NCBI RefSeq assembly: GCF_002160895.1 | Contig: NZ_NFLL01000002.1 | Span: 1-64,000, forward strand | Direction of reading: 5' to 3' | DNA: 64,000 nt | From: Faecalibacterium sp. An122 | GTDB taxonomy: Bacteria > Bacillota > Clostridia > Oscillospirales > Ruminococcaceae | Part shown: one piece after another, positions 1-64,000 of the stretch | How the letters are laid out: every line of letters begins with the position of its first letter | Position numbering within the stretch: the first letter of the stretch is position 1 | Position numbers and translations under genes: made by a program | The notes under the pieces: generated by a model | Database searches by the model: none | What the model was told of the DNA's origin: nothing | What the model saw: the letters and a program-made list of their open reading frames with translations, nothing else

Positions 1-945
1 GCGGCCCCCAAGAAAGGCCGCGCCGTCCGGTTCCCCCATTGGCAGCGGTGGGCGGCAGGCATTGCCGCCTGTGCCGCGGTGGCCGTTGTGGGCAGCCAGA
101 CCCTGAATATGGGCTCGGATGGCCTGTCCACCATGAGCCTGCAGCGCGCCGCCGGCGGGGCTGCATCCAGCACCGCACTGGCCAGCGCCCCTGCCGCCGC
201 CAACTATAGCCTGGACACCGCCGCAGACAACGGAATGGAGTCGCGCAGCGCCGGTTCGGCCGGTGATACCACCGCCGTGGCGGGGGAGAAGATCATCTAT
301 ACCGCCTATCTCAGCCTGGAGACCAAGGACTACGACACCGCCCGTGCCGACCTGGAACAGGCCCTGGCCGAGGCCGGCGGCTGGATGGAGAACAGCAGCG
401 AGTCCAACAACAGCGACAACACCCGCAGCCTGTCCATGACCCTGCGCGTGCCGGAGGAAAACTATGAGAGTTTCCTGGAGGCCGCCGGCCAGACCGGCAG
501 CGTGGTGACCCGCAGCGAACAGGCCGACGACGTCACCGCCCAGTATACCGACGTGGCGGGCCGCATCGCCAACCTGGAAGGCCAGCGGGACCGCCTGCGG
601 AAACTGCAGGCCAGCGCCGAGAGCCTGTCCGACCTGCTGGACATCGAGGCCCAGCTGTCGGAGGTGCAGTATCAGCTGGAGAGCTGGCAGAGCCAGCTGG
701 ACTGGTACGACGATCAGATCGCCAGCTGCACCGTCACCGTCAGCCTGCGGGAAGTGGAGACCTACACCCCCACCGGTTCCAACTTCTTTGAGCGGATGGG
801 CGCCGCCTTCGCCGAGGGCTGGCAGAACTTCGTCCGCGGCCTGGCCGCCATCGCGGTGACTCTGGCCGGCCTGTGGCCGGTGGTGATCCTGGTGGCCGCA
901 GCGGCTGTCGCCGTCGTGGTCCTGTTCAAGCGCCGCCGCCGCTGA
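1..945 (+). CDS. DUF4349 domain membrane protein, 5' end outside window
   Basis: The reading frame is open from base 1, so the start lies upstream of the window; a GTG at 79 is unlikely to be the true start because a hydrophobic Ala/Val segment is already in progress there. About 25 residues in there is one membrane span, then an extracytoplasmic domain with the pattern of DUF4349 (a coiled coil over roughly residues 165-240), and a second C-terminal span ending in a run of basic residues. Proteins of this family often have a zinc-finger anti-sigma-like N-terminus; that part is not visible. The function is unknown. Seen: spans and coiled coil. Known: family shape. Inferred: surface or envelope-stress role. 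Confidence 0.8.
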   Translation, partial: AAPKKGRAVRFPHWQRWAAGIAACAAVAVVGSQTLNMGSDGLSTMSLQRAAGGAASSTALASAPAAANYSLDTAADNGMESRSAGSAGDTTAVAGEKIIYTAYLSLETKDYDTARADLEQALAEAGGWMENSSESNNSDNTRSLSMTLRVPEENYESFLEAAGQTGSVVTRSEQADDVTAQYTDVAGRIANLEGQRDRLRKLQASAESLSDLLDIEAQLSEVQYQLESWQSQLDWYDDQIASCTVTVSLREVETYTPTGSNFFERMGAAFAEGWQNFVRGLAAIAVTLAGLWPVVILVAAAAVAVVVLFKRRRR

Positions 946-997
946 CCCTGCATCCCGGGCTTTTGAACCCCGCCCAAGAAAAATTTTCAAAAAACTA

Positions 998-1026
998 TTG
1001 ACATCCACCCCGTCCTGTGCTATTAT
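998..1026 (+). promoter_or_regulatory. Promoter of the initiator tRNA
   Basis: A perfect -35 TTGACA at 998-1003 is followed after 17 bases by TATTAT at 1021-1026, with a TG one base upstream (extended -10). The tRNA starts about 65 bases downstream. The tRNA-Arg/His promoter at 35301-35329 has the same TTGACA-17-TATTAT layout with the same TGTGC before the -10. Confidence 0.85.
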
Positions 1027-1094
1027 AATGGAGCACTGAGCGATACGACATCGCGAGGCGCACAAAGGAGTCAGCCGAAAGGCCGGCCAGATAG

Positions 1095-1171
<77 letters not shown>

Positions 1172-1174
1172 CCA

Positions 1175-1214
1175 AACACCCGTTAGCGTGCAAAACGCTG
1201 ACGGGTGTTTTTCT
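1175..1214 (+). terminator. Terminator after tRNA-fMet
   Basis: A 14 bp stem (arms 1175-1188 and 1198-1211, loop of about 9) begins three bases after the CCA end and leads into a T-rich run, ending the tRNA transcript. Confidence 0.85.
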
Positions 1215-1438
1215 TTGCGTATGCGCAAAAGTTCAACTAACATTCAACAGGGCGGCCGAGGAGCGGCACAGCGGCATAACCGGCGGCTGACAGGCGGCAG
1301 GGAACGGCCTGTGAAAACAGGACTGGTCCTGCCTGCCAAACGCAGCCGGAGAGCGGAAAACCGCTTTCTCATCGTTTTGAGGGACACACCCCGCAGGGGA
1401 AATCCACACAGCGACCGGACACCCCGCATCTGCCCCCA
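1215..1438. other. Intergenic stretch, nothing recognised
   Basis: Between the tRNA terminator and the terminator of the pcp operon I see no ORF with a ribosome site and no clear structured RNA. Short frames here run antisense or lack coding character. Confidence 0.5.
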
Positions 1439-1489
1439 CAAAAAAGCGCAGCGCGTTTCCCATAGCCTGGAAAATGCGCTGCGCCTTTT
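1439..1489 (-). terminator. Terminator of the pcp-DUF979 operon
   Basis: Read on the minus strand, a GC-rich stem (GGCGCAGCGC with GCGCTGCGCT, plus an inner TTTTCC/GGGAAA helix) ends in TTTTTTG just downstream of the pcp stop codon at 1500. Confidence 0.8.
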
Positions 1490-1499
1490 GGTTTTCACC

Positions 1500-2144
1500 T
1501 CAGTGGGTGCGGCCCTCTGCGGTGTTCAGATCGGTCTGGTGGGTCTCGATGGCCTCAATGGCGGCCTCGATGCCCCGGGCGATGTCCTGCATGGACAGGC
1601 AGGGGGCCGGAGAAGGACGGTTGACCACCTGGCTGGGGACAAAGGGAACATGCATAAAGCCGCCCCGCACACCCGGATAGTGCTTGGCCAGGGTGTACAG
1701 CACGCCGTACATCAGGTGGTTGCAGACGAAGGTGCCTGCGGTGTTGGACACGCTGGCGGGAATCCCTGCGTTCCGGATGTTCTGCACCATGGCCTTGATG
1801 GGCAGGGTGGTGAAGTAGGCGGGGGCGCCGTCCTCAAAGATGGGCAGGTCAATGGGCTGGTTGCCCTCGTTGTCCTGGATGCGGGCGTCGTCGATGTTGA
1901 TGGCGACCCGCTCGGGGGTCAGATCGTAGCGGCCGCCGGCCTGTCCGATGCAGAGGACGGCATCCGGCTTTTCCTTTTCGATGGCGGCAGCCACCGTGTC
2001 GATGGATTTCCGGAATACGGTGGGCACCTCCAGCTTCACCACTTCCACGCCGCCCACCTGGTCGTGAACCAGCTTCACCGCTTCCAGAGCGGGGTTGATG
2101 GAGTCGCCGCCAAAGGGATCGAATGCTGTCAGCAGCAGTTTCAT
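1500..2144 (-). CDS. pcp: Pyrrolidone-carboxylate peptidase (pyroglutamyl peptidase I)
   Basis: A 214-residue cysteine peptidase of family C15 that removes N-terminal pyroglutamate from peptides in the cytoplasm. The N-terminal TAFDPFGG signature is present, and the catalytic triad is visible as Glu78 (in TPERVAIN), Cys141 (in GTFVCNH) and His165 (in GGFMHVP), at the spacing expected for the family. Length is normal. The start follows an AAGGAGAAA site. It lies downstream of the DUF969/DUF979 membrane pair on the same strand, an arrangement often seen in Firmicutes and thought to link import of pyroglutamate compounds to their processing. Very confident about the enzyme; the transport link is inference. 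Confidence 0.96.
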
Positions 2145-2217
2145 AGCAGTATTTCTCCTTAAAATCAGTCTTGAAAAGATACTGTGCGGTCCCGGATAGG
2201 GGCCGCACAGATCGAGC

Positions 2218-3147
2218 TTAGAAAGCCAGCAGGTACATCAGCACGATGTGGATTGCCAGCATGGTCAGAGCCACAGGAGCCTGGGCCTTGATGATGGAAT
2301 ACTTGTCCTTGGTCTCCAGCAGAGCCGCGGGCATGATGTTGAAGTTGGCGGCCATGGGGGTGAGCAGGGTGCCGCAATAGCCTGCCGTCAGGCCCATGGC
2401 GCCCACAACCACCGGGTTGGCCCCCTGCATAATCAGGAAGGGGATGCCGACGCCCACGGTAATCACCGAGAAGGCTGCGAAGCCGTTGCCCATGATGATG
2501 GTGAACAGGGCCATGGCGATGCAGTAGACGGCCACAGCGATCAGGCGGCTGCCGTCGGGGATCACCTTTTCCACGCCGGAGGCGATGACATCGCCCACGC
2601 CTGCCGCGGTGAACAGGGAGCCCAGAGCAGCCAGAACCTGCGGCAGAATGCCCACAGGGCCCACGTTGTCCATCAGGCGGGTGCCGTCGGATACAGCGTA
2701 GGAGGGCTTGCACTTAAAGAGCGCGAAGGCGATGAACAGGGCAACCAGGGCAGAGACGCCGATGGCGTTGTTGGCGCCCAGGCTAGTCCAGAAGGTGGCG
2801 ACCAGCACCGCAGTGAGGGCCAGCGCCAGAGCGGGGATAAAGACCTTGTAGCCCATCCGGTCCGCATGAGCGCGAGTGGTTTCGGGGCTGGGGACGTCGC
2901 TCTTGCTGGGACGAACTTTCCCCAGCGCGGTGAGGATGGCCATCAGAATGACGCAGACGCCGGTGACGTATTTGGGCAGATAGGGGCCGGCGATGAAGGT
3001 GAAGGCGAGGATAAACCAGAATCCCGCGGTTAAGAACCGGGAGCCCAGAGCGCTGTCACGCAGCGCCTTGATGCCGGTCAGAATAAAGATCAGGCCGATC
3101 ACACAGTAAAAGATCTCGGCCACAACCGTACTGAAAGTCCACTCCAT
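2218..3147 (-). CDS. DUF979 family membrane protein
   Basis: A 309-residue polytopic membrane protein with about eight to ten hydrophobic segments, matching the DUF979 family (N-terminal span with the TGIKALRD pattern, late conserved [15 protein letters not shown]-type loop). DUF979 is normally encoded next to DUF969, and the two are proposed to form one transporter, with genomic links to 5-oxoproline metabolism. Here its start overlaps the DUF969 stop by one base, and pcp follows 73 bases downstream. The gene itself looks intact, but its partner is damaged, so whether the complex works is doubtful. Confidence 0.85.
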
Positions 3148-3520
3148 TATTTCTTGCCCTCCGTGCCGCTTTTTTTGTACTGGGCGTTCAGCTTCTTGTC
3201 AAACAGCAGGTTGAACGCGGTGCCCACAATCACTGCGCACAGCGCAATGGGCAGAGACCAGAGAGCAATCTGCAGGGCGTCCACCGGGTAGCCCTGTTCC
3301 GAAAGGGTAGAGACGATCAGCAGGGTGCCGGATGCGCCCATGAAGCAGTTCTGTGCAAAGAAGTTGCCGTAGTTCTCGTTGCTGGCGCACAGGCCCTTGA
3401 TTTTGTCTTCGGTGGCCTCGTCGATCTTGCCGTAGCGGGCCACGGCTGCGCCCTGGGCCATGGGGTTGATCAGGGGGGCGCACAAACTGGGGATGGCCGC
3501 CGATGCGCAGCGAGAAGGCC
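3147..3520 (-). pseudogene. DUF969 family membrane protein, 5'-truncated and frameshifted
   Basis: The C-terminal half of a DUF969 protein is clear: a frame of 112 codons begins just after the conserved GGHPQFVRP block and runs to the stop at 3147. That conserved block itself (AFSLRIGGHPQFVRP) lies in the neighbouring frame at 3480-3520. The two frames join if one G is removed from the run of six G at 3473-3478. Upstream of about 3520 the resemblance ends, so the N-terminal half (roughly 90-100 residues of a usual 230) is missing, not only shifted. The frameshift alone could be a base-call or slippage event; the missing half cannot. Most likely a decayed gene. Confidence 0.75.
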
Positions 3521-3670
3521 GAATATCGGGGCCGCGCCGGCCCTGTCAAGGGGAGGACGGCGTTCCAGTGCGGCGCTGCCCCCGGCCGCCGTATGGCTGC
3601 CATTTGCGCTGGCCCTGCCGGGGAGAGAATGGAGCCAGCCGGCGTCCCCGCAGCCGGGACGGGGAAAGCG

Positions 3671-3713
3671 AAAAACAGCGCCTGGCTTCTATAAAAAGTC
3701 AGGCGCCGTTTTT
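3671..3713. terminator. Bidirectional terminator
   Basis: An 11 bp stem (3678-3688 with 3696-3706) has an A-run before it and a T-run after it, so it can stop transcription on either strand. It closes the minus-strand CPBP gene. The 3520-3670 stretch between this and the DUF969 remnant holds no recognisable gene. Confidence 0.75.
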
Positions 3714-3834
3714 ATGGTTCTAAGTCAGTCTCCGGTGGGGCGTGAACCGGGCAAGATGGCTCCCGCGGGTGAAAAGCAGAGCTGGCCCCCGCTGTGATGC
3801 GGCCGGGGACGGGACGCAAGCCTGCATCCGGATG

Positions 3835-4539
3835 TCAGGCCGGCAAAGCATCGTGTTTTTGAAGGAACATTTTGGTGGACAGACAGGTGATCCCGATGCC
3901 CAGTAAAACCATCAGCAGGCCTGCCATGATCCCAAGGGTTCGGTTGACGGCCAGCAGGGCGAGGATCGGCATAGACAAGAAAGTGCCCAAATTGATGGTG
4001 CCATGAATCACCATGGTGACCGCAAGATTGTCCGTCCGCCAATAGAGCCAGGCCAGCAGGACGCCAACGACAAACACCGATAGGCCGGAAATCAGATTGT
4101 GTCCCGGCAAAAAAAGAACTGTTGAGAGTACGATGGCTATTTTGTAAGAGAAGGATCGGGAAAAGGAGCCGAACAGGATTCCCCGGTACAAGAGTTCCTC
4201 TACAACCGGCCCCAGCACTACAACGGTTGGAATCCAAAGGAAACCATCCGGAAGCAGCATTTCAAGGACTGGCGCTCCGCTCAAAACACCAAGAACAACC
4301 GATATTTTGGAAAACAGAGCCAGGCCAAGGCCAATTCCCAGACAAAAGAAGAGCTGAGAACCCTTCAAGTCCCGACTACTCATATGCAGCATTTGCTTTT
4401 TGTGCAGCAGCCATCCAAATGCAATCAACGCAATGGGCAAGCTGATGACCATGTAATAGTCCAATGAGATAGATGAAGCGACATAGATCTGCAATAGATA
4501 ATACCCCATCAACGCCAGAAGGGCCTGGTACGGTTTCAT
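3835..4539 (-). CDS. CPBP family intramembrane metalloprotease
   Basis: A 234-residue membrane protein with about eight spans. The CPBP (Abi/CAAX protease-like) motifs are visible: EExxxR as VEELLYRGILFG, then an FxxxH-like FLPGHN, and a third His in VIHGTIN. Family members include CAAX-type prenyl proteases and bacteriocin self-immunity proteins; the substrate here cannot be told. I chose the ATG at 4539 because AAAGGAGG lies about ten bases upstream; the longer frame begins inside that ribosome site. It is a single-gene unit ending at the terminator at 3671-3713. Confidence 0.85.
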   Translation of the reverse strand: MKPYQALLALMGYYLLQIYVASSISLDYYMVISLPIALIAFGWLLHKKQMLHMSSRDLKGSQLFFCLGIGLGLALFSKISVVLGVLSGAPVLEMLLPDGFLWIPTVVVLGPVVEELLYRGILFGSFSRSFSYKIAIVLSTVLFLPGHNLISGLSVFVVGVLLAWLYWRTDNLAVTMVIHGTINLGTFLSMPILALLAVNRTLGIMAGLLMVLLGIGITCLSTKMFLQKHDALPA

Positions 4540-4753
4540 ATGGATTCGTCCTCCTTTCATGCAATCAAAATGGCCAATGGGACCATACCATCAACAGAAA
4601 TACAGCCGGCCCGTAAAATGGAACGCGGGCCGCTGCCGGCAGCATTGAAATCACACCCTGGTAAACAGCAAAACCTATTATACACATTATAGCACGGAAT
4701 TCTCAAAAAGCAGCAGTTGTGTTGGAGCGGGGGATGGGCCCGCAAAACAAAAA

Positions 4754-4792
4754 AGGCAGGCGTCCCCGGGAACAGAGGGGGAACGCCTGCCT
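4754..4792 (-). terminator. Terminator of the hemolysin III-like gene
   Basis: On the minus strand a 14 bp stem (AGGCAGGCGTTCCCC-type arms) is followed by TTTTTTG, 17 bases after the stop of the gene ending at 4810. Confidence 0.88.
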
Positions 4793-4809
4793 TTGGCTGA
4801 GTCAAACCC

Positions 4810-5508
4810 TCAGCCCAGGAGGAAAACGTACATGACGATATAGTGGCACAGGCTGCCGGCCATCACAAAGAGATGGAAGATCTCGTGCATCCCGAAATTG
4901 GGGTGGCGCTGTTCAAAGCCGGGGCGCTTGAGGGCGTAGATGACGCCGCCCACCGTGTAGAACAGCCCGCCGGCCAGCAGCCAGCCGAAACAGGCGGGGG
5001 ACAGGCAGGCCAGCAGCTGAGGCAGCGCAAAGATGCAGGCCCAGCCCATGGCGATATACAGCACCGAGGACACCCACTTGGGGCAGAACACAAAGAACAG
5101 CATGGAGCAGGCCCCCAGGATGGTGCAGCCCCAGATCACCGCCAGCAGGATGCCGCCGGACAGCCGGGGCAGCGCCAGCAGGCACACCGGGGTGTAGCTG
5201 CCCGCAATGAGGACAAAGATCATGATGTGGTCGATCTTTTTCAGCAGGGTTTCCCGGGGATGGGCGGCGGGGATGGTGTGGTAGGCGGTGCTGGCGGCGT
5301 ACAGCGCAATCAGGCTGAATGCGTAGATGGTCATGGACAGCAGGGCCAGAGGCTGGCCCGACTGGGCCGCCTTGATGATGAGGGGGATGCTGGCCCAGGC
5401 GAAGCCGATGGCCCCGATGAAATGAGAGATGGCGCTGGCAGGGTCCTTGATATACAGGGTGTGGCGCCGGATCGGGTAGGGCTGACGGGAAGCGGCAGAC
5501 ATGTTCAT
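4810..5508 (-). CDS. Hemolysin III / PAQR family membrane protein
   Basis: A 232-residue protein with seven predicted spans and the PAQR/hemolysin III metal-binding pattern: SxxxH in the first conserved block (SAISHFIGA), YHTIP after an AxSTAYH motif, and a C-terminal HEIFHLFV with two histidines. In the family these residues bind zinc and suggest a hydrolase-like (ceramidase or phospholipase) activity; 'hemolysin' is a historical name. The start at 5508 gives MNMSAAS with an AGGAAAGG site upstream; a start 20 codons earlier is possible but has no clear ribosome site. It is transcribed alone. Confidence 0.88.
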   Translation of the reverse strand: MNMSAASRQPYPIRRHTLYIKDPASAISHFIGAIGFAWASIPLIIKAAQSGQPLALLSMTIYAFSLIALYAASTAYHTIPAAHPRETLLKKIDHIMIFVLIAGSYTPVCLLALPRLSGGILLAVIWGCTILGACSMLFFVFCPKWVSSVLYIAMGWACIFALPQLLACLSPACFGWLLAGGLFYTVGGVIYALKRPGFEQRHPNFGMHEIFHLFVMAGSLCHYIVMYVFLLG

Positions 5509-5830
5509 GGTTGGATCATCCTTTCCTGTCCCTTGGGCATCAATCTGTTGTATGCTGTATCCGGCCAAAGGGTGCCGCTCCGGGCGGCAGCCTCCGGCTG
5601 TCGGGATTGCCTTTAGCTTTACACAAGGTTTTGAAAAACTTGATATCAGATACTATACATCACAATCTTTCCCCTGTCAAGCCTAAAAATTTTGAGGGAT
5701 TGGCGGGGGTGCCCTTCGCACAATCCACAAAAGCCGGATGTGCATTTTGTAGGATGCGCAAAAAACAGGCCCGCCATCCCGTCAAACGGCGAGAAAGAAT
5801 GGCTCCTTCGCCTCAGAGCCGCCCGGCAAA

Positions 5831-5866
5831 AAAGAAACGCACCAGACGAAACCGTCCGGTGCGTTT
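5831..5866 (-). terminator. Minus-strand terminator
   Basis: Stem AACGCACCGGACG / CGTCTGGTGCGTT with a four-base loop, followed on the minus strand by TCTTTTTT. It lies 240 bases beyond the GH1 stop and may be a backup stop for that gene. Confidence 0.8.
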
Positions 5867-6013
5867 TGGGTTTGGTTATTTGTGCGCCCTTTCTGTGAGG
5901 GCATGTAAAAAGCGCGAAGAGGTCAGGCGGGCGGCCTGCGACGGCCGCTGCGCCTGGAAAGGGCGGCCGCCGGGAGCGCCTTCACCGGCTTATAGGGCCG
6001 CGGCGCCCGGAAT

Positions 6014-6045
6014 GCGGGGGAGAGGCCGTTGGGCGTCTCCCCCGC
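6014..6045 (-). terminator. Possible terminator of the GH1 gene
   Basis: A 10 bp stem of GCGGGGGAGA with TCTCCCCCGC about 60 bases after the GH1 stop. It lacks a T-run, so it may instead protect the 3' end of a transcript that ends at 5831. Confidence 0.4.
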
Positions 6046-6106
6046 GGGGCCTGCCGGTATGCGTTCCAAGCCCCGGCGGGGCCGGCGCCGTGGCAAAGAG
6101 AAGGAA

Positions 6107-7552
<1,446 letters not shown>

Positions 7553-7570
7553 TCACCCTCCTAAAAACAT

Positions 7571-7604
7571 AACAAAACGGGGCGCAGCATGGCGGCTGCG
7601 CCCC
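7571..7604 (-). terminator. Second hairpin after fhs
   Basis: A perfect 10 bp GGGGCGCAGC/GCTGCGCCCC stem, followed on the minus strand by GTTTTGTTATG. It sits between the fhs terminator and the GH1 start and probably insulates GH1 from upstream transcription. Confidence 0.6.
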
Positions 7605-7698
7605 TCTTTCTGTTCAGCAGCTGTGTGCCGGATGCTTATACATAAATATACAAGACCCCGCCCCAACCTGTCAAGAAGGCCCGCGGCCGGCCGCACAC

Positions 7699-7732
7699 AA
7701 AAAGGGGGCCTTCCCTGCTGCAGGAAGGCCCC
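7699..7732 (-). terminator. Terminator of fhs
   Basis: On the minus strand a GGGGCCTTCC stem closes with GGAAGGCCCC and runs into CTTTTTG, 30 bases after the fhs stop. Confidence 0.88.
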
Positions 7733-7761
7733 GGGGCATATTGGTGTGAAAGGAGGAAAAA

Positions 7762-9423
7762 TCAGAACAGACCGGTGATGCGGCCGTCGTCGGTGACGTC
7801 GATGTTGACGGCGGCGGGGACCTTGGGCAGGCCGGGCATGGTCATGATGCTGCCGCAGATGACCACCACAAAGCCGGCGCCGGCGGCCAGACGGACCTCA
7901 CGGACGCTCATCCGGAAGCCGGTGGGAGCCGCCTTGAGGGCGGCGTTGTCGCTGAAGCTGTACTGGGTCTTGGCGATGCAGACCGGCAGATTGCCGTAGC
8001 CCATGGCGGTCAGCTCGTCCAGGGTCTTGGCGGCGGCGGAGCTGTAGTCCACGCCGTCGGCGCGGTAGATCTTGCCGGCCACAGCCTCGATCTTCTCCCG
8101 CAGAGAGGCCTCCAGGGGATAGGTGTACTGGATGGGACGGTCCTCCATGATGGACAGGACGGCCTCGGCCAGGGCCTTGCCGCCCTCGCCGCCCTTGGCG
8201 AACACCTCGCTCAGGACGCAGGGCACGCCCTGGTCGGCGCAGAACTGGGACACGATGGCCTGCTCCTCCTCGGTGTCGGTGGGGAAGGCGTTGACGGCCA
8301 CCACCACCGGCAGGCCGAAGTTGTCCTTCATGTTCTCGATGTGGCGGCCCAGGTTGGCCAGACCAGCCCGGACGGCGTCGGGATTGGACTTGTTCAGGTC
8401 GGCCTTGGCCACGCCGCCGTGGCTCTTGAGGGCCCGGACGGTGGCCACCAGGACGCAGGCCGAGGGGGCGATGCCGGCGGCCCGGCACTTGATGTCCAGG
8501 AACTTCTCGGCGCCCAGGTCAGCGCCGAAGCCGGCCTCGGTGACCACATAGTCGGCCAGGGCCAGGCTGAGACGGGTGGCCATGACGCTGTTGCAGCCGT
8601 GGGCGATGTTGGCGAAGGGACCGCCGTGGATGATGGCGGGGTTGTGCTCCAGAGTCTGGACCAGGTTGGGATCGATGGCGTCCTTCAGCAGGGCGGCCAT
8701 GGCCCCGGCGGCACCGATCTGGCCGGCGGTCACCGGCTGGCCGTCGTAGGTGTAGGCGCAGACAATGCGGGACAGGCGCTCTTTCAGGTCGGCCAGGCTG
8801 GAGGCCAGGCAGAACACCGCCATCACCTCGCTGGCCACCGTGATGTCAAAGCCGTCCTCACGGGGGGTGCCGTTGACCTTGCCGCCCAGGCCGTCCACGA
8901 TGAAGCGGAGCTGACGGTCGTTCATGTCCATGCAGCGCTTCCAGGTGATGCGGCGGGGATCGATGTGGAGGGGGTTGCCCTGCTGGATGCTGTTGTCGAT
9001 CATGGCGGCCAGCAGGTTGTTGGCGGTGCCGATGGCATGGATGTCGCCGGTGAAGTGGAGGTTGATGTCCTCCATCGGGACCACCTGGGCGTAGCCGCCG
9101 CCGGCTGCGCCGCCCTTCACGCCAAAGACGGGGCCCAGCGAGGGCTCACGCAGGCAGAGCATGGTCTTTTTGCCCAGGGCGCACAGGGCGTCGGCCAGGC
9201 CCACGCTGGTGGTGGTCTTGCCCTCGCCGGCGGGGGTGGGGCTGATGGCGGTGACCAGAATCATCTTGCCCTGCTTGGCGGGGTTCTCGGCCAGATGATG
9301 GTTGATCTTGGCCTTGTAGTGGCCGTAGGGGATGACGTCCTCGGGCTGGAGGCCCAGCTGGGCGGCAATCTCGGTGATGGGGCGGAGGGTGGCTTCCTGA
9401 GCGATCTCGATGTCAGACTTCAT
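7762..9423 (-). CDS. fhs: Formate-tetrahydrofolate ligase
   Basis: A 553-residue enzyme that makes 10-formyl-tetrahydrofolate from formate, ATP and tetrahydrofolate, feeding purine synthesis and one-carbon metabolism. The ATP-binding loop [10 protein letters not shown] is at residues 62-71, and the family blocks [23 protein letters not shown] and [10 protein letters not shown] are seen (split here for length). Length is close to the usual 555. I chose the ATG at 9423 because an AGGAG site is just upstream and homology begins at MKSDIEIAQ; the frame's further extension lies inside the riboswitch. Regulation is by the ZTP riboswitch at 9450-9588. Very confident. Confidence 0.98.
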
Positions 9424-9449
9424 AGCAGTTTTCTCCTTTGCTGACAAAC

Positions 9450-9492
9450 AAAAAGGGCAGCGCTGCGCGGCAAATACCGCGCAAGGCTGCCC
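9450..9492 (-). terminator. Expression-platform terminator of the ZTP riboswitch
   Basis: Minus-strand stem GGGCAGC...GCTGCCC with an inner GCGCGG/CCGCGC helix and a TTTTTG tail, ending 26 bases before the fhs start codon. Confidence 0.88.
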
Positions 9493-9588
9493 AGACGGTC
9501 GGCTTTGACGAACTCCCGGTCCGCATGTGGTGATACTCCACACAGGGGAAGCAGCGCTTCCCGCTTTCCGTCAGCGAACAGGGATTCC
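9450..9588 (-). promoter_or_regulatory. ZTP riboswitch (pfl motif) controlling fhs
   Basis: The minus-strand leader of fhs has the ZTP aptamer layout: a 5' P1 arm (AATCCC near 9586-9581), the loop GACGG at 9572-9568, a hairpin GTGG-loop-CCAC, then GGGAGTT closing P1, and the 3' core CCGTCTGGGCAG at 9498-9487. The pseudoknot GACGG/CCGTC is kept although the usual bases are GGCG/CGCC, which is covariation. The 3' core CTGGGCAG overlaps the 5' arm of an intrinsic terminator (9492-9450), so ligand binding should block termination and switch fhs on. Known: this RNA class senses ZTP/ZMP, a sign of low 10-formyl-THF, and commonly precedes fhs. Confidence 0.85.
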
Positions 9589-9598
9589 TTGCTTTGTA

Positions 9599-9628
9599 AG
9601 AATAACACAGAGGCCCGGCGCTTGTCAA
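9599..9628 (-). promoter_or_regulatory. Promoter of fhs
   Basis: TTGACA at 9628-9623 and TTATTC at 9605-9600 (17-base spacer; TATTCT with 18 is equally possible) directly upstream of the riboswitch. Confidence 0.75.
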
Positions 9629-9649
9629 GACTGACTGTGCGCGTCCGGG

Positions 9650-10603
9650 TTACACGGCGGGCACATACCCCGCTTTTTCGATGCAGCGGACGCCGTCCTC
9701 GGTGGACAGCCAGTCATAGACCTGACGCTCGGGACTGTCGGCGGCGGCCGACGCCCGGATCACCGCATAGAAATCGTTGCACAGGGGGTACTCCTGGCTG
9801 GCGATGGTGTCGTTGGAGGGGGTCACGTCCTCCACGGCCAGCAGCCGCAGGCCCGGCTGGCTGTACATCTGCTCGATGTAGTAGTAGACCGAGAAGCCGA
9901 TGGCGTTGGCGCTGTTGTTGTAGGAGGCGATGCTGTCCACCAGGCCGCCCATGGAGGCAGGGGCCAGCTCGGTGGGGGCCTCCATCAGCTCGCCGTCCTG
10001 GATCAGCAGATTCTGGAACAGGGTCTGGCTGCCGCTGTCCTCTCCCCGCTGGAAGGCCACAATGGGGGTGTCGTCGCCGCCCACGTCCTTCCAGTTGGTG
10101 ATGTGGCCGGCATAGATCTCCCGCAGCTGGTCCTGGGTGAGGCTCTGGACCGGGTTGTCCTCGTTGACGATAAAGACCAGGGCGTCCCGGCCGATGGCCT
10201 TCTGTTCCAGCTGGGTGCCGGCCTGGGCGATTTCGTCCTTGACGTAGTCGGGGGCCTCGTAGACAATCAGGAGCTGGGCCAGATCGGAATCGTAGACCCC
10301 CATGTTCTCCCAGGCGTAGGCGGTGGTGCTGACCGAGATGGCGCTCTGGGCCTCGGTGAGGTCGGCGCCGGTGGTGTCGGCCATGATCTGGGCCATCAGG
10401 GGGATGCAGGCGGTGGAGCCGTCCACCCCGGGGAACTCCTCCGGGGTCAGGAAGGGCTCAGCCGGTGCGGCGCTGGATGCGGAATCCTCCGAGCTGGCGG
10501 AGGAAGAAGCCGGACTGCTGCACCCGGCCAGCAGGGCGGCGGCGGTGCCCAGACCCAGGGCGGTCAGAAAGCTGCGTCGGGAGATAGAAGCGGTACGAAA
10601 CAT
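9650..10603 (-). CDS. PstS-like phosphate-binding lipoprotein
   Basis: A 317-residue secreted lipoprotein. The N-terminus has a basic RRSF stretch, a hydrophobic segment and a lipobox LLAGC near residue 28, then a Ser/Ala-rich linker. The body has the PstS-type periplasmic-binding pattern: early DGSTACIPL, the middle LTQDQLREIYAGHITNW block, and a FQRGEDSGSQ phosphate-loop-like stretch. There is no pstC/A/B here, so it may be an orphan binding protein or a sensor. It sits 18 bases after the lipoprotein gene 10621-12138 and is probably co-transcribed with it. Family is clear; ligand is inferred. Confidence 0.85.
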   Translation of the reverse strand: MFRTASISRRSFLTALGLGTAAALLAGCSSPASSSASSEDSASSAAPAEPFLTPEEFPGVDGSTACIPLMAQIMADTTGADLTEAQSAISVSTTAYAWENMGVYDSDLAQLLIVYEAPDYVKDEIAQAGTQLEQKAIGRDALVFIVNEDNPVQSLTQDQLREIYAGHITNWKDVGGDDTPIVAFQRGEDSGSQTLFQNLLIQDGELMEAPTELAPASMGGLVDSIASYNNSANAIGFSVYYYIEQMYSQPGLRLLAVEDVTPSNDTIASQEYPLCNDFYAVIRASAAADSPERQVYDWLSTEDGVRCIEKAGYVPAV

Positions 10604-10620
10604 AAAAATGCCTCCTTAAA

Positions 10621-12138
10621 TTACCAATAGTAGTGCCCGTCGTCGTCCGACAGGGAGGAAAAGACGCTTTCGGAGTAGACCCAGGCCCCGGTGTAATCCA
10701 TAAAGCCCCGCTCAAAACCCCGCCGCGCCGGGAAAATCCCGTCGGGCAGTTCGTAGACGGTGGGGGAGACCACGTCGGCCAGGCCGCTGAGAAGGATGTT
10801 CCCATGGCTGTCCACTACGTTGTAAAGGGTGCTGTTGCCCAGGCCGGTGTAGGCGGCCTGATAGAGGGGGCCGCTGGGACCGTCGGTCAGGTAGAGCAGA
10901 CGGTCATAGGTCATGCCGGGGTCGGTGGAGGTGTCGTACAGCAGGCCGGATGCGTCGTAAATCTGATAGGCCACCGACTGATAGTCCTCCGACTCCAGGG
11001 ACAGCAGGATGTAGCCGTCCTCAAAGCTGTAGATGGAGGCCTGTGCCGCGCCGTGGAGCTCGGGGACCAGAATGGTCTGGGAGCCGTCCTCGCCGCAGAT
11101 CAGCAGGCTGCCGTCCTCCAGCAGGAAAACGGCGCTCTCCCCGTCCAGATCGTAGGACAGAGAGCTGAGCAGGGGCAGGGCCGAACCGTCGGCCAGGTAG
11201 AGGATGCTGCCGCCGTCGCCGTCCGACACCAGCGCCATGTCCGGGCTCCAGTAGGAGCAGGGGGTGTCATAGAAGGCCAGGGGAGCGGGGTCGTCCAGGG
11301 TGCGCACCACATACTGGCCGTCCGCCTGCTGGTAGCAGAGCATCTCCTCCCCGCAGAAACTGAAGAACCGGGGGATGTACTCCTGGGTGGCGGGGTTGTA
11401 GAAGCTGGTGGTCCATTCCTCGGCGGATGCGTCGTAAATCTGAATGCCCACATAGCCGGTCTCGCCCTCGAAGCCGTAGGCCTGGAAGGCATAGGCGTTG
11501 TCCACCCGCAGCAGTTCCTCCCCGTCCAGGGTCATCACCTGCACCGAGGAGCTCTCCATGTCGGCCCGCTGGGGGTCGGAGGTGACGGTCAGCACCACCT
11601 GGTCCTCGTTGGTGGGGATGCAGCTGGTGGTGTTGGCGGGCAGGGGGATTTCTTCGCCGTCGGTCAGGTCCACCAGACGGCAGCCGGTTTCGCCGTTGGG
11701 CCCGGCGTCCACCCGGCGGGGGCCCGGCTCCAGGGCCAGCAGGTCATCGGACAGGGCCGCCCGCCACTCGCCGTCCTCCGACCAGAGCAGTTCGCCCTCG
11801 TCGTCGTATACGGCGGTGTACCAGCCGTCGGGGCCGTTGCCGCCCTTCTGCCAGCCCACCGGATGGCCGGTGTCGGGGCTGCTCAGAAGGCGGATGTCCT
11901 CAGAGGGCGCGCCTTTGTACAGTACCTGGTCGCCCCGCAGCAGGGTGCCGCCGCCGGTGCTGTTGGCACTGTATAAAAACCGGAGGGTGTCGTCCTCAAT
12001 GGTCACCACCGGCCGGGGGCCGGCGGGTTCTTCCTCCACCATCTGGGAGGATTCGTTCAGGGGGGCCAGCGGAGCGCAGCCGGCCAGGGTGGCAGCCAGC
12101 GCCAGGCATGCCATGGGAACAATGTATTTTTTGCGCAT
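10621..12138 (-). CDS. Hypothetical lipoprotein, propeller-like repeats
   Basis: I do not recognise a named family. It is a 505-residue lipoprotein: signal peptide, lipobox LAGC at about residues 18-21, then an acidic, Trp/Tyr-rich body built from repeated short strands of the type 'LLYDTS / YDASG / DxDGxxxLY', suggesting a beta-propeller or WG-repeat fold on the outer face of the membrane. It is first in a two-gene unit with the PstS-like lipoprotein 18 bases downstream, so a joint role in ligand capture or display is possible. No catalytic motif was seen. Confidence 0.75.
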   Translation of the reverse strand: MRKKYIVPMACLALAATLAGCAPLAPLNESSQMVEEEPAGPRPVVTIEDDTLRFLYSANSTGGGTLLRGDQVLYKGAPSEDIRLLSSPDTGHPVGWQKGGNGPDGWYTAVYDDEGELLWSEDGEWRAALSDDLLALEPGPRRVDAGPNGETGCRLVDLTDGEEIPLPANTTSCIPTNEDQVVLTVTSDPQRADMESSSVQVMTLDGEELLRVDNAYAFQAYGFEGETGYVGIQIYDASAEEWTTSFYNPATQEYIPRFFSFCGEEMLCYQQADGQYVVRTLDDPAPLAFYDTPCSYWSPDMALVSDGDGGSILYLADGSALPLLSSLSYDLDGESAVFLLEDGSLLICGEDGSQTILVPELHGAAQASIYSFEDGYILLSLESEDYQSVAYQIYDASGLLYDTSTDPGMTYDRLLYLTDGPSGPLYQAAYTGLGNSTLYNVVDSHGNILLSGLADVVSPTVYELPDGIFPARRGFERGFMDYTGAWVYSESVFSSLSDDDGHYYW

Positions 12139-12275
12139 AGTTGTTACCTCATCTTATCATTGCCTTTTCCAGATGCCAAAATTTGGCCCTGGTACTTTTA
12201 ATACGGTCCTTCTGCCGTTTAGATTGCGAAAGAAGTATGACTGTTGTGTGATAAATCTGAGGAAACGCCCGGTGC

Positions 12276-12305
12276 AAAAAAAGCCCCCGCCCGAAGGCGG
12301 AGACT
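12276..12305 (-). terminator. Terminator of the ATP synthase operon
   Basis: A perfect 11 bp stem with a TTCG tetraloop on the minus strand and a seven-T tail, about 35 bases after the atpC stop. Confidence 0.92.
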
Positions 12306-12338
12306 TTTCTGTACTTATAAGGAATCCGGCGCAGGGGA

Positions 12339-12772
12339 TCAGCCCTTTTTCCAGTTCTGGAAGTCGCTGTGGACCTGCAGACGGCTGACGGCGCGGGCCA
12401 GGCTGTACTGTGCGATGCGGTACTCCTGAATGCTGCGCTTCTGGAGCAGCGCTTCCTTGGCCTCGTCGGCGGCCCGGCGGGCGCGGTTGGCGTCGATCTC
12501 CTCGGGGCGCTCGGCGGTATCCACCAGCACCAGCACGTCGTTGTTCTCCACCTTGATCAGGCCGGAGGAAACGGCGGCGATCTTCTCAACGCCGGCGTCG
12601 GGGCCCTCGGAGGGGCGGTAGTGCAGCTCACCGGGGAAGACGGCCGAAATCATGTTGGAGTGGTGCGCCTGGACGCCGAAGGAGCCGTCCGGGCTGGGGA
12701 CGATGAGGTTTTCGCACTCACCCTCAAAGAACAGGTCGTCCGCCGCCAGGATGCGCAGGTGGAAGGTGTTCA

Positions 12773-12773
<1 letters not shown>
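12339..12773 (-). CDS. atpC: F1 ATP synthase subunit epsilon
   Basis: A 144-residue central-stalk subunit that couples rotation to catalysis and can inhibit ATP hydrolysis. The N-terminal beta-sandwich (MNTFHLRILAADDLFFEGE, PDGSFGVQAHHSN) and the C-terminal helical hairpin with an AxRAxxADEAKEAL pattern are both present at normal length. Its start overlaps the atpD stop by one base, so translation is coupled. It is the last gene of the operon, with a strong terminator following. Confidence 0.95.
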
Positions 12774-15096
<2,323 letters not shown>

Positions 15097-15097
15097 G

Positions 15098-16861
15098 TCA
15101 CTGCCCCTTCTTCTGATAGCCGGCCACGAAGGTGCGGGCCAGGTCGATGATCTGCTGGCGGTCGTCGTCGGACAGCAGGCCGGTGGAGTCGATCCGCTGG
15201 CACAGGGCTGCGTCCTGCTCCTCGAACCAGGCCAGCATCTCATGCTGGGCGTCGCTGATCTTCTCGGCGGGGATGGACTCCATGGTGTGGTTCAGAGCGG
15301 CCACCAGGGTGATGACCTGCTCGTGCTGGGTCAGCGGGTGATACTGCTTCTGGCGCAGCAGCCGCATCAGGCCCTGGCCGTAGGTCAGCTGGCGCTTGGT
15401 GGTCTCGTCCAGGTCGCTGGAGAACTGGGTAAAGACCTCCATCTCGCGGTACTGGGCCAGATCCAGACGCATGGCGCCGGCGGCCTTTTTCATGGCCTTG
15501 GTCTGGGCGTCGCCGCCCACACGGGACACCGACAGGCCCACGTTGACGGCGGGGCGCTGGCCGGCGAAGAACAGGTTGCTCTCCAGGAACAGCTGGCCGT
15601 CGGTGATGGAGATGACGTTGGTGGGGATATAGGCGGAGACGTCGCCGGCCTGGGTCTCGATGATGGGCAGGGCGGTCATGCTGCCGCCGCCCATGTCGTC
15701 GGACAGGTGGGCCGAACGCTCCAGCAGACGGCTGTGGAGGTAGAAGACGTCGCCGGGGTATGCCTCACGGCCGGGGCTGCGCTCCAGCAGCAGGGACAGG
15801 GCGCGGTAGGCGATGGCGTGCTTGGACAGGTCGTCGTAGACGATCAGCACGTCCCGGCCCTGGTGCATGAAGTACTCGCCCAGGCTGCAGCCGGCGTAAG
15901 GTGCGATGTACTGCAGGGAGGCGGAGTCGCTGGCCGAGGCGTTGACCACGATGCAGTAGTCCATGGCGCCGCGGCGGCGGAGGTTCTCGGTCAGCAGGGC
16001 CACCGAACTGGCCTTCTGGCCGATGGCCACGTAGATGCAGACCACGTTCTTGCCCTTCTGGTTCAGGATGGTGTCCAGAGCCACAGCGGTCTTGCCGGTC
16101 TGGCGGTCGCCGATGATCAGTTCGCGCTGGCCGCGGCCGATGGGGAACAGGGCGTCGATGGCCAGCAGGCCGGTCTCCATGGGCTGGTTGACGGGCTGGC
16201 GATGGATGATGCCGGGAGCCGGCCGCTCAATGGGATAGTAGGCGTCGGCCTGAATCTCCTGGCCGCCGTCGATGGGGTTGCCCAGGGCATCCACCACGCG
16301 GCCCAGGAAGGCGTCGCCCACCGGCATGCCGGCCACTTTGCCGGTGCGGCGGACCGGGTCGCCGGCCTCGATGCCGCTGCTGTCGCCGAACAGGACGCAG
16401 CACAGCTCATCGGGGCGCAGCTCCTGGACCATGCCGCGGATGCCGTTGGTGAAGTCCAGGACTTCGCCGTAGACGGCGTCCTGCAGGCCCGAAATGGTGG
16501 CGATGTCATCGCCCACCGTCAGCACGGTGCCGATCTCCTCGGGCTTGGTGCTGGGGGCCCAGTCCACAACGGTCTGGCGCATCAGGGGCAGCAGGTTGTC
16601 CTGGCGGACATCCAGTGCGTCGATCTTGCGGCGCAGCTGCTCCATGCGGCCCTTCAGGCTCCAGTCGTAGACGTCGGAGCCCACCTCCAGGCGGAAGCCG
16701 CCCTTCAGGTTGGCGGCCTTTTTCCAGGTGAGGGTTACGGTGCGGTCGGGGTAGGTGCGGGCCAGAAAATCCTCAAACCGCTGGCGCTGCTCCTCAGTAG
16801 GGGCCTCGGGGCTGTACAGAAAAGCGGCGGTGGCTGCTTCAGGCTTTTTCATGTTGCTCAT
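15098..16861 (-). CDS. atpA: F1 ATP synthase alpha subunit fused to the C-terminal half of delta
   Basis: A 587-residue protein. From about residue 84 it is a normal alpha subunit: P-loop GDRQTGKT at 251-258 (about 80 residues later than in ordinary alpha chains) and the arginine-finger block SVSRVGGDAQ. Residues 13-80 are not alpha. They match the C-terminal domain of subunit delta: TEEQRQRFEDFLARTY, then LKGGFRLEVGSDVYDWSLKGRMEQL, the region that in delta binds the b stalk. No separate atpH is present between atpF and atpG or elsewhere in the window. An internal ATG (Met73), with AAGGG five bases upstream, would give a 515-residue alpha of ordinary size. Overlap with atpF is 23 bases. Confidence 0.93.
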   Translation of the reverse strand: MSNMKKPEAATAAFLYSPEAPTEEQRQRFEDFLARTYPDRTVTLTWKKAANLKGGFRLEVGSDVYDWSLKGRMEQLRRKIDALDVRQDNLLPLMRQTVVDWAPSTKPEEIGTVLTVGDDIATISGLQDAVYGEVLDFTNGIRGMVQELRPDELCCVLFGDSSGIEAGDPVRRTGKVAGMPVGDAFLGRVVDALGNPIDGGQEIQADAYYPIERPAPGIIHRQPVNQPMETGLLAIDALFPIGRGQRELIIGDRQTGKTAVALDTILNQKGKNVVCIYVAIGQKASSVALLTENLRRRGAMDYCIVVNASASDSASLQYIAPYAGCSLGEYFMHQGRDVLIVYDDLSKHAIAYRALSLLLERSPGREAYPGDVFYLHSRLLERSAHLSDDMGGGSMTALPIIETQAGDVSAYIPTNVISITDGQLFLESNLFFAGQRPAVNVGLSVSRVGGDAQTKAMKKAAGAMRLDLAQYREMEVFTQFSSDLDETTKRQLTYGQGLMRLLRQKQYHPLTQHEQVITLVAALNHTMESIPAEKISDAQHEMLAWFEEQDAALCQRIDSTGLLSDDDRQQIIDLARTFVAGYQKKGQ

Positions 16862-17345
16862 TCTGTTTCCCTTCCTCTGCCAGGTTCAAAAATTCGTCGA
16901 AGGCGTCTTTGCTGGACTGCAGGGTCAGCTTGGCAGCGGCAGCCATGGCCAGCTCCTTGATTTCCTTCTGGGAATCGGCCACGGCCTTGGTGCGGATGCT
17001 CTCGGCGGCCTTCTGGGCGCCGGCGATGATCTGGTCGGCCTGCTCCTGGGCGCGGTTCAGCTGCTGCTGGGCGGCATCCTGGGCGATCTTCTGGCTCTCG
17101 GCGCGGCGCTGGCGCAGCTCCTCGTCCAGCTTGCTCAGCTGAGCCTGATGCTCGGCCTCCAGCTTCTCAGCGGCGGCCAGCTTGTCGGCGGCAGCCTTGT
17201 CCATCTCGGCATAGTGGGCGGTGCGCTGATCCATGAATTTCTTGATGGGGTTGTACAGGATGAAGTACAGACCGCCCACCAGGATCACGAAGTTCAGCAT
17301 GTGCAGAAAAATCTGCTGCAGATTGATATTCAGAGGGAGATTCAT
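16839..17345 (-). CDS. atpF: F0 ATP synthase subunit b
   Basis: A 168-residue peripheral-stalk subunit. One N-terminal membrane span (about residues 12-32, LHMLNFVILVGGLYFILYNP) is followed by a long charged Ala/Glu/Gln-rich helix suited to a right-handed coiled-coil dimer. There is no extra delta-like domain at either end, so the missing N-terminal half of delta is not hidden here. The gene ends inside the start of atpA. Confidence 0.95.
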   Translation of the reverse strand: MNLPLNINLQQIFLHMLNFVILVGGLYFILYNPIKKFMDQRTAHYAEMDKAAADKLAAAEKLEAEHQAQLSKLDEELRQRRAESQKIAQDAAQQQLNRAQEQADQIIAGAQKAAESIRTKAVADSQKEIKELAMAAAAKLTLQSSKDAFDEFLNLAEEGKQNEQHEKA

Positions 17346-17362
17346 TGTGGTACCTCCCGTGC

Positions 17363-17758
17363 TTACAGAACAAAGATAATCAGGATAACGACCAGCAGGG
17401 CGTAGATGATGGCGGTCTCGATAAAGACCAGGGTCAGCATCATAGAAGTGCGGATCTTGCCCTCGGCCTCGGGCTGGCGTGCGATGGCCTCAGAGGACTT
17501 GGCGCCCAGAACGCCCATGGCGACAGCGCCGCCGGCAGCAGCCAGGCCCACGGCGATGGCGGAAGCGAAAGCCTTGGCGGCGGTGGTGGAGGTGGAAGAA
17601 TCGGCAGCCTCGGCCTCGGTCTCAGCCTGAGCGGACTGGGTGGTGGCAGGCTCGCTGGAAGCGGGCTCGTCGGCGAAAGCGGGGGCAGCCATGGTCACGA
17701 CCATAGCCAGCATGACCAGCAGGACGGAAAGGACTTTCTTGATGTTCATCGTCTTCAT
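17363..17758 (-). CDS. atpE: F0 ATP synthase subunit c with N-terminal signal and linker
   Basis: A 131-residue c-ring subunit, against the usual 70-90. The start at 17758 follows AGGAGG. Residues 1-27 look like a signal peptide with an APAFA cleavage site, followed by a Ser/Thr/Ala/Glu-rich linker to about residue 58, then two helices with the ARQPEA polar loop. The ion-binding Glu is in FIETAIIY. A Tyr five residues later resembles Na+-type rings, but the helix-1 position usually Gln in Na+ rings is Met (GGAVAMG), so the coupling ion is uncertain and H+ is slightly favoured. The helix-1 glycine motif is partly replaced by Ala. Confidence 0.92.
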   Translation of the reverse strand: MKTMNIKKVLSVLLVMLAMVVTMAAPAFADEPASSEPATTQSAQAETEAEAADSSTSTTAAKAFASAIAVGLAAAGGAVAMGVLGAKSSEAIARQPEAEGKIRTSMMLTLVFIETAIIYALLVVILIIFVL

Positions 17759-17795
17759 AGTAGTGATAACCTCCTGAATTGGGGACAGCGATGGA

Positions 17796-18638
17796 TCAGG
17801 CCGCAAGGGCGTCGCTGTTCTTTTTGTTTTTCTTGACTTTGGGCTGGACCGGCTCGGACACCTCGCCGTAATACAGGGCCACCAGCATGGTCAGCACGTA
17901 GCTCTGGATCAGGGAGTGGAGCATGGTGAACATGACGCCCACGATCACCGGCAGCACATAGCTGAGGGTGATATAGTAGTAGACCAGCTCGGTGACCAGC
18001 AGGCCGCTGAGCAGAGCGCCGAACAGTCGGAAGCTCATGGAGATGGGGAGCGAGAACTCCTTGAGGGTGCGGCCCACGCCGCGGATGCCCACGGCGCTCA
18101 CGCCGCCCGACATAATGAACAGGTAGGACAGCACGCCCATGGCGATGGCGGCGTTGACGTCCGACAGGGGGGCCGGCAGGGCCAGCGAGTGGCCCGCAGT
18201 GGTCACCACCTGGACGCCCAGCAGCTCAAACAGGGTGCTGACAAAGATATAGGTGCCCGCACCGAAGAGGTAGGGGCCCAGCACCTTGTTGTTGTGAGGG
18301 CTGTTCTTCTCGGCCATCCCGCGGAAGGTATCCACCCACAGTTCCAGCAGCATCTGCAGCTTGCCGGGAACCTCCGTGAAATGGGGCACTGCGAAGATCC
18401 GCAGGCAGACAGCCAGCACCAGCAGCGCGGCCGTCACCACATAGGCCGAGATCAGGCCGGGGTTGACGTCCATGATCCCGAAAAGGCTCACCTGGCCGGT
18501 CTCGTGCAGCACAGCGTCCCGCATCACTGCCTTGACGCTCTCGCTCTCTCCGCCGGGGGTCCCGGTGAGGACAGAGGCGACTGCCAGCACCACGATCAGC
18601 ACGAGCCACAGGATAAGACTCCGCTTATTCTGTTTCAT
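17796..18638 (-). CDS. atpB: F0 ATP synthase subunit a
   Basis: A 280-residue stator channel subunit with about six spans. The essential Arg is in SMSFRLFGALLSGLLV, and the C-terminal span carries a Gln in HSLIQSYVLTM. The N-terminal region between spans one and two includes an extracytoplasmic loop. The start at 18638 (MKQNKRS) has AAAGGAG thirteen bases upstream; a TTG nine codons earlier is possible. It is the first gene of the operon; atpI is absent. Length is slightly longer than typical owing to a basic C-terminal tail. Confidence 0.95.
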   Translation of the reverse strand: MKQNKRSLILWLVLIVVLAVASVLTGTPGGESESVKAVMRDAVLHETGQVSLFGIMDVNPGLISAYVVTAALLVLAVCLRIFAVPHFTEVPGKLQMLLELWVDTFRGMAEKNSPHNNKVLGPYLFGAGTYIFVSTLFELLGVQVVTTAGHSLALPAPLSDVNAAIAMGVLSYLFIMSGGVSAVGIRGVGRTLKEFSLPISMSFRLFGALLSGLLVTELVYYYITLSYVLPVIVGVMFTMLHSLIQSYVLTMLVALYYGEVSEPVQPKVKKNKKNSDALAA

Positions 18639-18772
18639 GGTTTTGGAAAGACTCCTTTCATCCAACGATATTCAACCTGCCTGCCCGGCCGCCCCGGAGG
18701 GGGATTTGCCGGGCTTCGACCGCCGCCTCCCCGGAGGAAGCGGTTGTCAAATTGCAATTTTGGGTCGAGCGT
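18639..18772 (-). promoter_or_regulatory. 5' leader of the ATP synthase operon
   Basis: About 130 bases of leader between the promoter and atpB, with two GC-rich inverted repeats (CCCCGGAGGGG near 18695 and CCTCCCCGGAGG near 18727). No T-run follows, so no terminator; they may affect messenger stability. Confidence 0.4.
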
Positions 18773-18780
18773 ATTATACT
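18752..18780 (+). promoter_or_regulatory. Promoter of the divergent LysR gene
   Basis: TTGCAA at 18752-18757, 17-base spacer, TATACT at 18775-18780. It shares four bases of -10 with the minus-strand ATP synthase promoter, so the two polymerases should compete. Confidence 0.7.
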
Positions 18781-18801
18781 ATTAATAGTGAAAATTGTAA
18801 A
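18773..18801 (-). promoter_or_regulatory. ATP synthase operon promoter
   Basis: On the minus strand TTTACA (18801-18796), a 17-base spacer and a perfect TATAAT (18778-18773). The -10 overlaps the -10 of the divergent LysR gene. A perfect 10 bp palindrome, CTATTAATAG at 18779-18788, lies between the elements and is a candidate operator. Confidence 0.88.
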
Positions 18802-18880
18802 ATATCTTGTTAATATGCTCGTAATATATTTTTTGTATGACAAATAGAGCATAATTCATAAAAAATAAGGGAAATTTTCT

Positions 18881-19771
18881 ATGACGATCAACTACGATTA
18901 CTACCGGATTTTCTATGTGGTGGCCCAGTGCAGGAGCTTCACCCGGGCGGCCGAGGTGCTGAAGAACAACCAGCCCAACATCACCCGCTGCATGAAAAAT
19001 CTGGAGCAGGAGCTGGGGTGCAAACTGTTCCACCGGTCCAATCGGGGCATCAGCCTGACGCCGGAGGGGCAGCGGCTGTACCGGCGGGTGGCGGCGGCGG
19101 TGGAGGAGCTGCAGCTGGGGGAGGAGGAGATCCGCCAGGACGGCAGCCTGGAGAGCGGGTCCCTGTCCATCAGCGCCAGCGAGGCGGCCCTCCATATGAT
19201 CCTGCTGGACAAGTTGTCGGCCTTCCGGGTGGAGTATCCGGGGGTGCACCTGCGGATCACCAACGAGACCACCCCCCAGGCCATCGAGCGCCTGCGGAAC
19301 GGGGAGAGCGACTTTGCGGTGATCACGGCGCCCCAGCTCACCGACCGCACCCTCCAGCAGACCGAGCTGCTGCGGTTCCGGGAGGTGCCGGTCTGCGGCC
19401 CCGCCTACAGCGAGATTGCCTCCCGGCGGTGCACCATGGCCGAGCTGGCCCGGTACCCACTGGTGTGCATCGGCCAGGATACCAGTACATACGCCTTTTA
19501 TCAGCGGTTCTTCACCTCCCACGGGGTGCCCTTCCGGGTGGACGTGGAGGCGGCCACCATGGACCAGATTCTCCCTATGGTGGAGCATGGGCTGGGCATC
19601 GGCTTTTATCCCGAAAAGCTGGTGGCCCCCAAGATTGCCCGGGGGGAGCTGTTCTGCGTCCCGCTGGAACAGCCGGTGCCCGAGCGGGCCATCTCCCTGG
19701 TGGAGGATATGAGCCGCCCCCGCAGCACCGCCATGAAGGCCATCCGGGAGATGATCTGCGGGAAAGGGTGA
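18881..19771 (+). CDS. LysR family transcriptional regulator
   Basis: A 296-residue regulator. The N-terminal winged helix-turn-helix covers residues 5-62 (DYYRIFYVVAQCRSFTRAAEVL, then QPNITRCMKNLEQELGCKLF), followed by a linker helix and a substrate-binding domain with two alpha/beta lobes ending GLGIGFYPEKLV. It is divergent from the ATP synthase operon with overlapping promoters, the classical layout for a LysR protein and its target, so it may adjust ATP synthase expression; the co-inducer is unknown. A small membrane protein gene follows 26 bases downstream. Confidence 0.9.
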   Translation: MTINYDYYRIFYVVAQCRSFTRAAEVLKNNQPNITRCMKNLEQELGCKLFHRSNRGISLTPEGQRLYRRVAAAVEELQLGEEEIRQDGSLESGSLSISASEAALHMILLDKLSAFRVEYPGVHLRITNETTPQAIERLRNGESDFAVITAPQLTDRTLQQTELLRFREVPVCGPAYSEIASRRCTMAELARYPLVCIGQDTSTYAFYQRFFTSHGVPFRVDVEAATMDQILPMVEHGLGIGFYPEKLVAPKIARGELFCVPLEQPVPERAISLVEDMSRPRSTAMKAIREMICGKG

Positions 19772-19797
19772 AAACCATAGAAAGGAGGAGACTGTCA

Positions 19798-20085
19798 ATG
19801 CACAAGATGTGGGTCCCGGCGTTTCTGCTCTGGAGCTTTGCCGCCGTGTGGCTGGGCAACAGCGCACGGTTCATCCCGGCGGGGTACGCCTTTTATGTGT
19901 GGGGCGGGCTGGCCTGCGCGTTTGGCCTGGCGGTCCTCTGCTTTGGGCTGATGTACCAGGCGGCCCGGCAGCAAAAGGACGGCCGTGCAAAGAACCTCTG
20001 CTTTTTGTACCTGGGCCTGACGGTGGCCATGCTGGCGGCGGCCATCGTCATCGGCCGCCTGCCCGCGGACTTCGTTCTGGTGTGA
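19798..20085 (+). CDS. Small membrane protein, three spans
   Basis: A 95-residue protein with AAAGGAGG before its ATG. Three hydrophobic segments are visible (about residues 5-20, 30-52 and 68-88), with a short basic loop (ARQQKDGRAKN) after the second. I recognise no family. It is 26 bases after the LysR gene and probably in one transcript with it, ended by the terminator at 20112-20143. Confidence 0.7.
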   Translation: MHKMWVPAFLLWSFAAVWLGNSARFIPAGYAFYVWGGLACAFGLAVLCFGLMYQAARQQKDGRAKNLCFLYLGLTVAMLAAAIVIGRLPADFVLV

Positions 20086-20106
20086 CGGTGTGACCAACAG
20101 GAAACC

Positions 20107-20150
20107 AAAAAGCCCCTGCTCTCCCGAAAAAGACAGCGGGGGCATTGTTT
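20107..20150. terminator. Bidirectional terminator between LysR unit and pyrI
   Basis: A 9 bp GCCCCTGCT/AGCGGGGGC stem (20112-20143). The plus strand continues ATTGTTTTG and the minus strand CTTTTTGG, so it closes both convergent units. Confidence 0.85.
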
Positions 20151-20167
20151 TGACTTAAAAGAGGGGC

Positions 20168-20605
20168 TTAGTCGCGGTTCACCTGCAGCTCCTGCTCGCA
20201 GTAGATGCAGCGATACTTCCCGTTGGCGCTCAGCTCAAAGATCTGGTCGCACTCCTCCTCGATGGAAGAGATGCACCGGGGGTTGCGGCACCGGACGATG
20301 TTCACCAGACGGCGGGGCGGCTGGGGCTTCTCCTTCTTGACCGGCTTGCCGTCGTGAATGGTGGTGACGGTGATGTTGGGGTCCAGATAGGCCAGCACGT
20401 CCAGGTTCAGCCAGGAGGAATCCCCCTCCACCTTGATGATGTCCTTGCGGCCGGTGGGGGACTTGTGGGACCGGGCGTTCTGGATCAGGGCCACGCTGGC
20501 GGAGCGGTTGCCCTTGATGCCCAGCAGATCCATCAGGCCCACGGCGGTTCCGGCCTTGATGTGATCGATTACAATGCCGTTCTGGATTTCGTCAATGTTC
20601 AGCAT
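20168..20605 (-). CDS. pyrI: Aspartate carbamoyltransferase regulatory subunit
   Basis: A 145-residue allosteric subunit that binds CTP/ATP and joins catalytic trimers into the ATCase holoenzyme. The N-terminal nucleotide-binding domain (NGIVIDHIKAG, GLMDLLGIKGN) and the C-terminal zinc domain with four cysteines (RCRNPRC and YRCIYCEQ) are intact. It begins one base after the pyrB stop. PyrI in a Firmicute is common among Clostridia but not in Bacillus. Confidence 0.96.
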   Translation of the reverse strand: MLNIDEIQNGIVIDHIKAGTAVGLMDLLGIKGNRSASVALIQNARSHKSPTGRKDIIKVEGDSSWLNLDVLAYLDPNITVTTIHDGKPVKKEKPQPPRRLVNIVRCRNPRCISSIEEECDQIFELSANGKYRCIYCEQELQVNRD

Positions 20606-20606
20606 A

Positions 20607-21548
20607 TCAGACGCCCTCCTTCGGCGCTTTGGGGTCAGGCAGACCCAGCAGAGTCATAATCAGGGCCATGCGGACGTAGACGCCGTTCTGCACCTGCTCA
20701 AAGTAGGCGGCGCGGGGATCATCGTCCACGTCCAGGGCGATCTCGTTCACGCGGGGCAGGGGATGCAGCACGGCCATGTCGGGCTTGGCCAGGGCCATCT
20801 TGTCCCGGGTGAGGATATAGCTGTTTTTCAACCGGATATAGTCCTCTTCGTTGAAGAACCGCTCCTTCTGGACGCGGGTCATATAGAGGATGTCCAGCCC
20901 GGGCATGGATTCCTCCAGGCTGCGGGTCTCGGCGTAGGGAATGTCGCTGCCCTCCAGCACATCGGTGATGATGTAGTCGGGCACGCGCAGTTCCTCGGGG
21001 CTGATGAGGACGAACCGCACACCCTCATAGCGGACCATGGTCTTGATGAGGGAATGGACGGTGCGGCCGAACTTCAGATCGCCGCACAGGCCGATGGTCA
21101 GACCGTTCAGAGTGCCCTTGCGGCTGCGGATGGTCATCAGGTCGGTGAGGGTCTGGGTGGGGTGCTGGTGGCCGCCGTCGCCGGCGTTGATCACCGGGAT
21201 GCGGGAATAGCGGCTGGCCCGCAGGGGAGCGCCCTCCTTGGGATGGCGCATGGCGGCAATGTCGGCGTAGCAGGACACCACGCGGATGGTGTCGGCCACG
21301 CTCTCGCCCTTGGTGGCACTGGAAACGTTTTCACTGGGGAAGCCCAGCACATGGCCGCCCAGATTCAGCATGGCCGCCTCAAAGGACAGGCGGGTGCGGG
21401 TGGAGGGCTCGTAGAACAGGGTGGCCAGTTTCTTGTAGCGGGCCACCTCCTGGTAAGCGGCGGGATCCTCCCGGATGCGGCTGGCCAGATCCAGCAGGGC
21501 GTCGGTTTCCTCGCGGGTAAAGTCAAGCGGATCAATCAGATGGCGCAT
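20607..21548 (-). CDS. pyrB: Aspartate carbamoyltransferase catalytic subunit
   Basis: A 313-residue enzyme making carbamoyl-aspartate in pyrimidine synthesis. The carbamoyl-phosphate loop STRTR is at residues 49-53, HPTQ in the middle and HPLPR near the C-terminus. I placed the start at ATG 21548 with GGAGG ten bases upstream; a TTG two codons earlier is too close to that site. It lies 15 bases after a GntR regulator gene and directly before pyrI. Confidence 0.97.
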
Positions 21549-21563
21549 AGACAATTTGCCTCC

Positions 21564-22319
21564 TTATAACAGCTTGCGTAAGATGGAAAAATCAAAGAAA
21601 TTGGTGTAATAACTGAATGCGCGCAGCACCGGCCGGCACAGACGGGTGTAGCACACCTCGTCCAGCAGCAGCATGGCCTCGCCGGGGGCCAGGCGCATGG
21701 CGGAACGGATGGTATCGTCCCCGCAGCTGGCCTTGATGTGGGCCACGGTGGAGGAGACCTGCTGGCCGCAGACCTGGTCCAGCACATCGAAGATGGAGCC
21801 GGCCAGATCCAGGCGGGTGTAGTCCCGCCCGCCCAGCAGGGCCTTGGGCAGGTAGTTGATGGAGTAGATGACGGGGGTGGAGTCGGCCAGCACCCGTTTG
21901 CGGATGCAGATGACCTCGGCCCCGGGCTCCAGACCCAGGCTGCGGGCCAGGTCCTCGCTGGCCCGGATGGGCTGGACCTGGATGCCGTCGGCGTGGGGGT
22001 AGCTGCCGAACGAGCGGATCAGGGGGTAATATTCCAGTTTCTGGTCCAGCCTGCTGCGCAGGGAGAGAACAGCGCGGTTGACCACCGTGCCGATCCCCCG
22101 GACCCGCTCCACATAGCCGGCCCGCTCCATGGTGCTGAGGGCGTCCCGGATGACCGTCCGGCTGACGCCCAGCTCTGCAGCCAGGTCCAGCTCGGCGGGC
22201 AGACGGTCTGCGCCGGCGTAACGGCCGGTGCGCAGTTCCTCCAGCAGCTGGGCGACCACGCGGTCGCTGATGACCGTTCCGCCCAGGCGGACCGTTGTGT
22301 CAGGGGTGGGTTCCTTCAT
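21564..22319 (-). CDS. GntR family regulator with UTRA domain
   Basis: A 251-residue regulator: winged helix-turn-helix at residues 15-80 (DRLPAELDLAAELGVSRTVIRDAL), then a UTRA-type ligand domain with the ICIRKRVLADSTPVIYS and LDEVCYTRLCRPV blocks. The start at 22319 has AAGGAAGG upstream. It is 15 bases from pyrB on the same strand, so it is probably the first gene of a gntR-pyrB-pyrI operon and may control it. UTRA domains usually bind sugar phosphates or small acids; a pyrimidine-related ligand would be unusual. The structured repeat array lies in its promoter region. Confidence 0.88.
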   Translation of the reverse strand: MKEPTPDTTVRLGGTVISDRVVAQLLEELRTGRYAGADRLPAELDLAAELGVSRTVIRDALSTMERAGYVERVRGIGTVVNRAVLSLRSRLDQKLEYYPLIRSFGSYPHADGIQVQPIRASEDLARSLGLEPGAEVICIRKRVLADSTPVIYSINYLPKALLGGRDYTRLDLAGSIFDVLDQVCGQQVSSTVAHIKASCGDDTIRSAMRLAPGEAMLLLDEVCYTRLCRPVLRAFSYYTNFFDFSILRKLL

Positions 22320-22422
22320 GGCAATGCCTTCCTTTCCCCGCCGCCCAGACGGCGGGCTCCGCATCGTGTGAATTTGATTGTCCAGCGCCGCGGCCGCGCT
22401 GTGAAAAGTCATATCCTTTTAT

Positions 22423-22745
22423 ATTATACCATAGTCGCTGACGCTCCTGTGGTACAAAGTGGGCGCTGTGCGCCGATTGGAATAAATAACTGCTTTTGCA
22501 GTTATTATACCATAGTCGCTTCGCTCCTGTGGTACAAAGTAGGCGCTTTGCGCCGATCAAAAGTAATATCCTTTGGGATATTATACCATAGTCGCTGACG
22601 CTCCTGTGGTACAAAGTAGGCGCTTTGCGCCGATCAAAAGTAATATCCTTTGGGATATTATACCATAGTCGCTGACGCTCCTGTGGTACAAAGTAGGCGC
22701 TTCGCGCCGATTAAAAGTAATATCCTTCGGATATTATACCATAAT
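22423..22745. repeat. Tandem array of structured 76-81 bp repeats
   Basis: Four full units and the start of a fifth begin at 22423, 22504, 22580, 22657 and 22733 with ATTATACCATA. Each unit holds three hairpins: ACCATAG...CTGTGGT; GGCGC-NNN-GCGCC; and a third whose stem differs between units but always pairs (AATAACTGC/GCAGTTATT in the first, AATATCC/GGATATT in later ones). Loops vary freely (TGT, TTT, TTC). On the minus strand each unit carries TATGGTATAAT, an extended -10 facing gntR-pyrBI. The array is AT-richer than its surroundings. No function is known to me. Confidence 0.9.
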
Positions 22746-22819
22746 TTGACAGGATTTAAAACCGGGATTATACTGGGAAACAAAAGCCGCGATGCACAGT
22801 GCAAAGGGAGGAAACCAAG

Positions 22820-23362
22820 ATGGATTTAGTCCTGGAAAAGGTGAACGGTCAGCCGGCGCATCTGCCGGTGGAGCTGCGGCGCTGCGGTCCGGAGGACCTG
22901 GACGCCATGGAGCAGCTCCAGCGGGAGGTTCACGCCGGGATGCCTCACCCGGAACAGTTTGTGCCCGACACCCGGGACCAGCTGGCGGCCTGCATGGCGG
23001 ATGGGGTCTGCGTGGGGGTGTGGGACGGCGAAACCCTGGGGGCCTACTTCACCCTGCGGTGCATGGGCTCCAGCCCGGAGAATTACGCCGCCTTCATGGG
23101 CCTGCCCCCGGCGGAATGGCCCCGCTGGGCCAACGCCGACAGCGTGGTGGTCTGCGCGGCCTGGCGGGGAAACGGCCTGCAGCGGACCATGGCCCGGGCA
23201 GCCTGCGGCTGGCTGCCGGAGGGGATTGTGGGCCTGGGGGCCACCGTCAGCCCCGACAACGCCTACAGCCTCCGCAACGCCCTGGCCGAAGGGTTTGAGA
23301 TCGTCTGCCGCCGGCCCATGTACGGCGGCTTTGACCGGTATCTGCTGCGGAAAATCCTCTGA
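22820..23362 (+). CDS. GNAT family acetyltransferase
   Basis: A 180-residue N-acetyltransferase-like protein. The fold order fits GNAT: N-terminal ELRRCGPEDLDAMEQL strand-helix, a central strand VGVWDGETLGAYFTL, and an acetyl-CoA loop-like WRGNGLQRTMARAA followed by GLGATVSPDNAYSLRNALAEGFE. The start at 22820 has GGGAGG upstream. The substrate cannot be told. It stands alone, after the repeat array and before a terminator. Confidence 0.82.
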   Translation: MDLVLEKVNGQPAHLPVELRRCGPEDLDAMEQLQREVHAGMPHPEQFVPDTRDQLAACMADGVCVGVWDGETLGAYFTLRCMGSSPENYAAFMGLPPAEWPRWANADSVVVCAAWRGNGLQRTMARAACGWLPEGIVGLGATVSPDNAYSLRNALAEGFEIVCRRPMYGGFDRYLLRKIL

Positions 23363-23375
23363 AAAACCCCGCAAA

Positions 23376-23418
23376 AGCGCCCCGGGCCTGACAAACAGGT
23401 ACGGGGCGCTGTGTTTTT
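23376..23418. terminator. Bidirectional terminator between GNAT and pepT
   Basis: A stem of about 14 bp (AGCGCCCCGGGCCTG with CAGGTACGGGGCGCT) followed by GTGTTTTT on the plus strand and TTTTGCGGGGTTTTTC on the minus strand. It overlaps the last codons of pepT. Confidence 0.85.
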
Positions 23419-24634
23419 ACTTGGCGTACAGGCTGATGATGTTCAGCAGCACTTCGGTGGCCTTGTCCATCCGCTCAGCGGTGGTGCACTCGAACACGCC
23501 GTGGAAGTTGAAGCCGCCGGTGCCCAGGTTGGGGCAGGGCAGACCCTTCCAGCTCAGGACGGCGCCGTCGGTGCCGCCCCGGACGGGGATTTCCTCCGGC
23601 TCCAGACCGGCCATCTGGATGGCGGTGCGGGCGGTCTCCACCAGGTGGAAGTGGGGCTTGATCTTCTCGATCATGTTGCGGTAGCCGTCCTTGATTTCGA
23701 CGGTGACGGTGCCCTCGCCATAACGGCTGTTGAGCCAGGCCGCAATCTGCTGCAGCTCGCTCTTTTTGTATTCCAGGCAGTCGGCGTCGTGGTCGCGCAG
23801 GATATAGCCCAGCTTGGCCTCGTTGACGTCGCCGTACATCTGGCACAGGTGATAGAAGCCCTGGCGGCCCTCGGTGGTCTCGGGACGGGCCATCAGGGGC
23901 AGGGCCATGTGGAACTCCATGGCCACGTTGGAGGCGTTGATCATGGTGTCCTTAGCGCTGCCGGGATGAACCGACAGGCCCCGGATGGTGACGGTGGCCG
24001 AGGCGGCGTTGAAGTTCTCATACTCGATGCCGCCCACATCGCCGCCGTCCACCGTATAGGCAAAGTCGGCGCCGAAGCGGGGGATGTCGAACAGGTCGGC
24101 GCCCTCGCCGATTTCCTCGTCGGGGGTGAAGGCGATGCAGATCTTGCCGTGGGGGATCTCACCCTGCAGCAGGGTCTCGGCGGCGGTGAGGATTTCGGCC
24201 ACGCCCGACTTGTCGTCGGCGCCCAGCAGGGTGGTGCCGTCCGAGGTGATGAGGGTCTCGCCCTTCATGGAGGCCAGGAAGGGGAAGGTGGATACCTTCA
24301 TCACTGCGCCGGTGCCGGGCAAGACCACGTCCTGGCCGTCGTAATTTTCATGGATCACGGGCTGGACGTTCTCGCCCGAGGCGTCGGGGGCGGTGTCCAT
24401 GTGGGCGATCAGGCCCAGGGCCGGCCGGTTCTCACAGCCGGGGGTGGCAGGGATGCTGCCGTATACATAGCAGTGCTCGTCCACAGCGGCATCCTCAATG
24501 CCCATCTCTTTCATCTCGTCCACCAGCAGACGGGCCAGGTCGAACTGGCGTTCGGTGGAGGGATGGGCCCCGGTGGTGGGGTCTGAGGTGGTATACACTC
24601 TGGCGTACCGCAGAAGGCGTTCGTAAGCGCGCAT
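23417..24634 (-). CDS. pepT: Tripeptide aminopeptidase, peptidase T
   Basis: A 405-residue zinc aminopeptidase of family M20B that frees the N-terminal residue from tripeptides in the cytoplasm. Metal-binding His is in IAHMDTAP, the bridging Asp in LLGADDKSG, and the catalytic Glu pair in TPDEEIGEG; a later His is in VRGGTDGAVLS...GTGGFNFHG. Length is normal. AAAGGAG lies seven bases before the start. Confidence 0.97.
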   Translation of the reverse strand: MRAYERLLRYARVYTTSDPTTGAHPSTERQFDLARLLVDEMKEMGIEDAAVDEHCYVYGSIPATPGCENRPALGLIAHMDTAPDASGENVQPVIHENYDGQDVVLPGTGAVMKVSTFPFLASMKGETLITSDGTTLLGADDKSGVAEILTAAETLLQGEIPHGKICIAFTPDEEIGEGADLFDIPRFGADFAYTVDGGDVGGIEYENFNAASATVTIRGLSVHPGSAKDTMINASNVAMEFHMALPLMARPETTEGRQGFYHLCQMYGDVNEAKLGYILRDHDADCLEYKKSELQQIAAWLNSRYGEGTVTVEIKDGYRNMIEKIKPHFHLVETARTAIQMAGLEPEEIPVRGGTDGAVLSWKGLPCPNLGTGGFNFHGVFECTTAERMDKATEVLLNIISLYAK

Positions 24635-24885
24635 AACAGATCTCCTTTCAGCCGTCCGGCCTGGAAAATTTCCCGGCCCGGACCGGGGCGGCGGTGCAGT
24701 TTGGATTTGGTCCGCTCTTTAGCATACTCCATTTTTCGCCCTTTTACAAGGCCCGCGGTGCCGTGGGCCGCTCATCCCACAGGTGAGAAAAATTCACTCT
24801 GCACACCCCGCCGCGCCGGGCCAAAACGTGCTATCATTAGGGGCGGGGAAACCCATACAAAGAGACTGGGAAGGTGGAATGCCAA

Positions 24886-25875
24886 ATGAAGATTTTCTTT
24901 TATACCCTCCGCCCCTACGACGAGCTGCCCTGTGCGCAGAAGCTCAGCGCCGAGACCGGCATCGCGTTTGAGGGCTGTGAGGAATACCCCAACCTGGAAA
25001 ACGCCGCCCTGGCCGCCGGCTGTGACGCCGTCTCGATGACGCCCTGCGACATGAGCGCCGCCATGGTGGAGCGGTTCCACCAGCTGGGGGTCAAGTATAT
25101 CTGCTGCCGGTCCATCGGCTACGACCATGTGGACCGCCAGAAGGCCCGCGAACTGGGGATGAAGGTTTCCAACGTGGATTACCCGCCCCGGGGCGTGGCC
25201 AACTTTGCCATCATGCTGATGATGATGTCCCTGCGCCGTGTGGGCCATATCCTCAAGCGGGGCGAGGTGCAGGATTACTCCCTCAAGGGGAAGATCGGCC
25301 GGGACCTGTCCGGCTGCACCGTGGGCGTCATCGGCACCGGCAACATCGGCCGGACGGTGCTGCAGCACCTGTCGGGATTCGGTTGCAAACTGCTGGCCTA
25401 TGACCTCTACCCCAACCAGGAGGCCGCCAAGTATGCGGAATACGTGGACCTGGACACCCTGTTTGCCCAGAGCGACGTCATCACCCTCCACACCAACGCC
25501 ACCGAAGCCAACCATCACCTGATTGACGCGGCCGCCCTGGCCAAGATGAAGGACGGCGTGGTGATCGTCAACACCGCCCGCGGCACCCTCATCGACAGCG
25601 ATGCCCTGATCGCCGCCCTGGAGAGCGGCCGGGTGGGAGCCGCCGCGCTGGACGTGCTGGAGAACGAGAACGGCCTGTATTACTACAACCGTTCCGGCGA
25701 CCCCATCGCCAACCCCGAACTGGCCCTGTTGCGCAGCTTCCCCAATGTGCTGCTGACCTGCCACACCGCTTTCTACACCGACGAGGACGTGGAGAGCATG
25801 GTGCGGGGCGTCTTTGAGAGCGCCGGGGCCTTTGCCGCCGGCCAGCCCACCCGCCACGACGTCAGCCTGAAATAA
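24886..25875 (+). CDS. D-lactate dehydrogenase type 2-hydroxyacid dehydrogenase
   Basis: A 329-residue NAD-dependent D-isomer-specific dehydrogenase. The Rossmann motif GVIGTGNIGR is near residue 150, and catalytic Arg (NTARGTLID), Glu (LDVLENENG) and His (TCHTAFYT) are in place. The bulk resembles fermentative D-lactate dehydrogenases and VanH; without a ligase neighbour the fermentative role is likelier. ATG 24886 has GGAAGGTGG eight bases upstream; a GTG four codons earlier is the alternative. Single-gene unit. Confidence 0.9.
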   Translation: MKIFFYTLRPYDELPCAQKLSAETGIAFEGCEEYPNLENAALAAGCDAVSMTPCDMSAAMVERFHQLGVKYICCRSIGYDHVDRQKARELGMKVSNVDYPPRGVANFAIMLMMMSLRRVGHILKRGEVQDYSLKGKIGRDLSGCTVGVIGTGNIGRTVLQHLSGFGCKLLAYDLYPNQEAAKYAEYVDLDTLFAQSDVITLHTNATEANHHLIDAAALAKMKDGVVIVNTARGTLIDSDALIAALESGRVGAAALDVLENENGLYYYNRSGDPIANPELALLRSFPNVLLTCHTAFYTDEDVESMVRGVFESAGAFAAGQPTRHDVSLK

Positions 25876-25916
25876 CCCCGGGATGAATCTGAGAATGCAG
25901 ACGTGCCGGACCGTTC

Positions 25917-26004
25917 GCCCCAAAGATGCAGCTGCAAGGCGCAGGAACGCCGCACTCCTCTGTGGAATGCAAGCGACTGCAACGCGGCAGATGCGCTTTG
26001 GGGC
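25917..26004. repeat. Inverted repeat in intergenic region
   Basis: Nine-base arms GCCCCAAAG (25917-25925) and CTTTGGGGC (25996-26004) enclose about 70 bases with further short hairpins (GGCG...CGCC). It lies between two convergent genes, so it is probably not a leader. Role unknown. Confidence 0.45.
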
Positions 26005-26061
26005 AGGAGGAGACGGCGCGGAGGCGTTTTCAGATCCACCCCATCGCTTACATACACAAAG

Positions 26062-26105
26062 ACCCGCCCCGCGGCTCATGGTGAACCGCAGGACGGGCCT
26101 TTTTT
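26062..26105. terminator. Terminator between D-lactate dehydrogenase and phosphoesterase
   Basis: Stem ACCCGCCCCGCGG / CCGCAGGACGGGCC followed by TTTTTT on the plus strand and TCTTTG on the minus strand; shared by the two convergent genes. Confidence 0.85.
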
Positions 26106-26113
26106 GATTTGAC

Positions 26114-26776
26114 TTATCGGGCAAAGGTGGTAAGGAACGAGCGGAGCGAGAAGGACTTGCCGATGGGCCGGTCCTCGAAATCAGGAACCTCGAAGGTATA
26201 GCGCTCGGTGGCATTGATGACGGTGATGCCGTTGTGGGAACAGACCCGGGGCAGGCGGCAGTCGTAGGACAGATGGATGTGCCCGTGGACGAACCACTGG
26301 GGCTGCAGCTCCTCCAGCAGACTGTTGAAGCAGTCAAAACCCTGGTGGGGCAGGTCGGTGCCGTCGTTGAGGCCCTTGGCGGGGGAATGGGTCAGCAGCA
26401 GGTCGATGCCTCCCAGACGCCGGACTTTGGGCCGCAGCCGGGCGATCCGGCGGCGCATTTTCTGTTCGGTGTACTGGTAGGGGCTCTCCCGGTTGTAGCG
26501 GATGGAGCCGCCCAGGCCCATCACCCGCAGGCCTTTCCAGACATAGACCTCGTCGTCCACGCAGATGCAGCCGCCGGGCTCCTGCTTGGCGTAGGCTGCG
26601 TCGTGGTTGCCGTGGACATAGAGGATGGGCGCGGCTGTGAAATTGGTCAGAAATTCAAGATAGCTGCGGGGTAAATCCCCACAGGAGAGGATCAGGTCAA
26701 TGTCTTCCAGCCGTTCGCGGCATTGCGGACACCACAACGCCTTGGAGGCTTCGTCTGATATAGCGAGTATCTTCAC
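26114..26776 (-). CDS. Metallophosphoesterase
   Basis: A 220-residue calcineurin-like phosphoesterase. Motifs seen: CGDLPRSYLEF, GNHDAAY, LLTHSPAKG and HGHIHLSYD. The first metal motif is unusual: where most members have DxH, this one reads SDEAS, so the first histidine is missing and only one Asp remains. The GTG start at 26776 has GGAG eleven bases upstream. It lies 67 bases downstream of the BMP-like gene on the same strand and may share its transcript. Substrate unknown. Confidence 0.85.
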   Translation of the reverse strand: MKILAISDEASKALWCPQCRERLEDIDLILSCGDLPRSYLEFLTNFTAAPILYVHGNHDAAYAKQEPGGCICVDDEVYVWKGLRVMGLGGSIRYNRESPYQYTEQKMRRRIARLRPKVRRLGGIDLLLTHSPAKGLNDGTDLPHQGFDCFNSLLEELQPQWFVHGHIHLSYDCRLPRVCSHNGITVINATERYTFEVPDFEDRPIGKSFSLRSFLTTFAR

Positions 26777-26843
26777 GTTCCTTCATGCTCCGTTCTGTTA
26801 AATTCCTTTTACCGTTTGTCGTTTCGTACTGCAGACAGGGGGA

Positions 26844-28802
26844 TCAGATCTTGGACGGCGCCGCTGTGCCGTCCGCGTCCTCCTTGATGACGTCCAGGCC
26901 GCAGATGTCGGCCAGGGTGCGGGTTTTCACGTCCAGCTGGTCGTAGCTGGGCAGGGCGCCCTCCACGCAGGCGTCCAGCCAGTCCATCAGCATCAGCTCC
27001 TTGGGCGTGTAGACGATCTTCTGGGGGGAGTGCATCCGGTGGTCCTGGGCGTACACTTTAGAGGGGAAGATGGTCAGCAGGCCGCTGTGGAGCTGGGTTT
27101 CCATCAGGCCCAGCAGCTGCAGGGGGCCGCCGGGCAGCCCGTCGCTGTACTGGATGCCCACGGCGCCGCTCTTCATGCCCCACCAGTAGTTGATGGCCTT
27201 GCTGGTGTCCGCCTCGTCCCAGCTGCCGTTGAGAATGGAACGGATGATCTCGATATAGAACACATCCCACCGCCACTGGGGCAGGCCCACCGGACGGAGG
27301 ACTCCGTCGGGCAGACGCTGGCACAGGCCGTAGTCCCGGTGGGTGTCGGGGGCCTCGCGGCTGTCCCGGGCGTAAAAGAGGGTTACGTCCTCCCGGTCCG
27401 AGAAGTCCAGAGGATGGGCCGGGTCGGGCAGGCAGGCCCACCGCAGCAGGACCCTGCCCTCGGGCCGCACCGAGCGCAGGCCCTGGGCGTAGGCGTTGAT
27501 GGCGGCGGGGATACCGTAGATGGGGTTGTTGGCCACATAGCCCACCGTGTTGGTGGGGGACAGGATGCCGGCCAGCATGCCCAGGATATAGGTGGCCTCG
27601 TAGGTCCGGGGATAGTAGGTGCGGACCAGCGGGTGGGGGGTGTTCAGGGAGCAGTTGAGGAATTTGATCTTGGGATGCTGGGCGGCCACCTTCAGGCAGG
27701 CGGTGTGCATCCGGACGCTGGTGGTGAACACCACGTCGGCGCCGTTGTGGGCCACCTCCTCCAGAATCTGTTCGGCGTCCACATGGGGGTCCACGTTCTC
27801 GTGGGAGGAGAGGATCACCCGGTCGGTGAAGGTGTTGGCCAGGGCGCTGCGGCCCTTCTCATGGGCCCGGACCCAGGCGCTGTTGGTCTCGTTGGCCTCG
27901 TGGAGGAAGGTCACATGCAGCTCGCTGGGCCGGGGAATGAAGATGTTCAGCTTGGACAGGCTCAGCCGGCCCTCGGCGGGCTCGGAGGCGGGTTCCAGCA
28001 CCACTTCCACCGCCTGGTCCTTGGTCAGGACGGTGATCTCGTCCCAGATGCGGGCCAGATTCTCCTTGATCTGGGCGGGGGTGGAGTCGCAGGCGTCCGA
28101 ATAGCGGTACACCGACAGGTACACCAGCAGAGCGTCGCCCACCGTCAGGGGCAGCCGCGCGCCGCCCAGGGCGCGGAACTGCTGGCGGAACTTGGTGTGC
28201 AGGGCGTTGAAGTTCTTGCGGTCCTCGTCGGTCCACTCCTCGCCCGAGGCCTTGCACACCAGCTTCTGAAGCTTGGCGTAGCTACCGGGGCGGGAGAACT
28301 GGACGATGTTCACCTTGGACAGCTTGTAGAAGTCCATGAACTCGTAGTAGATGCGGCTCTCCAGGCTGTTGTTGCGGGCGGGGATCAGCCGGGTGACGGT
28401 GCCGGGGATGCTGGCGGCGTCGAAGTGCTTGAGCACCGACACCCGCTTGTTGCCCTCCTCGATATAGAACTGGTTGAGGAACTCATAGGCGGTGACCGGG
28501 TTGCGGATGCCCTCCTCCAGGTGCGCTTCGCACAGGACCGACCACTTGCTGGCGAACTCGGTGTCCACGTCCAGCAGGGGCATGAAGTTGGGAGCAAAGG
28601 CAGTGTGGCGGCCGCTGGTCTTGGTGCCCACGATGCTCTCGCTGGGCATGTTCACCAGGCCCAGGGGCTCGGTGGCCACAATCTTGACGTTCACCAGAAT
28701 ATCGTCCAGAACCGGCAGGTAAGGGCTCTGGCCCCGGGCGACGTGGGCCCGGTAGTCCTTTTGACCTGCCTTGAGGGCGAGTTTGTATTCTTCCAAAGAC
28801 AT
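26844..28802 (-). CDS. Cytosolic BMP-domain protein with ParB-like N-terminus
   Basis: A 652-residue protein with no signal peptide or membrane span. Residues about 95-145 (EFLNQFYIEEGNKRVSVLKHF, then IPGTVTRLIP) resemble the ParB/sulfiredoxin-type N-terminal fold. From about residue 290 the protein has the BMP (PnrA-like) purine-nucleoside-binding pattern: NGADVVFTTS, then RTYEATYILGMLAG and NTVGYVANNPIYGIPAAINAYAQG. BMP proteins are normally exported lipoproteins serving an ABC importer; here there is no importer and no export signal, so a cytosolic sensor is likelier. Both domain calls are by eye; the BMP part is firmer than the ParB-like part. Confidence 0.75.
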   Translation of the reverse strand: MSLEEYKLALKAGQKDYRAHVARGQSPYLPVLDDILVNVKIVATEPLGLVNMPSESIVGTKTSGRHTAFAPNFMPLLDVDTEFASKWSVLCEAHLEEGIRNPVTAYEFLNQFYIEEGNKRVSVLKHFDAASIPGTVTRLIPARNNSLESRIYYEFMDFYKLSKVNIVQFSRPGSYAKLQKLVCKASGEEWTDEDRKNFNALHTKFRQQFRALGGARLPLTVGDALLVYLSVYRYSDACDSTPAQIKENLARIWDEITVLTKDQAVEVVLEPASEPAEGRLSLSKLNIFIPRPSELHVTFLHEANETNSAWVRAHEKGRSALANTFTDRVILSSHENVDPHVDAEQILEEVAHNGADVVFTTSVRMHTACLKVAAQHPKIKFLNCSLNTPHPLVRTYYPRTYEATYILGMLAGILSPTNTVGYVANNPIYGIPAAINAYAQGLRSVRPEGRVLLRWACLPDPAHPLDFSDREDVTLFYARDSREAPDTHRDYGLCQRLPDGVLRPVGLPQWRWDVFYIEIIRSILNGSWDEADTSKAINYWWGMKSGAVGIQYSDGLPGGPLQLLGLMETQLHSGLLTIFPSKVYAQDHRMHSPQKIVYTPKELMLMDWLDACVEGALPSYDQLDVKTRTLADICGLDVIKEDADGTAAPSKI

Positions 28803-28881
28803 AAGATAAAGGCTCCTTTCTCAAAGATCGAAAAGCCGAAAATCACACACAGAACGTCCAAGTTTGGCGCGTCCTGGTTTC

Positions 28882-28910
28882 AGTATACCACATTTTCCTG
28901 TTTTTGTCTT
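28882..28910 (-). promoter_or_regulatory. Promoter of the BMP-like gene
   Basis: Minus-strand AAGACA (28910-28905), 17-base spacer, TATACT (28887-28882) with TG upstream of the -10. It lies about 80 bases before the start codon. Confidence 0.65.
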
Positions 28911-29038
28911 TAGGAGAAGCATGGGCCGTGAAGGAAAAGCCGCACCCATTTTTACAAAAGCGGGAAAATGCATAAAAACCCGGCCCCGGCCTGGGGCAAA
29001 AGAACAAAAAAACGTGAAAAATACGTGAAAACCGTCCA

Positions 29039-29067
29039 TTTACTTCCCCGGCGGCGGGCGGTATAAT
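29039..29067 (+). promoter_or_regulatory. Promoter of the gene at 29117
   Basis: TTTACT at 29039-29044, 17 bases, perfect TATAAT at 29062-29067; start codon 50 bases downstream. Confidence 0.8.
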
Positions 29068-29116
29068 AAACTTGTCATACAAGTTGTTCCCCAAAGACCG
29101 AAAGGAGGCCGGGTGT

Positions 29117-29500
29117 ATGGAACTGCCAAGAGGCCCTTTGACGCAGCATTTTCTGAATACGATGGAGTATATTGCAATCCTGTATTTCCTCGATGCAGAT
29201 GAACTGCATCAGGCACTGGGATCTCTGTACCCCTGGGAGTGGATATGCGTTGCAATGTTCGCCTTCGGCCTGGTGTTTTTTGTGCGCATCCTCACCGACT
29301 GGCAGCTGCTCCGCGGCCGCCCCGGGCTGTGGAGGCACTTCTATGGGGACGTGGACGACTCGTTCCTGGAACAGTACCGCCGGATGCTGACCTATGAGCA
29401 CGGAGAAACCTCGGTGACCACCGGCTTTTCCAGCGGGGCCATGCTGCTGATGCTGGCGGCGATTGTGGTTTCCTTTGTGTGGTTTGCGTTCCTGGCCTGA
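29117..29500 (+). CDS. Hypothetical membrane protein
   Basis: A 127-residue protein of no family known to me. AAAGGAGG precedes the ATG at 29117. Two clear spans: about residues 35-56 (WEWICVAMFAFGLVFFVRIL) and the C-terminal 105-126. Between them is a soluble stretch with several aromatic residues and a tract DDSFLEQYRRMLTYEHGE. It has its own promoter and terminator. Confidence 0.75.
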   Translation: MELPRGPLTQHFLNTMEYIAILYFLDADELHQALGSLYPWEWICVAMFAFGLVFFVRILTDWQLLRGRPGLWRHFYGDVDDSFLEQYRRMLTYEHGETSVTTGFSSGAMLLMLAAIVVSFVWFAFLA

Positions 29501-29511
29501 AAGTGAATCCT

Positions 29512-29545
29512 GCCCGCGGGTGCGTTTGGCCCTGCGGGCTTTTTT
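29512..29545 (+). terminator. Terminator after the 29117 gene
   Basis: Stem GCCCGCGGG/CCTGCGGGC with a ten-base loop and six Ts, 12 bases after the stop codon. Confidence 0.9.
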
Positions 29546-29611
29546 GCATCTTGCGCCGGGCGGGGTTTTCAGGTAGGATAGAAGAAAAAACGAAAGGGAA
29601 TCCAAAACGCT

Positions 29612-30175
29612 ATGGAGACAAAACAACTTCCCGTCCTGGAGGCGGGGGAATACGCCGGGGGCCTGTGGTACTATGAGCCCCACGTGTACATGCCCTACCG
29701 GTTTGTGCTGGGAAAGCCGGGCCGGCGGCCCCTGGTGTGCATCGGCATCAATCCCAGCACCGCCCAGCCCGGGGCGCTGGACCCCACCGTCAAGAGCGTG
29801 GAACGGCTGGCGGCGGCCAATGGCTTTGACAGCTGGATCATGTTCAACGTCTACCCCCAGCGGGCCACCGATCCCAACGACATGGACCAGACTCCCGACC
29901 GTGCCCTCTGCGATGAGAACCTGCGCTGGCTGGAAGCGGTGCTGAGCCAGACCCAGCCCACCATGTGGGCAGCCTGGGGCACCCTGATCGAAAAGCGGGC
30001 CTACCTGCCGGGGCTGATGCGGGAGATGGTGGCCCTCACCCGGGAGAAAAACATCCCCTGGGTCACCATCGGCAAGCGGAGCAAGAAGGGGCATCCTCAC
30101 CACCCCCTCTATCTGCGCAAGGATGCCGCCCCCGATCCCTTTGACATCGAGGAATACCTCGACACCTGTTTCTGA
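29612..30175 (+). CDS. DUF1643 family protein
   Basis: A 187-residue cytoplasmic protein matching DUF1643: early GINPSTA (residues about 46-52), then MFNVYPQRATDP, and the C-terminal GHPHHPLYL. Family function is not established; the conserved Asn, Ser and His-rich end suggest a nucleotide- or base-related enzyme, which is inference. GAAAGGGA lies about twelve bases upstream. The PAP2 gene follows after ten bases, so the two are probably one transcript. Confidence 0.88.
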   Translation: METKQLPVLEAGEYAGGLWYYEPHVYMPYRFVLGKPGRRPLVCIGINPSTAQPGALDPTVKSVERLAAANGFDSWIMFNVYPQRATDPNDMDQTPDRALCDENLRWLEAVLSQTQPTMWAAWGTLIEKRAYLPGLMREMVALTREKNIPWVTIGKRSKKGHPHHPLYLRKDAAPDPFDIEEYLDTCF

Positions 30176-30185
30176 GGGGGCCGCT

Positions 30186-30695
30186 GTGAGTCCTGAGCGC
30201 TACAGCCGGGTGTACCGGTGGTTTGCCGCCCGGCCCGCCGCCAGGGCGGCTCTGGCGGCCTGTACGAGGCTTTTGCCGCTGGCCCAGGCCGGGATGTATC
30301 TGGCCCTGCTGGGGCTGCTGGCGGCCCGCACAGCCGCCGGTGAGGATTGTATGCAGCTGCTGGCCCGGGCAGTCCTGGTGCCGGGGGTGGTGTTTGTGGG
30401 GGGCAGCGCCCTGCGGGCCGCCCTCAACCGGCCTCGGCCCTACCAGCAGCCCGGCTTCACCCCTCTGCTGCCCAAGGAGACCGGGGGCAAGTCCTTTCCC
30501 TCCCGCCACGCCCTCAGCGGCGCGGTGATCGCCATGGCCTGGCTGCCGGTGAACTCTGCCGTGGCCGGGGTGCTGACGGTGTCGGCCCTGGCCATCTGCG
30601 TCACCCGGGTGCTGGCCGGGGTCCACTGGGTGAGGGATGTGGCCGCCGGCGCGGTTCTGGGCTTCGGCCTGGGGGCCCTGGGCATGCTGCTGTAA
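30186..30695 (+). CDS. PAP2 family phosphatase
   Basis: A 169-residue membrane phosphatase. The three PAP2 motifs are present: K/RxxxxxxRP as ALNRPRPYQ, PSRH in FPSRHALSG, and SRxxxxxHxxxD as TRVLAGVHWVRD. Four to five spans. Family members dephosphorylate lipids such as undecaprenyl or phosphatidyl phosphates. I chose the GTG at 30186 because GAGGGGG lies five bases before it. Confidence 0.88.
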   Translation: MSPERYSRVYRWFAARPAARAALAACTRLLPLAQAGMYLALLGLLAARTAAGEDCMQLLARAVLVPGVVFVGGSALRAALNRPRPYQQPGFTPLLPKETGGKSFPSRHALSGAVIAMAWLPVNSAVAGVLTVSALAICVTRVLAGVHWVRDVAAGAVLGFGLGALGMLL

Positions 30696-30706
30696 CGGTA
30701 CAAAAC

Positions 30707-30752
30707 AAAAAGACCCTGTCCGTGAACCGTTTGGTCCGGGCAGGGTCTTTTT
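30707..30752. terminator. Bidirectional terminator between PAP2 and the iron island
   Basis: Stem AAAAAGACCCTG / CAGGGTCTTTTT with extra inner pairs; U-runs on both strands. It closes the PAP2 unit and the feo operon. Confidence 0.9.
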
Positions 30753-30759
30753 GATGGGA

Positions 30760-31149
30760 TCAGACGCTGGCGTCGTCCAGGAGGTTTTGGTAGGCGCCGG
30801 AGTAGAGACGTTCCGGCAGGGCGGCGGCCAGGGCCAGGGCTGCCTGGCGTTTTTCCTGGTCGGTCAGGGGGGCGGCGTCCAGCGCCAAAGGAGGAAAGTT
30901 TTCCAGCACGCTGTCCAGCTGCTGCTGGACCCGGCGTGCCACAAAGGAGCCCCGGTCGGTCAGATAGATTTTGCCGTAATGGGCTTTGACGATCATCCCG
31001 CGCTCCATCAGCTGGCCCAGGGCCCGGGCCACCGAGGGCCGGGTCACCCCCAGCCGCTCGGCGATGGTGCGGGAGGAGATGTCCCGCTGGGTCCGGGCGG
31101 CCTCATAGATGGCCAGCAGATAGCGCAGATGGGCGGGGGAAAGTTCCAT
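30760..31149 (-). CDS. DtxR/MntR-like metal-dependent regulator
   Basis: A 129-residue winged-helix protein: SPAHLRYLLAIYEA, then ISSRTIAERLGVTRPSVARALGQLMERG and the wing VKAHYGKIYLTDRG, all typical of the DtxR family N-terminus. The following helices are short, so the dimer domain is minimal. It is the last gene of the feo operon, an arrangement that suggests Fe(II)-dependent autorepression. Candidate operators are at 34149-34166, 34900-34917 and 34974-34989. Confidence 0.85.
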   Translation of the reverse strand: MELSPAHLRYLLAIYEAARTQRDISSRTIAERLGVTRPSVARALGQLMERGMIVKAHYGKIYLTDRGSFVARRVQQQLDSVLENFPPLALDAAPLTDQEKRQAALALAAALPERLYSGAYQNLLDDASV

Positions 31150-31176
31150 GGGGGAACCAGCTCCTTTCGGGGAGGG

Positions 31177-31350
31177 TCAGTGGCCGCAGCCGTGGCAGCT
31201 GCCGCTGCAATGGCCGCCGCAGCTGCTGCAGCCCGAACACTTGCCCGAGCGCATGCTGCGGATGGTGGCCCGGAGCGACAGCCCCGTCAGGCCAAAGACC
31301 ACAGCGGCCACCAGAATGGTGGAGAGGTTGGCGGTGATAAATTCCAGCAT
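31177..31350 (-). CDS. FeoB-associated Cys-rich membrane peptide
   Basis: A 57-residue peptide. AAGGAGG lies ten bases before the ATG at 31350. Residues 9-28 form one membrane span (STILVAAVVFGLTGLSL), then a basic stretch and a tail with six cysteines and three histidines in the pattern CSGCSSCGGHCSGSCHGCGH. It sits between feoB and the DtxR-like regulator. Known: such FeoB-associated peptides accompany Feo systems and are thought to handle Fe(II) at the membrane, perhaps in the manner of FeoC. Confidence 0.9.
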   Translation of the reverse strand: MLEFITANLSTILVAAVVFGLTGLSLRATIRSMRSGKCSGCSSCGGHCSGSCHGCGH

Positions 31351-31393
31351 AACGGCAGGACCTCCTTGTGGGAAAGCAATGGGAACGAGGGGC

Positions 31394-33577
31394 TCAGGCC
31401 TGCAGCGCAGTCTTTTTGCGCAGGCGGACGCCGTCGCCGTCCTCGTAGGGATTCTTGCGGAACACCAGGTACAGCAGCCCGGCCAGCAGGACCAGGGCCA
31501 CCACGGTGAAGGGGTTAAAGGAAACTTCGCCGGTCACCAGACCGCCCAGCTGATAGACGATCAGGGAGGTGACGTAGGCAAAGGCGCACATGTAGCCGAT
31601 GGCAAAGGCCGTCCAGCGGGGGTTGTTCATTTCCCGCTTGATGGCGCCCATGGCGGCAAAGCAGGGGGCGCAGAGCAGGTTGAAGACCATGAAGCTGTAG
31701 GCGGCCAGGGCGGTGAAATTGGCCGCAATGAGGCTCCAGATCTCGTCGCCGTTCTCCGCGACCTCAGCCACGCCGAAGGTGACGGCCAGGGTGGAAACGA
31801 CGTTCTCCTTGGCGATCAGGCCGCCCACGCAGGCGGTCGTAGCACGCCAGTTGCCAAAGCCCAGCGGCGCAAAGACGGGGGCGACGACGCCCGCGATGGC
31901 GGCCAGCAGGGAGGCGTTGGCGTCCTCCACCGCGCCGAAGGCGCCGTTCACAAAGCCGTAGCCCTGCAGGAACCAGAGCACCACGGTGGAAGCCAGGATG
32001 ACGGTGCCGGCCCGCCGGACGTAGGAGGCGCCGCGCTCCCAGGTGGAGCGCAGGACGTTGCCCCAGGCGGGCACATGGTAGGCGGGCAGCTCCATCACGA
32101 AGGGGGCGGGGTCGCCGGCAAAGGCACGGGTTTTCTTGAGCATCACGCCGCTGATGACCACGGCAGCCACGCCGATGAAGTAGGCGCTGGTGGCCACCAG
32201 GCTGCTGCCGCCGAAGATGGCGCCGGCCAGCAGGCCGATGATGGGCATTTTGGCGCTGCAGGGGATGAAGCAGGTGGTCATGATGGTGAGTTTGCGATCA
32301 CGGTCCTGCTCAATGGTGCGGGAGGCCATGACGCCGGGGATGCCGCAGCCCGAGGCCACCAGCAGGGGGATAAAGCTCTTGCCCGACAGGCCGAACCGGC
32401 GGAAGATCCGGTCCATGACGAAGGCGATGCGGGCCATGTAGCCCACGTCCTCCAGGATGGCCAGCAGGAAGCTCAGCACCAGAATCTGGGGCACAAAGCC
32501 CAGGGCTGCGCCCACGCCGGCCACAATGCCGTCGTTGATGAGGCCCACCAGCCAGTCGGCGCAGCCGATGGACACCAGGAAGCCCTCCACCGCAGGGGGT
32601 ACGATCTCGCCGAACAGCACATCATTGACCCAGTCGGTGCCCATGGTGCCGAAGGAGAAGGCGGTGCTGCCCATGGCGATGGTGTAGATGGCCAGCATCA
32701 CCACCGCAAAGATGGGCAGAGCCAGGATGCGGTTGGTGACGATGCGGTCGATCCGGTCGGAGGCGGTCAGGTTGTCCTTGCGCGCCTTGCGGGTGTAGGC
32801 TTTCTGCATGACGCCGTGGAGGAAGGCGTAGCGCTGACCCGTGATGATGCTCTCGGCATCGTCGTCCAGCTCCTTTTCGCAGGCGGCGACGGCCTGTTCG
32901 ATGCCTGCGGCGGCAGCCTCGTCCAGCTTGAGCTCGGCGGTGACCTTCTCGTCCCGCTCAAAGAGCTTGACGGCATACCACCGGAGGAACCGCTCCTCCA
33001 CCTTGCCCTTCAGCAGGGCTTCGATGGCCTGGAGAGCTTGTTCCACCTCGCCGGTGAAGACCGCCGGCAGGCGAACGCTCGCACGGCTCTGGGCGGCCCG
33101 GAGCGCCGCCTGGGCGGCAGCCTTGCAGCCCTCGCCTTTGAGGGCGCTGATCTCCACCGCCGGACAGCCCAGGGCCTGGCCCAGCTTGTCCAGATGGATC
33201 TGGTCCCCGTTTTTGCGGACCAGGTCAATCATGTTCACCGCCACCACCACCGGGATGCCCAGCTCGATCAGCTGGGTGGTGAGGTAGAGGTTGCGCTCGA
33301 TGTTGGTGCCGTCCACAATGTTCAGGATGGCGTCCGGCTTTTCGCTCACCAGATAACCCCGGGCCACCACTTCCTCCAGCGTGTAGGGGGAGAGGGAATA
33401 GATACCCGGCAGGTCCTGAATCACCACGTCCTTGTGGTCCTTCAGGCGGCCGTCTTTCTTTTCCACCGTGACGCCCGGCCAGTTGCCCACATACTGGTTG
33501 GAGCCGGTCAGGGCGTTGAACAGGGTGGTTTTGCCGCTGTTGGGGTTGCCCGCCAGGGCAATCTTGATCTGTGCCAT
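31394..33577 (-). CDS. feoB: Ferrous iron transport protein B
   Basis: A 727-residue Fe(II) transporter. The N-terminal G domain has GNPNSGKT at residues 10-17, DLPGIYSL as G3 and NMID as G4; a helical GDI-like region follows, then a membrane part with about ten spans including two GATE-type repeats (GCGIPGVMASR and CVGGLIAKENVVSTLAV). Length is normal. feoA is 27 bases upstream. Very confident. Confidence 0.97.
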   Translation of the reverse strand: MAQIKIALAGNPNSGKTTLFNALTGSNQYVGNWPGVTVEKKDGRLKDHKDVVIQDLPGIYSLSPYTLEEVVARGYLVSEKPDAILNIVDGTNIERNLYLTTQLIELGIPVVVAVNMIDLVRKNGDQIHLDKLGQALGCPAVEISALKGEGCKAAAQAALRAAQSRASVRLPAVFTGEVEQALQAIEALLKGKVEERFLRWYAVKLFERDEKVTAELKLDEAAAAGIEQAVAACEKELDDDAESIITGQRYAFLHGVMQKAYTRKARKDNLTASDRIDRIVTNRILALPIFAVVMLAIYTIAMGSTAFSFGTMGTDWVNDVLFGEIVPPAVEGFLVSIGCADWLVGLINDGIVAGVGAALGFVPQILVLSFLLAILEDVGYMARIAFVMDRIFRRFGLSGKSFIPLLVASGCGIPGVMASRTIEQDRDRKLTIMTTCFIPCSAKMPIIGLLAGAIFGGSSLVATSAYFIGVAAVVISGVMLKKTRAFAGDPAPFVMELPAYHVPAWGNVLRSTWERGASYVRRAGTVILASTVVLWFLQGYGFVNGAFGAVEDANASLLAAIAGVVAPVFAPLGFGNWRATTACVGGLIAKENVVSTLAVTFGVAEVAENGDEIWSLIAANFTALAAYSFMVFNLLCAPCFAAMGAIKREMNNPRWTAFAIGYMCAFAYVTSLIVYQLGGLVTGEVSFNPFTVVALVLLAGLLYLVFRKNPYEDGDGVRLRKKTALQA

Positions 33578-33604
33578 CTGCTGTCTCTCCTTTCTCCGCT
33601 GTCC

Positions 33605-33826
33605 TCAGTTGATTTCCACCATCTCGGCGTCGGCCTTGCGGACGCTCAGCTCATAGCCGCGGACGTTCAGCTCCATGGGGTCCCCCAGAGGGGCCACCTT
33701 TCGGATATAGATCTGGACCCCCTTGGTGATGCCCATATCCATGATCCGCCGCTTGACCGGGCCGGTTCCGTTCAGCCGGGCCACCGTTACTGTCTGGCCC
33801 ACCTTGGCGTCTTTCAGGGTTTTCAT
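33605..33826 (-). CDS. feoA: Ferrous iron transport protein A (second copy in order)
   Basis: A 73-residue SH3-like FeoA protein: MKTLKDAKVGQTVTVARLNG, then KRRIMDMGITKG and the C-terminal LSVRKADAEMVEI. It supports FeoB in Fe(II) uptake. The start at 33826 has GGGAGG upstream; the frame extends further without reason. It lies between the other feoA and feoB. Confidence 0.93.
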   Translation of the reverse strand: MKTLKDAKVGQTVTVARLNGTGPVKRRIMDMGITKGVQIYIRKVAPLGDPMELNVRGYELSVRKADAEMVEIN

Positions 33827-33890
33827 AGCGTTTTCCTCCCACATTGTTGCTGTATCCAAACCGCCGCCCCGGCAGGGCGGCCGCTTTGCC

Positions 33891-34103
33891 TTAGTACAGA
33901 ATCCGGTTGGCCATCTGGCTGTCCAGCGCGATCCGGCCGTTTTTCACCTGCAGAATCAGGCTGCCGGCGATCTCGTTCACCACCGTCACGTCGCTGTCCA
34001 CCACAAAACCCAGCTCCGCCAGGTGCTGGCGCACCTGGTCCCGTCCGGTGATCCGCCGGATGGTCACCGTCTCGCCCGGCCGGGCTGTTGTCAGGGGCAT
34101 CAT
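33891..34103 (-). CDS. feoA: Ferrous iron transport protein A (first gene of the operon)
   Basis: A 70-residue SH3-like protein: TTARPGETVTIRRITG, RQHLAELGFVVDSDVTVVNE and GSLILQVKNGRIALD. The start at 34103 has AGGAGG eight bases upstream. Its sequence is clearly different from the second FeoA, so this is an old pair and not a fresh duplication. The promoter with a DtxR-type operator is directly upstream. Confidence 0.92.
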   Translation of the reverse strand: MMPLTTARPGETVTIRRITGRDQVRQHLAELGFVVDSDVTVVNEIAGSLILQVKNGRIALDSQMANRILY

Positions 34104-34192
34104 AGGCAATTCCTCCTGTTGGTTCTCTTTGTCAAACTTCGTTCTGGCAGTAAGTTTATACTTACTAACTTCAAAAGTCAATCGCTTTTGCG
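34104..34192 (-). promoter_or_regulatory. feo operon promoter region
   Basis: Minus-strand TTGACT (34185-34180) is followed, after 17 bases, by TAAACT within the palindrome at 34149-34166, so a bound repressor would cover the -10. Confidence 0.7.
34149..34166. promoter_or_regulatory. Palindromic operator at the feo promoter
   Basis: AGTAAGTTTATACTTACT, an 18 bp near-perfect inverted repeat with arms AGTAAGT/ACTTACT. A close relative lies at 34900-34917 before the DUF3793 gene. Size and form fit a DtxR-family site. Confidence 0.75.
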
Positions 34193-34269
34193 AAAAATCA
34201 GTAAGTTTGTGAAAACAAACAACTTGTTTCCCTCCAGGGACCGGATTTTTTGGGCAGGTTTGGCACAAC

Positions 34270-34857
34270 TTACGCCGCCACCGCCAGCCGGAGAATGGGG
34301 GTGCCGCTGTGGAACAGCCGGAGGTAGACGTCGGTGCACTTTTTCAGCTGGCAGAAATAGCGCCGGGCGTCGTCGGGGTCGCTGTAGGACTTCCAGAAGC
34401 CGCAGAAGGTGAAATTCTGCCCCCGGTTCCGGATGAACCCGATGACGTCGGCCAGCGGGTAGCCCAGGAACACCCCGATTTCGTGGGGGAACTCGCCCCC
34501 GCATTCCAGACGCCGGGCCAGCTGGTCCAGCAGCACCTGACAGCCCGCGGGGCTGTCGGGCCGGGCGGGGAGGGTGTAGCCCTCCTGTTCCAGAAAGCGG
34601 CCGGTTTCCTCCCCGGCCAGAATGGGGCCCAGACGGGCGGGCCGGTAGAGGTAGAGGAGATACCACTCCCCGTGGGGACATTCCTTCATCACCCGCAGAT
34701 GCAGCCCGCGGCCGTTGAGCTGGGCGTTCCAGTCCTCCACCGTCCGGTACAGCCCCGCCTTGTCCCGGGTCACATACCGGAACAGATTGGCCGGTTTGAT
34801 CCCCGCCAGCACGGGGGAGCACTGCTCGATCATGACGGTCTCGAAATTTCTCTCCAT
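34270..34857 (-). CDS. DUF3793 family protein
   Basis: A 195-residue cytoplasmic protein of the DUF3793 family (N-terminal CSPVLAGIKPANLF, middle HEIGVFLGYPLADVIGFI, then CTGFWKSY-like CGFWKSYSD). Function unknown; relatives often sit near Feo and flavodoxin genes in Clostridia. Here it has the same operator type on its promoter as the feo operon, which makes a role in iron use likely, though inferred. It is 100 bases or so upstream of the feo promoter on the same strand and has no clear terminator, so read-through into feo is possible. Confidence 0.85.
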   Translation of the reverse strand: MERNFETVMIEQCSPVLAGIKPANLFRYVTRDKAGLYRTVEDWNAQLNGRGLHLRVMKECPHGEWYLLYLYRPARLGPILAGEETGRFLEQEGYTLPARPDSPAGCQVLLDQLARRLECGGEFPHEIGVFLGYPLADVIGFIRNRGQNFTFCGFWKSYSDPDDARRYFCQLKKCTDVYLRLFHSGTPILRLAVAA

Positions 34858-34899
34858 GGGTTGTACCTCTTGGTCTGGGGCCGGGGCCCGGTGAAATGT

Positions 34900-34917
34900 G
34901 GTAAGTTTATACTAACC
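34900..34917. promoter_or_regulatory. Palindromic operator at the DUF3793 promoter
   Basis: GGTAAGTTTATACTAACC, 18 bp with arms GGTtAGT/ACTaACC-type symmetry. It contains a minus-strand TATAAA that can serve as the -10 of the DUF3793 gene, and it shares AAGTTTATACT with the feo operator. Confidence 0.75.
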
Positions 34918-34973
34918 TCCTGGCCCAAAAAGAAGGCGCCGCGCGCCGGAGGGCCTCTCCCGTCGGGGAGAAG

Positions 34974-34989
34974 GTTAGCTATATCTAAC
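34974..34989. promoter_or_regulatory. Third palindrome upstream of DUF3793
   Basis: GTTAGCTATATCTAAC, an inverted repeat with GTTAG/CTAAC arms similar to the neighbouring operators but with a different centre. It lies about 60 bases upstream of the promoter-linked copy. A GC stem with TTCTTTTT between the two (about 34930-34945, minus strand) could be a leader terminator. Confidence 0.55.
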
Positions 34990-35039
34990 GGCCTTATCTT
35001 ACCACAGGGGCGGCGGAGCTGTCAAGAGGGAACAAGAGG

Positions 35040-35077
35040 GAAAAAAAAAAACGACATCCGCAAAAGCGGATGTCGTT
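35040..35077 (-). terminator. Terminator of the tRNA-Arg/tRNA-His unit
   Basis: Perfect 12 bp stem with a TTTT loop and a ten-T tail on the minus strand, four bases after the tRNA-His CCA end. Confidence 0.95.
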
Positions 35078-35080
35078 TGG

Positions 35081-35158
35081 TGGGGTGCCCAGAGGGACTC
35101 GAACCCTCGATCTCCAGATCCACAATCTGGCGCGTTAACCGACTACGCTATGGGCACC
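35081..35158 (-). tRNA. tRNA-His (GTG)
   Basis: A full cloverleaf on the minus strand with anticodon loop TTGTGGA (GTG). The 3' end has C73 and encoded CCA, and the base before the acceptor stem is G, giving the G(-1):C73 pair that marks tRNA-His. Confidence 0.95.
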
Positions 35159-35165
35159 ACAGCAA

Positions 35166-35239
<74 letters not shown>

Positions 35240-35300
35240 ATGTCCTTATCCCATGGGGTTTTATATCAGGGACAGCCGTTCGGCACAGGCTGCGAGAAGT

Positions 35301-35329
35301 ATAATAGCACAACCGGGTGGATCTGTCAA
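35301..35329 (-). promoter_or_regulatory. Promoter of the tRNA-Arg/His unit
   Basis: Minus-strand TTGACA (35329-35324), 17 bases, TATTAT (35306-35301) with TG before the -10; near-identical in layout to the initiator tRNA promoter. Confidence 0.88.
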
Positions 35330-35426
35330 GCAAAAATGGGAAAATTTTTTCGGATTTTTGTGCGGGTACCGCTGCACACTTGAAAATAAACGCAATAACG
35401 TGCGTTTGAAACAGCGCCCGGGCAAT

Positions 35427-35453
35427 AAAAAATCCCCGGAGAAACTCCGGGGA
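35427..35453 (-). terminator. Terminator of the SGNH hydrolase gene
   Basis: Perfect 9 bp TCCCCGGAG/CTCCGGGGA stem with TTT loop and six Ts on the minus strand, 38 bases after the stop. Confidence 0.92.
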
Positions 35454-35490
35454 CGCGGAAAAATCTGAAAAAAGTGTCCGAAAAAATTTT

Positions 35491-36705
35491 TTACTGCTCG
35501 ATGGCGTCCACAATCTGGCGGGCGATGTACTTGTGGCCTGCGATGGTGGGATGGCCGTCGTTGGCGACCTTGGTGCGGGGGATGGGCACATAGGTGCAGC
35601 CGGTATCCTCGGCCAGATCACGGACAAAGCGGTTGTACTTGTTGAAGAAGTTGCTCCAGGTCCACATGAGGGGGACGGGGTTGTAGCAACCCAGCAGCAG
35701 GATCTGTGCGTCCGGGTTTTGGGCGCGGATGGCCTCGATGATCTGGGGCAGATAGGTTTCCACGCTGGTGTAGGCGTCGCGGCAGACGTTGGAGGCGCCG
35801 GTGGTCAGGGCGTAGAACAGGTCGGAGGTCTCCTTGAAGGTCAGACGGATGCTGAACAGCTGCTGCACCATCTGGACGAAGCTGGAGAAGGACATATCCC
35901 GGTAGCCGCCCGATACGATGGTGTTGGCCAGCTGCTCCGACTTCCAGTTGGTGGCCTCGCCGATGGAGACGATGAAGGGAACCATGGCGTCGTTCATGCC
36001 GATCTCAATGCTGATGACGTCGGCTTCCCGGATGTAGTCCTGGAACTCAGGATAGGAGTAGTAGGTGCCGGCGGGCTGGTTGAACTCGGACATCTGGCCG
36101 TCCCGGACCATTTCCAGCAGGTCCTTGGTCATCAGAGCGGGCAGGCCCAGGTTGATGGCGTGATCCCGGTCCAGACCCAGAGCCTCGGCCACGTAGGAGA
36201 CGTAGCACTCGTTGGAATAGCCCTTGAAGTTGGGGCGGATGTCATAGAACACGTTGGAATCGTCGTACATGAAGCCGGTCAGGCCCACGCCGGCGGCGAT
36301 GCTGTCGCCAAAGGCGATGTAGGTGAGGCTGTGGTCCTCCTCGGGGCCTTCGGCGGCGTCCTCGGCGGGGGTCTCAGGCACCAGGACCGGGGCGTCGGGG
36401 GCTTCCGGTGCGGCGGGCTGGGCCGAATCCTCGGCGGCCGCATCGGGAGCGGGAGGCGCGGCGGGCGTTTCAGGGGCCGGAGCTTCCGCCGCGGGGGCGG
36501 GGGCTTCCGGTGCGGCAGGGGCCGCGGGACCGTCGGTCTCGGGCGTCTCGGAGATCAGGATGGCGGTGGGGCCATCGGCGCTGCCGATGATGCCAACGGA
36601 TGCGGGGCCGGAAGGGGCGGCGGGTTCCTCAGCAAATGCGCTCATGGGCAGACAGGATGCCGCCAGAGCAGCCGCCAGCAGGAAGCTGAGAATGCGTTTT
36701 TTCAT
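35491..36705 (-). CDS. Secreted SGNH/GDSL hydrolase with Ala/Pro linker
   Basis: A 404-residue exported esterase-like protein. Signal peptide with AFA cleavage near residue 25; a short motif VGIIGSADGPTAI at 38-49; an Ala/Pro/Glu-rich linker to about 123; then the SGNH domain: block I FGDSIAAG at 132-139, block III IGMND, and block V DGHPTIAGH near the end with Asp and His of the triad. The linker suggests passage through or along the cell wall. Substrate unknown. The IGSADGPTAI stretch matches the signature of the beta subunit of sodium-pump decarboxylases, out of place here. Single-gene unit. Confidence 0.88.
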   Translation of the reverse strand: MKKRILSFLLAAALAASCLPMSAFAEEPAAPSGPASVGIIGSADGPTAILISETPETDGPAAPAAPEAPAPAAEAPAPETPAAPPAPDAAAEDSAQPAAPEAPDAPVLVPETPAEDAAEGPEEDHSLTYIAFGDSIAAGVGLTGFMYDDSNVFYDIRPNFKGYSNECYVSYVAEALGLDRDHAINLGLPALMTKDLLEMVRDGQMSEFNQPAGTYYSYPEFQDYIREADVISIEIGMNDAMVPFIVSIGEATNWKSEQLANTIVSGGYRDMSFSSFVQMVQQLFSIRLTFKETSDLFYALTTGASNVCRDAYTSVETYLPQIIEAIRAQNPDAQILLLGCYNPVPLMWTWSNFFNKYNRFVRDLAEDTGCTYVPIPRTKVANDGHPTIAGHKYIARQIVDAIEQ

Positions 36706-36842
36706 AGCAGACTCCTTTTCGTCCCGAATTCGGCAAAAAGCCGGTAAAATAAGGACGAATTACGTGATTTTGGGGAAATTTTACCTCTTCATCATAAATG
36801 CCCGGGCCCCAAATGTCAACCCCGGGCGGGGAAATTTCAAAT

Positions 36843-36876
36843 AAAAAAGCCGCAACCTGTCATACAGGTGCGGCTT
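36843..36876 (-). terminator. Terminator in the palindrome block
   Basis: Minus-strand stem AAGCCGCACCTGT with ACAGGTTGCGGCTT and six Ts. It can end transcripts of the acyl-CoA synthetase gene. Most of the stem lies within the 89 bp repeat. Confidence 0.7.
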
Positions 36877-36944
36877 GATGGGACGGCGTTTCGGAGAGGC
36901 CGTCCGCCGGGGTCAATTGGGAGGCGGCTCCCTGCACAGAGCCG
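36856..36944. repeat. 89 bp direct repeat, copy 1
   Basis: Identical to 37239-37327 except for one base (CCGGGGTC against CCGGGTTC). It contains ACAGGTGCGGCTT, a GACGGC...GCCGTC hairpin and GGCGGCTCCC. Confidence 0.9.
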
Positions 36945-37033
36945 GTTTTGCGGCGCGCTGCATTTTTAAAAGCGCGGCACAAAATACAGCTTTTCGTTTC
37001 AACAATGGAACGCAGCAGCTGTGTTGTCCTCTT

Positions 37034-37181
37034 GCGCTTAGCCACTTTTTTCTGCGGGCATAAATGCCCTTGCAAAAAGTGGAGCGCTGCGCCAGCTTCG
37101 CCTGCCGGACGCGCTCGGTATGTTAGCCTCTTGCGGTGCCCTGAATTTTCAGCGCATCAAAGATGATGCTTGAAAATTCAG
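37034..37181. repeat. Two large hairpins between the direct repeats
   Basis: Hairpin one (37034-37087): GCGCT, CCACTTTTT and GGGCAT pair in order with ATGCCC, AAAAAGTGG and AGCGC. Hairpin two (37141-37181): CTGAATTTTCA and GCATC pair with GATGC and TGAAAATTCAG. Such nested palindromes resemble REP/MITE-type elements. No coding frame or transposase is seen. Confidence 0.75.
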
Positions 37182-37238
37182 ACCGCTGCGCCAGCTTCGC
37201 CTCGCTGTTTCGTCCACTGGACGCGCTCGGCTCAGCTG

Positions 37239-37327
37239 CCTGTCATACAGGTGCGGCTTGATGGGACGGCGTTTCGGAGAGGCCGTCCGCCGGGTTCAAT
37301 TGGGAGGCGGCTCCCTGCACAGAGCCG
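37239..37327. repeat. 89 bp direct repeat, copy 2
   Basis: Second copy of the 36856-36944 repeat, 383 bases away in the same orientation. It ends 22 bases before the acyl-CoA synthetase stop codon. Confidence 0.9.
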
Positions 37328-37348
37328 CTGTGTTTCCAGTCGGGGGAC

Positions 37349-39079
37349 TTAGTAGTCCCGGGGGGTGACCTGCTTTTCCAGCTCCAGATAGTCCACCTTG
37401 CCCACGGGGGTCAGAGGCAGCTGGTCGATGAACTTATAGGCCACCGGCAGGATGTATTCGGGCAGCTCGTCGGCGCACATGGCCCGCAGCTCCCGGATGA
37501 TCTGGCGCTTTTTCTTCTGACAGTCCTTGTTCAGGACGATGTAGGCCAGGGGCAGACGGCCCTGGACGTGGTCCTTGTCCACACAGCCAACCACCGAGCA
37601 GTTGGCCACGGCGGGATGGGTGCTGAGGACATTCTCGATCATGGAGGGGAAGATCTTGAAGCCGTCGTGACGGATAATCATCCGCTTGATGCGGCTGTCC
37701 AGGAAGACATAGCCCTCCTCGTCCATGTAGCCGATGTCGCCGCTGTGGACCCAGACCCGGCCGTCGGCGTGCTTGCGCATGACGAAAGCGGTCTCGTCCG
37801 GCTTGTTGTAGTAGCACTGCATCATGGAGGGGCCCGAGATGCAGATCTCGCCCCGCTCGCCGATGGGCAGTTCCTTTTCGGTGCCGGGCTCAAAGATGGA
37901 GACCACCGTGCTGGGCAGGGGACGGCCCACCGAACCGGGCTTGTTGTAGATGCCGGCGGCGGCGGTGGCGGCCGAGCACACCTCGGTCATGCCGTAGCCC
38001 TTGGCCAGGCCGTAGGGTGCGCCGTGGCCGATCAGGAAGTCGTTGACCGACCGCTCGGCGCCCACCGAGATGGCGTCGCCGCCGCAGGCCAGGTTCAGCA
38101 CAAAGGACAGGTCCTTGTTCTTCATCCGGGGGTCAGCGGCCAGCACCTGATAGTGGGACGGCACGCCGAACATGTGGGAGGGCTTGTGCTTGAGGATCAG
38201 CTTGCCCAGCTCGGCGGGGTCCAGATTGGGGACGATGACCACCGTCAGGCCCAGGGACAGGGGCAGATGGACGCCGCAGGCGTAGCCGTAGGCGATGAAG
38301 GGAGGCATGACATTCAGCAGCCGCTGCTGGCGGGAGAACAGAGCCTCAAAGGCCGAGAACTGCTGTGCGATGGCGTTGAACGCGGTGTCGCCCAGCATAA
38401 CCCCCTTGGGGGAGCCGGTGGTGCCGCCGGTGTGGACCATGACGCAGCTGTGCTTGGGGTCAAAGGGCTCGCTGGCGGTACTGGCGTCCTTGCCGGCTGC
38501 CATGAACTGCTTCCAGGGGATGACGTTGGAGGCGTAGCGGTTGCGGTCGGGGTTGGCGGCCATGTAGGCCAGCTTCATGGGTCCCTTGAGGGAGTCGGCG
38601 GGGGAAAGGAGCAGAATCTTCTCCACGGTGGTCCGGCGGACGGCCTGATGGCACTTGTCGTAGCAGACGCTCAGGGAGATCAGCATTTTGGACTGGGCTT
38701 CCTCAATGTACTCGTGGATGCCGTCGGGGCTGTAGCGGGGGTCCACCAGGTTCAGGGTGGCGCCCACCATGTCGACGGCGTAGAACAGATAGATCAGCTC
38801 GGGGGTCATGACGCTGACCGCCGTGATGATGTCGCCCTTGCGGACGCCGGCGGCCCGGAGGGCGGCGGCGGTCTTTTTCACCTGGACGAACAGGGAGGCG
38901 TAGGTGATCTGGTTGCCGTAATAGCTGAGGGCGATATCCGACAGGTGCCCTTTGTTCTGGCGGCAGACGTACTCAAATGCGGTGCATTCAGGAACGGGCA
39001 TATCCCGGAACTTGGGGTCATAGGACCCAAGCCAGGGCTTTGCCTGGGATGCATAGACCAGCTCTTTGGTGACAGGCAT
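37349..39079 (-). CDS. AMP-binding acyl-CoA synthetase/ligase
   Basis: A 576-residue adenylate-forming enzyme. The P-loop-like VHTGGTTGSPKG motif, the GYGMTEVCSAAT block, and the SGDIGYMDEEGYVFLDSRIKR hinge region (in part) are present, as is the late catalytic Lys in TPVGKVDYL. The likely reaction is activation of a fatty or short-chain acid to its CoA thioester via acyl-AMP. No carrier protein or polyketide gene is near, so a metabolic ligase is favoured. The start at 39079 has AAAGGAAT upstream. The substrate cannot be deduced. Confidence 0.9.
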   Translation of the reverse strand: MPVTKELVYASQAKPWLGSYDPKFRDMPVPECTAFEYVCRQNKGHLSDIALSYYGNQITYASLFVQVKKTAAALRAAGVRKGDIITAVSVMTPELIYLFYAVDMVGATLNLVDPRYSPDGIHEYIEEAQSKMLISLSVCYDKCHQAVRRTTVEKILLLSPADSLKGPMKLAYMAANPDRNRYASNVIPWKQFMAAGKDASTASEPFDPKHSCVMVHTGGTTGSPKGVMLGDTAFNAIAQQFSAFEALFSRQQRLLNVMPPFIAYGYACGVHLPLSLGLTVVIVPNLDPAELGKLILKHKPSHMFGVPSHYQVLAADPRMKNKDLSFVLNLACGGDAISVGAERSVNDFLIGHGAPYGLAKGYGMTEVCSAATAAAGIYNKPGSVGRPLPSTVVSIFEPGTEKELPIGERGEICISGPSMMQCYYNKPDETAFVMRKHADGRVWVHSGDIGYMDEEGYVFLDSRIKRMIIRHDGFKIFPSMIENVLSTHPAVANCSVVGCVDKDHVQGRLPLAYIVLNKDCQKKKRQIIRELRAMCADELPEYILPVAYKFIDQLPLTPVGKVDYLELEKQVTPRDY

Positions 39080-39281
39080 AGTATTCCTTTCTTTCATGGA
39101 CGGATGCGTGGATGGGGGTCAGGCCGGATGTGGCTGTGACGGCGGACCCCGCACATCCCTTATTATAGAAGCACGGAAAGGGGCAAGTCAATACAAACAC
39201 CGGAGCCCCCGCCGCTGGATGCCAGTATAACAGAAACTTTTGTCTAAAGAGTGAACGCAGCCCATTTTTGAAACAAAAGTA

Positions 39282-39318
39282 CCGGGCCATGCCCCTTTTT
39301 GACAAAGGCATGGCCCGG
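39282..39318 (-). terminator. Terminator of the opp operon
   Basis: 12 bp stem CCGGGCCATGCC/GGCATGGCCCGG with TACTTTTGTTTC on the minus strand, 22 bases after oppF. Confidence 0.8.
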
Positions 39319-39340
39319 CAGGCGGTTTATGAAATAAAAG

Positions 39341-40276
<936 letters not shown>

Positions 40277-41329
40277 TCAGATTCCCTCCTCTCGCAGCCG
40301 CTGCACCACCGCCGGAGGCTCAATCTTGGGCGCCCGGGGGTCCAGCAGCCAGGTCTTGGCCCGGTGGGTGGGGCTGACGGTGAAGTAGGGCGGCTGCTTG
40401 ACAAAGTCGATTTTCAGGGCCTGGGGGTTCCGGGGCGCAAAGGCGTCCCCGCGGATTTCGGCGAACAGGTTGGGCGGGGTGCCCTGGATGTTGAACAGGT
40501 CCTCTCCCTTGACTCCCATCTGGGGCATGCTGGACAGCAGCGCCCAGGTGTAGGGATGGCGGGGGTCGTAGTAGATTTCGTCGGCGGTGCCGATCTCCAC
40601 AATGTCCCCGGCGTACATGACCGCCACCCGGTCGGCGATGTTGGCCACCACGCCCAGGTCGTGGGTGATGAGGACGATGGTCAGGTTGTACTTGACCCGC
40701 ATCTCCTTCAGCAGCTCCAGAATCTGGGCCTGAATGGTGACGTCCAGGGCGGTGGTGGGCTCGTCGCAGATCAGAATCTGGGGGTTGCAGGCCACCGCAA
40801 TGGCGATCACCACCCGCTGGCGCATGCCGCCCGAAAACTCATGGGGGTACTGCTTGGCCCGGCGCTCCGGGTCGGGGATGCCCACGTCCCGCAGGTATTC
40901 GATGGCCTTTTCCCGGGCGGCTTTGCCTTTCAGATGCTGGTGCAGCTCCACCGCCTCGGCGATCTGGTCCCCGATGGTTTTCAGGGGGTTCAGGCTGGTC
41001 ATGGGGTCCTGCATGATCATGGCGATTTCGTGGCCCCGGACCTTCAGCCAGTCCTTTTCCTTTTTCAGGCCGGACAGACGGATGGTTTTTCCGTCGTCGG
41101 CGCCATAGTAGTCGATGGTGCCCTCGGTGATGGAGCCGTTGGCGTCCAGCAGGCCCATGAAGGACTTGGTGAACACCGATTTGCCCGAGCCGCTCTCGCC
41201 CACGATGGCCAGGACCTCGCCCTTGTAAATGTCCAGGTCGATGCCCCGGATGGCGTGGAGCACCCGGCCCCGCAGGTTGAAGCAGATGTGGAGATTGCGG
41301 GCCGAAAGGATGGGAGTTTGGTTGTCCAT
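40277..41329 (-). CDS. oppD: Oligopeptide ABC transporter ATP-binding protein D
   Basis: A 350-residue ATPase. Walker A GESGSGKSV, signature FSGGMRQRVVIAIA, Walker B LICDEPTTALD, and the C-terminal HPYTWALLSSMPQM motif of OppD-type subunits. It energises peptide import with OppF. The order B-C-D-F is standard; 15 bases separate it from oppC. Confidence 0.94.
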   Translation of the reverse strand: MDNQTPILSARNLHICFNLRGRVLHAIRGIDLDIYKGEVLAIVGESGSGKSVFTKSFMGLLDANGSITEGTIDYYGADDGKTIRLSGLKKEKDWLKVRGHEIAMIMQDPMTSLNPLKTIGDQIAEAVELHQHLKGKAAREKAIEYLRDVGIPDPERRAKQYPHEFSGGMRQRVVIAIAVACNPQILICDEPTTALDVTIQAQILELLKEMRVKYNLTIVLITHDLGVVANIADRVAVMYAGDIVEIGTADEIYYDPRHPYTWALLSSMPQMGVKGEDLFNIQGTPPNLFAEIRGDAFAPRNPQALKIDFVKQPPYFTVSPTHRAKTWLLDPRAPKIEPPAVVQRLREEGI

Positions 41330-41344
41330 AATTTCAGCCCTCCT

Positions 41345-42379
41345 TTACTGCATGTGGTTCTTGGGATCGGCGGCGTCCGAGAAGGCGTTGCCGATCAGAT
41401 AGAACGCGATGGTGACAAAGCTCAGGATGATGGTGGGATAGATCAGCTGATAGCGCAGCCCCGCCTGCATCATGACCTGGCGGCCGTCGTTGATGAGGTT
41501 GCCCAGAGAGGGGGTCTCCACCGACAGGCCCAGGCCGATGTAGGTGACGAACACCTCGCTGCCGATGGCAGCGGGGACGGTGAGGGCCATCCGCAGCATG
41601 ATGACCGACACCAGATAGGGCAGCAGGTTCCGCAGCACGATGCGGAAGGTGGGAGTGCCGATGCAGCGGGAAGCCACGTTGTAGTCCCGGTCCCGGATGA
41701 TGAGGATCTGGTTGCGGATGAAGCGGGCCATGGCGATCCACCCGGTGAGGGACATGCCCAGAATCAGGGTGGGGACGCTGGGGCTGGCCACATAGGAGAT
41801 CAGGATCAGGATGATGGTGGAGGGGATGTTGTCGCAGATGTTGTACAGCTCGGTGAAGAAGAAGTCCAGCTGCCGGACATAGCCCCACAGCACGCCCACC
41901 GTAATGCCCACCACCGCCTCGATCATGGCCACAAAGAAAGCGATGACCAGACTGGTGCGGGTGCCGGCCCAGATGCGGGCCCAAAGATCCTGGCCGATGG
42001 CGTTGGAGCCCCAGATGAAGCCGTCCACGCCGGGGGCCACGTTCCGCAGCTGGATGCCGGTGTCAGGGTCCACACGGCAGTAGTTGGGGTCCACCTGACC
42101 GGGCAGATGGGGCTGCAGGAAGGCGAAGCCCACCACCGCCACCAGGGCGATCAGCAGCGCCACCGCAAACTTGTTCTTGAAGAAGGAGCGCAGGGTGCTG
42201 CCCCAGTAGCTGTAGTTGGAGTAGGCGGTGGCCTCGGCCTGCTTTTCGCTGAACCCGGCGGGGGTGAACAGTTCCTCCTCGGGCAGATGGGCCCAGGCGT
42301 CGGGCCCGTCGGCCGCCTGCTGGCGGTTCAGGGCCGCTTCCAGCGGGGCGGACTTGGCGTTTTTGAAAAAGAACAGCAT
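41345..42379 (-). CDS. oppC: Oligopeptide ABC transporter permease C
   Basis: A 344-residue permease. An unusually long soluble N-terminus of about 80 residues precedes the first span (FAVALLIALVAVVGFAFL); then the OppC-type domain with the GSNAIGQDLWARIWAGTR block and the EAA loop EVFVTYIGLGLSVETPSLG. Five further spans. Its start overlaps the oppB stop by one base. Confidence 0.93.
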   Translation of the reverse strand: MLFFFKNAKSAPLEAALNRQQAADGPDAWAHLPEEELFTPAGFSEKQAEATAYSNYSYWGSTLRSFFKNKFAVALLIALVAVVGFAFLQPHLPGQVDPNYCRVDPDTGIQLRNVAPGVDGFIWGSNAIGQDLWARIWAGTRTSLVIAFFVAMIEAVVGITVGVLWGYVRQLDFFFTELYNICDNIPSTIILILISYVASPSVPTLILGMSLTGWIAMARFIRNQILIIRDRDYNVASRCIGTPTFRIVLRNLLPYLVSVIMLRMALTVPAAIGSEVFVTYIGLGLSVETPSLGNLINDGRQVMMQAGLRYQLIYPTIILSFVTIAFYLIGNAFSDAADPKNHMQ

Positions 42380-43320
42380 CAGCGACCACCTTCTTTCTTG
42401 GCCAGGGAGATCCGCGGGTCGATCAGGACCATCAGCAGGTCGCCCAGAATCAGGCCGATGATGCCCACGCAGGCGTACAGCAGGACGATGCCCTGGACCA
42501 TGGTATTGTCGTGGCGCTGGACGCAGGTGACCAGCAGGCCGCCCATGCCGGGGATGCTGTACAGGCTCTCAATGTAGATGGAGCCCACCACCGTGTTCAG
42601 GAACGCCGAGGGGATATACTGCACCAGGGGGACCATGGCGTTGCGGAAGATGTGTTTCAGGGCGATGCGGTCCTCGCTGACGCCCTTGGCCCGGGCCAGC
42701 AGCACATAGTCCTTGTTGCTCTCGTCCACCATGTACCGCCGCAGCCACATGGCATAGAATGCGATGTTGCCCAGGCTCATGGAGAACACCGGCAGCACCC
42801 AGTACTGCCAGCGGTCGGCGTTGAACAGCAGGCCGATGTTGAGGGCGGTGGTGCCGTACATCTGGATATAGAGGTAGTAGACGGCGGCGGGGACGGCCTG
42901 AATCAGGATGACCACCGCCGTGCCGATCTTGTCGGGCAGCCGGTGCTTGAACCGGCCCATTACCGATCCCAGCGGGATGCCCACCACCAGAGACACCAGC
43001 ATGGCCAGCACGCCCATCTGGATCGAGATGGGCAGCTTGTCCTTGAGGATGTCCACCACCGGCACATTCACCCGGTAGATGTGGCTGACCCCCAGATCAC
43101 CCTGGAGGGCGTCCCGCCAGAAGCGGAAGATCTGGACCGGCAGGGGGTCCAGCAGGCCCATGGACTGGAGGCCGGCCTGGATCTGGGTCTCGGTCATTTT
43201 TTCGTAGTTGGCAAAATAGCCCTCCACCGGCATCAGCCGGAGCAGGCAGAACACGAGCGTCACGATGATGAACAGGGTCAAAATCGAGTGCCCAATGCGC
43301 TTGGCCAGATAGCTCGCCAT
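42379..43320 (-). CDS. oppB: Oligopeptide ABC transporter permease B
   Basis: A 313-residue permease with six spans. N-terminal MASYLAKRIGHSILTLFII and the EAA-type loop YVLLARAKGVSEDRIALKHIF are typical of OppB/DppB. It lies 118 bases after oppA, across an intrinsic terminator. Confidence 0.94.
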   Translation of the reverse strand: MASYLAKRIGHSILTLFIIVTLVFCLLRLMPVEGYFANYEKMTETQIQAGLQSMGLLDPLPVQIFRFWRDALQGDLGVSHIYRVNVPVVDILKDKLPISIQMGVLAMLVSLVVGIPLGSVMGRFKHRLPDKIGTAVVILIQAVPAAVYYLYIQMYGTTALNIGLLFNADRWQYWVLPVFSMSLGNIAFYAMWLRRYMVDESNKDYVLLARAKGVSEDRIALKHIFRNAMVPLVQYIPSAFLNTVVGSIYIESLYSIPGMGGLLVTCVQRHDNTMVQGIVLLYACVGIIGLILGDLLMVLIDPRISLAKKEGGR

Positions 43321-43375
43321 AGGGTTTGCGCACTTCCTTTCTCAGCGGAGGGCATCAGAGCCCGCCGCGGGACAA

Positions 43376-43413
43376 AATAAAGGGCCGCGCCCGGATTTGC
43401 ACGGGTGCGGCCC
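43376..43413 (-). terminator. Terminator between oppA and oppB
   Basis: Minus-strand 12 bp stem GGGCCGCACCCG/CGGGCGCGGCCC followed by TTTATTTTG, 26 bases after the oppA stop. Partial termination here would give more binding protein than permease. Confidence 0.85.
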
Positions 43414-43438
43414 CTGCAGCCTGTGAGCCAAAGAGACG

Positions 43439-45469
43439 TCAGCGGGCGTCGCGGTTGGCCTCGTATTCGCTCATGGAGACGTAGTGGTCCAGCACGTGGA
43501 TGCCCTTCAGACGCTTGTTGGAGAAGCCGGTGGAGGCGTACTGGCCCTCCCAGTAGTTCAGGCGGGTGGCCAGGTAGGCCGGCACGCTCATGCCCATGGG
43601 GATGACCAGGGCATTGTTGATGAGCATGGCCTCGGCCTTGGCGAAGGCGTCATACCGGGCGTTGATGTCGCCGGTGATGGCCTTGGCCTCTTCCACGGCG
43701 GTCATGTAGGCCATGATGGCGTCGGCGGTCTCGCCGGTGATAAAGCCGTCCTCCACGCCGGTCCGCAGATAGGCGTAGCGGCCGCCACGCTCGCCTGCGG
43801 CCTGGTAGAAGGGATCGGTCTCGGTCTCGGGGTCGGAGTAGTCGGCGCCCCAGTTGCACAGCTGGAAGCAGTACTTGCCGGCCCGGCGAACCGCCGACAG
43901 ATAGTTGTCCGAGGGACCCTCGGTGATGATGATGTCAATGAAGTCGGCCCCGTCGTTCAGCACGCCCTCCAGCTGCTGCTTGAAGATCTGGCACTGGCGG
44001 TCCCAGTTGTTGGTGGAGGGGTTGTAGGGCAGCTGGACCTTCACCGGGAAGGTGACGCCCTGGGCGGTCAGCTCCTGGATGGCGGCGTCACGGTATTCCT
44101 TGGCCTTGGCCTCGTCGAAGAATTCGGTGATGGAGGCCAGGTCGCCGCACTGGGTGTAGTCCACGCCGTCGTCGTTGGCGCAGAAGGAGGGCGGGGTGAC
44201 GGTGTTCAGCTTGTAGCCCTCGTAGCCCTCGGGAGCGGTGACGGCCAGGGTGACGGAATTGTTGATGCCGTACAGGAAGGCCTTGCGGAAATTGGTGCTG
44301 TTGATGGCCTTGGCCCAGTTTTCGGGCTCATAGGCGTCGTCCAGGCCCTCCACCGTCTGGCCCGAGAACTCGTGGTAGAAGGGCATGAAGTTGAACAGGT
44401 AGAAATAGGTGTAGTTGGTGTTGGGACGGTCCATGGACACCAGGTCCTTGGTGGACTCGTCGGCCAGCCAGCTGTCCAGAATGTCGGCGCCGATGGTGGC
44501 CTCGTCGATCTCGCCGCGCTTGACCATCTCGGGGCCGTTGACGTCGGCCTCGGCGTTGTAGATGCGGCTCACCGTCTCAATAAAGACGTTGTCGGCGTCG
44601 TAGTTCTCGGGGTTCTTCTTCATGACCCAGCTCTCCAGCGGGATGTACTCGGCCAGATAGAAGGCGCCGCAGCTGTAGGTGGTCTCGGCGGAGGTGGCGA
44701 ACTGGTCGCCCATCTCCTCCAGCAGGGGACCGTAGGCCGGCTCGTAGGGCAGGTAGACCAGCAGGCTCAGGAAGCCGGGGAAATTGTAGGTCAGGGTGTA
44801 GGTCAGGGTGTGCTCGTCCACCGCCTTGACGCCCACGGCGTCAAAGTCCACCGGCTGGAAGGTCTGGGCCTCGGCGCCGGGGGCGGCCACCGTGACCACG
44901 CCGGCGGTGTCCACGGTATAGGTGGTGCCGTCGTCGCCCACATAGCCGTTGTTGGCGTTGGTCAGGTTGACCTGGTAGTTGTAGTATTCGTCGGCCCCCG
45001 CAATGTAGGAGGTGACCAGGCCCACGTTGGAGGCGGCATAGTCGGGGGTCAGCAGATAGCGCAGGGCGTCCACAAAGTCCTGGGCGGTGACAGGGGCCAC
45101 CACTTCGCCGTTCATGTCCACCCAGTTCTCGTCCCGCAGATGGAAGGTCCAGGTAAGGGTGGCTTCGTCGAACTCCCAGGAGGTGGCCAGACCCTCTTTC
45201 AGGGCGCCCTTGTTGTCAAACTCCAGCAGGGTGTCCACACAGTTGGCGCCCACCACCATTTCCACGTCGGAGGAGGTGGTGAGGTAGTTGAGGGTGGAGG
45301 GCTGGCTGGAATACAGAATAGTGTAGCTGGAGGTGTCGGCGGATGCGGCGCCCGAAGAAGATCCCGAGGAGCCGGAGCCGCAGGCGCTGAGCAGCCCGGC
45401 GGTGCAGACGGTGGCGGTGGTCATGCCGGCAGATTTGAGAAACTGGCGGCGTGAAAGCATGTGACGCAT
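43439..45469 (-). CDS. oppA: Oligopeptide-binding lipoprotein
   Basis: A 676-residue substrate-binding lipoprotein, longer than the usual 530-550. The N-terminus has SRRQFLKSAG and a lipobox LLSAC near residue 26, then a Gly/Ser linker. The SBP family 5 pattern begins at SSQPSTLNYL, with LLEFDNKGALKEGLATSWEF and the long EVVAPVTAQDFVDALRYLL region. The start at 45469 follows AAAGGGGAG. It is first in the opp operon and lies behind a leader terminator. Confidence 0.93.
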   Translation of the reverse strand: MRHMLSRRQFLKSAGMTTATVCTAGLLSACGSGSSGSSSGAASADTSSYTILYSSQPSTLNYLTTSSDVEMVVGANCVDTLLEFDNKGALKEGLATSWEFDEATLTWTFHLRDENWVDMNGEVVAPVTAQDFVDALRYLLTPDYAASNVGLVTSYIAGADEYYNYQVNLTNANNGYVGDDGTTYTVDTAGVVTVAAPGAEAQTFQPVDFDAVGVKAVDEHTLTYTLTYNFPGFLSLLVYLPYEPAYGPLLEEMGDQFATSAETTYSCGAFYLAEYIPLESWVMKKNPENYDADNVFIETVSRIYNAEADVNGPEMVKRGEIDEATIGADILDSWLADESTKDLVSMDRPNTNYTYFYLFNFMPFYHEFSGQTVEGLDDAYEPENWAKAINSTNFRKAFLYGINNSVTLAVTAPEGYEGYKLNTVTPPSFCANDDGVDYTQCGDLASITEFFDEAKAKEYRDAAIQELTAQGVTFPVKVQLPYNPSTNNWDRQCQIFKQQLEGVLNDGADFIDIIITEGPSDNYLSAVRRAGKYCFQLCNWGADYSDPETETDPFYQAAGERGGRYAYLRTGVEDGFITGETADAIMAYMTAVEEAKAITGDINARYDAFAKAEAMLINNALVIPMGMSVPAYLATRLNYWEGQYASTGFSNKRLKGIHVLDHYVSMSEYEANRDAR

Positions 45470-45527
45470 GAAAAACTCCCCTTTATTTTTTAAAGTTGAC
45501 CGCTCTGCAAAAGCCCTGCTTCTACAG

Positions 45528-45575
45528 AAAACAAAAACGGAGCAACGGAAACACATCCGTTACTCCGTTGTAACA
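45528..45575 (-). terminator. Leader attenuator of oppA
   Basis: Between the promoter and oppA is a 14 bp stem (AACGGAGTAACGGA with TCCGTTGCTCCGTT) ending in TTTTTGTTTTC. A competing small stem GTTAC...GTAAC uses part of its 5' arm. This is a candidate transcription attenuator about 30-70 bases after the start site. Confidence 0.75.
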
Positions 45576-45606
45576 GTCCGCCGGTCTATGTTTCGGCTTG
45601 CAATGA

Positions 45607-45635
45607 AGTATAGCATTGAAACCGGCGTCTGTCAA
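45607..45635 (-). promoter_or_regulatory. opp operon promoter
   Basis: Minus-strand perfect TTGACA (45635-45630), 17 bases, TATACT (45612-45607). It lies 40 bases past the stop codon of the polyferredoxin gene. Confidence 0.9.
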
Positions 45636-45673
45636 TATTTTACACAGGGCTTACACCAGCCGCACAGGGCGGC

Positions 45674-46903
45674 TTAGTGGGGGGTTCCGGGGGCGGAAAC
45701 AGATTCCGCAGGGGCCGGAGCCGGGGCGGAAGCAGCCGTTTCGGCGGCTTCGGCGGCGGCCTTTTGGGCGGCTTTCTGGGCGGCCCGCTCGGCGGCCCGG
45801 GCCCGTGCCCGCTCGGCCGCGGCGGCCTGGCGCTGCTTGGTCCGCAGCTTCACCCGGCAGGTGGCGCAGACGCCATCGGTGGTCTCGGGGGGGATGGGCT
45901 TGCCGCAGTCCTTGCACAGATTCTTTTTGAACCGAAGGACGCTCACCGGCCCCAGGCTGGTGAGGGAACGCAGCTTCATCCCGTCGATGGCCTTGTGGTT
46001 GCAGGAGGACACGCACATGCCGCACTCGCTGCACTTCCAGGGGGTGATGACCACCCGGGTCTGGCCGTCGGGCAGGTCCTCCAGCCGGATGGCGCCGGCC
46101 TTGCAGTTCTTTTCACACCGGCCGCAGCCAAAGCATTTGCTGGTAAAGGCCGGCAGGTACACCCCGTAGTGGAAGGGGGTCTCGGTGGCGGTTTTCAGCT
46201 GCTTGACCCGCTCGCTCAGGGCGTAGCGGAAGGGCTGAATCCGGTTTTCCTCGTCGTCCTGCAGCACCGGCAGCCGCCGCAGCAGCTGCTTGGTGCCGTT
46301 CTTGGAGCTGTCGCTCATGTGGGTGAACATCTCCCGGCGGGACAGTTCCTTGGCCTCATAGGGGGCGTCCTCGGGCTGGTAGGCCAGGGTGAAACGGGCG
46401 TTGAACAGAGGCTCGCCCAGGAATTCCACCAGGCGGGTGAGGTTGTTCCGCAGCATCTGGGCGCACAGATCGTTCTCGCACTCGCCGCAGGGGGTCAGAT
46501 CCAGCACCAGCTTTTTGTTCAGGGCCAGATAGGCCAGGGCCTCCCAGGACAAAGCGCCCACGCAAGCCCGGACCAGATCGTTGTGGCGGGTGCTCTTTTC
46601 GCAGCCGATCCACACGGTGTCGTTGTCCGAGGTGGCGGGGGCCAGGTCCCGCTGGACCTGTTCGGTGGAAGGAATAATGCACCGGGCCCGGCAGACCGAC
46701 ACGCACAGGCCGCAGTCGGTGCAGGGGTCCCAGTCCTTGACCAGGTTGGGCCGGCTGAAAATATCCTCACCGTAGGGACAGATATCCTTGCAGTCGGTGC
46801 ACTGCTCCCGGTGGGGATGCAGGTTCCAGCACTGCTTGCGCTCAATCTCGGGGTGAGAATTGTTCAGCAGGACGTTCATTGCAACTTTCGTGAAGATGCT
46901 CAT
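45674..46903 (-). CDS. Polyferredoxin-like 4Fe-4S protein with Ala-rich tail
   Basis: A 409-residue cytoplasmic iron-sulfur protein. An N-terminal pair of cluster motifs (CTDCKDICPYG and CTDCGLCVSVCRARC) and a second pair near residues 255-310 (CFGCGRCEKNCKAG and CSECGMCVSSCNHK) predict up to four 4Fe-4S clusters. Between them are further Cys residues (CGECENDLC). After these a CKDCGKP...CATCR zinc-ribbon-like motif is followed by an Ala/Arg/Glu helix and a Pro/Ala end. It is third in an operon with a glutaredoxin-like protein and a truncated trigger factor. The redox partner is unknown. Confidence 0.82.
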   Translation of the reverse strand: MSIFTKVAMNVLLNNSHPEIERKQCWNLHPHREQCTDCKDICPYGEDIFSRPNLVKDWDPCTDCGLCVSVCRARCIIPSTEQVQRDLAPATSDNDTVWIGCEKSTRHNDLVRACVGALSWEALAYLALNKKLVLDLTPCGECENDLCAQMLRNNLTRLVEFLGEPLFNARFTLAYQPEDAPYEAKELSRREMFTHMSDSSKNGTKQLLRRLPVLQDDEENRIQPFRYALSERVKQLKTATETPFHYGVYLPAFTSKCFGCGRCEKNCKAGAIRLEDLPDGQTRVVITPWKCSECGMCVSSCNHKAIDGMKLRSLTSLGPVSVLRFKKNLCKDCGKPIPPETTDGVCATCRVKLRTKQRQAAAAERARARAAERAAQKAAQKAAAEAAETAASAPAPAPAESVSAPGTPH

Positions 46904-46909
46904 GGGTGC

Positions 46910-47902
46910 TCAGTCCTCTTTTTTGGCAGGGCGTTCGGGGGCCTTGTCGTGAATGGTGGTCACCTGGGCGTTTTCCAGCAGGAAGGCCTGGACCTTCTGG
47001 GCCACCAGGGCGGCGGCCACGGCGTCGGGGGAGAGAACCTTGCGGATCTCCTCCTCAGAGGTGACGTGCTGGGCGGCCAGACGGCGGTATTCGGCGTCCA
47101 CCTCGTCCTTGCGGGCTACAATGCCCTCGGCCTCCGAGATGGCCTTGGCGGCCAGGATGCTGCGCAGGCGCTTTTCGGCGATCTGGCGGTAGCTGGCCTT
47201 CAGCTGCTCAGGGGTGGTGCGGCAGGACTTGCAGTAGGCGTCCAGAGGGATGCCGCTCTTTTTCAGCTTGTCCTCCAGCAGGCGGTATTCCCGCTGGGCC
47301 TCGGCGGCCAGCTGCTTTTCGGGCAGGTCGGCGGTCAGGTTGGCCCCGGCCATGTCCAGCAGGTCCTGGCCGGCCTTGCGGTCGGCGGCCTGCTCGTGGA
47401 TGGCCTCTTTCTCCTTGCGGATCTGGGCCCGCATGGCCTCCATGGATTCAAAGCCCCGGCTCTTGGCAAAGGCTTCGTCGGCGGCGGGGGTGTGCTTTTC
47501 GGCCACCGAGTGGAGGGTGATGGTGAACTGGGCGGTGACGCCCGACAGGTTTTCCACCCGGAAGTCGGCCGGATAGGTGAAATCAAACTGGAAGGTCTCG
47601 CCGGCGCTGTGGCCATAGACCGCCTGCTCGGCGGCGGGCATCAGCTTGCCGGTGCCCAGCAGGACGGTGACGTTCTCCATCTTGCTGTCGGGGATGGGCT
47701 GACCGTCCCGGAAGCCCTCAAAGTCCAGGGTGACCTTGTCCCCCCGCTTGGCGGGGGCGCTGGTGGGAACGTAGCGGGCGTGGAGGCGGCAGCGGTGGCC
47801 GATCTCCTGTTCGACGGTCTGGTCCAGAACGGGCCGGACGTGCCGGGTGACAGCCAGACCTTTGTACTGGCCCAGGGTGATGTTGGGATGTTTGTCTGCC
47901 AT
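46910..47902 (-). CDS. Trigger factor-like chaperone lacking the ribosome-binding domain
   Basis: A 330-residue protein. It begins at what is about residue 130 of ordinary trigger factor (LGQYKGLAVTRHV...), has the FKBP-type peptidyl-prolyl isomerase domain at about 50-135 (RGDKVTLDFEGFRDGQPIPDSK, AAGETFQF-like), and the C-terminal helical chaperone arms (EKEAIHEQAADRKAGQDLLD, then LPEKQLAAEAQREYRLLEDKLKKSG). The N-terminal ribosome-docking domain with its GFRxGxxP motif is absent, and the gene start is well defined 15 bases after the glutaredoxin-like gene, so this is not a mis-called start. It should act away from the ribosome. Confidence 0.87.
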   Translation of the reverse strand: MADKHPNITLGQYKGLAVTRHVRPVLDQTVEQEIGHRCRLHARYVPTSAPAKRGDKVTLDFEGFRDGQPIPDSKMENVTVLLGTGKLMPAAEQAVYGHSAGETFQFDFTYPADFRVENLSGVTAQFTITLHSVAEKHTPAADEAFAKSRGFESMEAMRAQIRKEKEAIHEQAADRKAGQDLLDMAGANLTADLPEKQLAAEAQREYRLLEDKLKKSGIPLDAYCKSCRTTPEQLKASYRQIAEKRLRSILAAKAISEAEGIVARKDEVDAEYRRLAAQHVTSEEEIRKVLSPDAVAAALVAQKVQAFLLENAQVTTIHDKAPERPAKKED

Positions 47903-47917
47903 GCTTCGCTCCTGTTC

Positions 47918-48187
47918 TCAGCAGTCGGTGCAGGCGCCGCCGGCGCTCAGCCAATCGGTGTCCAGGGTGACCGAGCCGTCCTCCCACACAAAGGTGGGGA
48001 TGCCGATGCGGCCCTCAGCCTTGACGGCGTCGTAGACGGGCAGGGTGTCCCGCATGGCCAGGAAGGCCCGCAGGTTCTTGGTGCTCTCGGTGATGTCCAC
48101 GTACTCGTAGGGGATGCCCTTCTCGTCCAGCAGCTGCTTGACTTCGCGGCAGTTGACGCAGATGGGCGCACCGTATAACTTCATCAT
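47918..48187 (-). CDS. Glutaredoxin-like thiol protein
   Basis: An 89-residue thioredoxin-fold protein: MMKLYGAPICVNCREVKQLL with a CVNC active site at about residues 10-13, YEYVDITES, the cis-Pro in IGIPTFVWEDG, and a C-terminal CTDC. AGGAGG lies ten bases before the ATG at 48187. The extra CTDC pair could form a second disulfide or a metal site. It is the first gene of the operon with the trigger factor-like and polyferredoxin genes. Confidence 0.88.
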   Translation of the reverse strand: MMKLYGAPICVNCREVKQLLDEKGIPYEYVDITESTKNLRAFLAMRDTLPVYDAVKAEGRIGIPTFVWEDGSVTLDTDWLSAGGACTDC

Positions 48188-48243
48188 GGTGATTTGACCT
48201 CCTGTATATCGAAAGGATTGGAATAGCAAGTATCCATCCAGTA

Positions 48244-48272
48244 AGTATACACCAGGACCGTGAATTGGGCAA
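48244..48272 (-). promoter_or_regulatory. Promoter of the glutaredoxin-chaperone-ferredoxin operon
   Basis: Minus-strand TTGCCC (48272-48267), 17 bases, TATACT (48249-48244), 57 bases before the start codon. Confidence 0.7.
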
Positions 48273-48292
48273 GGCCCTTGGGAAAATTCACC

Positions 48293-50203
48293 TCACAGGC
48301 CGTGCTGGTCGCACCAGCTGTTGATGACCTGGCTGTACAGCTCGGGGAACTGGGCGTCCTCGGCGGCGAAGGCGGACAGATAGGCGTTGGCCTCGGCCCG
48401 GGTGGCGGGCACGATGCGGCGGTAGACGGTAAAGACGGTGCCGTTGCCCATGTCAAAGCTGGCCTCGTAGGCGAAATAGGTGTCCTTGAGGGCCAGGAAC
48501 TGGTCGTTCAGCTTGGCGGCCACGCCGCTCACCTCGTAGCACCAGGGGAAGGGGTCGGCGGTGATGACGTACTTGGCCTCAAAGAGATCGGTGGGGAAGG
48601 TGTGGGTCCCCAGAATGCCGAAGCCAAAGGAGAGCTTGTCCTCCAGAGGCTGCTCGGGCAGGTCCACATTTTTGAAGGTATCGGGACAGTAGGTCATGGA
48701 GTGGGGGATCATGTAGGCGAACTCCCCGTCGCCACAGTGGCTGTCGATCCAGCGGGCCAGACGGCGGATCTGGTCGATGTCGGAGCGGTCATAGATGAGG
48801 GTGTCCAGCTGGATGAACTCCTGCACCGAGGGGGCGGTGATGTAGTCGAAAAGGAAGTCAGGCAGGGCGATGGTGGTGAGGGGGGACAGCCGGGCCGACA
48901 GGCTGAAAGCCAGAGCCAGCATCCAGTACCCCAGCTTGAGATACCGCAGCCGGTCCAGACTGTCGGCCAGGGCGGCGGCGCCCATCAGCATCAGGATGAA
49001 ATACCCCGGCATCAGCAGGAGGGACTGGTGGGAGCCCATGTTCTGGACCCGGGTGAACAGCACCACGCTGATGGCCAGTACCGCCAGAGTCTGGACGGTC
49101 AGAGCCCGGTTGCCCCGGAAAACCGCCCAGACCGCCCCGCAGACCACCAGCGGCAGGAACATGGGGCCCAGCCGCATGGACTGGCTGGCCAGTTCCAGCG
49201 CCAGGCCGCCCACGTTGTAAGCGGCGTAGTAGGTGCTGTAGCTGTAGGTCAGGATGTGCTGGACGATGGGCCAGAACAGGATGATCATGGCGGCCACCGA
49301 CCCGGCCCCGAAGGTGATGAGGCCCCGCAGACGGTCGGCGGCCCGGCGGCCGTCTCCCTCCTGAATGAGGCGGACCGACCCGGCCAGAACGGTGACGGCA
49401 TAGACGGCGTAGTAGGCCACAATGAAATACAGATACCACCGGCGGGTGAGGACCAGGGCGGCGGTGGCGAAGAAGATGCCCATGCACCGCAGGGGGTCCC
49501 CGGTATCAAAGCGGAAGTCAATGGTCAGCAGCAGGATGATGAGGGTGAAAATGAGGCCGAACCAGTCGGGCTGGCCCAGGGCGGCAGCCATCCGCAGCAG
49601 GGGGAAGGAGGCCGCCAGGCTGACGCCGATGAGGAAAAAGCCGTTTTCGTTGCGGACCTGGAGCATCTGGCCCAGCTTGACGGCCAGACCGCCCAGAGCC
49701 ACCAGCAGGGTGGGCAGGATGCTGACCAGCTGGCTGAGGACAAAGCTGTCCCCCGTGTGGGCGGACAGGAAGAAGGGAAACTCGGTGAACAGACAGATAA
49801 AACTGGTGTAGTCCTCAGTGAGGGTGGAGATGAGGTGCCACAGGCCCGCCAGAGCTCCGCCCTCAAAGGCGGCCTCGGCCTGGTATTGCAGCAGCGTGTA
49901 GTTGCTGTAGTCCCAGACATAGACAAAGGCCCGGCTGTTCACCTGGAGGGTGAGGCAGATGGCCAGCACCAGATAGACAGCAACGAGGATGGAGCCGTGG
50001 AACAGCTGGAACCGGACGCCGGCCCGGCGGATGGCCGCCAGGGTGAGGCAGAACAGCAAGGCGTCAGCCCACAGGCTGAACAGCGGGAAAAAGAAGGACC
50101 CGGTCAGGCCCGCGGCGTTGCAGACGCACAGCAGGACCAGGGACAGGGCGAGGGCCGCAGGGACGGCCCCCCGCAGCCGGGGCCGGACGACGGTGGTCGG
50201 CAT
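48293..50203 (-). CDS. Large polytopic membrane protein, possible GT-C glycosyltransferase
   Basis: A 636-residue protein with roughly twelve to fourteen spans and a C-terminal extracytoplasmic domain of about 170 residues. An acidic WDYSNYT motif after the second span and the overall plan resemble membrane-bound GT-C glycosyltransferases or EPS-type polymer proteins, but I could not match one family. The C-terminal part has PSVQEFIQLDTLIYDRSDIDQIRRLARWI. The start at 50203 follows AAAGGAAG. It is a single gene, upstream neighbour glgB being 165 bases away with its own terminator. Confidence 0.7.
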   Translation of the reverse strand: MPTTVVRPRLRGAVPAALALSLVLLCVCNAAGLTGSFFFPLFSLWADALLFCLTLAAIRRAGVRFQLFHGSILVAVYLVLAICLTLQVNSRAFVYVWDYSNYTLLQYQAEAAFEGGALAGLWHLISTLTEDYTSFICLFTEFPFFLSAHTGDSFVLSQLVSILPTLLVALGGLAVKLGQMLQVRNENGFFLIGVSLAASFPLLRMAAALGQPDWFGLIFTLIILLLTIDFRFDTGDPLRCMGIFFATAALVLTRRWYLYFIVAYYAVYAVTVLAGSVRLIQEGDGRRAADRLRGLITFGAGSVAAMIILFWPIVQHILTYSYSTYYAAYNVGGLALELASQSMRLGPMFLPLVVCGAVWAVFRGNRALTVQTLAVLAISVVLFTRVQNMGSHQSLLLMPGYFILMLMGAAALADSLDRLRYLKLGYWMLALAFSLSARLSPLTTIALPDFLFDYITAPSVQEFIQLDTLIYDRSDIDQIRRLARWIDSHCGDGEFAYMIPHSMTYCPDTFKNVDLPEQPLEDKLSFGFGILGTHTFPTDLFEAKYVITADPFPWCYEVSGVAAKLNDQFLALKDTYFAYEASFDMGNGTVFTVYRRIVPATRAEANAYLSAFAAEDAQFPELYSQVINSWCDQHGL

Positions 50204-50305
50204 GGCAAAGACTTCCTTTCGGTGGGGATTTGTAGTACCAGTATACCAAAGTCGGACCGATCCTGTCCAGTCAAGACAGAAAAAGGCATTTTTGGTCAAA
50301 ACAAA

Positions 50306-50344
50306 GGGGCCTGCGCCGGTTCGGATGAACACAGGCGCAGGCCC
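50306..50344 (-). terminator. Terminator of glgB
   Basis: Stem GGGCCTGCGCC / GGCGCAGGCCC with TTTGTTTTG on the minus strand, 24 bases after the glgB stop. Confidence 0.87.
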
Positions 50345-50368
50345 GGAGGAGAAAAAGAAGGAAAAAGT

Positions 50369-52315
50369 TCAGGTTTTGGATTTGGCTGCCTTTTTGGCGG
50401 CGCGGGCGGCCCGGGCCTTGGCGTTGCGGGCCAGACGGGCGGCGTTGGCGGCGCTGACCTGGGCGGCGCCGGGATGGGGCGCCTCGGGGATCAGGCGGAA
50501 CAGCCGGCTGCCCATGGCGGGCAGGTCCACAAAGAGGGTGTAGTCCCGGCCATAGACACCGCCGTCCACTGTGTGGAGGTTCCGCTCCCCCTCAAAGCAG
50601 CCGCCCCAGCAGCTGTCCTCGGTGTTGAGCAGTTCCTGGGCCCCGGCGGGCAGTTCCAGATAGAGGGGGAACTGATGGTGGGGCTTGTCCTGGGTGTTCA
50701 TGACGCACAGCAGGCTCTGGCCCCGGCCCCGCCGCAGCCAGGCGTATACCCCTTCGGTGCGGCTCTCGCAGGCCACCCACTCAAAGCACCGGCTGTCGTA
50801 TTCCCCCACATAGAGGGCCGGCTCGCTGGCGTAAATCCGGGACAGCTCGGCGAAAAATTTCTGGAAGCTGTCGTGGAAGGGATAGGCCATCAGGTTCCAG
50901 TCCAGCTGGGTTTTCTCGTCCCACTCCCGGAAATGGGCCAGCTCGTTGCCCATAAAGTTCAGCTTTTTGCCCGGATGGGTGAACATATAAAAGTAAAGGG
51001 TCCGCAGCTGGCAGCACTTTTCCTCGTAGGTGCCCCACAGCTTGCCGATGATGGTCTTTTTGCCGTGGACCACCTCGTCGTGGCTCAAAGACAGCAGGTA
51101 CAGCTCGTGGTAGAAGTAGTGCATGCTGAACAGGATTTTGTCGTACTGCCCCGGCCGCTCCCCGAAGGGGGTGGCGAAATAGTCCAGGGTGTCGTGCATC
51201 CAGCCCATGTCCCACTTGTAGTCAAAGCCGATGCCGTCGTACCGGGTGGGGGCGGTGATTTTCAGGTAGTTGGTGGAATCCTCGGCGATGTAGAGGCCGG
51301 TGGGCCACCGCTGGTTCAGGCCGTGGTTCAGGTTCCGCAGAAAATCCAGGGCGCCCTGGTTCACCCCGCGGGCGGGGTCCCCCAGCCAGTACACCGCCCG
51401 GGAGATGGCATCCATCCGGATGCCGTCGCAGTGATAGACGTCCATCCACATGGCGCAGGCGCTGTTCAGGAAGCTGCGCACCTCGCCGCGGTAGTAGTTG
51501 AAGTTGCAGGTGCCCCATTCGCTCTGGCCCACGTCGCTGTCGTATTCGTAGAGGAAGGTGCCGTCCAGCCGGGCCAGGCCGGTGGGATCGGCGGCAAAGT
51601 GCACCGGCACAAAGTCCATGATGACCCCGATGCCCATCCGGTGGCAGGCGTTGACAAACCGGGCAAACTGGGCCGGGGTTCCGTACCGGCTGGTCACCGC
51701 GAAATACCCGGTGGTCTGGTAGCCCCAGCTGCCGTCAAAGGGATGTTCCGCCAGGGGCAGCAGCTCCACATGGGTGTAGTGGTGCTCTTTCAGCCAGGGA
51801 ATCAGCTCCCGGGCCAGTTCCTCGTAGTTGTACCATCCGTCCGACCCGTCGGGGGCGCAGGAATCGGGCTTGTGCTTCCAGCTGCCGACGTGCATCTCGT
51901 AGATGCTGATGGGCAGGTCCCGGCCCTTGGTGCGCTGGGCCATCCACTCCCCGTCGTCAAAGGCAAAGTCCAGCACAGCCAGACGGCTGGCGGTGCCGGG
52001 GCGCAGTTCGGCCGCAAAGGCGTAGGGGTCGGCGTGAAGCTGGACGCTGCCGTCCGCCCCCGTCACCCGGTACTGGTAGCAGTCTCCCTCGGCCAGGCCC
52101 GGAACAAAGACGCTCCAGAATCCGGTCTCGGCCCGCTGCATGGGGATATCCCGTCCGCCGGTCACCAGCTGGACGTCGGTGGCGCCCGGCGCCCAGAACA
52201 CAAACTGCCAGCCGGCCTCGCCGTCGGGCCCGGCGGCGGGGTGGGCGCCCATCCAACGGTAGGCGTCGAAGCACCCGCCGTCCCAAAATGCTTGCGGGAT
52301 TTCAGGATAACTCAT
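50369..52315 (-). CDS. glgB: 1,4-alpha-glucan branching enzyme
   Basis: A 648-residue glycogen branching enzyme, GH13 with an N-terminal CBM48 domain. Catalytic residues: nucleophile Asp in DGIRMDAIS, acid Glu in IAEDST, and the third Asp in [11 protein letters not shown]. The C-terminal all-beta domain is followed by an unusual tail of about 35 residues rich in Ala, Lys and Arg ([18 protein letters not shown] at the end), which resembles histone H1-like tails and is not part of standard GlgB. No other glg genes are near. Divergent to the amylase gene. Confidence 0.95.
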
Positions 52316-52420
52316 AGATTGCTCTCCTTTGGTTCAAACTGCAATGGGTTCAGAATACAAAAAGAATGTGTGGAATTTGTTAAACGGGCAACAAAATTTT
52401 GGAAAATTTGGAAAAAACCG

Positions 52421-52449
52421 ATACAAAATACCCAGTTTTGTGGTATACT
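52421..52449 (+). promoter_or_regulatory. Possible promoter of the amylase gene
   Basis: TATACT at 52444-52449 with TG one base upstream (TGTGGTATACT); the -35 is weak (ATACAA at 52421-52426, 17-base spacer). Confidence 0.6.
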
Positions 52450-52505
52450 GTCGGGGGATAGTCCGACGACTGTCCGAAAATGCAATTACAGGAGTGAATG
52501 ATTTT

Positions 52506-53864
52506 ATGGCTTGGTATGACAGCGCTGTATTTTATCATATGTATCCGCTGGGTCTGTGCGGGTGCGCCCATGAGAACGACGGGCAGGCTGTGCCCGGCGC
52601 GTTCAAGAAGCTGGACGCCTGGGCGGCCCACGCTTATACGCTGGGCTGCACCGCCATTTATATCGGACCGCTGTTTGAGAGCGGCTCCCACGGCTACGAT
52701 ACGGTGGACTACCGCCGCGTGGACCGCCGGCTGGGCACCAATGAGGAATTCAAGGCCTTTGTGGCGGCCTGCCATGACCGGGGCCAGAAGGTGATTGTGG
52801 ACGGCGTGTTCAACCATGTGGGCCGGGGCTTCTTCGCCTTTGAGGACCTGAAGGCCCATCGGGAGGGCAGCCGCTACCGCGACTGGTTCTGCGACGTCAA
52901 CTTCTGGGGCAACAACGAATACAACGACGGCTTCTCCTATGCCAACTGGGGCGGCCACAACCTGCTGGTCAAGCTGAACCAGCGCAACCACGAGGTGCAG
53001 CAGTATCACTTTGACACCGTCCGCTTCTGGGTGGAGGAATTCGACATCGACGGCATCCGTCTGGATGCGGCGGACGTGCTGGACTTCGGCTTCATGCAGA
53101 ATCTGCGCCGCTTCACCGACGGCCTCAAGCCCGAATTCTGGCTGATGGGCGAGGTGATCCACGGGGATTACAGCCGCTGGGCCAACCCCCAGACCCTCCA
53201 CTCGGTGACCAACTATGAGCTGCACAAGGGCCTGTGGAGCGGCCACAATGACCACAACTATTTTGAGATCGCCCACACCATGCGCCGTCTGGACGGCCTG
53301 TGCCACGATACCCGCCTGTATACCTTCTCGGACAACCACGATGTGGAGCGCCTGCCCAACAAGCTGCGCAACCGGGACCATATCCGGCACATCGCCATCC
53401 TGGTGTACACCCTCTGGGGCATCCCGTCCATCTATTATGGCTCGGAGTTCGGCATCGAGGGCAAGAAGGAATGGGGCAGCGACTGGCCTCTGCGGCCCTG
53501 CCTGGAGCTGGAAGACTATCCCGACGCGGTGAACACCAACCCGGTGACCAGCGTCTACGCCGCCCTGGGCAAGCTGAAAGCCGAAGAACCGGCTCTGACC
53601 TACGGCAAGCCCCAGGAACTGATCCTGACCACCGAGCGGTATGTGTTTGCCCGCGTGCTGGACGGCCGGGCGCTGCTGACGGTTCTGAACAACGCCGACG
53701 CCCCCGCCCGTCTGGAGATGAACCTGCCGGTGCCCGCCGACACGGTGGAGGACCTGCTGGAGGACTGCGCAGGCAGCCAGCCGGTGCACGCCCGCATCGA
53801 AGATGGACGGCTGATTGTGGAGCTGCCCGGCAACTACGGCACCGTTCTGGGCCTGGGCGGCTGA
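52506..53864 (+). CDS. Alpha-amylase family protein, GH13
   Basis: A 452-residue intracellular-type GH13 enzyme without signal peptide. Conserved regions: DGVFNHVGRG (I), DGIRLDAADV with the nucleophile Asp (II), LMGEVIHG with the acid Glu (III) and FSDNHDVERL (IV). The short C-terminal beta domain is typical of small maltodextrin-acting enzymes. The ATG at 52506 has AGGAG upstream. It is divergent to glgB, and a NiaR gene follows 16 bases downstream. Likely role: breakdown or remodelling of internal alpha-glucan. Confidence 0.93.
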   Translation: MAWYDSAVFYHMYPLGLCGCAHENDGQAVPGAFKKLDAWAAHAYTLGCTAIYIGPLFESGSHGYDTVDYRRVDRRLGTNEEFKAFVAACHDRGQKVIVDGVFNHVGRGFFAFEDLKAHREGSRYRDWFCDVNFWGNNEYNDGFSYANWGGHNLLVKLNQRNHEVQQYHFDTVRFWVEEFDIDGIRLDAADVLDFGFMQNLRRFTDGLKPEFWLMGEVIHGDYSRWANPQTLHSVTNYELHKGLWSGHNDHNYFEIAHTMRRLDGLCHDTRLYTFSDNHDVERLPNKLRNRDHIRHIAILVYTLWGIPSIYYGSEFGIEGKKEWGSDWPLRPCLELEDYPDAVNTNPVTSVYAALGKLKAEEPALTYGKPQELILTTERYVFARVLDGRALLTVLNNADAPARLEMNLPVPADTVEDLLEDCAGSQPVHARIEDGRLIVELPGNYGTVLGLGG

Positions 53865-53880
53865 AAGGAGGAGGCAGAGT

Positions 53881-54399
53881 ATGGATGCTGCAGCCCGGCG
53901 TGAAGCCATTTTGAAAAAACTGTCGAAAGCCAGCGGCCCGGTGAGCGCCAGCGTGCTGGCGGGGGAGCTGGGGGTGTCGCGCCAGATCGTGGTGGGAGAT
54001 GTAGCCCTGCTGCGTGCCGGCGGCACCCAGATTGACGCCACGCCCCGGGGCTACCGGATGCGGACCGCCATGGCGGGATATACCGGCCTGGTGGCCTGCG
54101 TTCACAACACCCCCGAGGAAATGCGCCTGGAATTGTACACGGTGGCAGACCAGGGGGGCACGGTGGTGGACGTCATGGTGGAAAACGCCCTCTATGGGGA
54201 AATCCGGGCCAACCTGAATGTGGCCAGCCGGTACGACGCCGACGCCTTTGTGAAACAGGCGGAGGCCTCTCCCGAGAGCCTGCTGAGCCGGATGACCGGG
54301 GGCGTTCATCTGCACACCATCCGGTGCGCCGATGAGGAAGCGTTCCGGCGGATCGAGGCGGCGCTGGATGCGGCCGGCCTCCTCTACCGGAAAGAGTAA
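53881..54399 (+). CDS. niaR: NiaR-type NAD-synthesis repressor
   Basis: A 172-residue regulator with an N-terminal HTH-11 domain (REAILKKLSKASG, then SASVLAGELGVSRQIVVGDVALLR) and a C-terminal 3H domain whose name-giving histidines are at CVHNTP, GGVHLHTI and nearby. Known NiaR proteins repress NAD-biosynthesis and niacin-uptake genes in response to niacin. No such gene lies here, and it appears co-transcribed with the amylase, 16 bases away, so its targets are elsewhere. Confidence 0.9.
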   Translation: MDAAARREAILKKLSKASGPVSASVLAGELGVSRQIVVGDVALLRAGGTQIDATPRGYRMRTAMAGYTGLVACVHNTPEEMRLELYTVADQGGTVVDVMVENALYGEIRANLNVASRYDADAFVKQAEASPESLLSRMTGGVHLHTIRCADEEAFRRIEAALDAAGLLYRKE

Positions 54400-54582
54400 T
54401 ACCCATCCCAATTGTACGTTGATGGAGGGTTGGTGTCCAGCGGCAAAAACCGAAAAGCGTTGGATAACCGACACTCGTTGGAAAACAGTGGGATATGTGC
54501 TCTGGCCGGGGCCCTGCGCAGGCAAGCGCAGCGGCTGCCGGCCTTTGCGCACACAGACCAGAAAAGGAGGGGACCGGTAGCC

Positions 54583-55764
54583 TTGGACCGGCGGATTGAA
54601 AAGACAGAGCGGGCGATTCGGGAGGCGTTTTTGACCCAGCGGGCCGAAAAGCCGCTGGAAAAGATCCGGGTGCGGGAGCTGTGCGAAGCGGCCGAGATCA
54701 ACAAATCCACCTTTTACGCCCACTATCAGGATGTATACGCCCTGGCGGACGCCATGGAGGGCCAGCTGGTGGAATCGATTCTGGCCCAGGTGGCCCAGAT
54801 CCGGACGGAGGACCTGCGGGGCAGGCCGGAATGGCTGACCCGGGAGCTGTTCCGGGCCTTCACGGCCCATGGACGCCAGGTGGAGATTTTGTTTTCGGGT
54901 TCCCGGCGGGGAGCCCTGGTGGATCGGCTGGAACGGGGCCTGCGGGAGCTGACCAGCCGGGAGATTCCCGGCTATTGGGACGACCCGGTGCGCAGCGTGG
55001 TGCTGTCCTTCTGCGTGCAGGGGAGCTATTATGCCTTTCAAAATAATTCCGGCCGGCTGGACGAGGCGGCCCTGGTGCAGGTGCTGGGGGCGGTGTCCCG
55101 GGCAGCCCAGAACATCGGACCCCTGATGGAGGAAAATCCCCGGTGGTCCAGAGAAAGGAGAAAGCCTATGTACCCCACCCGTCAACAAGCGCAGGCATTG
55201 CTGGCAGAGGCTCAGGCCCGCTACAGCGAGGTGAGCGAAATCCAGGGCCGCTGGGCGGACCACTGCCGGACGGCGGCGGCCTGCGCCGAGAAAATCGCAG
55301 CCCGGTGCCCCGGTCTGGACCCCGACAAGGCCTATGTGCTGGGTCTGCTCCACGATATCGGCCGCCGGTACGGGGACGGCCATCTGCGCCATGTCTACTA
55401 TGGCTGGAAGTATATGCAGGAACAGGGCTTTGAAGATGTGGCCCGCATCTGCCTGACCCACTCGTTCCAGATTCAGGGCATCGACGCCTATATCGGCCAC
55501 CGGGATATTCCGGCCGACGCTCTGGAGGAACTGACCGCGGCCCTGGATGCGGTGGTCTACGATGATTATGACCGCCTGATTCAGCTGTGCGACTCGATTG
55601 CGGGGGTGGACGGCCCGGTGGATATGGCGGCCCGGATGGAGGACGTCCGCCGCCGGTACGGCAGCTATCCCCAGGACAAGTGGAACCGCAATTTTGAGCT
55701 GAAGGGCTATTTTGAACACTGGGCCGGGGCGGATCTGTACGCCATCGTGGGCCAGCCGGTATAA
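54583..55764 (+). CDS. TetR-type regulator fused in frame to an HD-domain protein
   Basis: One uninterrupted frame of 393 codons holds two proteins. The first 195 residues are a TetR-like regulator (RIEKTERAIREAFL, then KIRVRELCEAAEINKSTFYAHYQD), with AAAAGGAGGGG before a TTG at 54583. The rest is an HD-domain protein with its own internal ribosome site and ATG at 55168. No stop codon separates them; the ribosome site of the second gene is decoded as RERRKP. Either a recent stop-codon loss or a deliberate fusion with internal start. Confidence 0.75.
   Translation: MDRRIEKTERAIREAFLTQRAEKPLEKIRVRELCEAAEINKSTFYAHYQDVYALADAMEGQLVESILAQVAQIRTEDLRGRPEWLTRELFRAFTAHGRQVEILFSGSRRGALVDRLERGLRELTSREIPGYWDDPVRSVVLSFCVQGSYYAFQNNSGRLDEAALVQVLGAVSRAAQNIGPLMEENPRWSRERRKPMYPTRQQAQALLAEAQARYSEVSEIQGRWADHCRTAAACAEKIAARCPGLDPDKAYVLGLLHDIGRRYGDGHLRHVYYGWKYMQEQGFEDVARICLTHSFQIQGIDAYIGHRDIPADALEELTAALDAVVYDDYDRLIQLCDSIAGVDGPVDMAARMEDVRRRYGSYPQDKWNRNFELKGYFEHWAGADLYAIVGQPV
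55168..55764 (+). CDS. HD-domain phosphohydrolase-like protein (internal start)
   Basis: A 198-residue HD-superfamily protein read from the ATG at 55168, preceded by GAAAGGAG. Metal-binding residues: His in DHCRTAAACAEK, the HD pair in VLGLLHDIGRR, His in ICLTHSFQ, and Asp in CDSIAGVD. Members cleave nucleotides or other phosphate compounds. It is in frame with the TetR-like part upstream, so it may exist both alone and as the C-terminal part of the fusion. Confidence 0.75.
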   Translation: MYPTRQQAQALLAEAQARYSEVSEIQGRWADHCRTAAACAEKIAARCPGLDPDKAYVLGLLHDIGRRYGDGHLRHVYYGWKYMQEQGFEDVARICLTHSFQIQGIDAYIGHRDIPADALEELTAALDAVVYDDYDRLIQLCDSIAGVDGPVDMAARMEDVRRRYGSYPQDKWNRNFELKGYFEHWAGADLYAIVGQPV

Positions 55765-55877
55765 GAACCCTCGTTTGGCTGCATTTTTCCACCGTTTGCT
55801 GCAAAACCGTACAAAAAAACGCCGGTTGGTGCTATACTGGATCAAAAGATCTTTCCGGTAGACAAAGGAGGTATATC

Positions 55878-56627
55878 ATGTCCAAATGGTCTGTGAAATG
55901 CCTGGCGGCGGCCGCTGCGGCGGGGCTGATGCTGGGCTCGGTCCTGCCGGCCTCGGCGGAAGAATCCATGATTCGCCGGTATGAGACGTCCCAGCCGGTG
56001 ACATCGGTTGTGGCGGATGTGGAAAACGCCGACCTTGTGATTCGGAAGGGGACAGGGAATACCATCCAGGTGGACTCCGCCGCCGACGCCAGAGGAGAAT
56101 ATTCCTATGACATCAACCTAAAGGACGGCGTTCTGACGGTGCGGGTGGAAGCCATCGAAGGGGAAAAGATCAAGCCGATTCACATTCCGGTGATCCATGT
56201 GACTGTGATGGGGGATGCCGTGGTGTGTGAAAACGAAATCACCATCACCCTGCCAGAGGCAGTGTATGAGAAAATCGAGGGTAAAACCCACAACGGCAGT
56301 ATTACGGCATCAGAGGTGGAGGCTGAAACCTTGTCCCTGGACAGCGCAAATGGCAATGTGACCCTGGAAAACACCCGTGGGGTGAAGGTACAGGCCAAAA
56401 CCACCAACGGAGGGATTCATTTGTATGAGACCTACGGGTTGGACTACCACCTGAATACCCGAAACGGGAATATTCAGGGGACCTTGGCCGGAACCAAAGC
56501 GGATTACCGGCTGGAAGTGGAAGCCCGAAACGGTCGCAGCAACCTGGCAAACCAGGAGGGCGGCGGGGTGGCCAGCGGGTCTTTCCGGGTGACCAACGGG
56601 TCCATCAACCTGCGCTTCACCGGCTGA
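55878..56627 (+). CDS. Secreted DUF4097 family protein
   Basis: A 249-residue exported protein. Signal peptide to about residue 28 (PASAEES), then a right-handed beta-helix-like repeat region of the DUF4097 type: SVVADVENADLVI, NGSITASEVEAETLSLDSANGN, TTNGGIHL, NTRNGNIQG and TNGSINLRF, about one Asn-Gly turn every 18-22 residues. AAAGGAGG precedes the ATG. Family function is unknown; related proteins are often next to membrane-stress genes. A terminator follows. Confidence 0.85.
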   Translation: MSKWSVKCLAAAAAAGLMLGSVLPASAEESMIRRYETSQPVTSVVADVENADLVIRKGTGNTIQVDSAADARGEYSYDINLKDGVLTVRVEAIEGEKIKPIHIPVIHVTVMGDAVVCENEITITLPEAVYEKIEGKTHNGSITASEVEAETLSLDSANGNVTLENTRGVKVQAKTTNGGIHLYETYGLDYHLNTRNGNIQGTLAGTKADYRLEVEARNGRSNLANQEGGGVASGSFRVTNGSINLRFTG

Positions 56628-56652
56628 CCTGTATTCGGATATCGCTTTCAAA

Positions 56653-56682
56653 GGCTCCTGCCGGCCCGGCGGGGGCCTTTTT
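56653..56682 (+). terminator. Terminator of the DUF4097 gene
   Basis: 11 bp stem GGCTCCTGCCG/CGGCGGGGGCC with three-base loop and TTTTTG, 26 bases after the stop. Confidence 0.93.
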
Positions 56683-56708
56683 GTGTGCCCGGCCGCCTTG
56701 CTCTGAAA

Positions 56709-56988
56709 AAAGCAAAATCCCTGCTCCTGGACGGGAACAGGGATTTTTCATGTCATCCGGCTGTAAGAACGCAAATCGGGCCAAGTCAAGGGCTTGACCT
56801 GCGGTTCCCTGCACCTGAAACCGGTGCAAGCATCCGATTGTAACAAACGTTGCATCGTACCCGGGCGCAGCCCGGACCTGGGTGAGCGCGGCAAAGTGTG
56901 CCGCCGGCTGGACCTCCTAAAGAGCGGCCCGAGTTGATGGTACCCAGTGAAAAGCTTTTTGCCTACTTTTTCTCGAAAAAGTAGGAGG
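56709..56988. other. Intergenic region with two hairpins, no gene
   Basis: A stem AAAATCCCTG/CAGGGATTTTT at 56712-56746 can stop either strand. The hairpin CTACTTTTT/AAAAAGTAG at 56966-56986 directly follows the asnB stop on the minus strand. The 200 bases between contain small GC palindromes but no coding frame with a ribosome site. Confidence 0.55.
56964..56988 (-). terminator. Hairpin at the end of asnB
   Basis: Minus-strand CTCCTACTTTTT/AAAAAGTAGG with CAAAAAGC beyond; begins at the stop codon. The weak tail makes it a modest terminator. Confidence 0.5.
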
Positions 56989-58575
56989 TTATAGGCCGGA
57001 GGCGCCGTAGTTGGCGAGGACGCGGGCGGAAGGATCGTTGACGTTGCAGTTGGGCCAGGCTTTGTTGGGCATCCAGAAACTGACAATGGTCCGGGCCTGG
57101 CCGTAGTAGTATTTCTCGAAGATTTCGCGGTAGAGCAGACTCTCCTTGGTGAAGGGCATGCAGTGGGCCGAATAGTTGGCCCGCCGCAGCTGGAACATCT
57201 CGTCGGTGTAGACCTCCTCGGCATACTGCTTGATGTCGTCCACCATGCTGTGGCCCACTGCGTCCGAAAAGGCCGCCTTCTCCCGCCAGAGAATCTCCGG
57301 GGGCAGCCAGTCCCCCTCAAAGGCTTTGCGCAGCAGATACTTGCCCTTGCCGTAACTGTTCAGCTTCATTTCCGGGTCGATGGCCATGACGTACCGCACA
57401 AAATCCAGATCCCCGAAGGGTACCCGCGCCTCGATGCTGTTGGCCGAGATGCACCGGTCGGCCCGCAGTACGTCGTACATGTACAGCTCCCGAATCCGCT
57501 TCTGGGACTCCTGCTGGAAGGCGTCCGCCGTGGGAGCGTAGTCGGTGTACTTGTAGCCGAACAGCTCGTCGGAAATCTCTCCCGTCAACAGCACCCGCAC
57601 GTCGGTCTGTTCATGGATGGCCTTGCACAGCAGATACATGCCCACGCTGGCCCGGACGGTGGTGATGTCCCAGGTGCCAAGGATTCGGATCACTTCCTCC
57701 AGACTCTGGATCACGGTGTCCCGGTTGATGATGATTTCGTGGTGCTCGGTGCCCAGATACTCCGCCGTCTGGCGGGCGTATTTCAGGTCGATGGCGTCGG
57801 TGTCCATGCCGATGGCAAAGGTGCGGATGGGCTTGCCCAGCTTGCGGGCCGCAATGGCGCAGACCAGGGAGGAGTCCAGGCCGCCCGACAGCAGAAAGCC
57901 CACCGGCGCGTCGGCGTCCAGACGCTTTTCCACCCCGGCGATCAGCTTTTCGCGGATGCTGCGCAGCACCGTCTCCATCCCGTCGGCGTGGGGGGCGGGG
58001 ACGTCGGCGATGTCCTCGTAGCGGACAAACCGCCCGTCACAGTAATAGCTGCCGATGGGGAAGGGACGGATGTCCTCGCACCAGCCCACCAGGTTCTGCA
58101 TCTCGCTGGCAAAGGCGATCTGATGGCTGGACTTGGAATAGCCGTAGAACAAGGGCCGGATGCCGATGGGGTCCCGGGCGGCAATCAGCCGGTCCTTGCG
58201 GGAATCGTAGAGGATCAGGGCGAACTCGGCGTCCATGTGGCGGAACATATCCAGCCCGTACTCGTAGTACAGGGGCAGCAGGATTTCGCAGTCGCAGTCG
58301 GAGGCGAACTTGTAGCCCGCCCGCTTGAGAATCTCTTTCTCAAACCGGAAGCCGTAGACCTCGCCGTTGCAGACCACACAGTCGGCCCCGCGGTAAAAGG
58401 GCTGCATTCCCTCGGGGGTCAGGCCCATGATGGCCAGACGCCCAAAGCCCAGCAGGCCGAAGGGCCCTTCCACCACCCGCTGGTCGTCGGGACCGCGGCT
58501 GACGGTGCGCAGCAGGTACTCTTTGAAGGCGGCGGCAGACAGATCGTGCCCGGTGTAACCCATGATACAACACAT
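56989..58575 (-). CDS. asnB: Asparagine synthetase B, glutamine-hydrolysing
   Basis: A 528-residue enzyme. I chose the start at 58575 because it gives MCCIMGY, and the class II amidotransferase domain needs Cys at position 2; AAAGGAG lies nine bases upstream. The glutaminase domain shows RGPDDQR and CNGEVYGF, and the synthetase domain the PPi loop LLSGGLDSSL, then GEISDELFGY. It makes asparagine from aspartate, glutamine and ATP. Its transcription is under an Asn T-box, so it should rise when tRNA-Asn is uncharged. Confidence 0.96.
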   Translation of the reverse strand: MCCIMGYTGHDLSAAAFKEYLLRTVSRGPDDQRVVEGPFGLLGFGRLAIMGLTPEGMQPFYRGADCVVCNGEVYGFRFEKEILKRAGYKFASDCDCEILLPLYYEYGLDMFRHMDAEFALILYDSRKDRLIAARDPIGIRPLFYGYSKSSHQIAFASEMQNLVGWCEDIRPFPIGSYYCDGRFVRYEDIADVPAPHADGMETVLRSIREKLIAGVEKRLDADAPVGFLLSGGLDSSLVCAIAARKLGKPIRTFAIGMDTDAIDLKYARQTAEYLGTEHHEIIINRDTVIQSLEEVIRILGTWDITTVRASVGMYLLCKAIHEQTDVRVLLTGEISDELFGYKYTDYAPTADAFQQESQKRIRELYMYDVLRADRCISANSIEARVPFGDLDFVRYVMAIDPEMKLNSYGKGKYLLRKAFEGDWLPPEILWREKAAFSDAVGHSMVDDIKQYAEEVYTDEMFQLRRANYSAHCMPFTKESLLYREIFEKYYYGQARTIVSFWMPNKAWPNCNVNDPSARVLANYGASGL

Positions 58576-58597
58576 ATGGCGATTCTCCTTTGCAAAC

Positions 58598-58646
58598 AAA
58601 AATACGGCAGCGTTCATCCTCTGTTAGGACGAATGCTGCCGTATCC
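58598..58646 (-). terminator. T-box terminator of asnB
   Basis: Stem TACGGCAGC(A)TTCGTCCT / AGGATGAA(C)GCTGCCGTA with a five-base loop and TTTTTG tail on the minus strand. Confidence 0.9.
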
Positions 58647-58880
58647 GTGGTGCCACCTAGTTTGCCGGCATGAGCCGGCCCCTCTGCGCTCTCCTCATTG
58701 AAAGCGCCGCCGCGTAACGTGCGGCCGCCGTCCGGCCCTACTGCCCCGGCATGGCCGGCGGGTTCAGGGGGAAGCTCACGGGTGTTCGTTCGGGTCCGGC
58801 CTTCTGCGCGGCTTGCACCTGCCCGCGCTCTCTGGGAGAAAGCCTGTTGGACCTTACTTTTCCCGGTCACAGCTTTTGAT
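58598..58880 (-). promoter_or_regulatory. T-box leader of asnB (Asn specifier)
   Basis: A minus-strand leader of about 280 bases. The T-box core AGGTGGCACCACGG (58658-58645) is followed by a terminator with stem ATACGGCAGC...GCTGCCGTAT and TTTTTG. In stem I the specifier bulge reads GAACGAACACCC, and AAC (Asn) agrees with the gene product. Uncharged tRNA-Asn should pair with the core and prevent termination. Confidence 0.9.
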
Positions 58881-58886
58881 GGGAGC

Positions 58887-58915
58887 ATTGTATCACGGCT
58901 GAGCCTCGCTGTCAA
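58887..58915 (-). promoter_or_regulatory. asnB promoter
   Basis: Minus-strand perfect TTGACA (58915-58910), 17 bases, TACAAT (58892-58887). The -35 and spacer lie within the last codons of the Fur-family gene and the -10 begins right after its stop codon. Confidence 0.88.
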
Positions 58916-59339
58916 CCGCCGAATTCTCTTTTTCCGCGCAGCGGCGGCAAAGACCGTACAGGATGCTCCCCTCACACTGGAGGGTGAACCCGTGCTCGGC
59001 CAGCAGATGCCGCCGCACCTCGTCCATGAAATGGCAGTCCATGTGGAAGATCTCGCCGCAGCGGGTGCACTTGAGATGGATGTGCTGGTGACAATGGCGC
59101 TGGGCGTCGGTGAGCTGGTACACCGCCCGCTCGCCCTTGTCGGCCACGTATTTCATCACCCGCTGTTCTCCCGCCAGCTTGTCCAGATACCGGTAGACGG
59201 TGGTGGGGTTGGTGCGCTGGCCGGCGGCCTCCAGGTGGGAGACGATGTCGGCGGCGCTCACCGCCCGGCGGCGGTTCTCGGTGAGATAATCCAGAATGAG
59301 CTGGCGGGTGTGGGTGTTGTAGCTGCTGCTGCGGGCCAT
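58893..59339 (-). CDS. Fur family transcriptional regulator
   Basis: A 148-residue metal-sensing regulator: winged helix (AVSAADIVSHLE, then TNPTTVYRYLDKLAGE), the HxHHH-like stretch QRHCHQHIHLKCTRCGEIFHMDCH, and a second CxxC near the C-terminus (YGLCRRC). The two CxxC pairs form the structural zinc site. Whether it is Fur, Zur or PerR cannot be fixed by eye. Start at 59339 with AAAGGAAG upstream. Its 3' end carries the asnB promoter. Confidence 0.87.
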   Translation of the reverse strand: MARSSSYNTHTRQLILDYLTENRRRAVSAADIVSHLEAAGQRTNPTTVYRYLDKLAGEQRVMKYVADKGERAVYQLTDAQRHCHQHIHLKCTRCGEIFHMDCHFMDEVRRHLLAEHGFTLQCEGSILYGLCRRCAEKENSAVDSEAQP

Positions 59340-59399
59340 GGGATGGTACACTTCCTTTGCGTTCGATCGAGGTTTTGGGGGTAAGTTCTGCGTCATTTT

Positions 59400-59427
59400 A
59401 GTATAGCATCCCGGCCAAAAAGCGCAA
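59400..59427 (-). promoter_or_regulatory. Promoter of the Fur-family gene
   Basis: Minus-strand TTGCGC (59427-59422), 16 bases, TATACT (59405-59400) with TG upstream. The rest of 59428-59696 contains AT-rich sequence and the start side of the GntR gene; no other gene seen. Confidence 0.6.
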
Positions 59428-59696
59428 GCGGAAAATCGCGCCCCAAAACTCCGGATAGAAAAACTGGGCAAAATTGAAGAAAAAAAGGCAAAATTTTGTA
59501 TAAAACGTGGAAGGAAAGTGAAACCCGTTCCGAAACCTTGTAATCTGGCCCGAAATGTGAAATAATAAAACTGTATTACTATTGCCATCGGCCGCGGGTG
59601 CGCTGCGCACAGGGTGCAGAATCCCTCAGAGGGCCGGGGCATCAGCGTCCAAAGTCCGGTTTGCAGGGCCGGCATTTCAAGGGAAGGCAGAGAAGA

Positions 59697-60359
59697 ATGA
59701 AAGAAAACGAGACCACCGCCAAGCCCAGCTTAAAGCTGCAGGCTTACCAATACCTGAAAACCAAAATTTTGAACTGTGAGTATGCGCCCAGCCAGTTCCT
59801 CAACGAACAGAAGCTGTGCGCCGAGATGGGCAACATCAGCCGCACCCCCATGCGGGATGCGCTGGGCCGCCTGGAGCAGGAGGGGCTCATCACCATCCTG
59901 CCCAAGAAGGGCCTGATGGTGTCCCCCATCACCGACGAGGACGTCCACAGCATCTACGAAGTGCGGCTTCTGGTGGAGCCCTACGCGCTGCGGATGTATG
60001 GATCCCAGCTTCCGCGGGACCAGCTGGAGCATTTCGTCACCCTGATGCAGCATCCGGAACTGATGCCGGACTTCTGCGCAGGGGATGACGCGTTCCATGA
60101 GCTGCTCATCAGCACCCTGCCCAACCGGTACCTCCGGTCGGCCCATGACTCCATCACCGGCCAGAACACCCGGTTCCGGATCATGACCGGCAAGGTGGGC
60201 ATGATCGGCCAGCGGGACACCTGCGATGAGCATCTGGCCATTCTGGAGCCGGCTCTGGCCGGGGACTGGTCGGCGGCCGCCGACGCCCTGACCCATCATC
60301 TGGAACTGGCCCGGGCCAAGGCCGAAGGAGTCCTGGACCGGATTCACCTCGGCGAATAA
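59697..60359 (+). CDS. GntR family regulator with FCD domain
   Basis: A 220-residue regulator: winged helix (AYQYLKTKILNCEYAPSQFLNEQKLC, in part, then NISRTPMRDALGRLEQEGLI) and an FCD ligand domain with the metal-binding His set in GDDAFHELL, CDEHLAIL and LTHHLEL. FCD members respond to small carboxylic acids. The start at 59697 gives MKENETTAKPS. It lies upstream of dusB in the same direction, with a GC hairpin (60377-60418) between them. Target unknown. Confidence 0.87.
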   Translation: MKENETTAKPSLKLQAYQYLKTKILNCEYAPSQFLNEQKLCAEMGNISRTPMRDALGRLEQEGLITILPKKGLMVSPITDEDVHSIYEVRLLVEPYALRMYGSQLPRDQLEHFVTLMQHPELMPDFCAGDDAFHELLISTLPNRYLRSAHDSITGQNTRFRIMTGKVGMIGQRDTCDEHLAILEPALAGDWSAAADALTHHLELARAKAEGVLDRIHLGE

Positions 60360-60376
60360 GCGACACACCAGGGGAC

Positions 60377-60420
60377 GCCGGCCCGGCGGCAAAGCCGCAG
60401 GGGCTGGCCTCCCTTTTTTG
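60377..60420 (+). terminator. Possible terminator between gntR/FCD and dusB
   Basis: GC-rich stem CCGGCCC-GGCGGC-AAA-GCCGC-GGGGCTGG followed by CCTCCCTTTTTT. The arms pair imperfectly. Confidence 0.55.
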
Positions 60421-60456
60421 CAGCGCGCCGGCGGAAAAACGGCGCGGGGAGAGACT

Positions 60457-61452
60457 ATGCAGACAATCCAAATCGGGCCGGTGACCCTGGCCCACCGGGC
60501 GGTGTTCGGGCCCATGGCCGGCTTCACCGACGCCCCCTGCCGGCGGCTGATGGCCCAGCACGGGGCGGGGTTCACCGTCAGCGAGATGGTGTCCAGCCGG
60601 GCCCTGACCTACCACGACTACAAGACCCTGAGCCTGGTAAAGGCCGAGCCCAACGGCGCCCCCTACGGGGTGCAGATCTTCGGGGAAGTGCCCTCCATCA
60701 TGGGCGAGGCTGCCGCCGCCCTGGAGGAATACGACTTCGACTTTCTGGATATCAACATGGGCTGCCCCGCCCCCAAGATCGTATCGGGAGGCGCCGGCAG
60801 CAAGCTGATGCTTCACCCCGAGGTGTGCGGAGAGATCGTGGCCCAGGTGGTGGCCCATACCAGCCGCCCCGTCACCGTCAAGATGCGGAAGGGCTGGGAC
60901 GCCGACCATGTGACGGCGGTGGAATGCGCCAAAGCCTGTGAGCAGGCCGGCGCAGTGCTGATCGCCGTCCACGCCCGCACCCGGGAGCAGATGTACACCC
61001 CCGGCATCGACCTGTCCATCATCCGTGCGGTGAAAGAGGCGGTGAAGGTGCCGGTGCTGGGCAACGGGGATATCAACAGCCCCGCCGACGCTCTGACCAT
61101 GATGCAGGAGACCGGGTGCGACGGCGTGATGATCGCCCGGGGGGCTTTGGGGGATCCCTGGCTCTTTGAGCGGGTCAATGCCGCCATCGAGGGCCGCGAA
61201 GCGCCCCCCGAGCCCAACCTCCAGGCCCGGATGAACGCCCTCCGCCGCCAGGTGGAGGAGATGGTGGAGCAGAAGGGGGAGCGCACCGCCATGCCCCAGG
61301 CCCGGGCTCAGGCCATCCACTATATGAAGGGCCTGAAAGGGGCGGCCGCCCTGCGCCGGGCCTGCTGCCAGCTGACCTACCTGTCCGACCTGGACGAGCT
61401 GATCGAGACGGTGTTTGCCGAGCAGCGCCGGGCCGCCGGAGACGAGGAATAA
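60457..61452 (+). CDS. dus: tRNA-dihydrouridine synthase
   Basis: A 331-residue FMN enzyme that reduces uridines in tRNA D-loops. TIM-barrel pattern with GPMAGFTDAPCRRL at the start, the catalytic Cys in DINMGCPAPKI, VKMRKGWD, HARTREQMY, and the C-terminal GDPWLFERVN phosphate-loop region. DusB-like by overall pattern. GGGGAGAG lies just upstream. Length is normal. Confidence 0.94.
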   Translation: MQTIQIGPVTLAHRAVFGPMAGFTDAPCRRLMAQHGAGFTVSEMVSSRALTYHDYKTLSLVKAEPNGAPYGVQIFGEVPSIMGEAAAALEEYDFDFLDINMGCPAPKIVSGGAGSKLMLHPEVCGEIVAQVVAHTSRPVTVKMRKGWDADHVTAVECAKACEQAGAVLIAVHARTREQMYTPGIDLSIIRAVKEAVKVPVLGNGDINSPADALTMMQETGCDGVMIARGALGDPWLFERVNAAIEGREAPPEPNLQARMNALRRQVEEMVEQKGERTAMPQARAQAIHYMKGLKGAAALRRACCQLTYLSDLDELIETVFAEQRRAAGDEE

Positions 61453-61454
61453 CC

Positions 61455-61483
61455 TTGCGGCAGAGCCGGGTTTATGCTATGCT
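61455..61483 (+). promoter_or_regulatory. Promoter upstream of the cobalamin riboswitch
   Basis: TTGCGG at 61455-61460, 17 bases, TATGCT at 61478-61483; starts at the dus stop codon. A TATAAA also lies just downstream. Confidence 0.6.
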
Positions 61484-61499
61484 ATAAAACACAAAGCGC

Positions 61500-61680
61500 C
61501 GCAGGGTGCCCGGGGCCGCAGGGCCGGCCGGGAGAATAGGGAAACAGGTGCAAAGCCTGTGCGGGACCGCCGCCGTAAGGGAGGAGCTCCGGCCAACGAT
61601 GTCACTGCATGCGATCATGCGGGAAGGCAGGCCGGGGCGCTGACGCCCGAGCCGGAAGACCTGCCCTGTCGGTTCATACT
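61500..61680 (+). promoter_or_regulatory. Cobalamin riboswitch
   Basis: The conserved cobalamin core blocks appear in order: GGGTGCC near 61504, AATAGGGAA at 61535, GGTGCAAAGCC at 61548, GTCACTG near 61601, GGGAAGGC, and the B12 box as GCCGGAAGACCTGCC near 61651 (usual form GCCAGGAGACCTGCC). It leads to the terminator at 61821-61863 and an ABC importer, so vitamin B12-type cofactor should switch the importer off. Confidence 0.9.
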
Positions 61681-61820
61681 GCACGCCCCGGAGCCTGTCC
61701 GGCGGCGGAAGGGCAGAACCCGCGCTGCGGACGGACCAAACGCCGGCGCGGAAAACAAGTGCGCTGATTTTTGGAGGGCGGGCCCCGCGGCCTGCCCTTG
61801 GAGGAGCTTTGTCTTTGGGA

Positions 61821-61863
61821 TGCCTTTCTCATAAGGGAATTATGAGAGGGGCGTTTTCTTTTT
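61821..61863 (+). terminator. Expression-platform terminator of the cobalamin riboswitch
   Basis: 13 bp stem GCCTTTCTCATAA/TTATGAGAGGGGC (with G-U pairs) and TTTTCTTTTT tail, 38 bases before the binding-protein start codon. Confidence 0.88.
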
Positions 61864-61900
61864 GCAGCGCTGTGCAGTACAGGCGAAAGGAGAAGATCCC

Positions 61901-62923
61901 ATGAAACGCAGAACCTTCCTTGCAGCCCTGGCCGCCATGGCCCTGACCGTCCAGCTGGCCGGCTGCGCCGCCGGCACCACCCCGCCGGCCTCCAGCGTCG
62001 TCCCCCAGACATCCGCCCCGGAAAACAGCCACTACCCGGTGACCATCACCAACTACAACTACGCCGGCGAGCCGGTGACCTATACCTACACCCAGGCCCC
62101 CCAGCGGGTGGTGGCGGTGTACCAGGGCTCCATCGAGAGCATGATCGCCCTGGGCCTGGAGGACCATGTGGTGGCCTCCTATGGCCTGGACAATGAGGTC
62201 AAGGCCGAGTGGCAGGAGGGCTTTGCCCAAATGAACTACCAGGCCGATGTCTTTGCCCCCGACAAGGAGACGGTGACCCTGCTTCAGCCCGACCTGATCC
62301 TGTCCTGGGGGTCCCTGTTCAGCGAGAAGAACCTGGGTGATACCGCCGCATGGAACGCCAAGGGAGTGGGAACCTACATGAACAGCAACACCTGCCCCGG
62401 CGGCTCCCGCACCCTGGAAAACGAATACACCGACCTTCTGAACCTGGGCAAAATCTTTGACGTGGAGGACCGGGCCGAGGCCCTGGTGGCCGAAATGCGC
62501 CAGGAGATCGAGTCCACCCTCCAGGCAGTGGAGGGCCGCCCGGCGGTGCGGACCGCCGTGGTGGAGCCCATCGGCGGGACGGTGACCAATTACGGGGCCA
62601 ACACCCTGGCAGGGGATATGGTGACCCAGCTGGGAGGCCAGCTGGTCCAGCCCGAGGGCAGCGAAATGAGCAAGGAAGCCCTGGTCACCGCCGACCCCGA
62701 GGTGATTTTCGTGGTGTATATGGCCTATTCGGGGGAGGACCCTGAGACGGTCATGGCCAGCCAGCTGGCGGCCATCACAGAGGACCCCGCCCTGGCCAGC
62801 CTGTCGGCGGCGCAGAACGGCCGGGTATACCCGGTGATGCTGGGGGATATCTATGCCGCCGGCCCCCGCACGGTGGACGGCATCCGCACCATTGCCGCCG
62901 GCCTGTATGGGGATGCAGCCTGA
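61901..62923 (+). CDS. BtuF/FhuD-type substrate-binding lipoprotein
   Basis: A 340-residue lipoprotein: signal peptide with lipobox LAGC near residues 19-22 and a class III periplasmic-binding domain (QAPQRVVAVYQGSIESMIALGLEDHV, LLQPDLILSWGSL, DPEVIFVVYM). The family carries cobalamin, corrinoids or iron siderophores; the cobalamin riboswitch upstream favours a corrinoid. AAAGGAG precedes the ATG. Its stop overlaps the permease start by one base. Confidence 0.9.
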   Translation: MKRRTFLAALAAMALTVQLAGCAAGTTPPASSVVPQTSAPENSHYPVTITNYNYAGEPVTYTYTQAPQRVVAVYQGSIESMIALGLEDHVVASYGLDNEVKAEWQEGFAQMNYQADVFAPDKETVTLLQPDLILSWGSLFSEKNLGDTAAWNAKGVGTYMNSNTCPGGSRTLENEYTDLLNLGKIFDVEDRAEALVAEMRQEIESTLQAVEGRPAVRTAVVEPIGGTVTNYGANTLAGDMVTQLGGQLVQPEGSEMSKEALVTADPEVIFVVYMAYSGEDPETVMASQLAAITEDPALASLSAAQNGRVYPVMLGDIYAAGPRTVDGIRTIAAGLYGDAA

Positions 62924-63999
62924 TGGCCCGCCGGAGCTTTCGGCCCGCCTTCGGGCTGACGCTGGCCCTTTTGGGAGCGGCGCTGCCTTTGTCTTTTCTG
63001 GCGGCGGTGTGCATGGGCACCAACCCGCTGCCCGCCGGCCAGGTCTACGCCGTCCTCCGGGATGAACTGGCCTGGAAGGTGCTGGGCCGGCCCATCCCGG
63101 AGGGCTGGGGTCCCGGCACCCCCATCCACGACGTGGTGTGGCTGATCCGGCTGCCCCGGCTGGTGCTGGCCGCGGCGGTGGGATGCTGTCTGTCCCTGTG
63201 CGGCGCGGTGATGCAGGCGGTGGTCCAGAACCCTCTGGCCGACCCCTATGTGCTGGGGATTTCCTCCGGGGCGTCGCTGGGGGCCTCCCTGGCCCTGCTG
63301 CTGGGGGTAGGCGCCGCCTTTGGAGAGAATTTTGTGGGCGTCATGGCCTTTCTGGGGGCCATGGGAGTGTCGGCGGCGGTGGTCCTGCTGGCCAACGCCG
63401 GCGGCCGGCCCAGCACCGTCAAGCTCCTGCTGGCCGGGGCGGCCCTGTCGGCGGTCTGCGGGGCCTTCTCCAACTTCCTGATCTACCAGGCCGGCCCCGA
63501 CCGGGCCGCCAGCCAGATTGTCCGCTGGACCATGGGAAGCCTGGCGGGGGCGTCCTGGCCGGTGAACGGCGTTTTGCTGGCCGCCGCCCTGGGCGGCACC
63601 GCCTTTTTCCTCACCCAGTGCCGCCCCCTCAATCTGATGCTGCTGGGGGAGGACACCGCCCTGACCCTGGGGGTCTCCCTGCGCCGCCGGCGGATGGTCT
63701 ACCTGGCGGCGGCCTCCCTGCTGGTGGGGCTGTCGGTCTGGGCGGCGGGAATCATCGGCTTTGTGGGCCTGGTGATTCCCCATCTGGTGCGGCTGGCCTT
63801 CGGTAGCGATCATCGCCGCCTGATTCCTCTGTCGGCGCTGGGCGGGGCGCTGTTCCTGCTGTGGGCCGACGTCCTCTGCCGGGTGATTCTGCCCGGCAAC
63901 GAGCTGCCGGTGGGCATCCTGACCGCCATGCTGGGCGCCCCGGTGTTTCTGGGCCTGATGGCCCGCAGCCGCTACGGTTTTGGAGGGCCCAACCCATGA
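62923..63999 (+). CDS. BtuC/FecCD family permease
   Basis: A 358-residue permease with about ten spans. FecCD-type blocks: RLPRLVLAAAVGCCLSLCGAVMQ, QNPLADPYVLGISSGASLGAS, and the cytoplasmic GFVGLVIPHLVRLAFGSDHR coupling loop (each shown in part of the conserved region). It forms the B12/iron channel with the binding protein. The stop overlaps an ATG at 63996 (ATGAA), very likely the start of the ATP-binding subunit, which continues past the window edge. Confidence 0.92.
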   Translation: MARRSFRPAFGLTLALLGAALPLSFLAAVCMGTNPLPAGQVYAVLRDELAWKVLGRPIPEGWGPGTPIHDVVWLIRLPRLVLAAAVGCCLSLCGAVMQAVVQNPLADPYVLGISSGASLGASLALLLGVGAAFGENFVGVMAFLGAMGVSAAVVLLANAGGRPSTVKLLLAGAALSAVCGAFSNFLIYQAGPDRAASQIVRWTMGSLAGASWPVNGVLLAAALGGTAFFLTQCRPLNLMLLGEDTALTLGVSLRRRRMVYLAAASLLVGLSVWAAGIIGFVGLVIPHLVRLAFGSDHRRLIPLSALGGALFLLWADVLCRVILPGNELPVGILTAMLGAPVFLGLMARSRYGFGGPNP

Positions 64000-64000
64000 A

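Follow-up and report, generated by a model that had tools for sequence, protein, structure and literature searches.

If one half of the delta subunit of an ATP synthase is joined to alpha, of which each enzyme has three, how many peripheral stalks does the enzyme carry? The question is raised by an operon of Faecalibacterium sp. An122, a member of a common gut genus, located in a stretch of 64,000 nucleotides that was analysed as a whole and is called the window hereafter. An earlier reading of the sequence (the original prediction) had proposed that the N-terminus of this alpha is the C-terminal half of delta, that no free delta subunit exists and that the fusion ties b directly to alpha.

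The fused alpha subunit and its operon

The operon lies on the minus strand in the order a, c, b, fused alpha, gamma, beta and epsilon, and the F-type set was recognised with Pfam and NCBIfam models. The atpA gene (15098-16861, minus strand), an open reading frame of 587 aa, was analysed with Pfam and NCBIfam models, PDB searches, AlphaFold2 and Foldseek. In an HMM search, residues 12-79 aligned with positions 104-171/172 of the OSCP/delta profile PF00213 (E 1.6e-8 for the whole protein), which bears out the assignment of residues 13-80 to the delta C-terminal domain. The scores were 35.3 bits for whole alpha and 40.3 bits for residues 1-89 alone (E 4.7e-10), compared to a gathering score of 22.3. 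NCBIfam delta models also matched the fused alpha (best E 1.6e-7), all under their whole-protein cut-offs, as expected since the fused part is half a protein. We place the domain at residues 11-81 (16619..16831, minus strand), which form a block with a pLDDT of 82-90 in the AlphaFold2 model. The alpha model TIGR00962 begins at residue 86 (723.5 bits), and the alpha body, in which the nucleotide-binding and C-terminal domains were recognised, extends from this residue to the stop codon (15098..16606, minus strand). The N-terminal helix of alpha (residues 90-100, 16562..16594, minus strand) is retained behind the fused domain, as judged from the structural model and from conservation: across 42 sequences P92 is invariant, and L93 and P103 are nearly so.

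The first 106 residues of the fused alpha are 82% identical to those of F. gallinarum and 75% identical to those of Faecalibacterium sp. An121. In five out of five pairs with close relatives, dN/dS in the fused domain was below 1 (about 0.07-0.43), indicating that the frame is under selection, and the domain evolves faster than the alpha body. A pseudogene or an assembly error was ruled out by this purifying selection and by the presence of the domain in frame with alpha at 76 of 77 loci from named genomes, all 76 having the arrangement found in the window, delta C-terminal domain followed by alpha (deltaC-alpha); they include one locus with no start (L196), three in which the contig ends inside alpha (L132, L135, L175) and one with alpha split into two frames (L166). 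The one remaining locus, L204, is a delta-like gene on its own. A 662-aa open frame runs antisense to alpha (14972-16960, plus strand), probably as a consequence of G+C-rich codon usage.

The other subunits, all encoded on the minus strand, were assigned individually. Subunit a (atpB, 17796..18665; PF00119, E 7.6e-18) is a 289-aa open frame with TTG at its upstream end, and its true start may be further in; it contains RLFG, which we take to be the arginine motif; among the a subunits from fused-type loci, 106 of 107 have it. Subunit c (atpE, 17363..17806; PF00137 at residues 80-143 of 147, E 1.8e-14) carries a leader and an acidic linker before its two-helix hairpin, and its true start is probably an ATG further inside the listed frame. 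The leader resembles a signal peptide and ends with AFA ahead of the linker. By a hydropathy threshold, a hydrophobic c leader was found at 86 of 110 fused-type loci versus none of 22 canonical loci, and it is widespread in the clade of fused operons to which the window belongs. Subunit b (atpF, 16839..17345; PF00430, E 2.2e-13) has 168 aa, and the end of its gene overlaps the start of the fused alpha by 23 bases. Gamma (atpG, 14182..15096, with an ATG at 15096; PF00231, E 1.8e-86 when searched as 14182-15135), beta (atpD, 12773..14185, with a GTG start; PF00006, E 2.3e-72) and epsilon (atpC, 12339..12773; PF02823 and PF00401) complete the set. A LysR gene adjoins the operon; it was found beside five of six window-type stretches and, at more than 50% identity, beside none of ten stretches of another fused type of Faecalibacterium. 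Downstream of epsilon are two genes (9650-12138, minus strand) that presumably encode a PstS-like substrate-binding lipoprotein and another lipoprotein, of 505 aa. This second protein was found in three relatives, with an identity of only 39-55%.

No separate full-length delta was found in the window operon, the delta match being limited to profile positions 104-171 on alpha, and Pfam detected no OSCP domain on b at E-values up to 1, so that b is an ordinary one; on both points the original prediction held. Known enzymes with a rearranged delta were compared. The N-ATPase, an alternate F1Fo enzyme, likewise lacks a separate delta, and its b is longer (PMC5706428); TIGR03321, the model for N-ATPase b, aligns with the fused domain over its C-terminal end (positions 179-246, E 5.3e-4). 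However, b of the window has only 168 aa and the delta domain is on alpha, and identity with the N-ATPase was ruled out by scores below the model cut-offs, 629 against 750.5 bits for alpha (TIGR03324) and 37.7 against 224.7 bits for b (TIGR03321). Delta is joined to another stator subunit in mycobacteria too, as a b-delta protein (PDB 7jg5_d, 'ATP synthase subunit b-delta'); there the partner is b and the enzyme has one copy of the fusion, whereas here it is alpha, and a b-delta fusion was ruled out by the lack of an OSCP match in b noted above.

A canonical ATP synthase in the same genome

The genome, 99.91% complete, encodes a second ATP synthase. While the window is part of contig C12 (G000:C12), contig C27 carries a full a-c-b-delta-alpha-gamma-beta-epsilon operon (L038, G000:C27:14500-24945) with an intact delta of 179 aa (E 2.8e-40 in a whole-genome search). 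The claim that there is no free delta subunit thus failed at the level of the genome, where an intact delta of the atpH type exists; as this delta belongs to a different, complete operon, the claim is true of the window operon only. Besides the C27 delta, a search of the genome with PF00213 at E-values up to 10 for a free delta N-terminal domain gave one sub-threshold match (E 0.109, in an 809-aa frame). Neither further F-type pairs nor a V/A-type enzyme were detected, no alpha/beta-like match (E up to 1e-20) being obtained beyond the two F-type pairs. The delta N-terminal domain is absent from the window operon, yet a full delta is encoded on C27; fused-only relatives show no second delta.

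Both enzymes are frequently present together in the genus. Among 31 Faecalibacterium genomes (this one and 30 others), 19 carry both types, six the fused type alone and six the canonical type alone; in one of them (G017), two delta matches are pieces of a single broken canonical delta. Eighteen of the genomes reach a completeness of 95% or more; of these, 16 have both types, one has the fused type alone (G021, 99% complete) and one the canonical type alone (G027). Alpha and beta of the two operons lie far apart on the tree described below. Other Faecalibacterium genomes contain a second fused lineage (L050, L060 and others), with alphas of 603 or 594 aa, no c leader and without the neighbouring genes of the window; on the tree, where it is represented by one row, it is not the sister of the window type.

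The c subunits suggest that the two enzymes differ in their coupling ion. A Na+-type c was scored by Q or E at the ligand position of helix 1 together with E-S/T in helix 2, a pattern derived from PMC3692424, in which c of the Na+ enzyme of Fusobacterium nucleatum has two carboxylates and a Ser after the Glu. In the window c, M occupies the helix-1 position and helix 2 has ETA, which departs from the Na+-type pattern although T follows the Glu. The C27 c has E and ETT, close to the two-carboxylate pattern of F. nucleatum. At the 110 fused-type loci, c has M with ETA or ETV in 88 cases, M with EST in two, I in 16, D in one and Q with ESL in three, these last three showing a sodium-like pattern; at the 22 canonical loci, 13 have E with ETT, two others E, three Q and four I. 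From these residues, the window enzyme would be expected to use H+ and the C27 enzyme Na+.

Fused, separate and tandem forms of delta in related genomes

The fused type extends beyond the genus. Among 295 genomes drawn from the order, at least 39 (counted by eye) encode the domain and alpha in a single uninterrupted frame of 579-706 aa (E up to 1e-8); at least three of them (G049, G608, G682) are near-full delta fusions. A free delta was found in none of the 110 stretches classed as deltaC-alpha, a class that by definition omits frames matching the profile of the delta N-terminal domain and that includes nine operons counted twice; a, c, b, alpha, gamma and beta occur together in 103 of them. 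Twenty-two genomes selected for odd delta arrangements were scored for alpha genes (E up to 1e-60). A single alpha gene was present in 20, two being found in G554 and G395. Ten of these single-alpha genomes have deltaC-alpha (frames of 579-622 aa, and one of 668 aa), seven a triple fusion of b, delta C-terminal domain and alpha (b-deltaC-alpha), one a near-full delta-alpha and two a separate gene for the delta C-terminal domain; alpha is thus fused in 18 of the 20, and a fused alpha that is the only alpha gene indicates that the architecture suffices alone. No second PF00213 match (E up to 0.001) was found in 11 single-alpha genomes lacking the delta N-terminal domain (G021, G075, G088, G089, G090, G091, G092, G099, G100, G110 and G118), and none (E up to 0.01) was among the matches listed for G140, G184 and G286.

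The triple fusion occurs in 10 of the 295 genomes, in three families, and is 41-64% identical to the query. Its frame has 737-784 aa in nine genomes, and the tenth, of 521 aa, runs off the contig by its coordinates. In all eight operons examined (L041, L042, L224-L229), a single frame runs from a membrane helix at the N-terminus through the delta C-terminal domain to alpha, and a short b is encoded separately; in seven of these eight genomes the triple fusion is the only alpha. With three alphas per enzyme, such a sole alpha would bring three membrane-anchored stalk strands, unless the chains are cut. Other forms were found as well: near-full delta-alpha fusions (L054, L205, L232, L233); separate genes of about 72-77 aa for the delta C-terminal domain, located between b and alpha (L039, L040, L234); a tandem form, in which a pair of delta C-terminal domains precedes alpha and the linker helix is likewise doubled (L230:5023-7065, plus strand); and a free delta (frame of 261 aa) whose N-terminal domain is accompanied by two C-terminal domains in tandem (L231:4902-5684, minus strand).

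A first tree used alphas of at least 450 aa and, with clustering at 85%, retained 67 of 141 rows; it contained a stray on a very long branch (L204). The alpha and beta tree used here has 48 rows, of which three are without beta; it omits 19 of the 67, namely four stray, cut or partial sequences and 15 close relatives removed by thinning, and it is unrooted. The window enzyme falls inside a set of 21 rows of fused alphas with a support of 100/100. The minimum number of changes on this tree is five for the presence of the delta N-terminal domain and four for fusion, gain and loss being indistinguishable. One locus (L053) was scored as having the C-terminal domain only, but its delta frame has 161 aa and the N-terminal part is probably too diverged for the profile, which misses diverged domains; relabelling it lowers the count for the N-terminal domain from five to four, by inspection. 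These minimum counts point to repeated evolution.

Constraints on the number of peripheral stalks

An enzyme of the same design has been built. Ueno et al. 2025 (PMC12229609; PDB 9jc1) engineered a Bacillus PS3 FoF1 in which delta without its N-terminal domain is fused to alpha (deltaDeltaN-alpha); it is described as having up to three peripheral stalks, with extra a subunits and an H+/ATP ratio about doubled. Stalks numbered about two on average as estimated from gels. Particles with three stalks were extremely rare in cryo-EM, which the authors attribute to stalk loss during sample preparation, and proton-pump activity was lower. The match with the window protein is close. The sequence of 9jc1_I aligns to residues 13-149 through the junction with a three-residue difference, it alone spans the junction among the 50 PDB sequences matching the first 154 residues (E up to 0.001), and it is second by E-value in a PDB search with the whole protein. 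The AlphaFold2 model of the fused alpha (42 sequences, mean pLDDT 75) predicts a delta domain of six elements (strand-helix-strand-strand-strand-helix) followed by the alpha helix 90-100. In Foldseek, chains I, K and J of 9jc1 ranked 1-3 with 565-567 aligned columns, versus at most 507 for the other 47 matches listed; the TM-scores by query were modest (0.68-0.71), parts of the nucleotide-binding domain having a pLDDT under 50.

Both proteins thus have the delta C-terminal domain continuous with the alpha N-terminus, no delta N-terminal domain and a junction placed within three residues. They differ in that the PS3 enzyme was made by design, is otherwise single-stalk and has an epsilon without its C-terminal domain (PMC12229609). 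The window enzyme, by contrast, occurs naturally, carries a leader on its c subunit and comes from a genome that also holds a canonical enzyme. The same source names Acidaminococcus fermentans as a natural delta-alpha fusion without the delta N-terminal domain (UniProt G4Q3K6, A0A1I2C5T3) and predicts multiple stalks; the window enzyme resembles it as described, delta being fused to alpha and its N-terminal domain missing. The plain fusion has therefore been noted before. The available part of that account mentions no second operon, c leader, b-deltaC-alpha or tandem domains. In the open-licence literature, judged in the larger result sets by the best-ranked titles, no other work on this architecture was met, nor were the Faecalibacterium fusion beside a sodium-type enzyme, the c leader, the repeated origins, or the b-deltaC-alpha and tandem forms; titles on the Faecalibacterium ATP synthase yielded nothing relevant.

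Taken with the PS3 enzyme, the sequence data favour the following reading, to which we give a probability of roughly 0.6: in the second F1Fo ATP synthase, encoded in the window, each alpha offers a dock for a b2 dimer, and the enzyme most likely has two or three stalks, each with its own a subunit. Delta has here kept just its C-terminal domain, the half that binds b, now fused to the alpha N-terminus; b would then attach directly to alpha, in support of the tie between the two that had been proposed. Each of the three alphas in the enzyme would then be a docking site, giving three sites, and more than one stalk would bind, each bringing an a subunit; this would move more ions per ATP and allow function at a low ion-motive force. 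Three delta halves per enzyme, a consequence already drawn in the original prediction, do follow unless something removes them, and by analogy they need not be a problem, because the same design in PS3 gave up to three peripheral stalks (PMC12229609). By the same analogy, we infer that the natural enzyme acts like the engineered one, with extra stalks, extra a subunits and a raised H+/ATP ratio. Against this reading, the single a and b genes say nothing of copy number and the docking sites could stay empty. The near-full delta-alpha fusions, moreover, are at odds with an account based solely on the removal of a blocker.

The most serious competitor, which we regard as possible but clearly less probable, is an enzyme with one stalk, in which only one of the three fused domains binds b2, the other two being left empty or capping the crown; the fusion would then do no more than save a separate delta and strengthen the joint. 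The window operon does have one a and one b gene, and the engineered enzyme averaged about two stalks by gels, with triple-stalk particles rare in cryo-EM. However, symmetry makes the three docking sites equivalent, the operon lacks the presumed blocker, every alpha is membrane-anchored in the b-deltaC-alpha relatives, and the PS3 version takes extra stalks with no changes in a or b described in the part of PMC12229609 available.

That an internal start or proteolysis supplies ordinary alpha, leaving one alpha per enzyme with the delta domain, appears improbable. The start suggested for this purpose, Met73 with a weak AAGGG, did not stand up, the residue not being conserved beyond part of the genus: it is M in most window-type Faecalibacterium, L/V in two, L/R in other relatives and L in the consensus of 42 sequences. 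A Shine-Dalgarno-like stretch of at least four bases precedes some internal start codon at 52 of 110 loci, at varying places, compared to 95 of 110 for the real start region, both counts being the best of several candidate codons. Met73 was rejected on these two grounds. Several Faecalibacterium species have a Met94 preceded by a Shine-Dalgarno-like stretch of 4-6 bases with loose spacing, but this residue too is unconserved across other relatives, and a start there would truncate the N-terminal helix of alpha (residues 90-100). Nor did the internal start codons of two b-deltaC-alpha genes, when scanned, share a site with a strong ribosome-binding stretch. Least likely of all is a hybrid or regulated assembly in which the fused alpha joins delta or plain alpha of the second ATP synthase. 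The C27 operon could lend either to mixed complexes in Faecalibacterium, given the frequent presence of both operons (19 of 31 genomes, 16 of the 18 most complete); on the other hand, the fused operon lacks nothing but the delta N-terminal domain, G021 and other genomes carry the fused alpha alone, and alpha and beta of the two operons are distant on the tree.

For Faecalibacterium, the best reading is that a multi-stalk enzyme of the proton type accompanies a single-stalk one of the sodium type, with both stalk number and ion predicted. Whether this can be generalised is, in our estimate, an even call: natural two- or three-stalk ATP synthases would exist and would have arisen several times in gut Clostridia, in the deltaC-alpha, separate deltaC, tandem and b-deltaC-alpha forms, with two gears in one Faecalibacterium cell: an enzyme with one stalk that uses Na+, and another with several stalks that uses H+ and moves more ions per ATP. 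The two enzyme types in one cell provide a built-in control, and b-deltaC-alpha makes stalk number a plain mass-ratio measurement. If true, the multi-stalk enzyme may be a lower-gear motor and would show how a fermenter could use a very small ion gradient.
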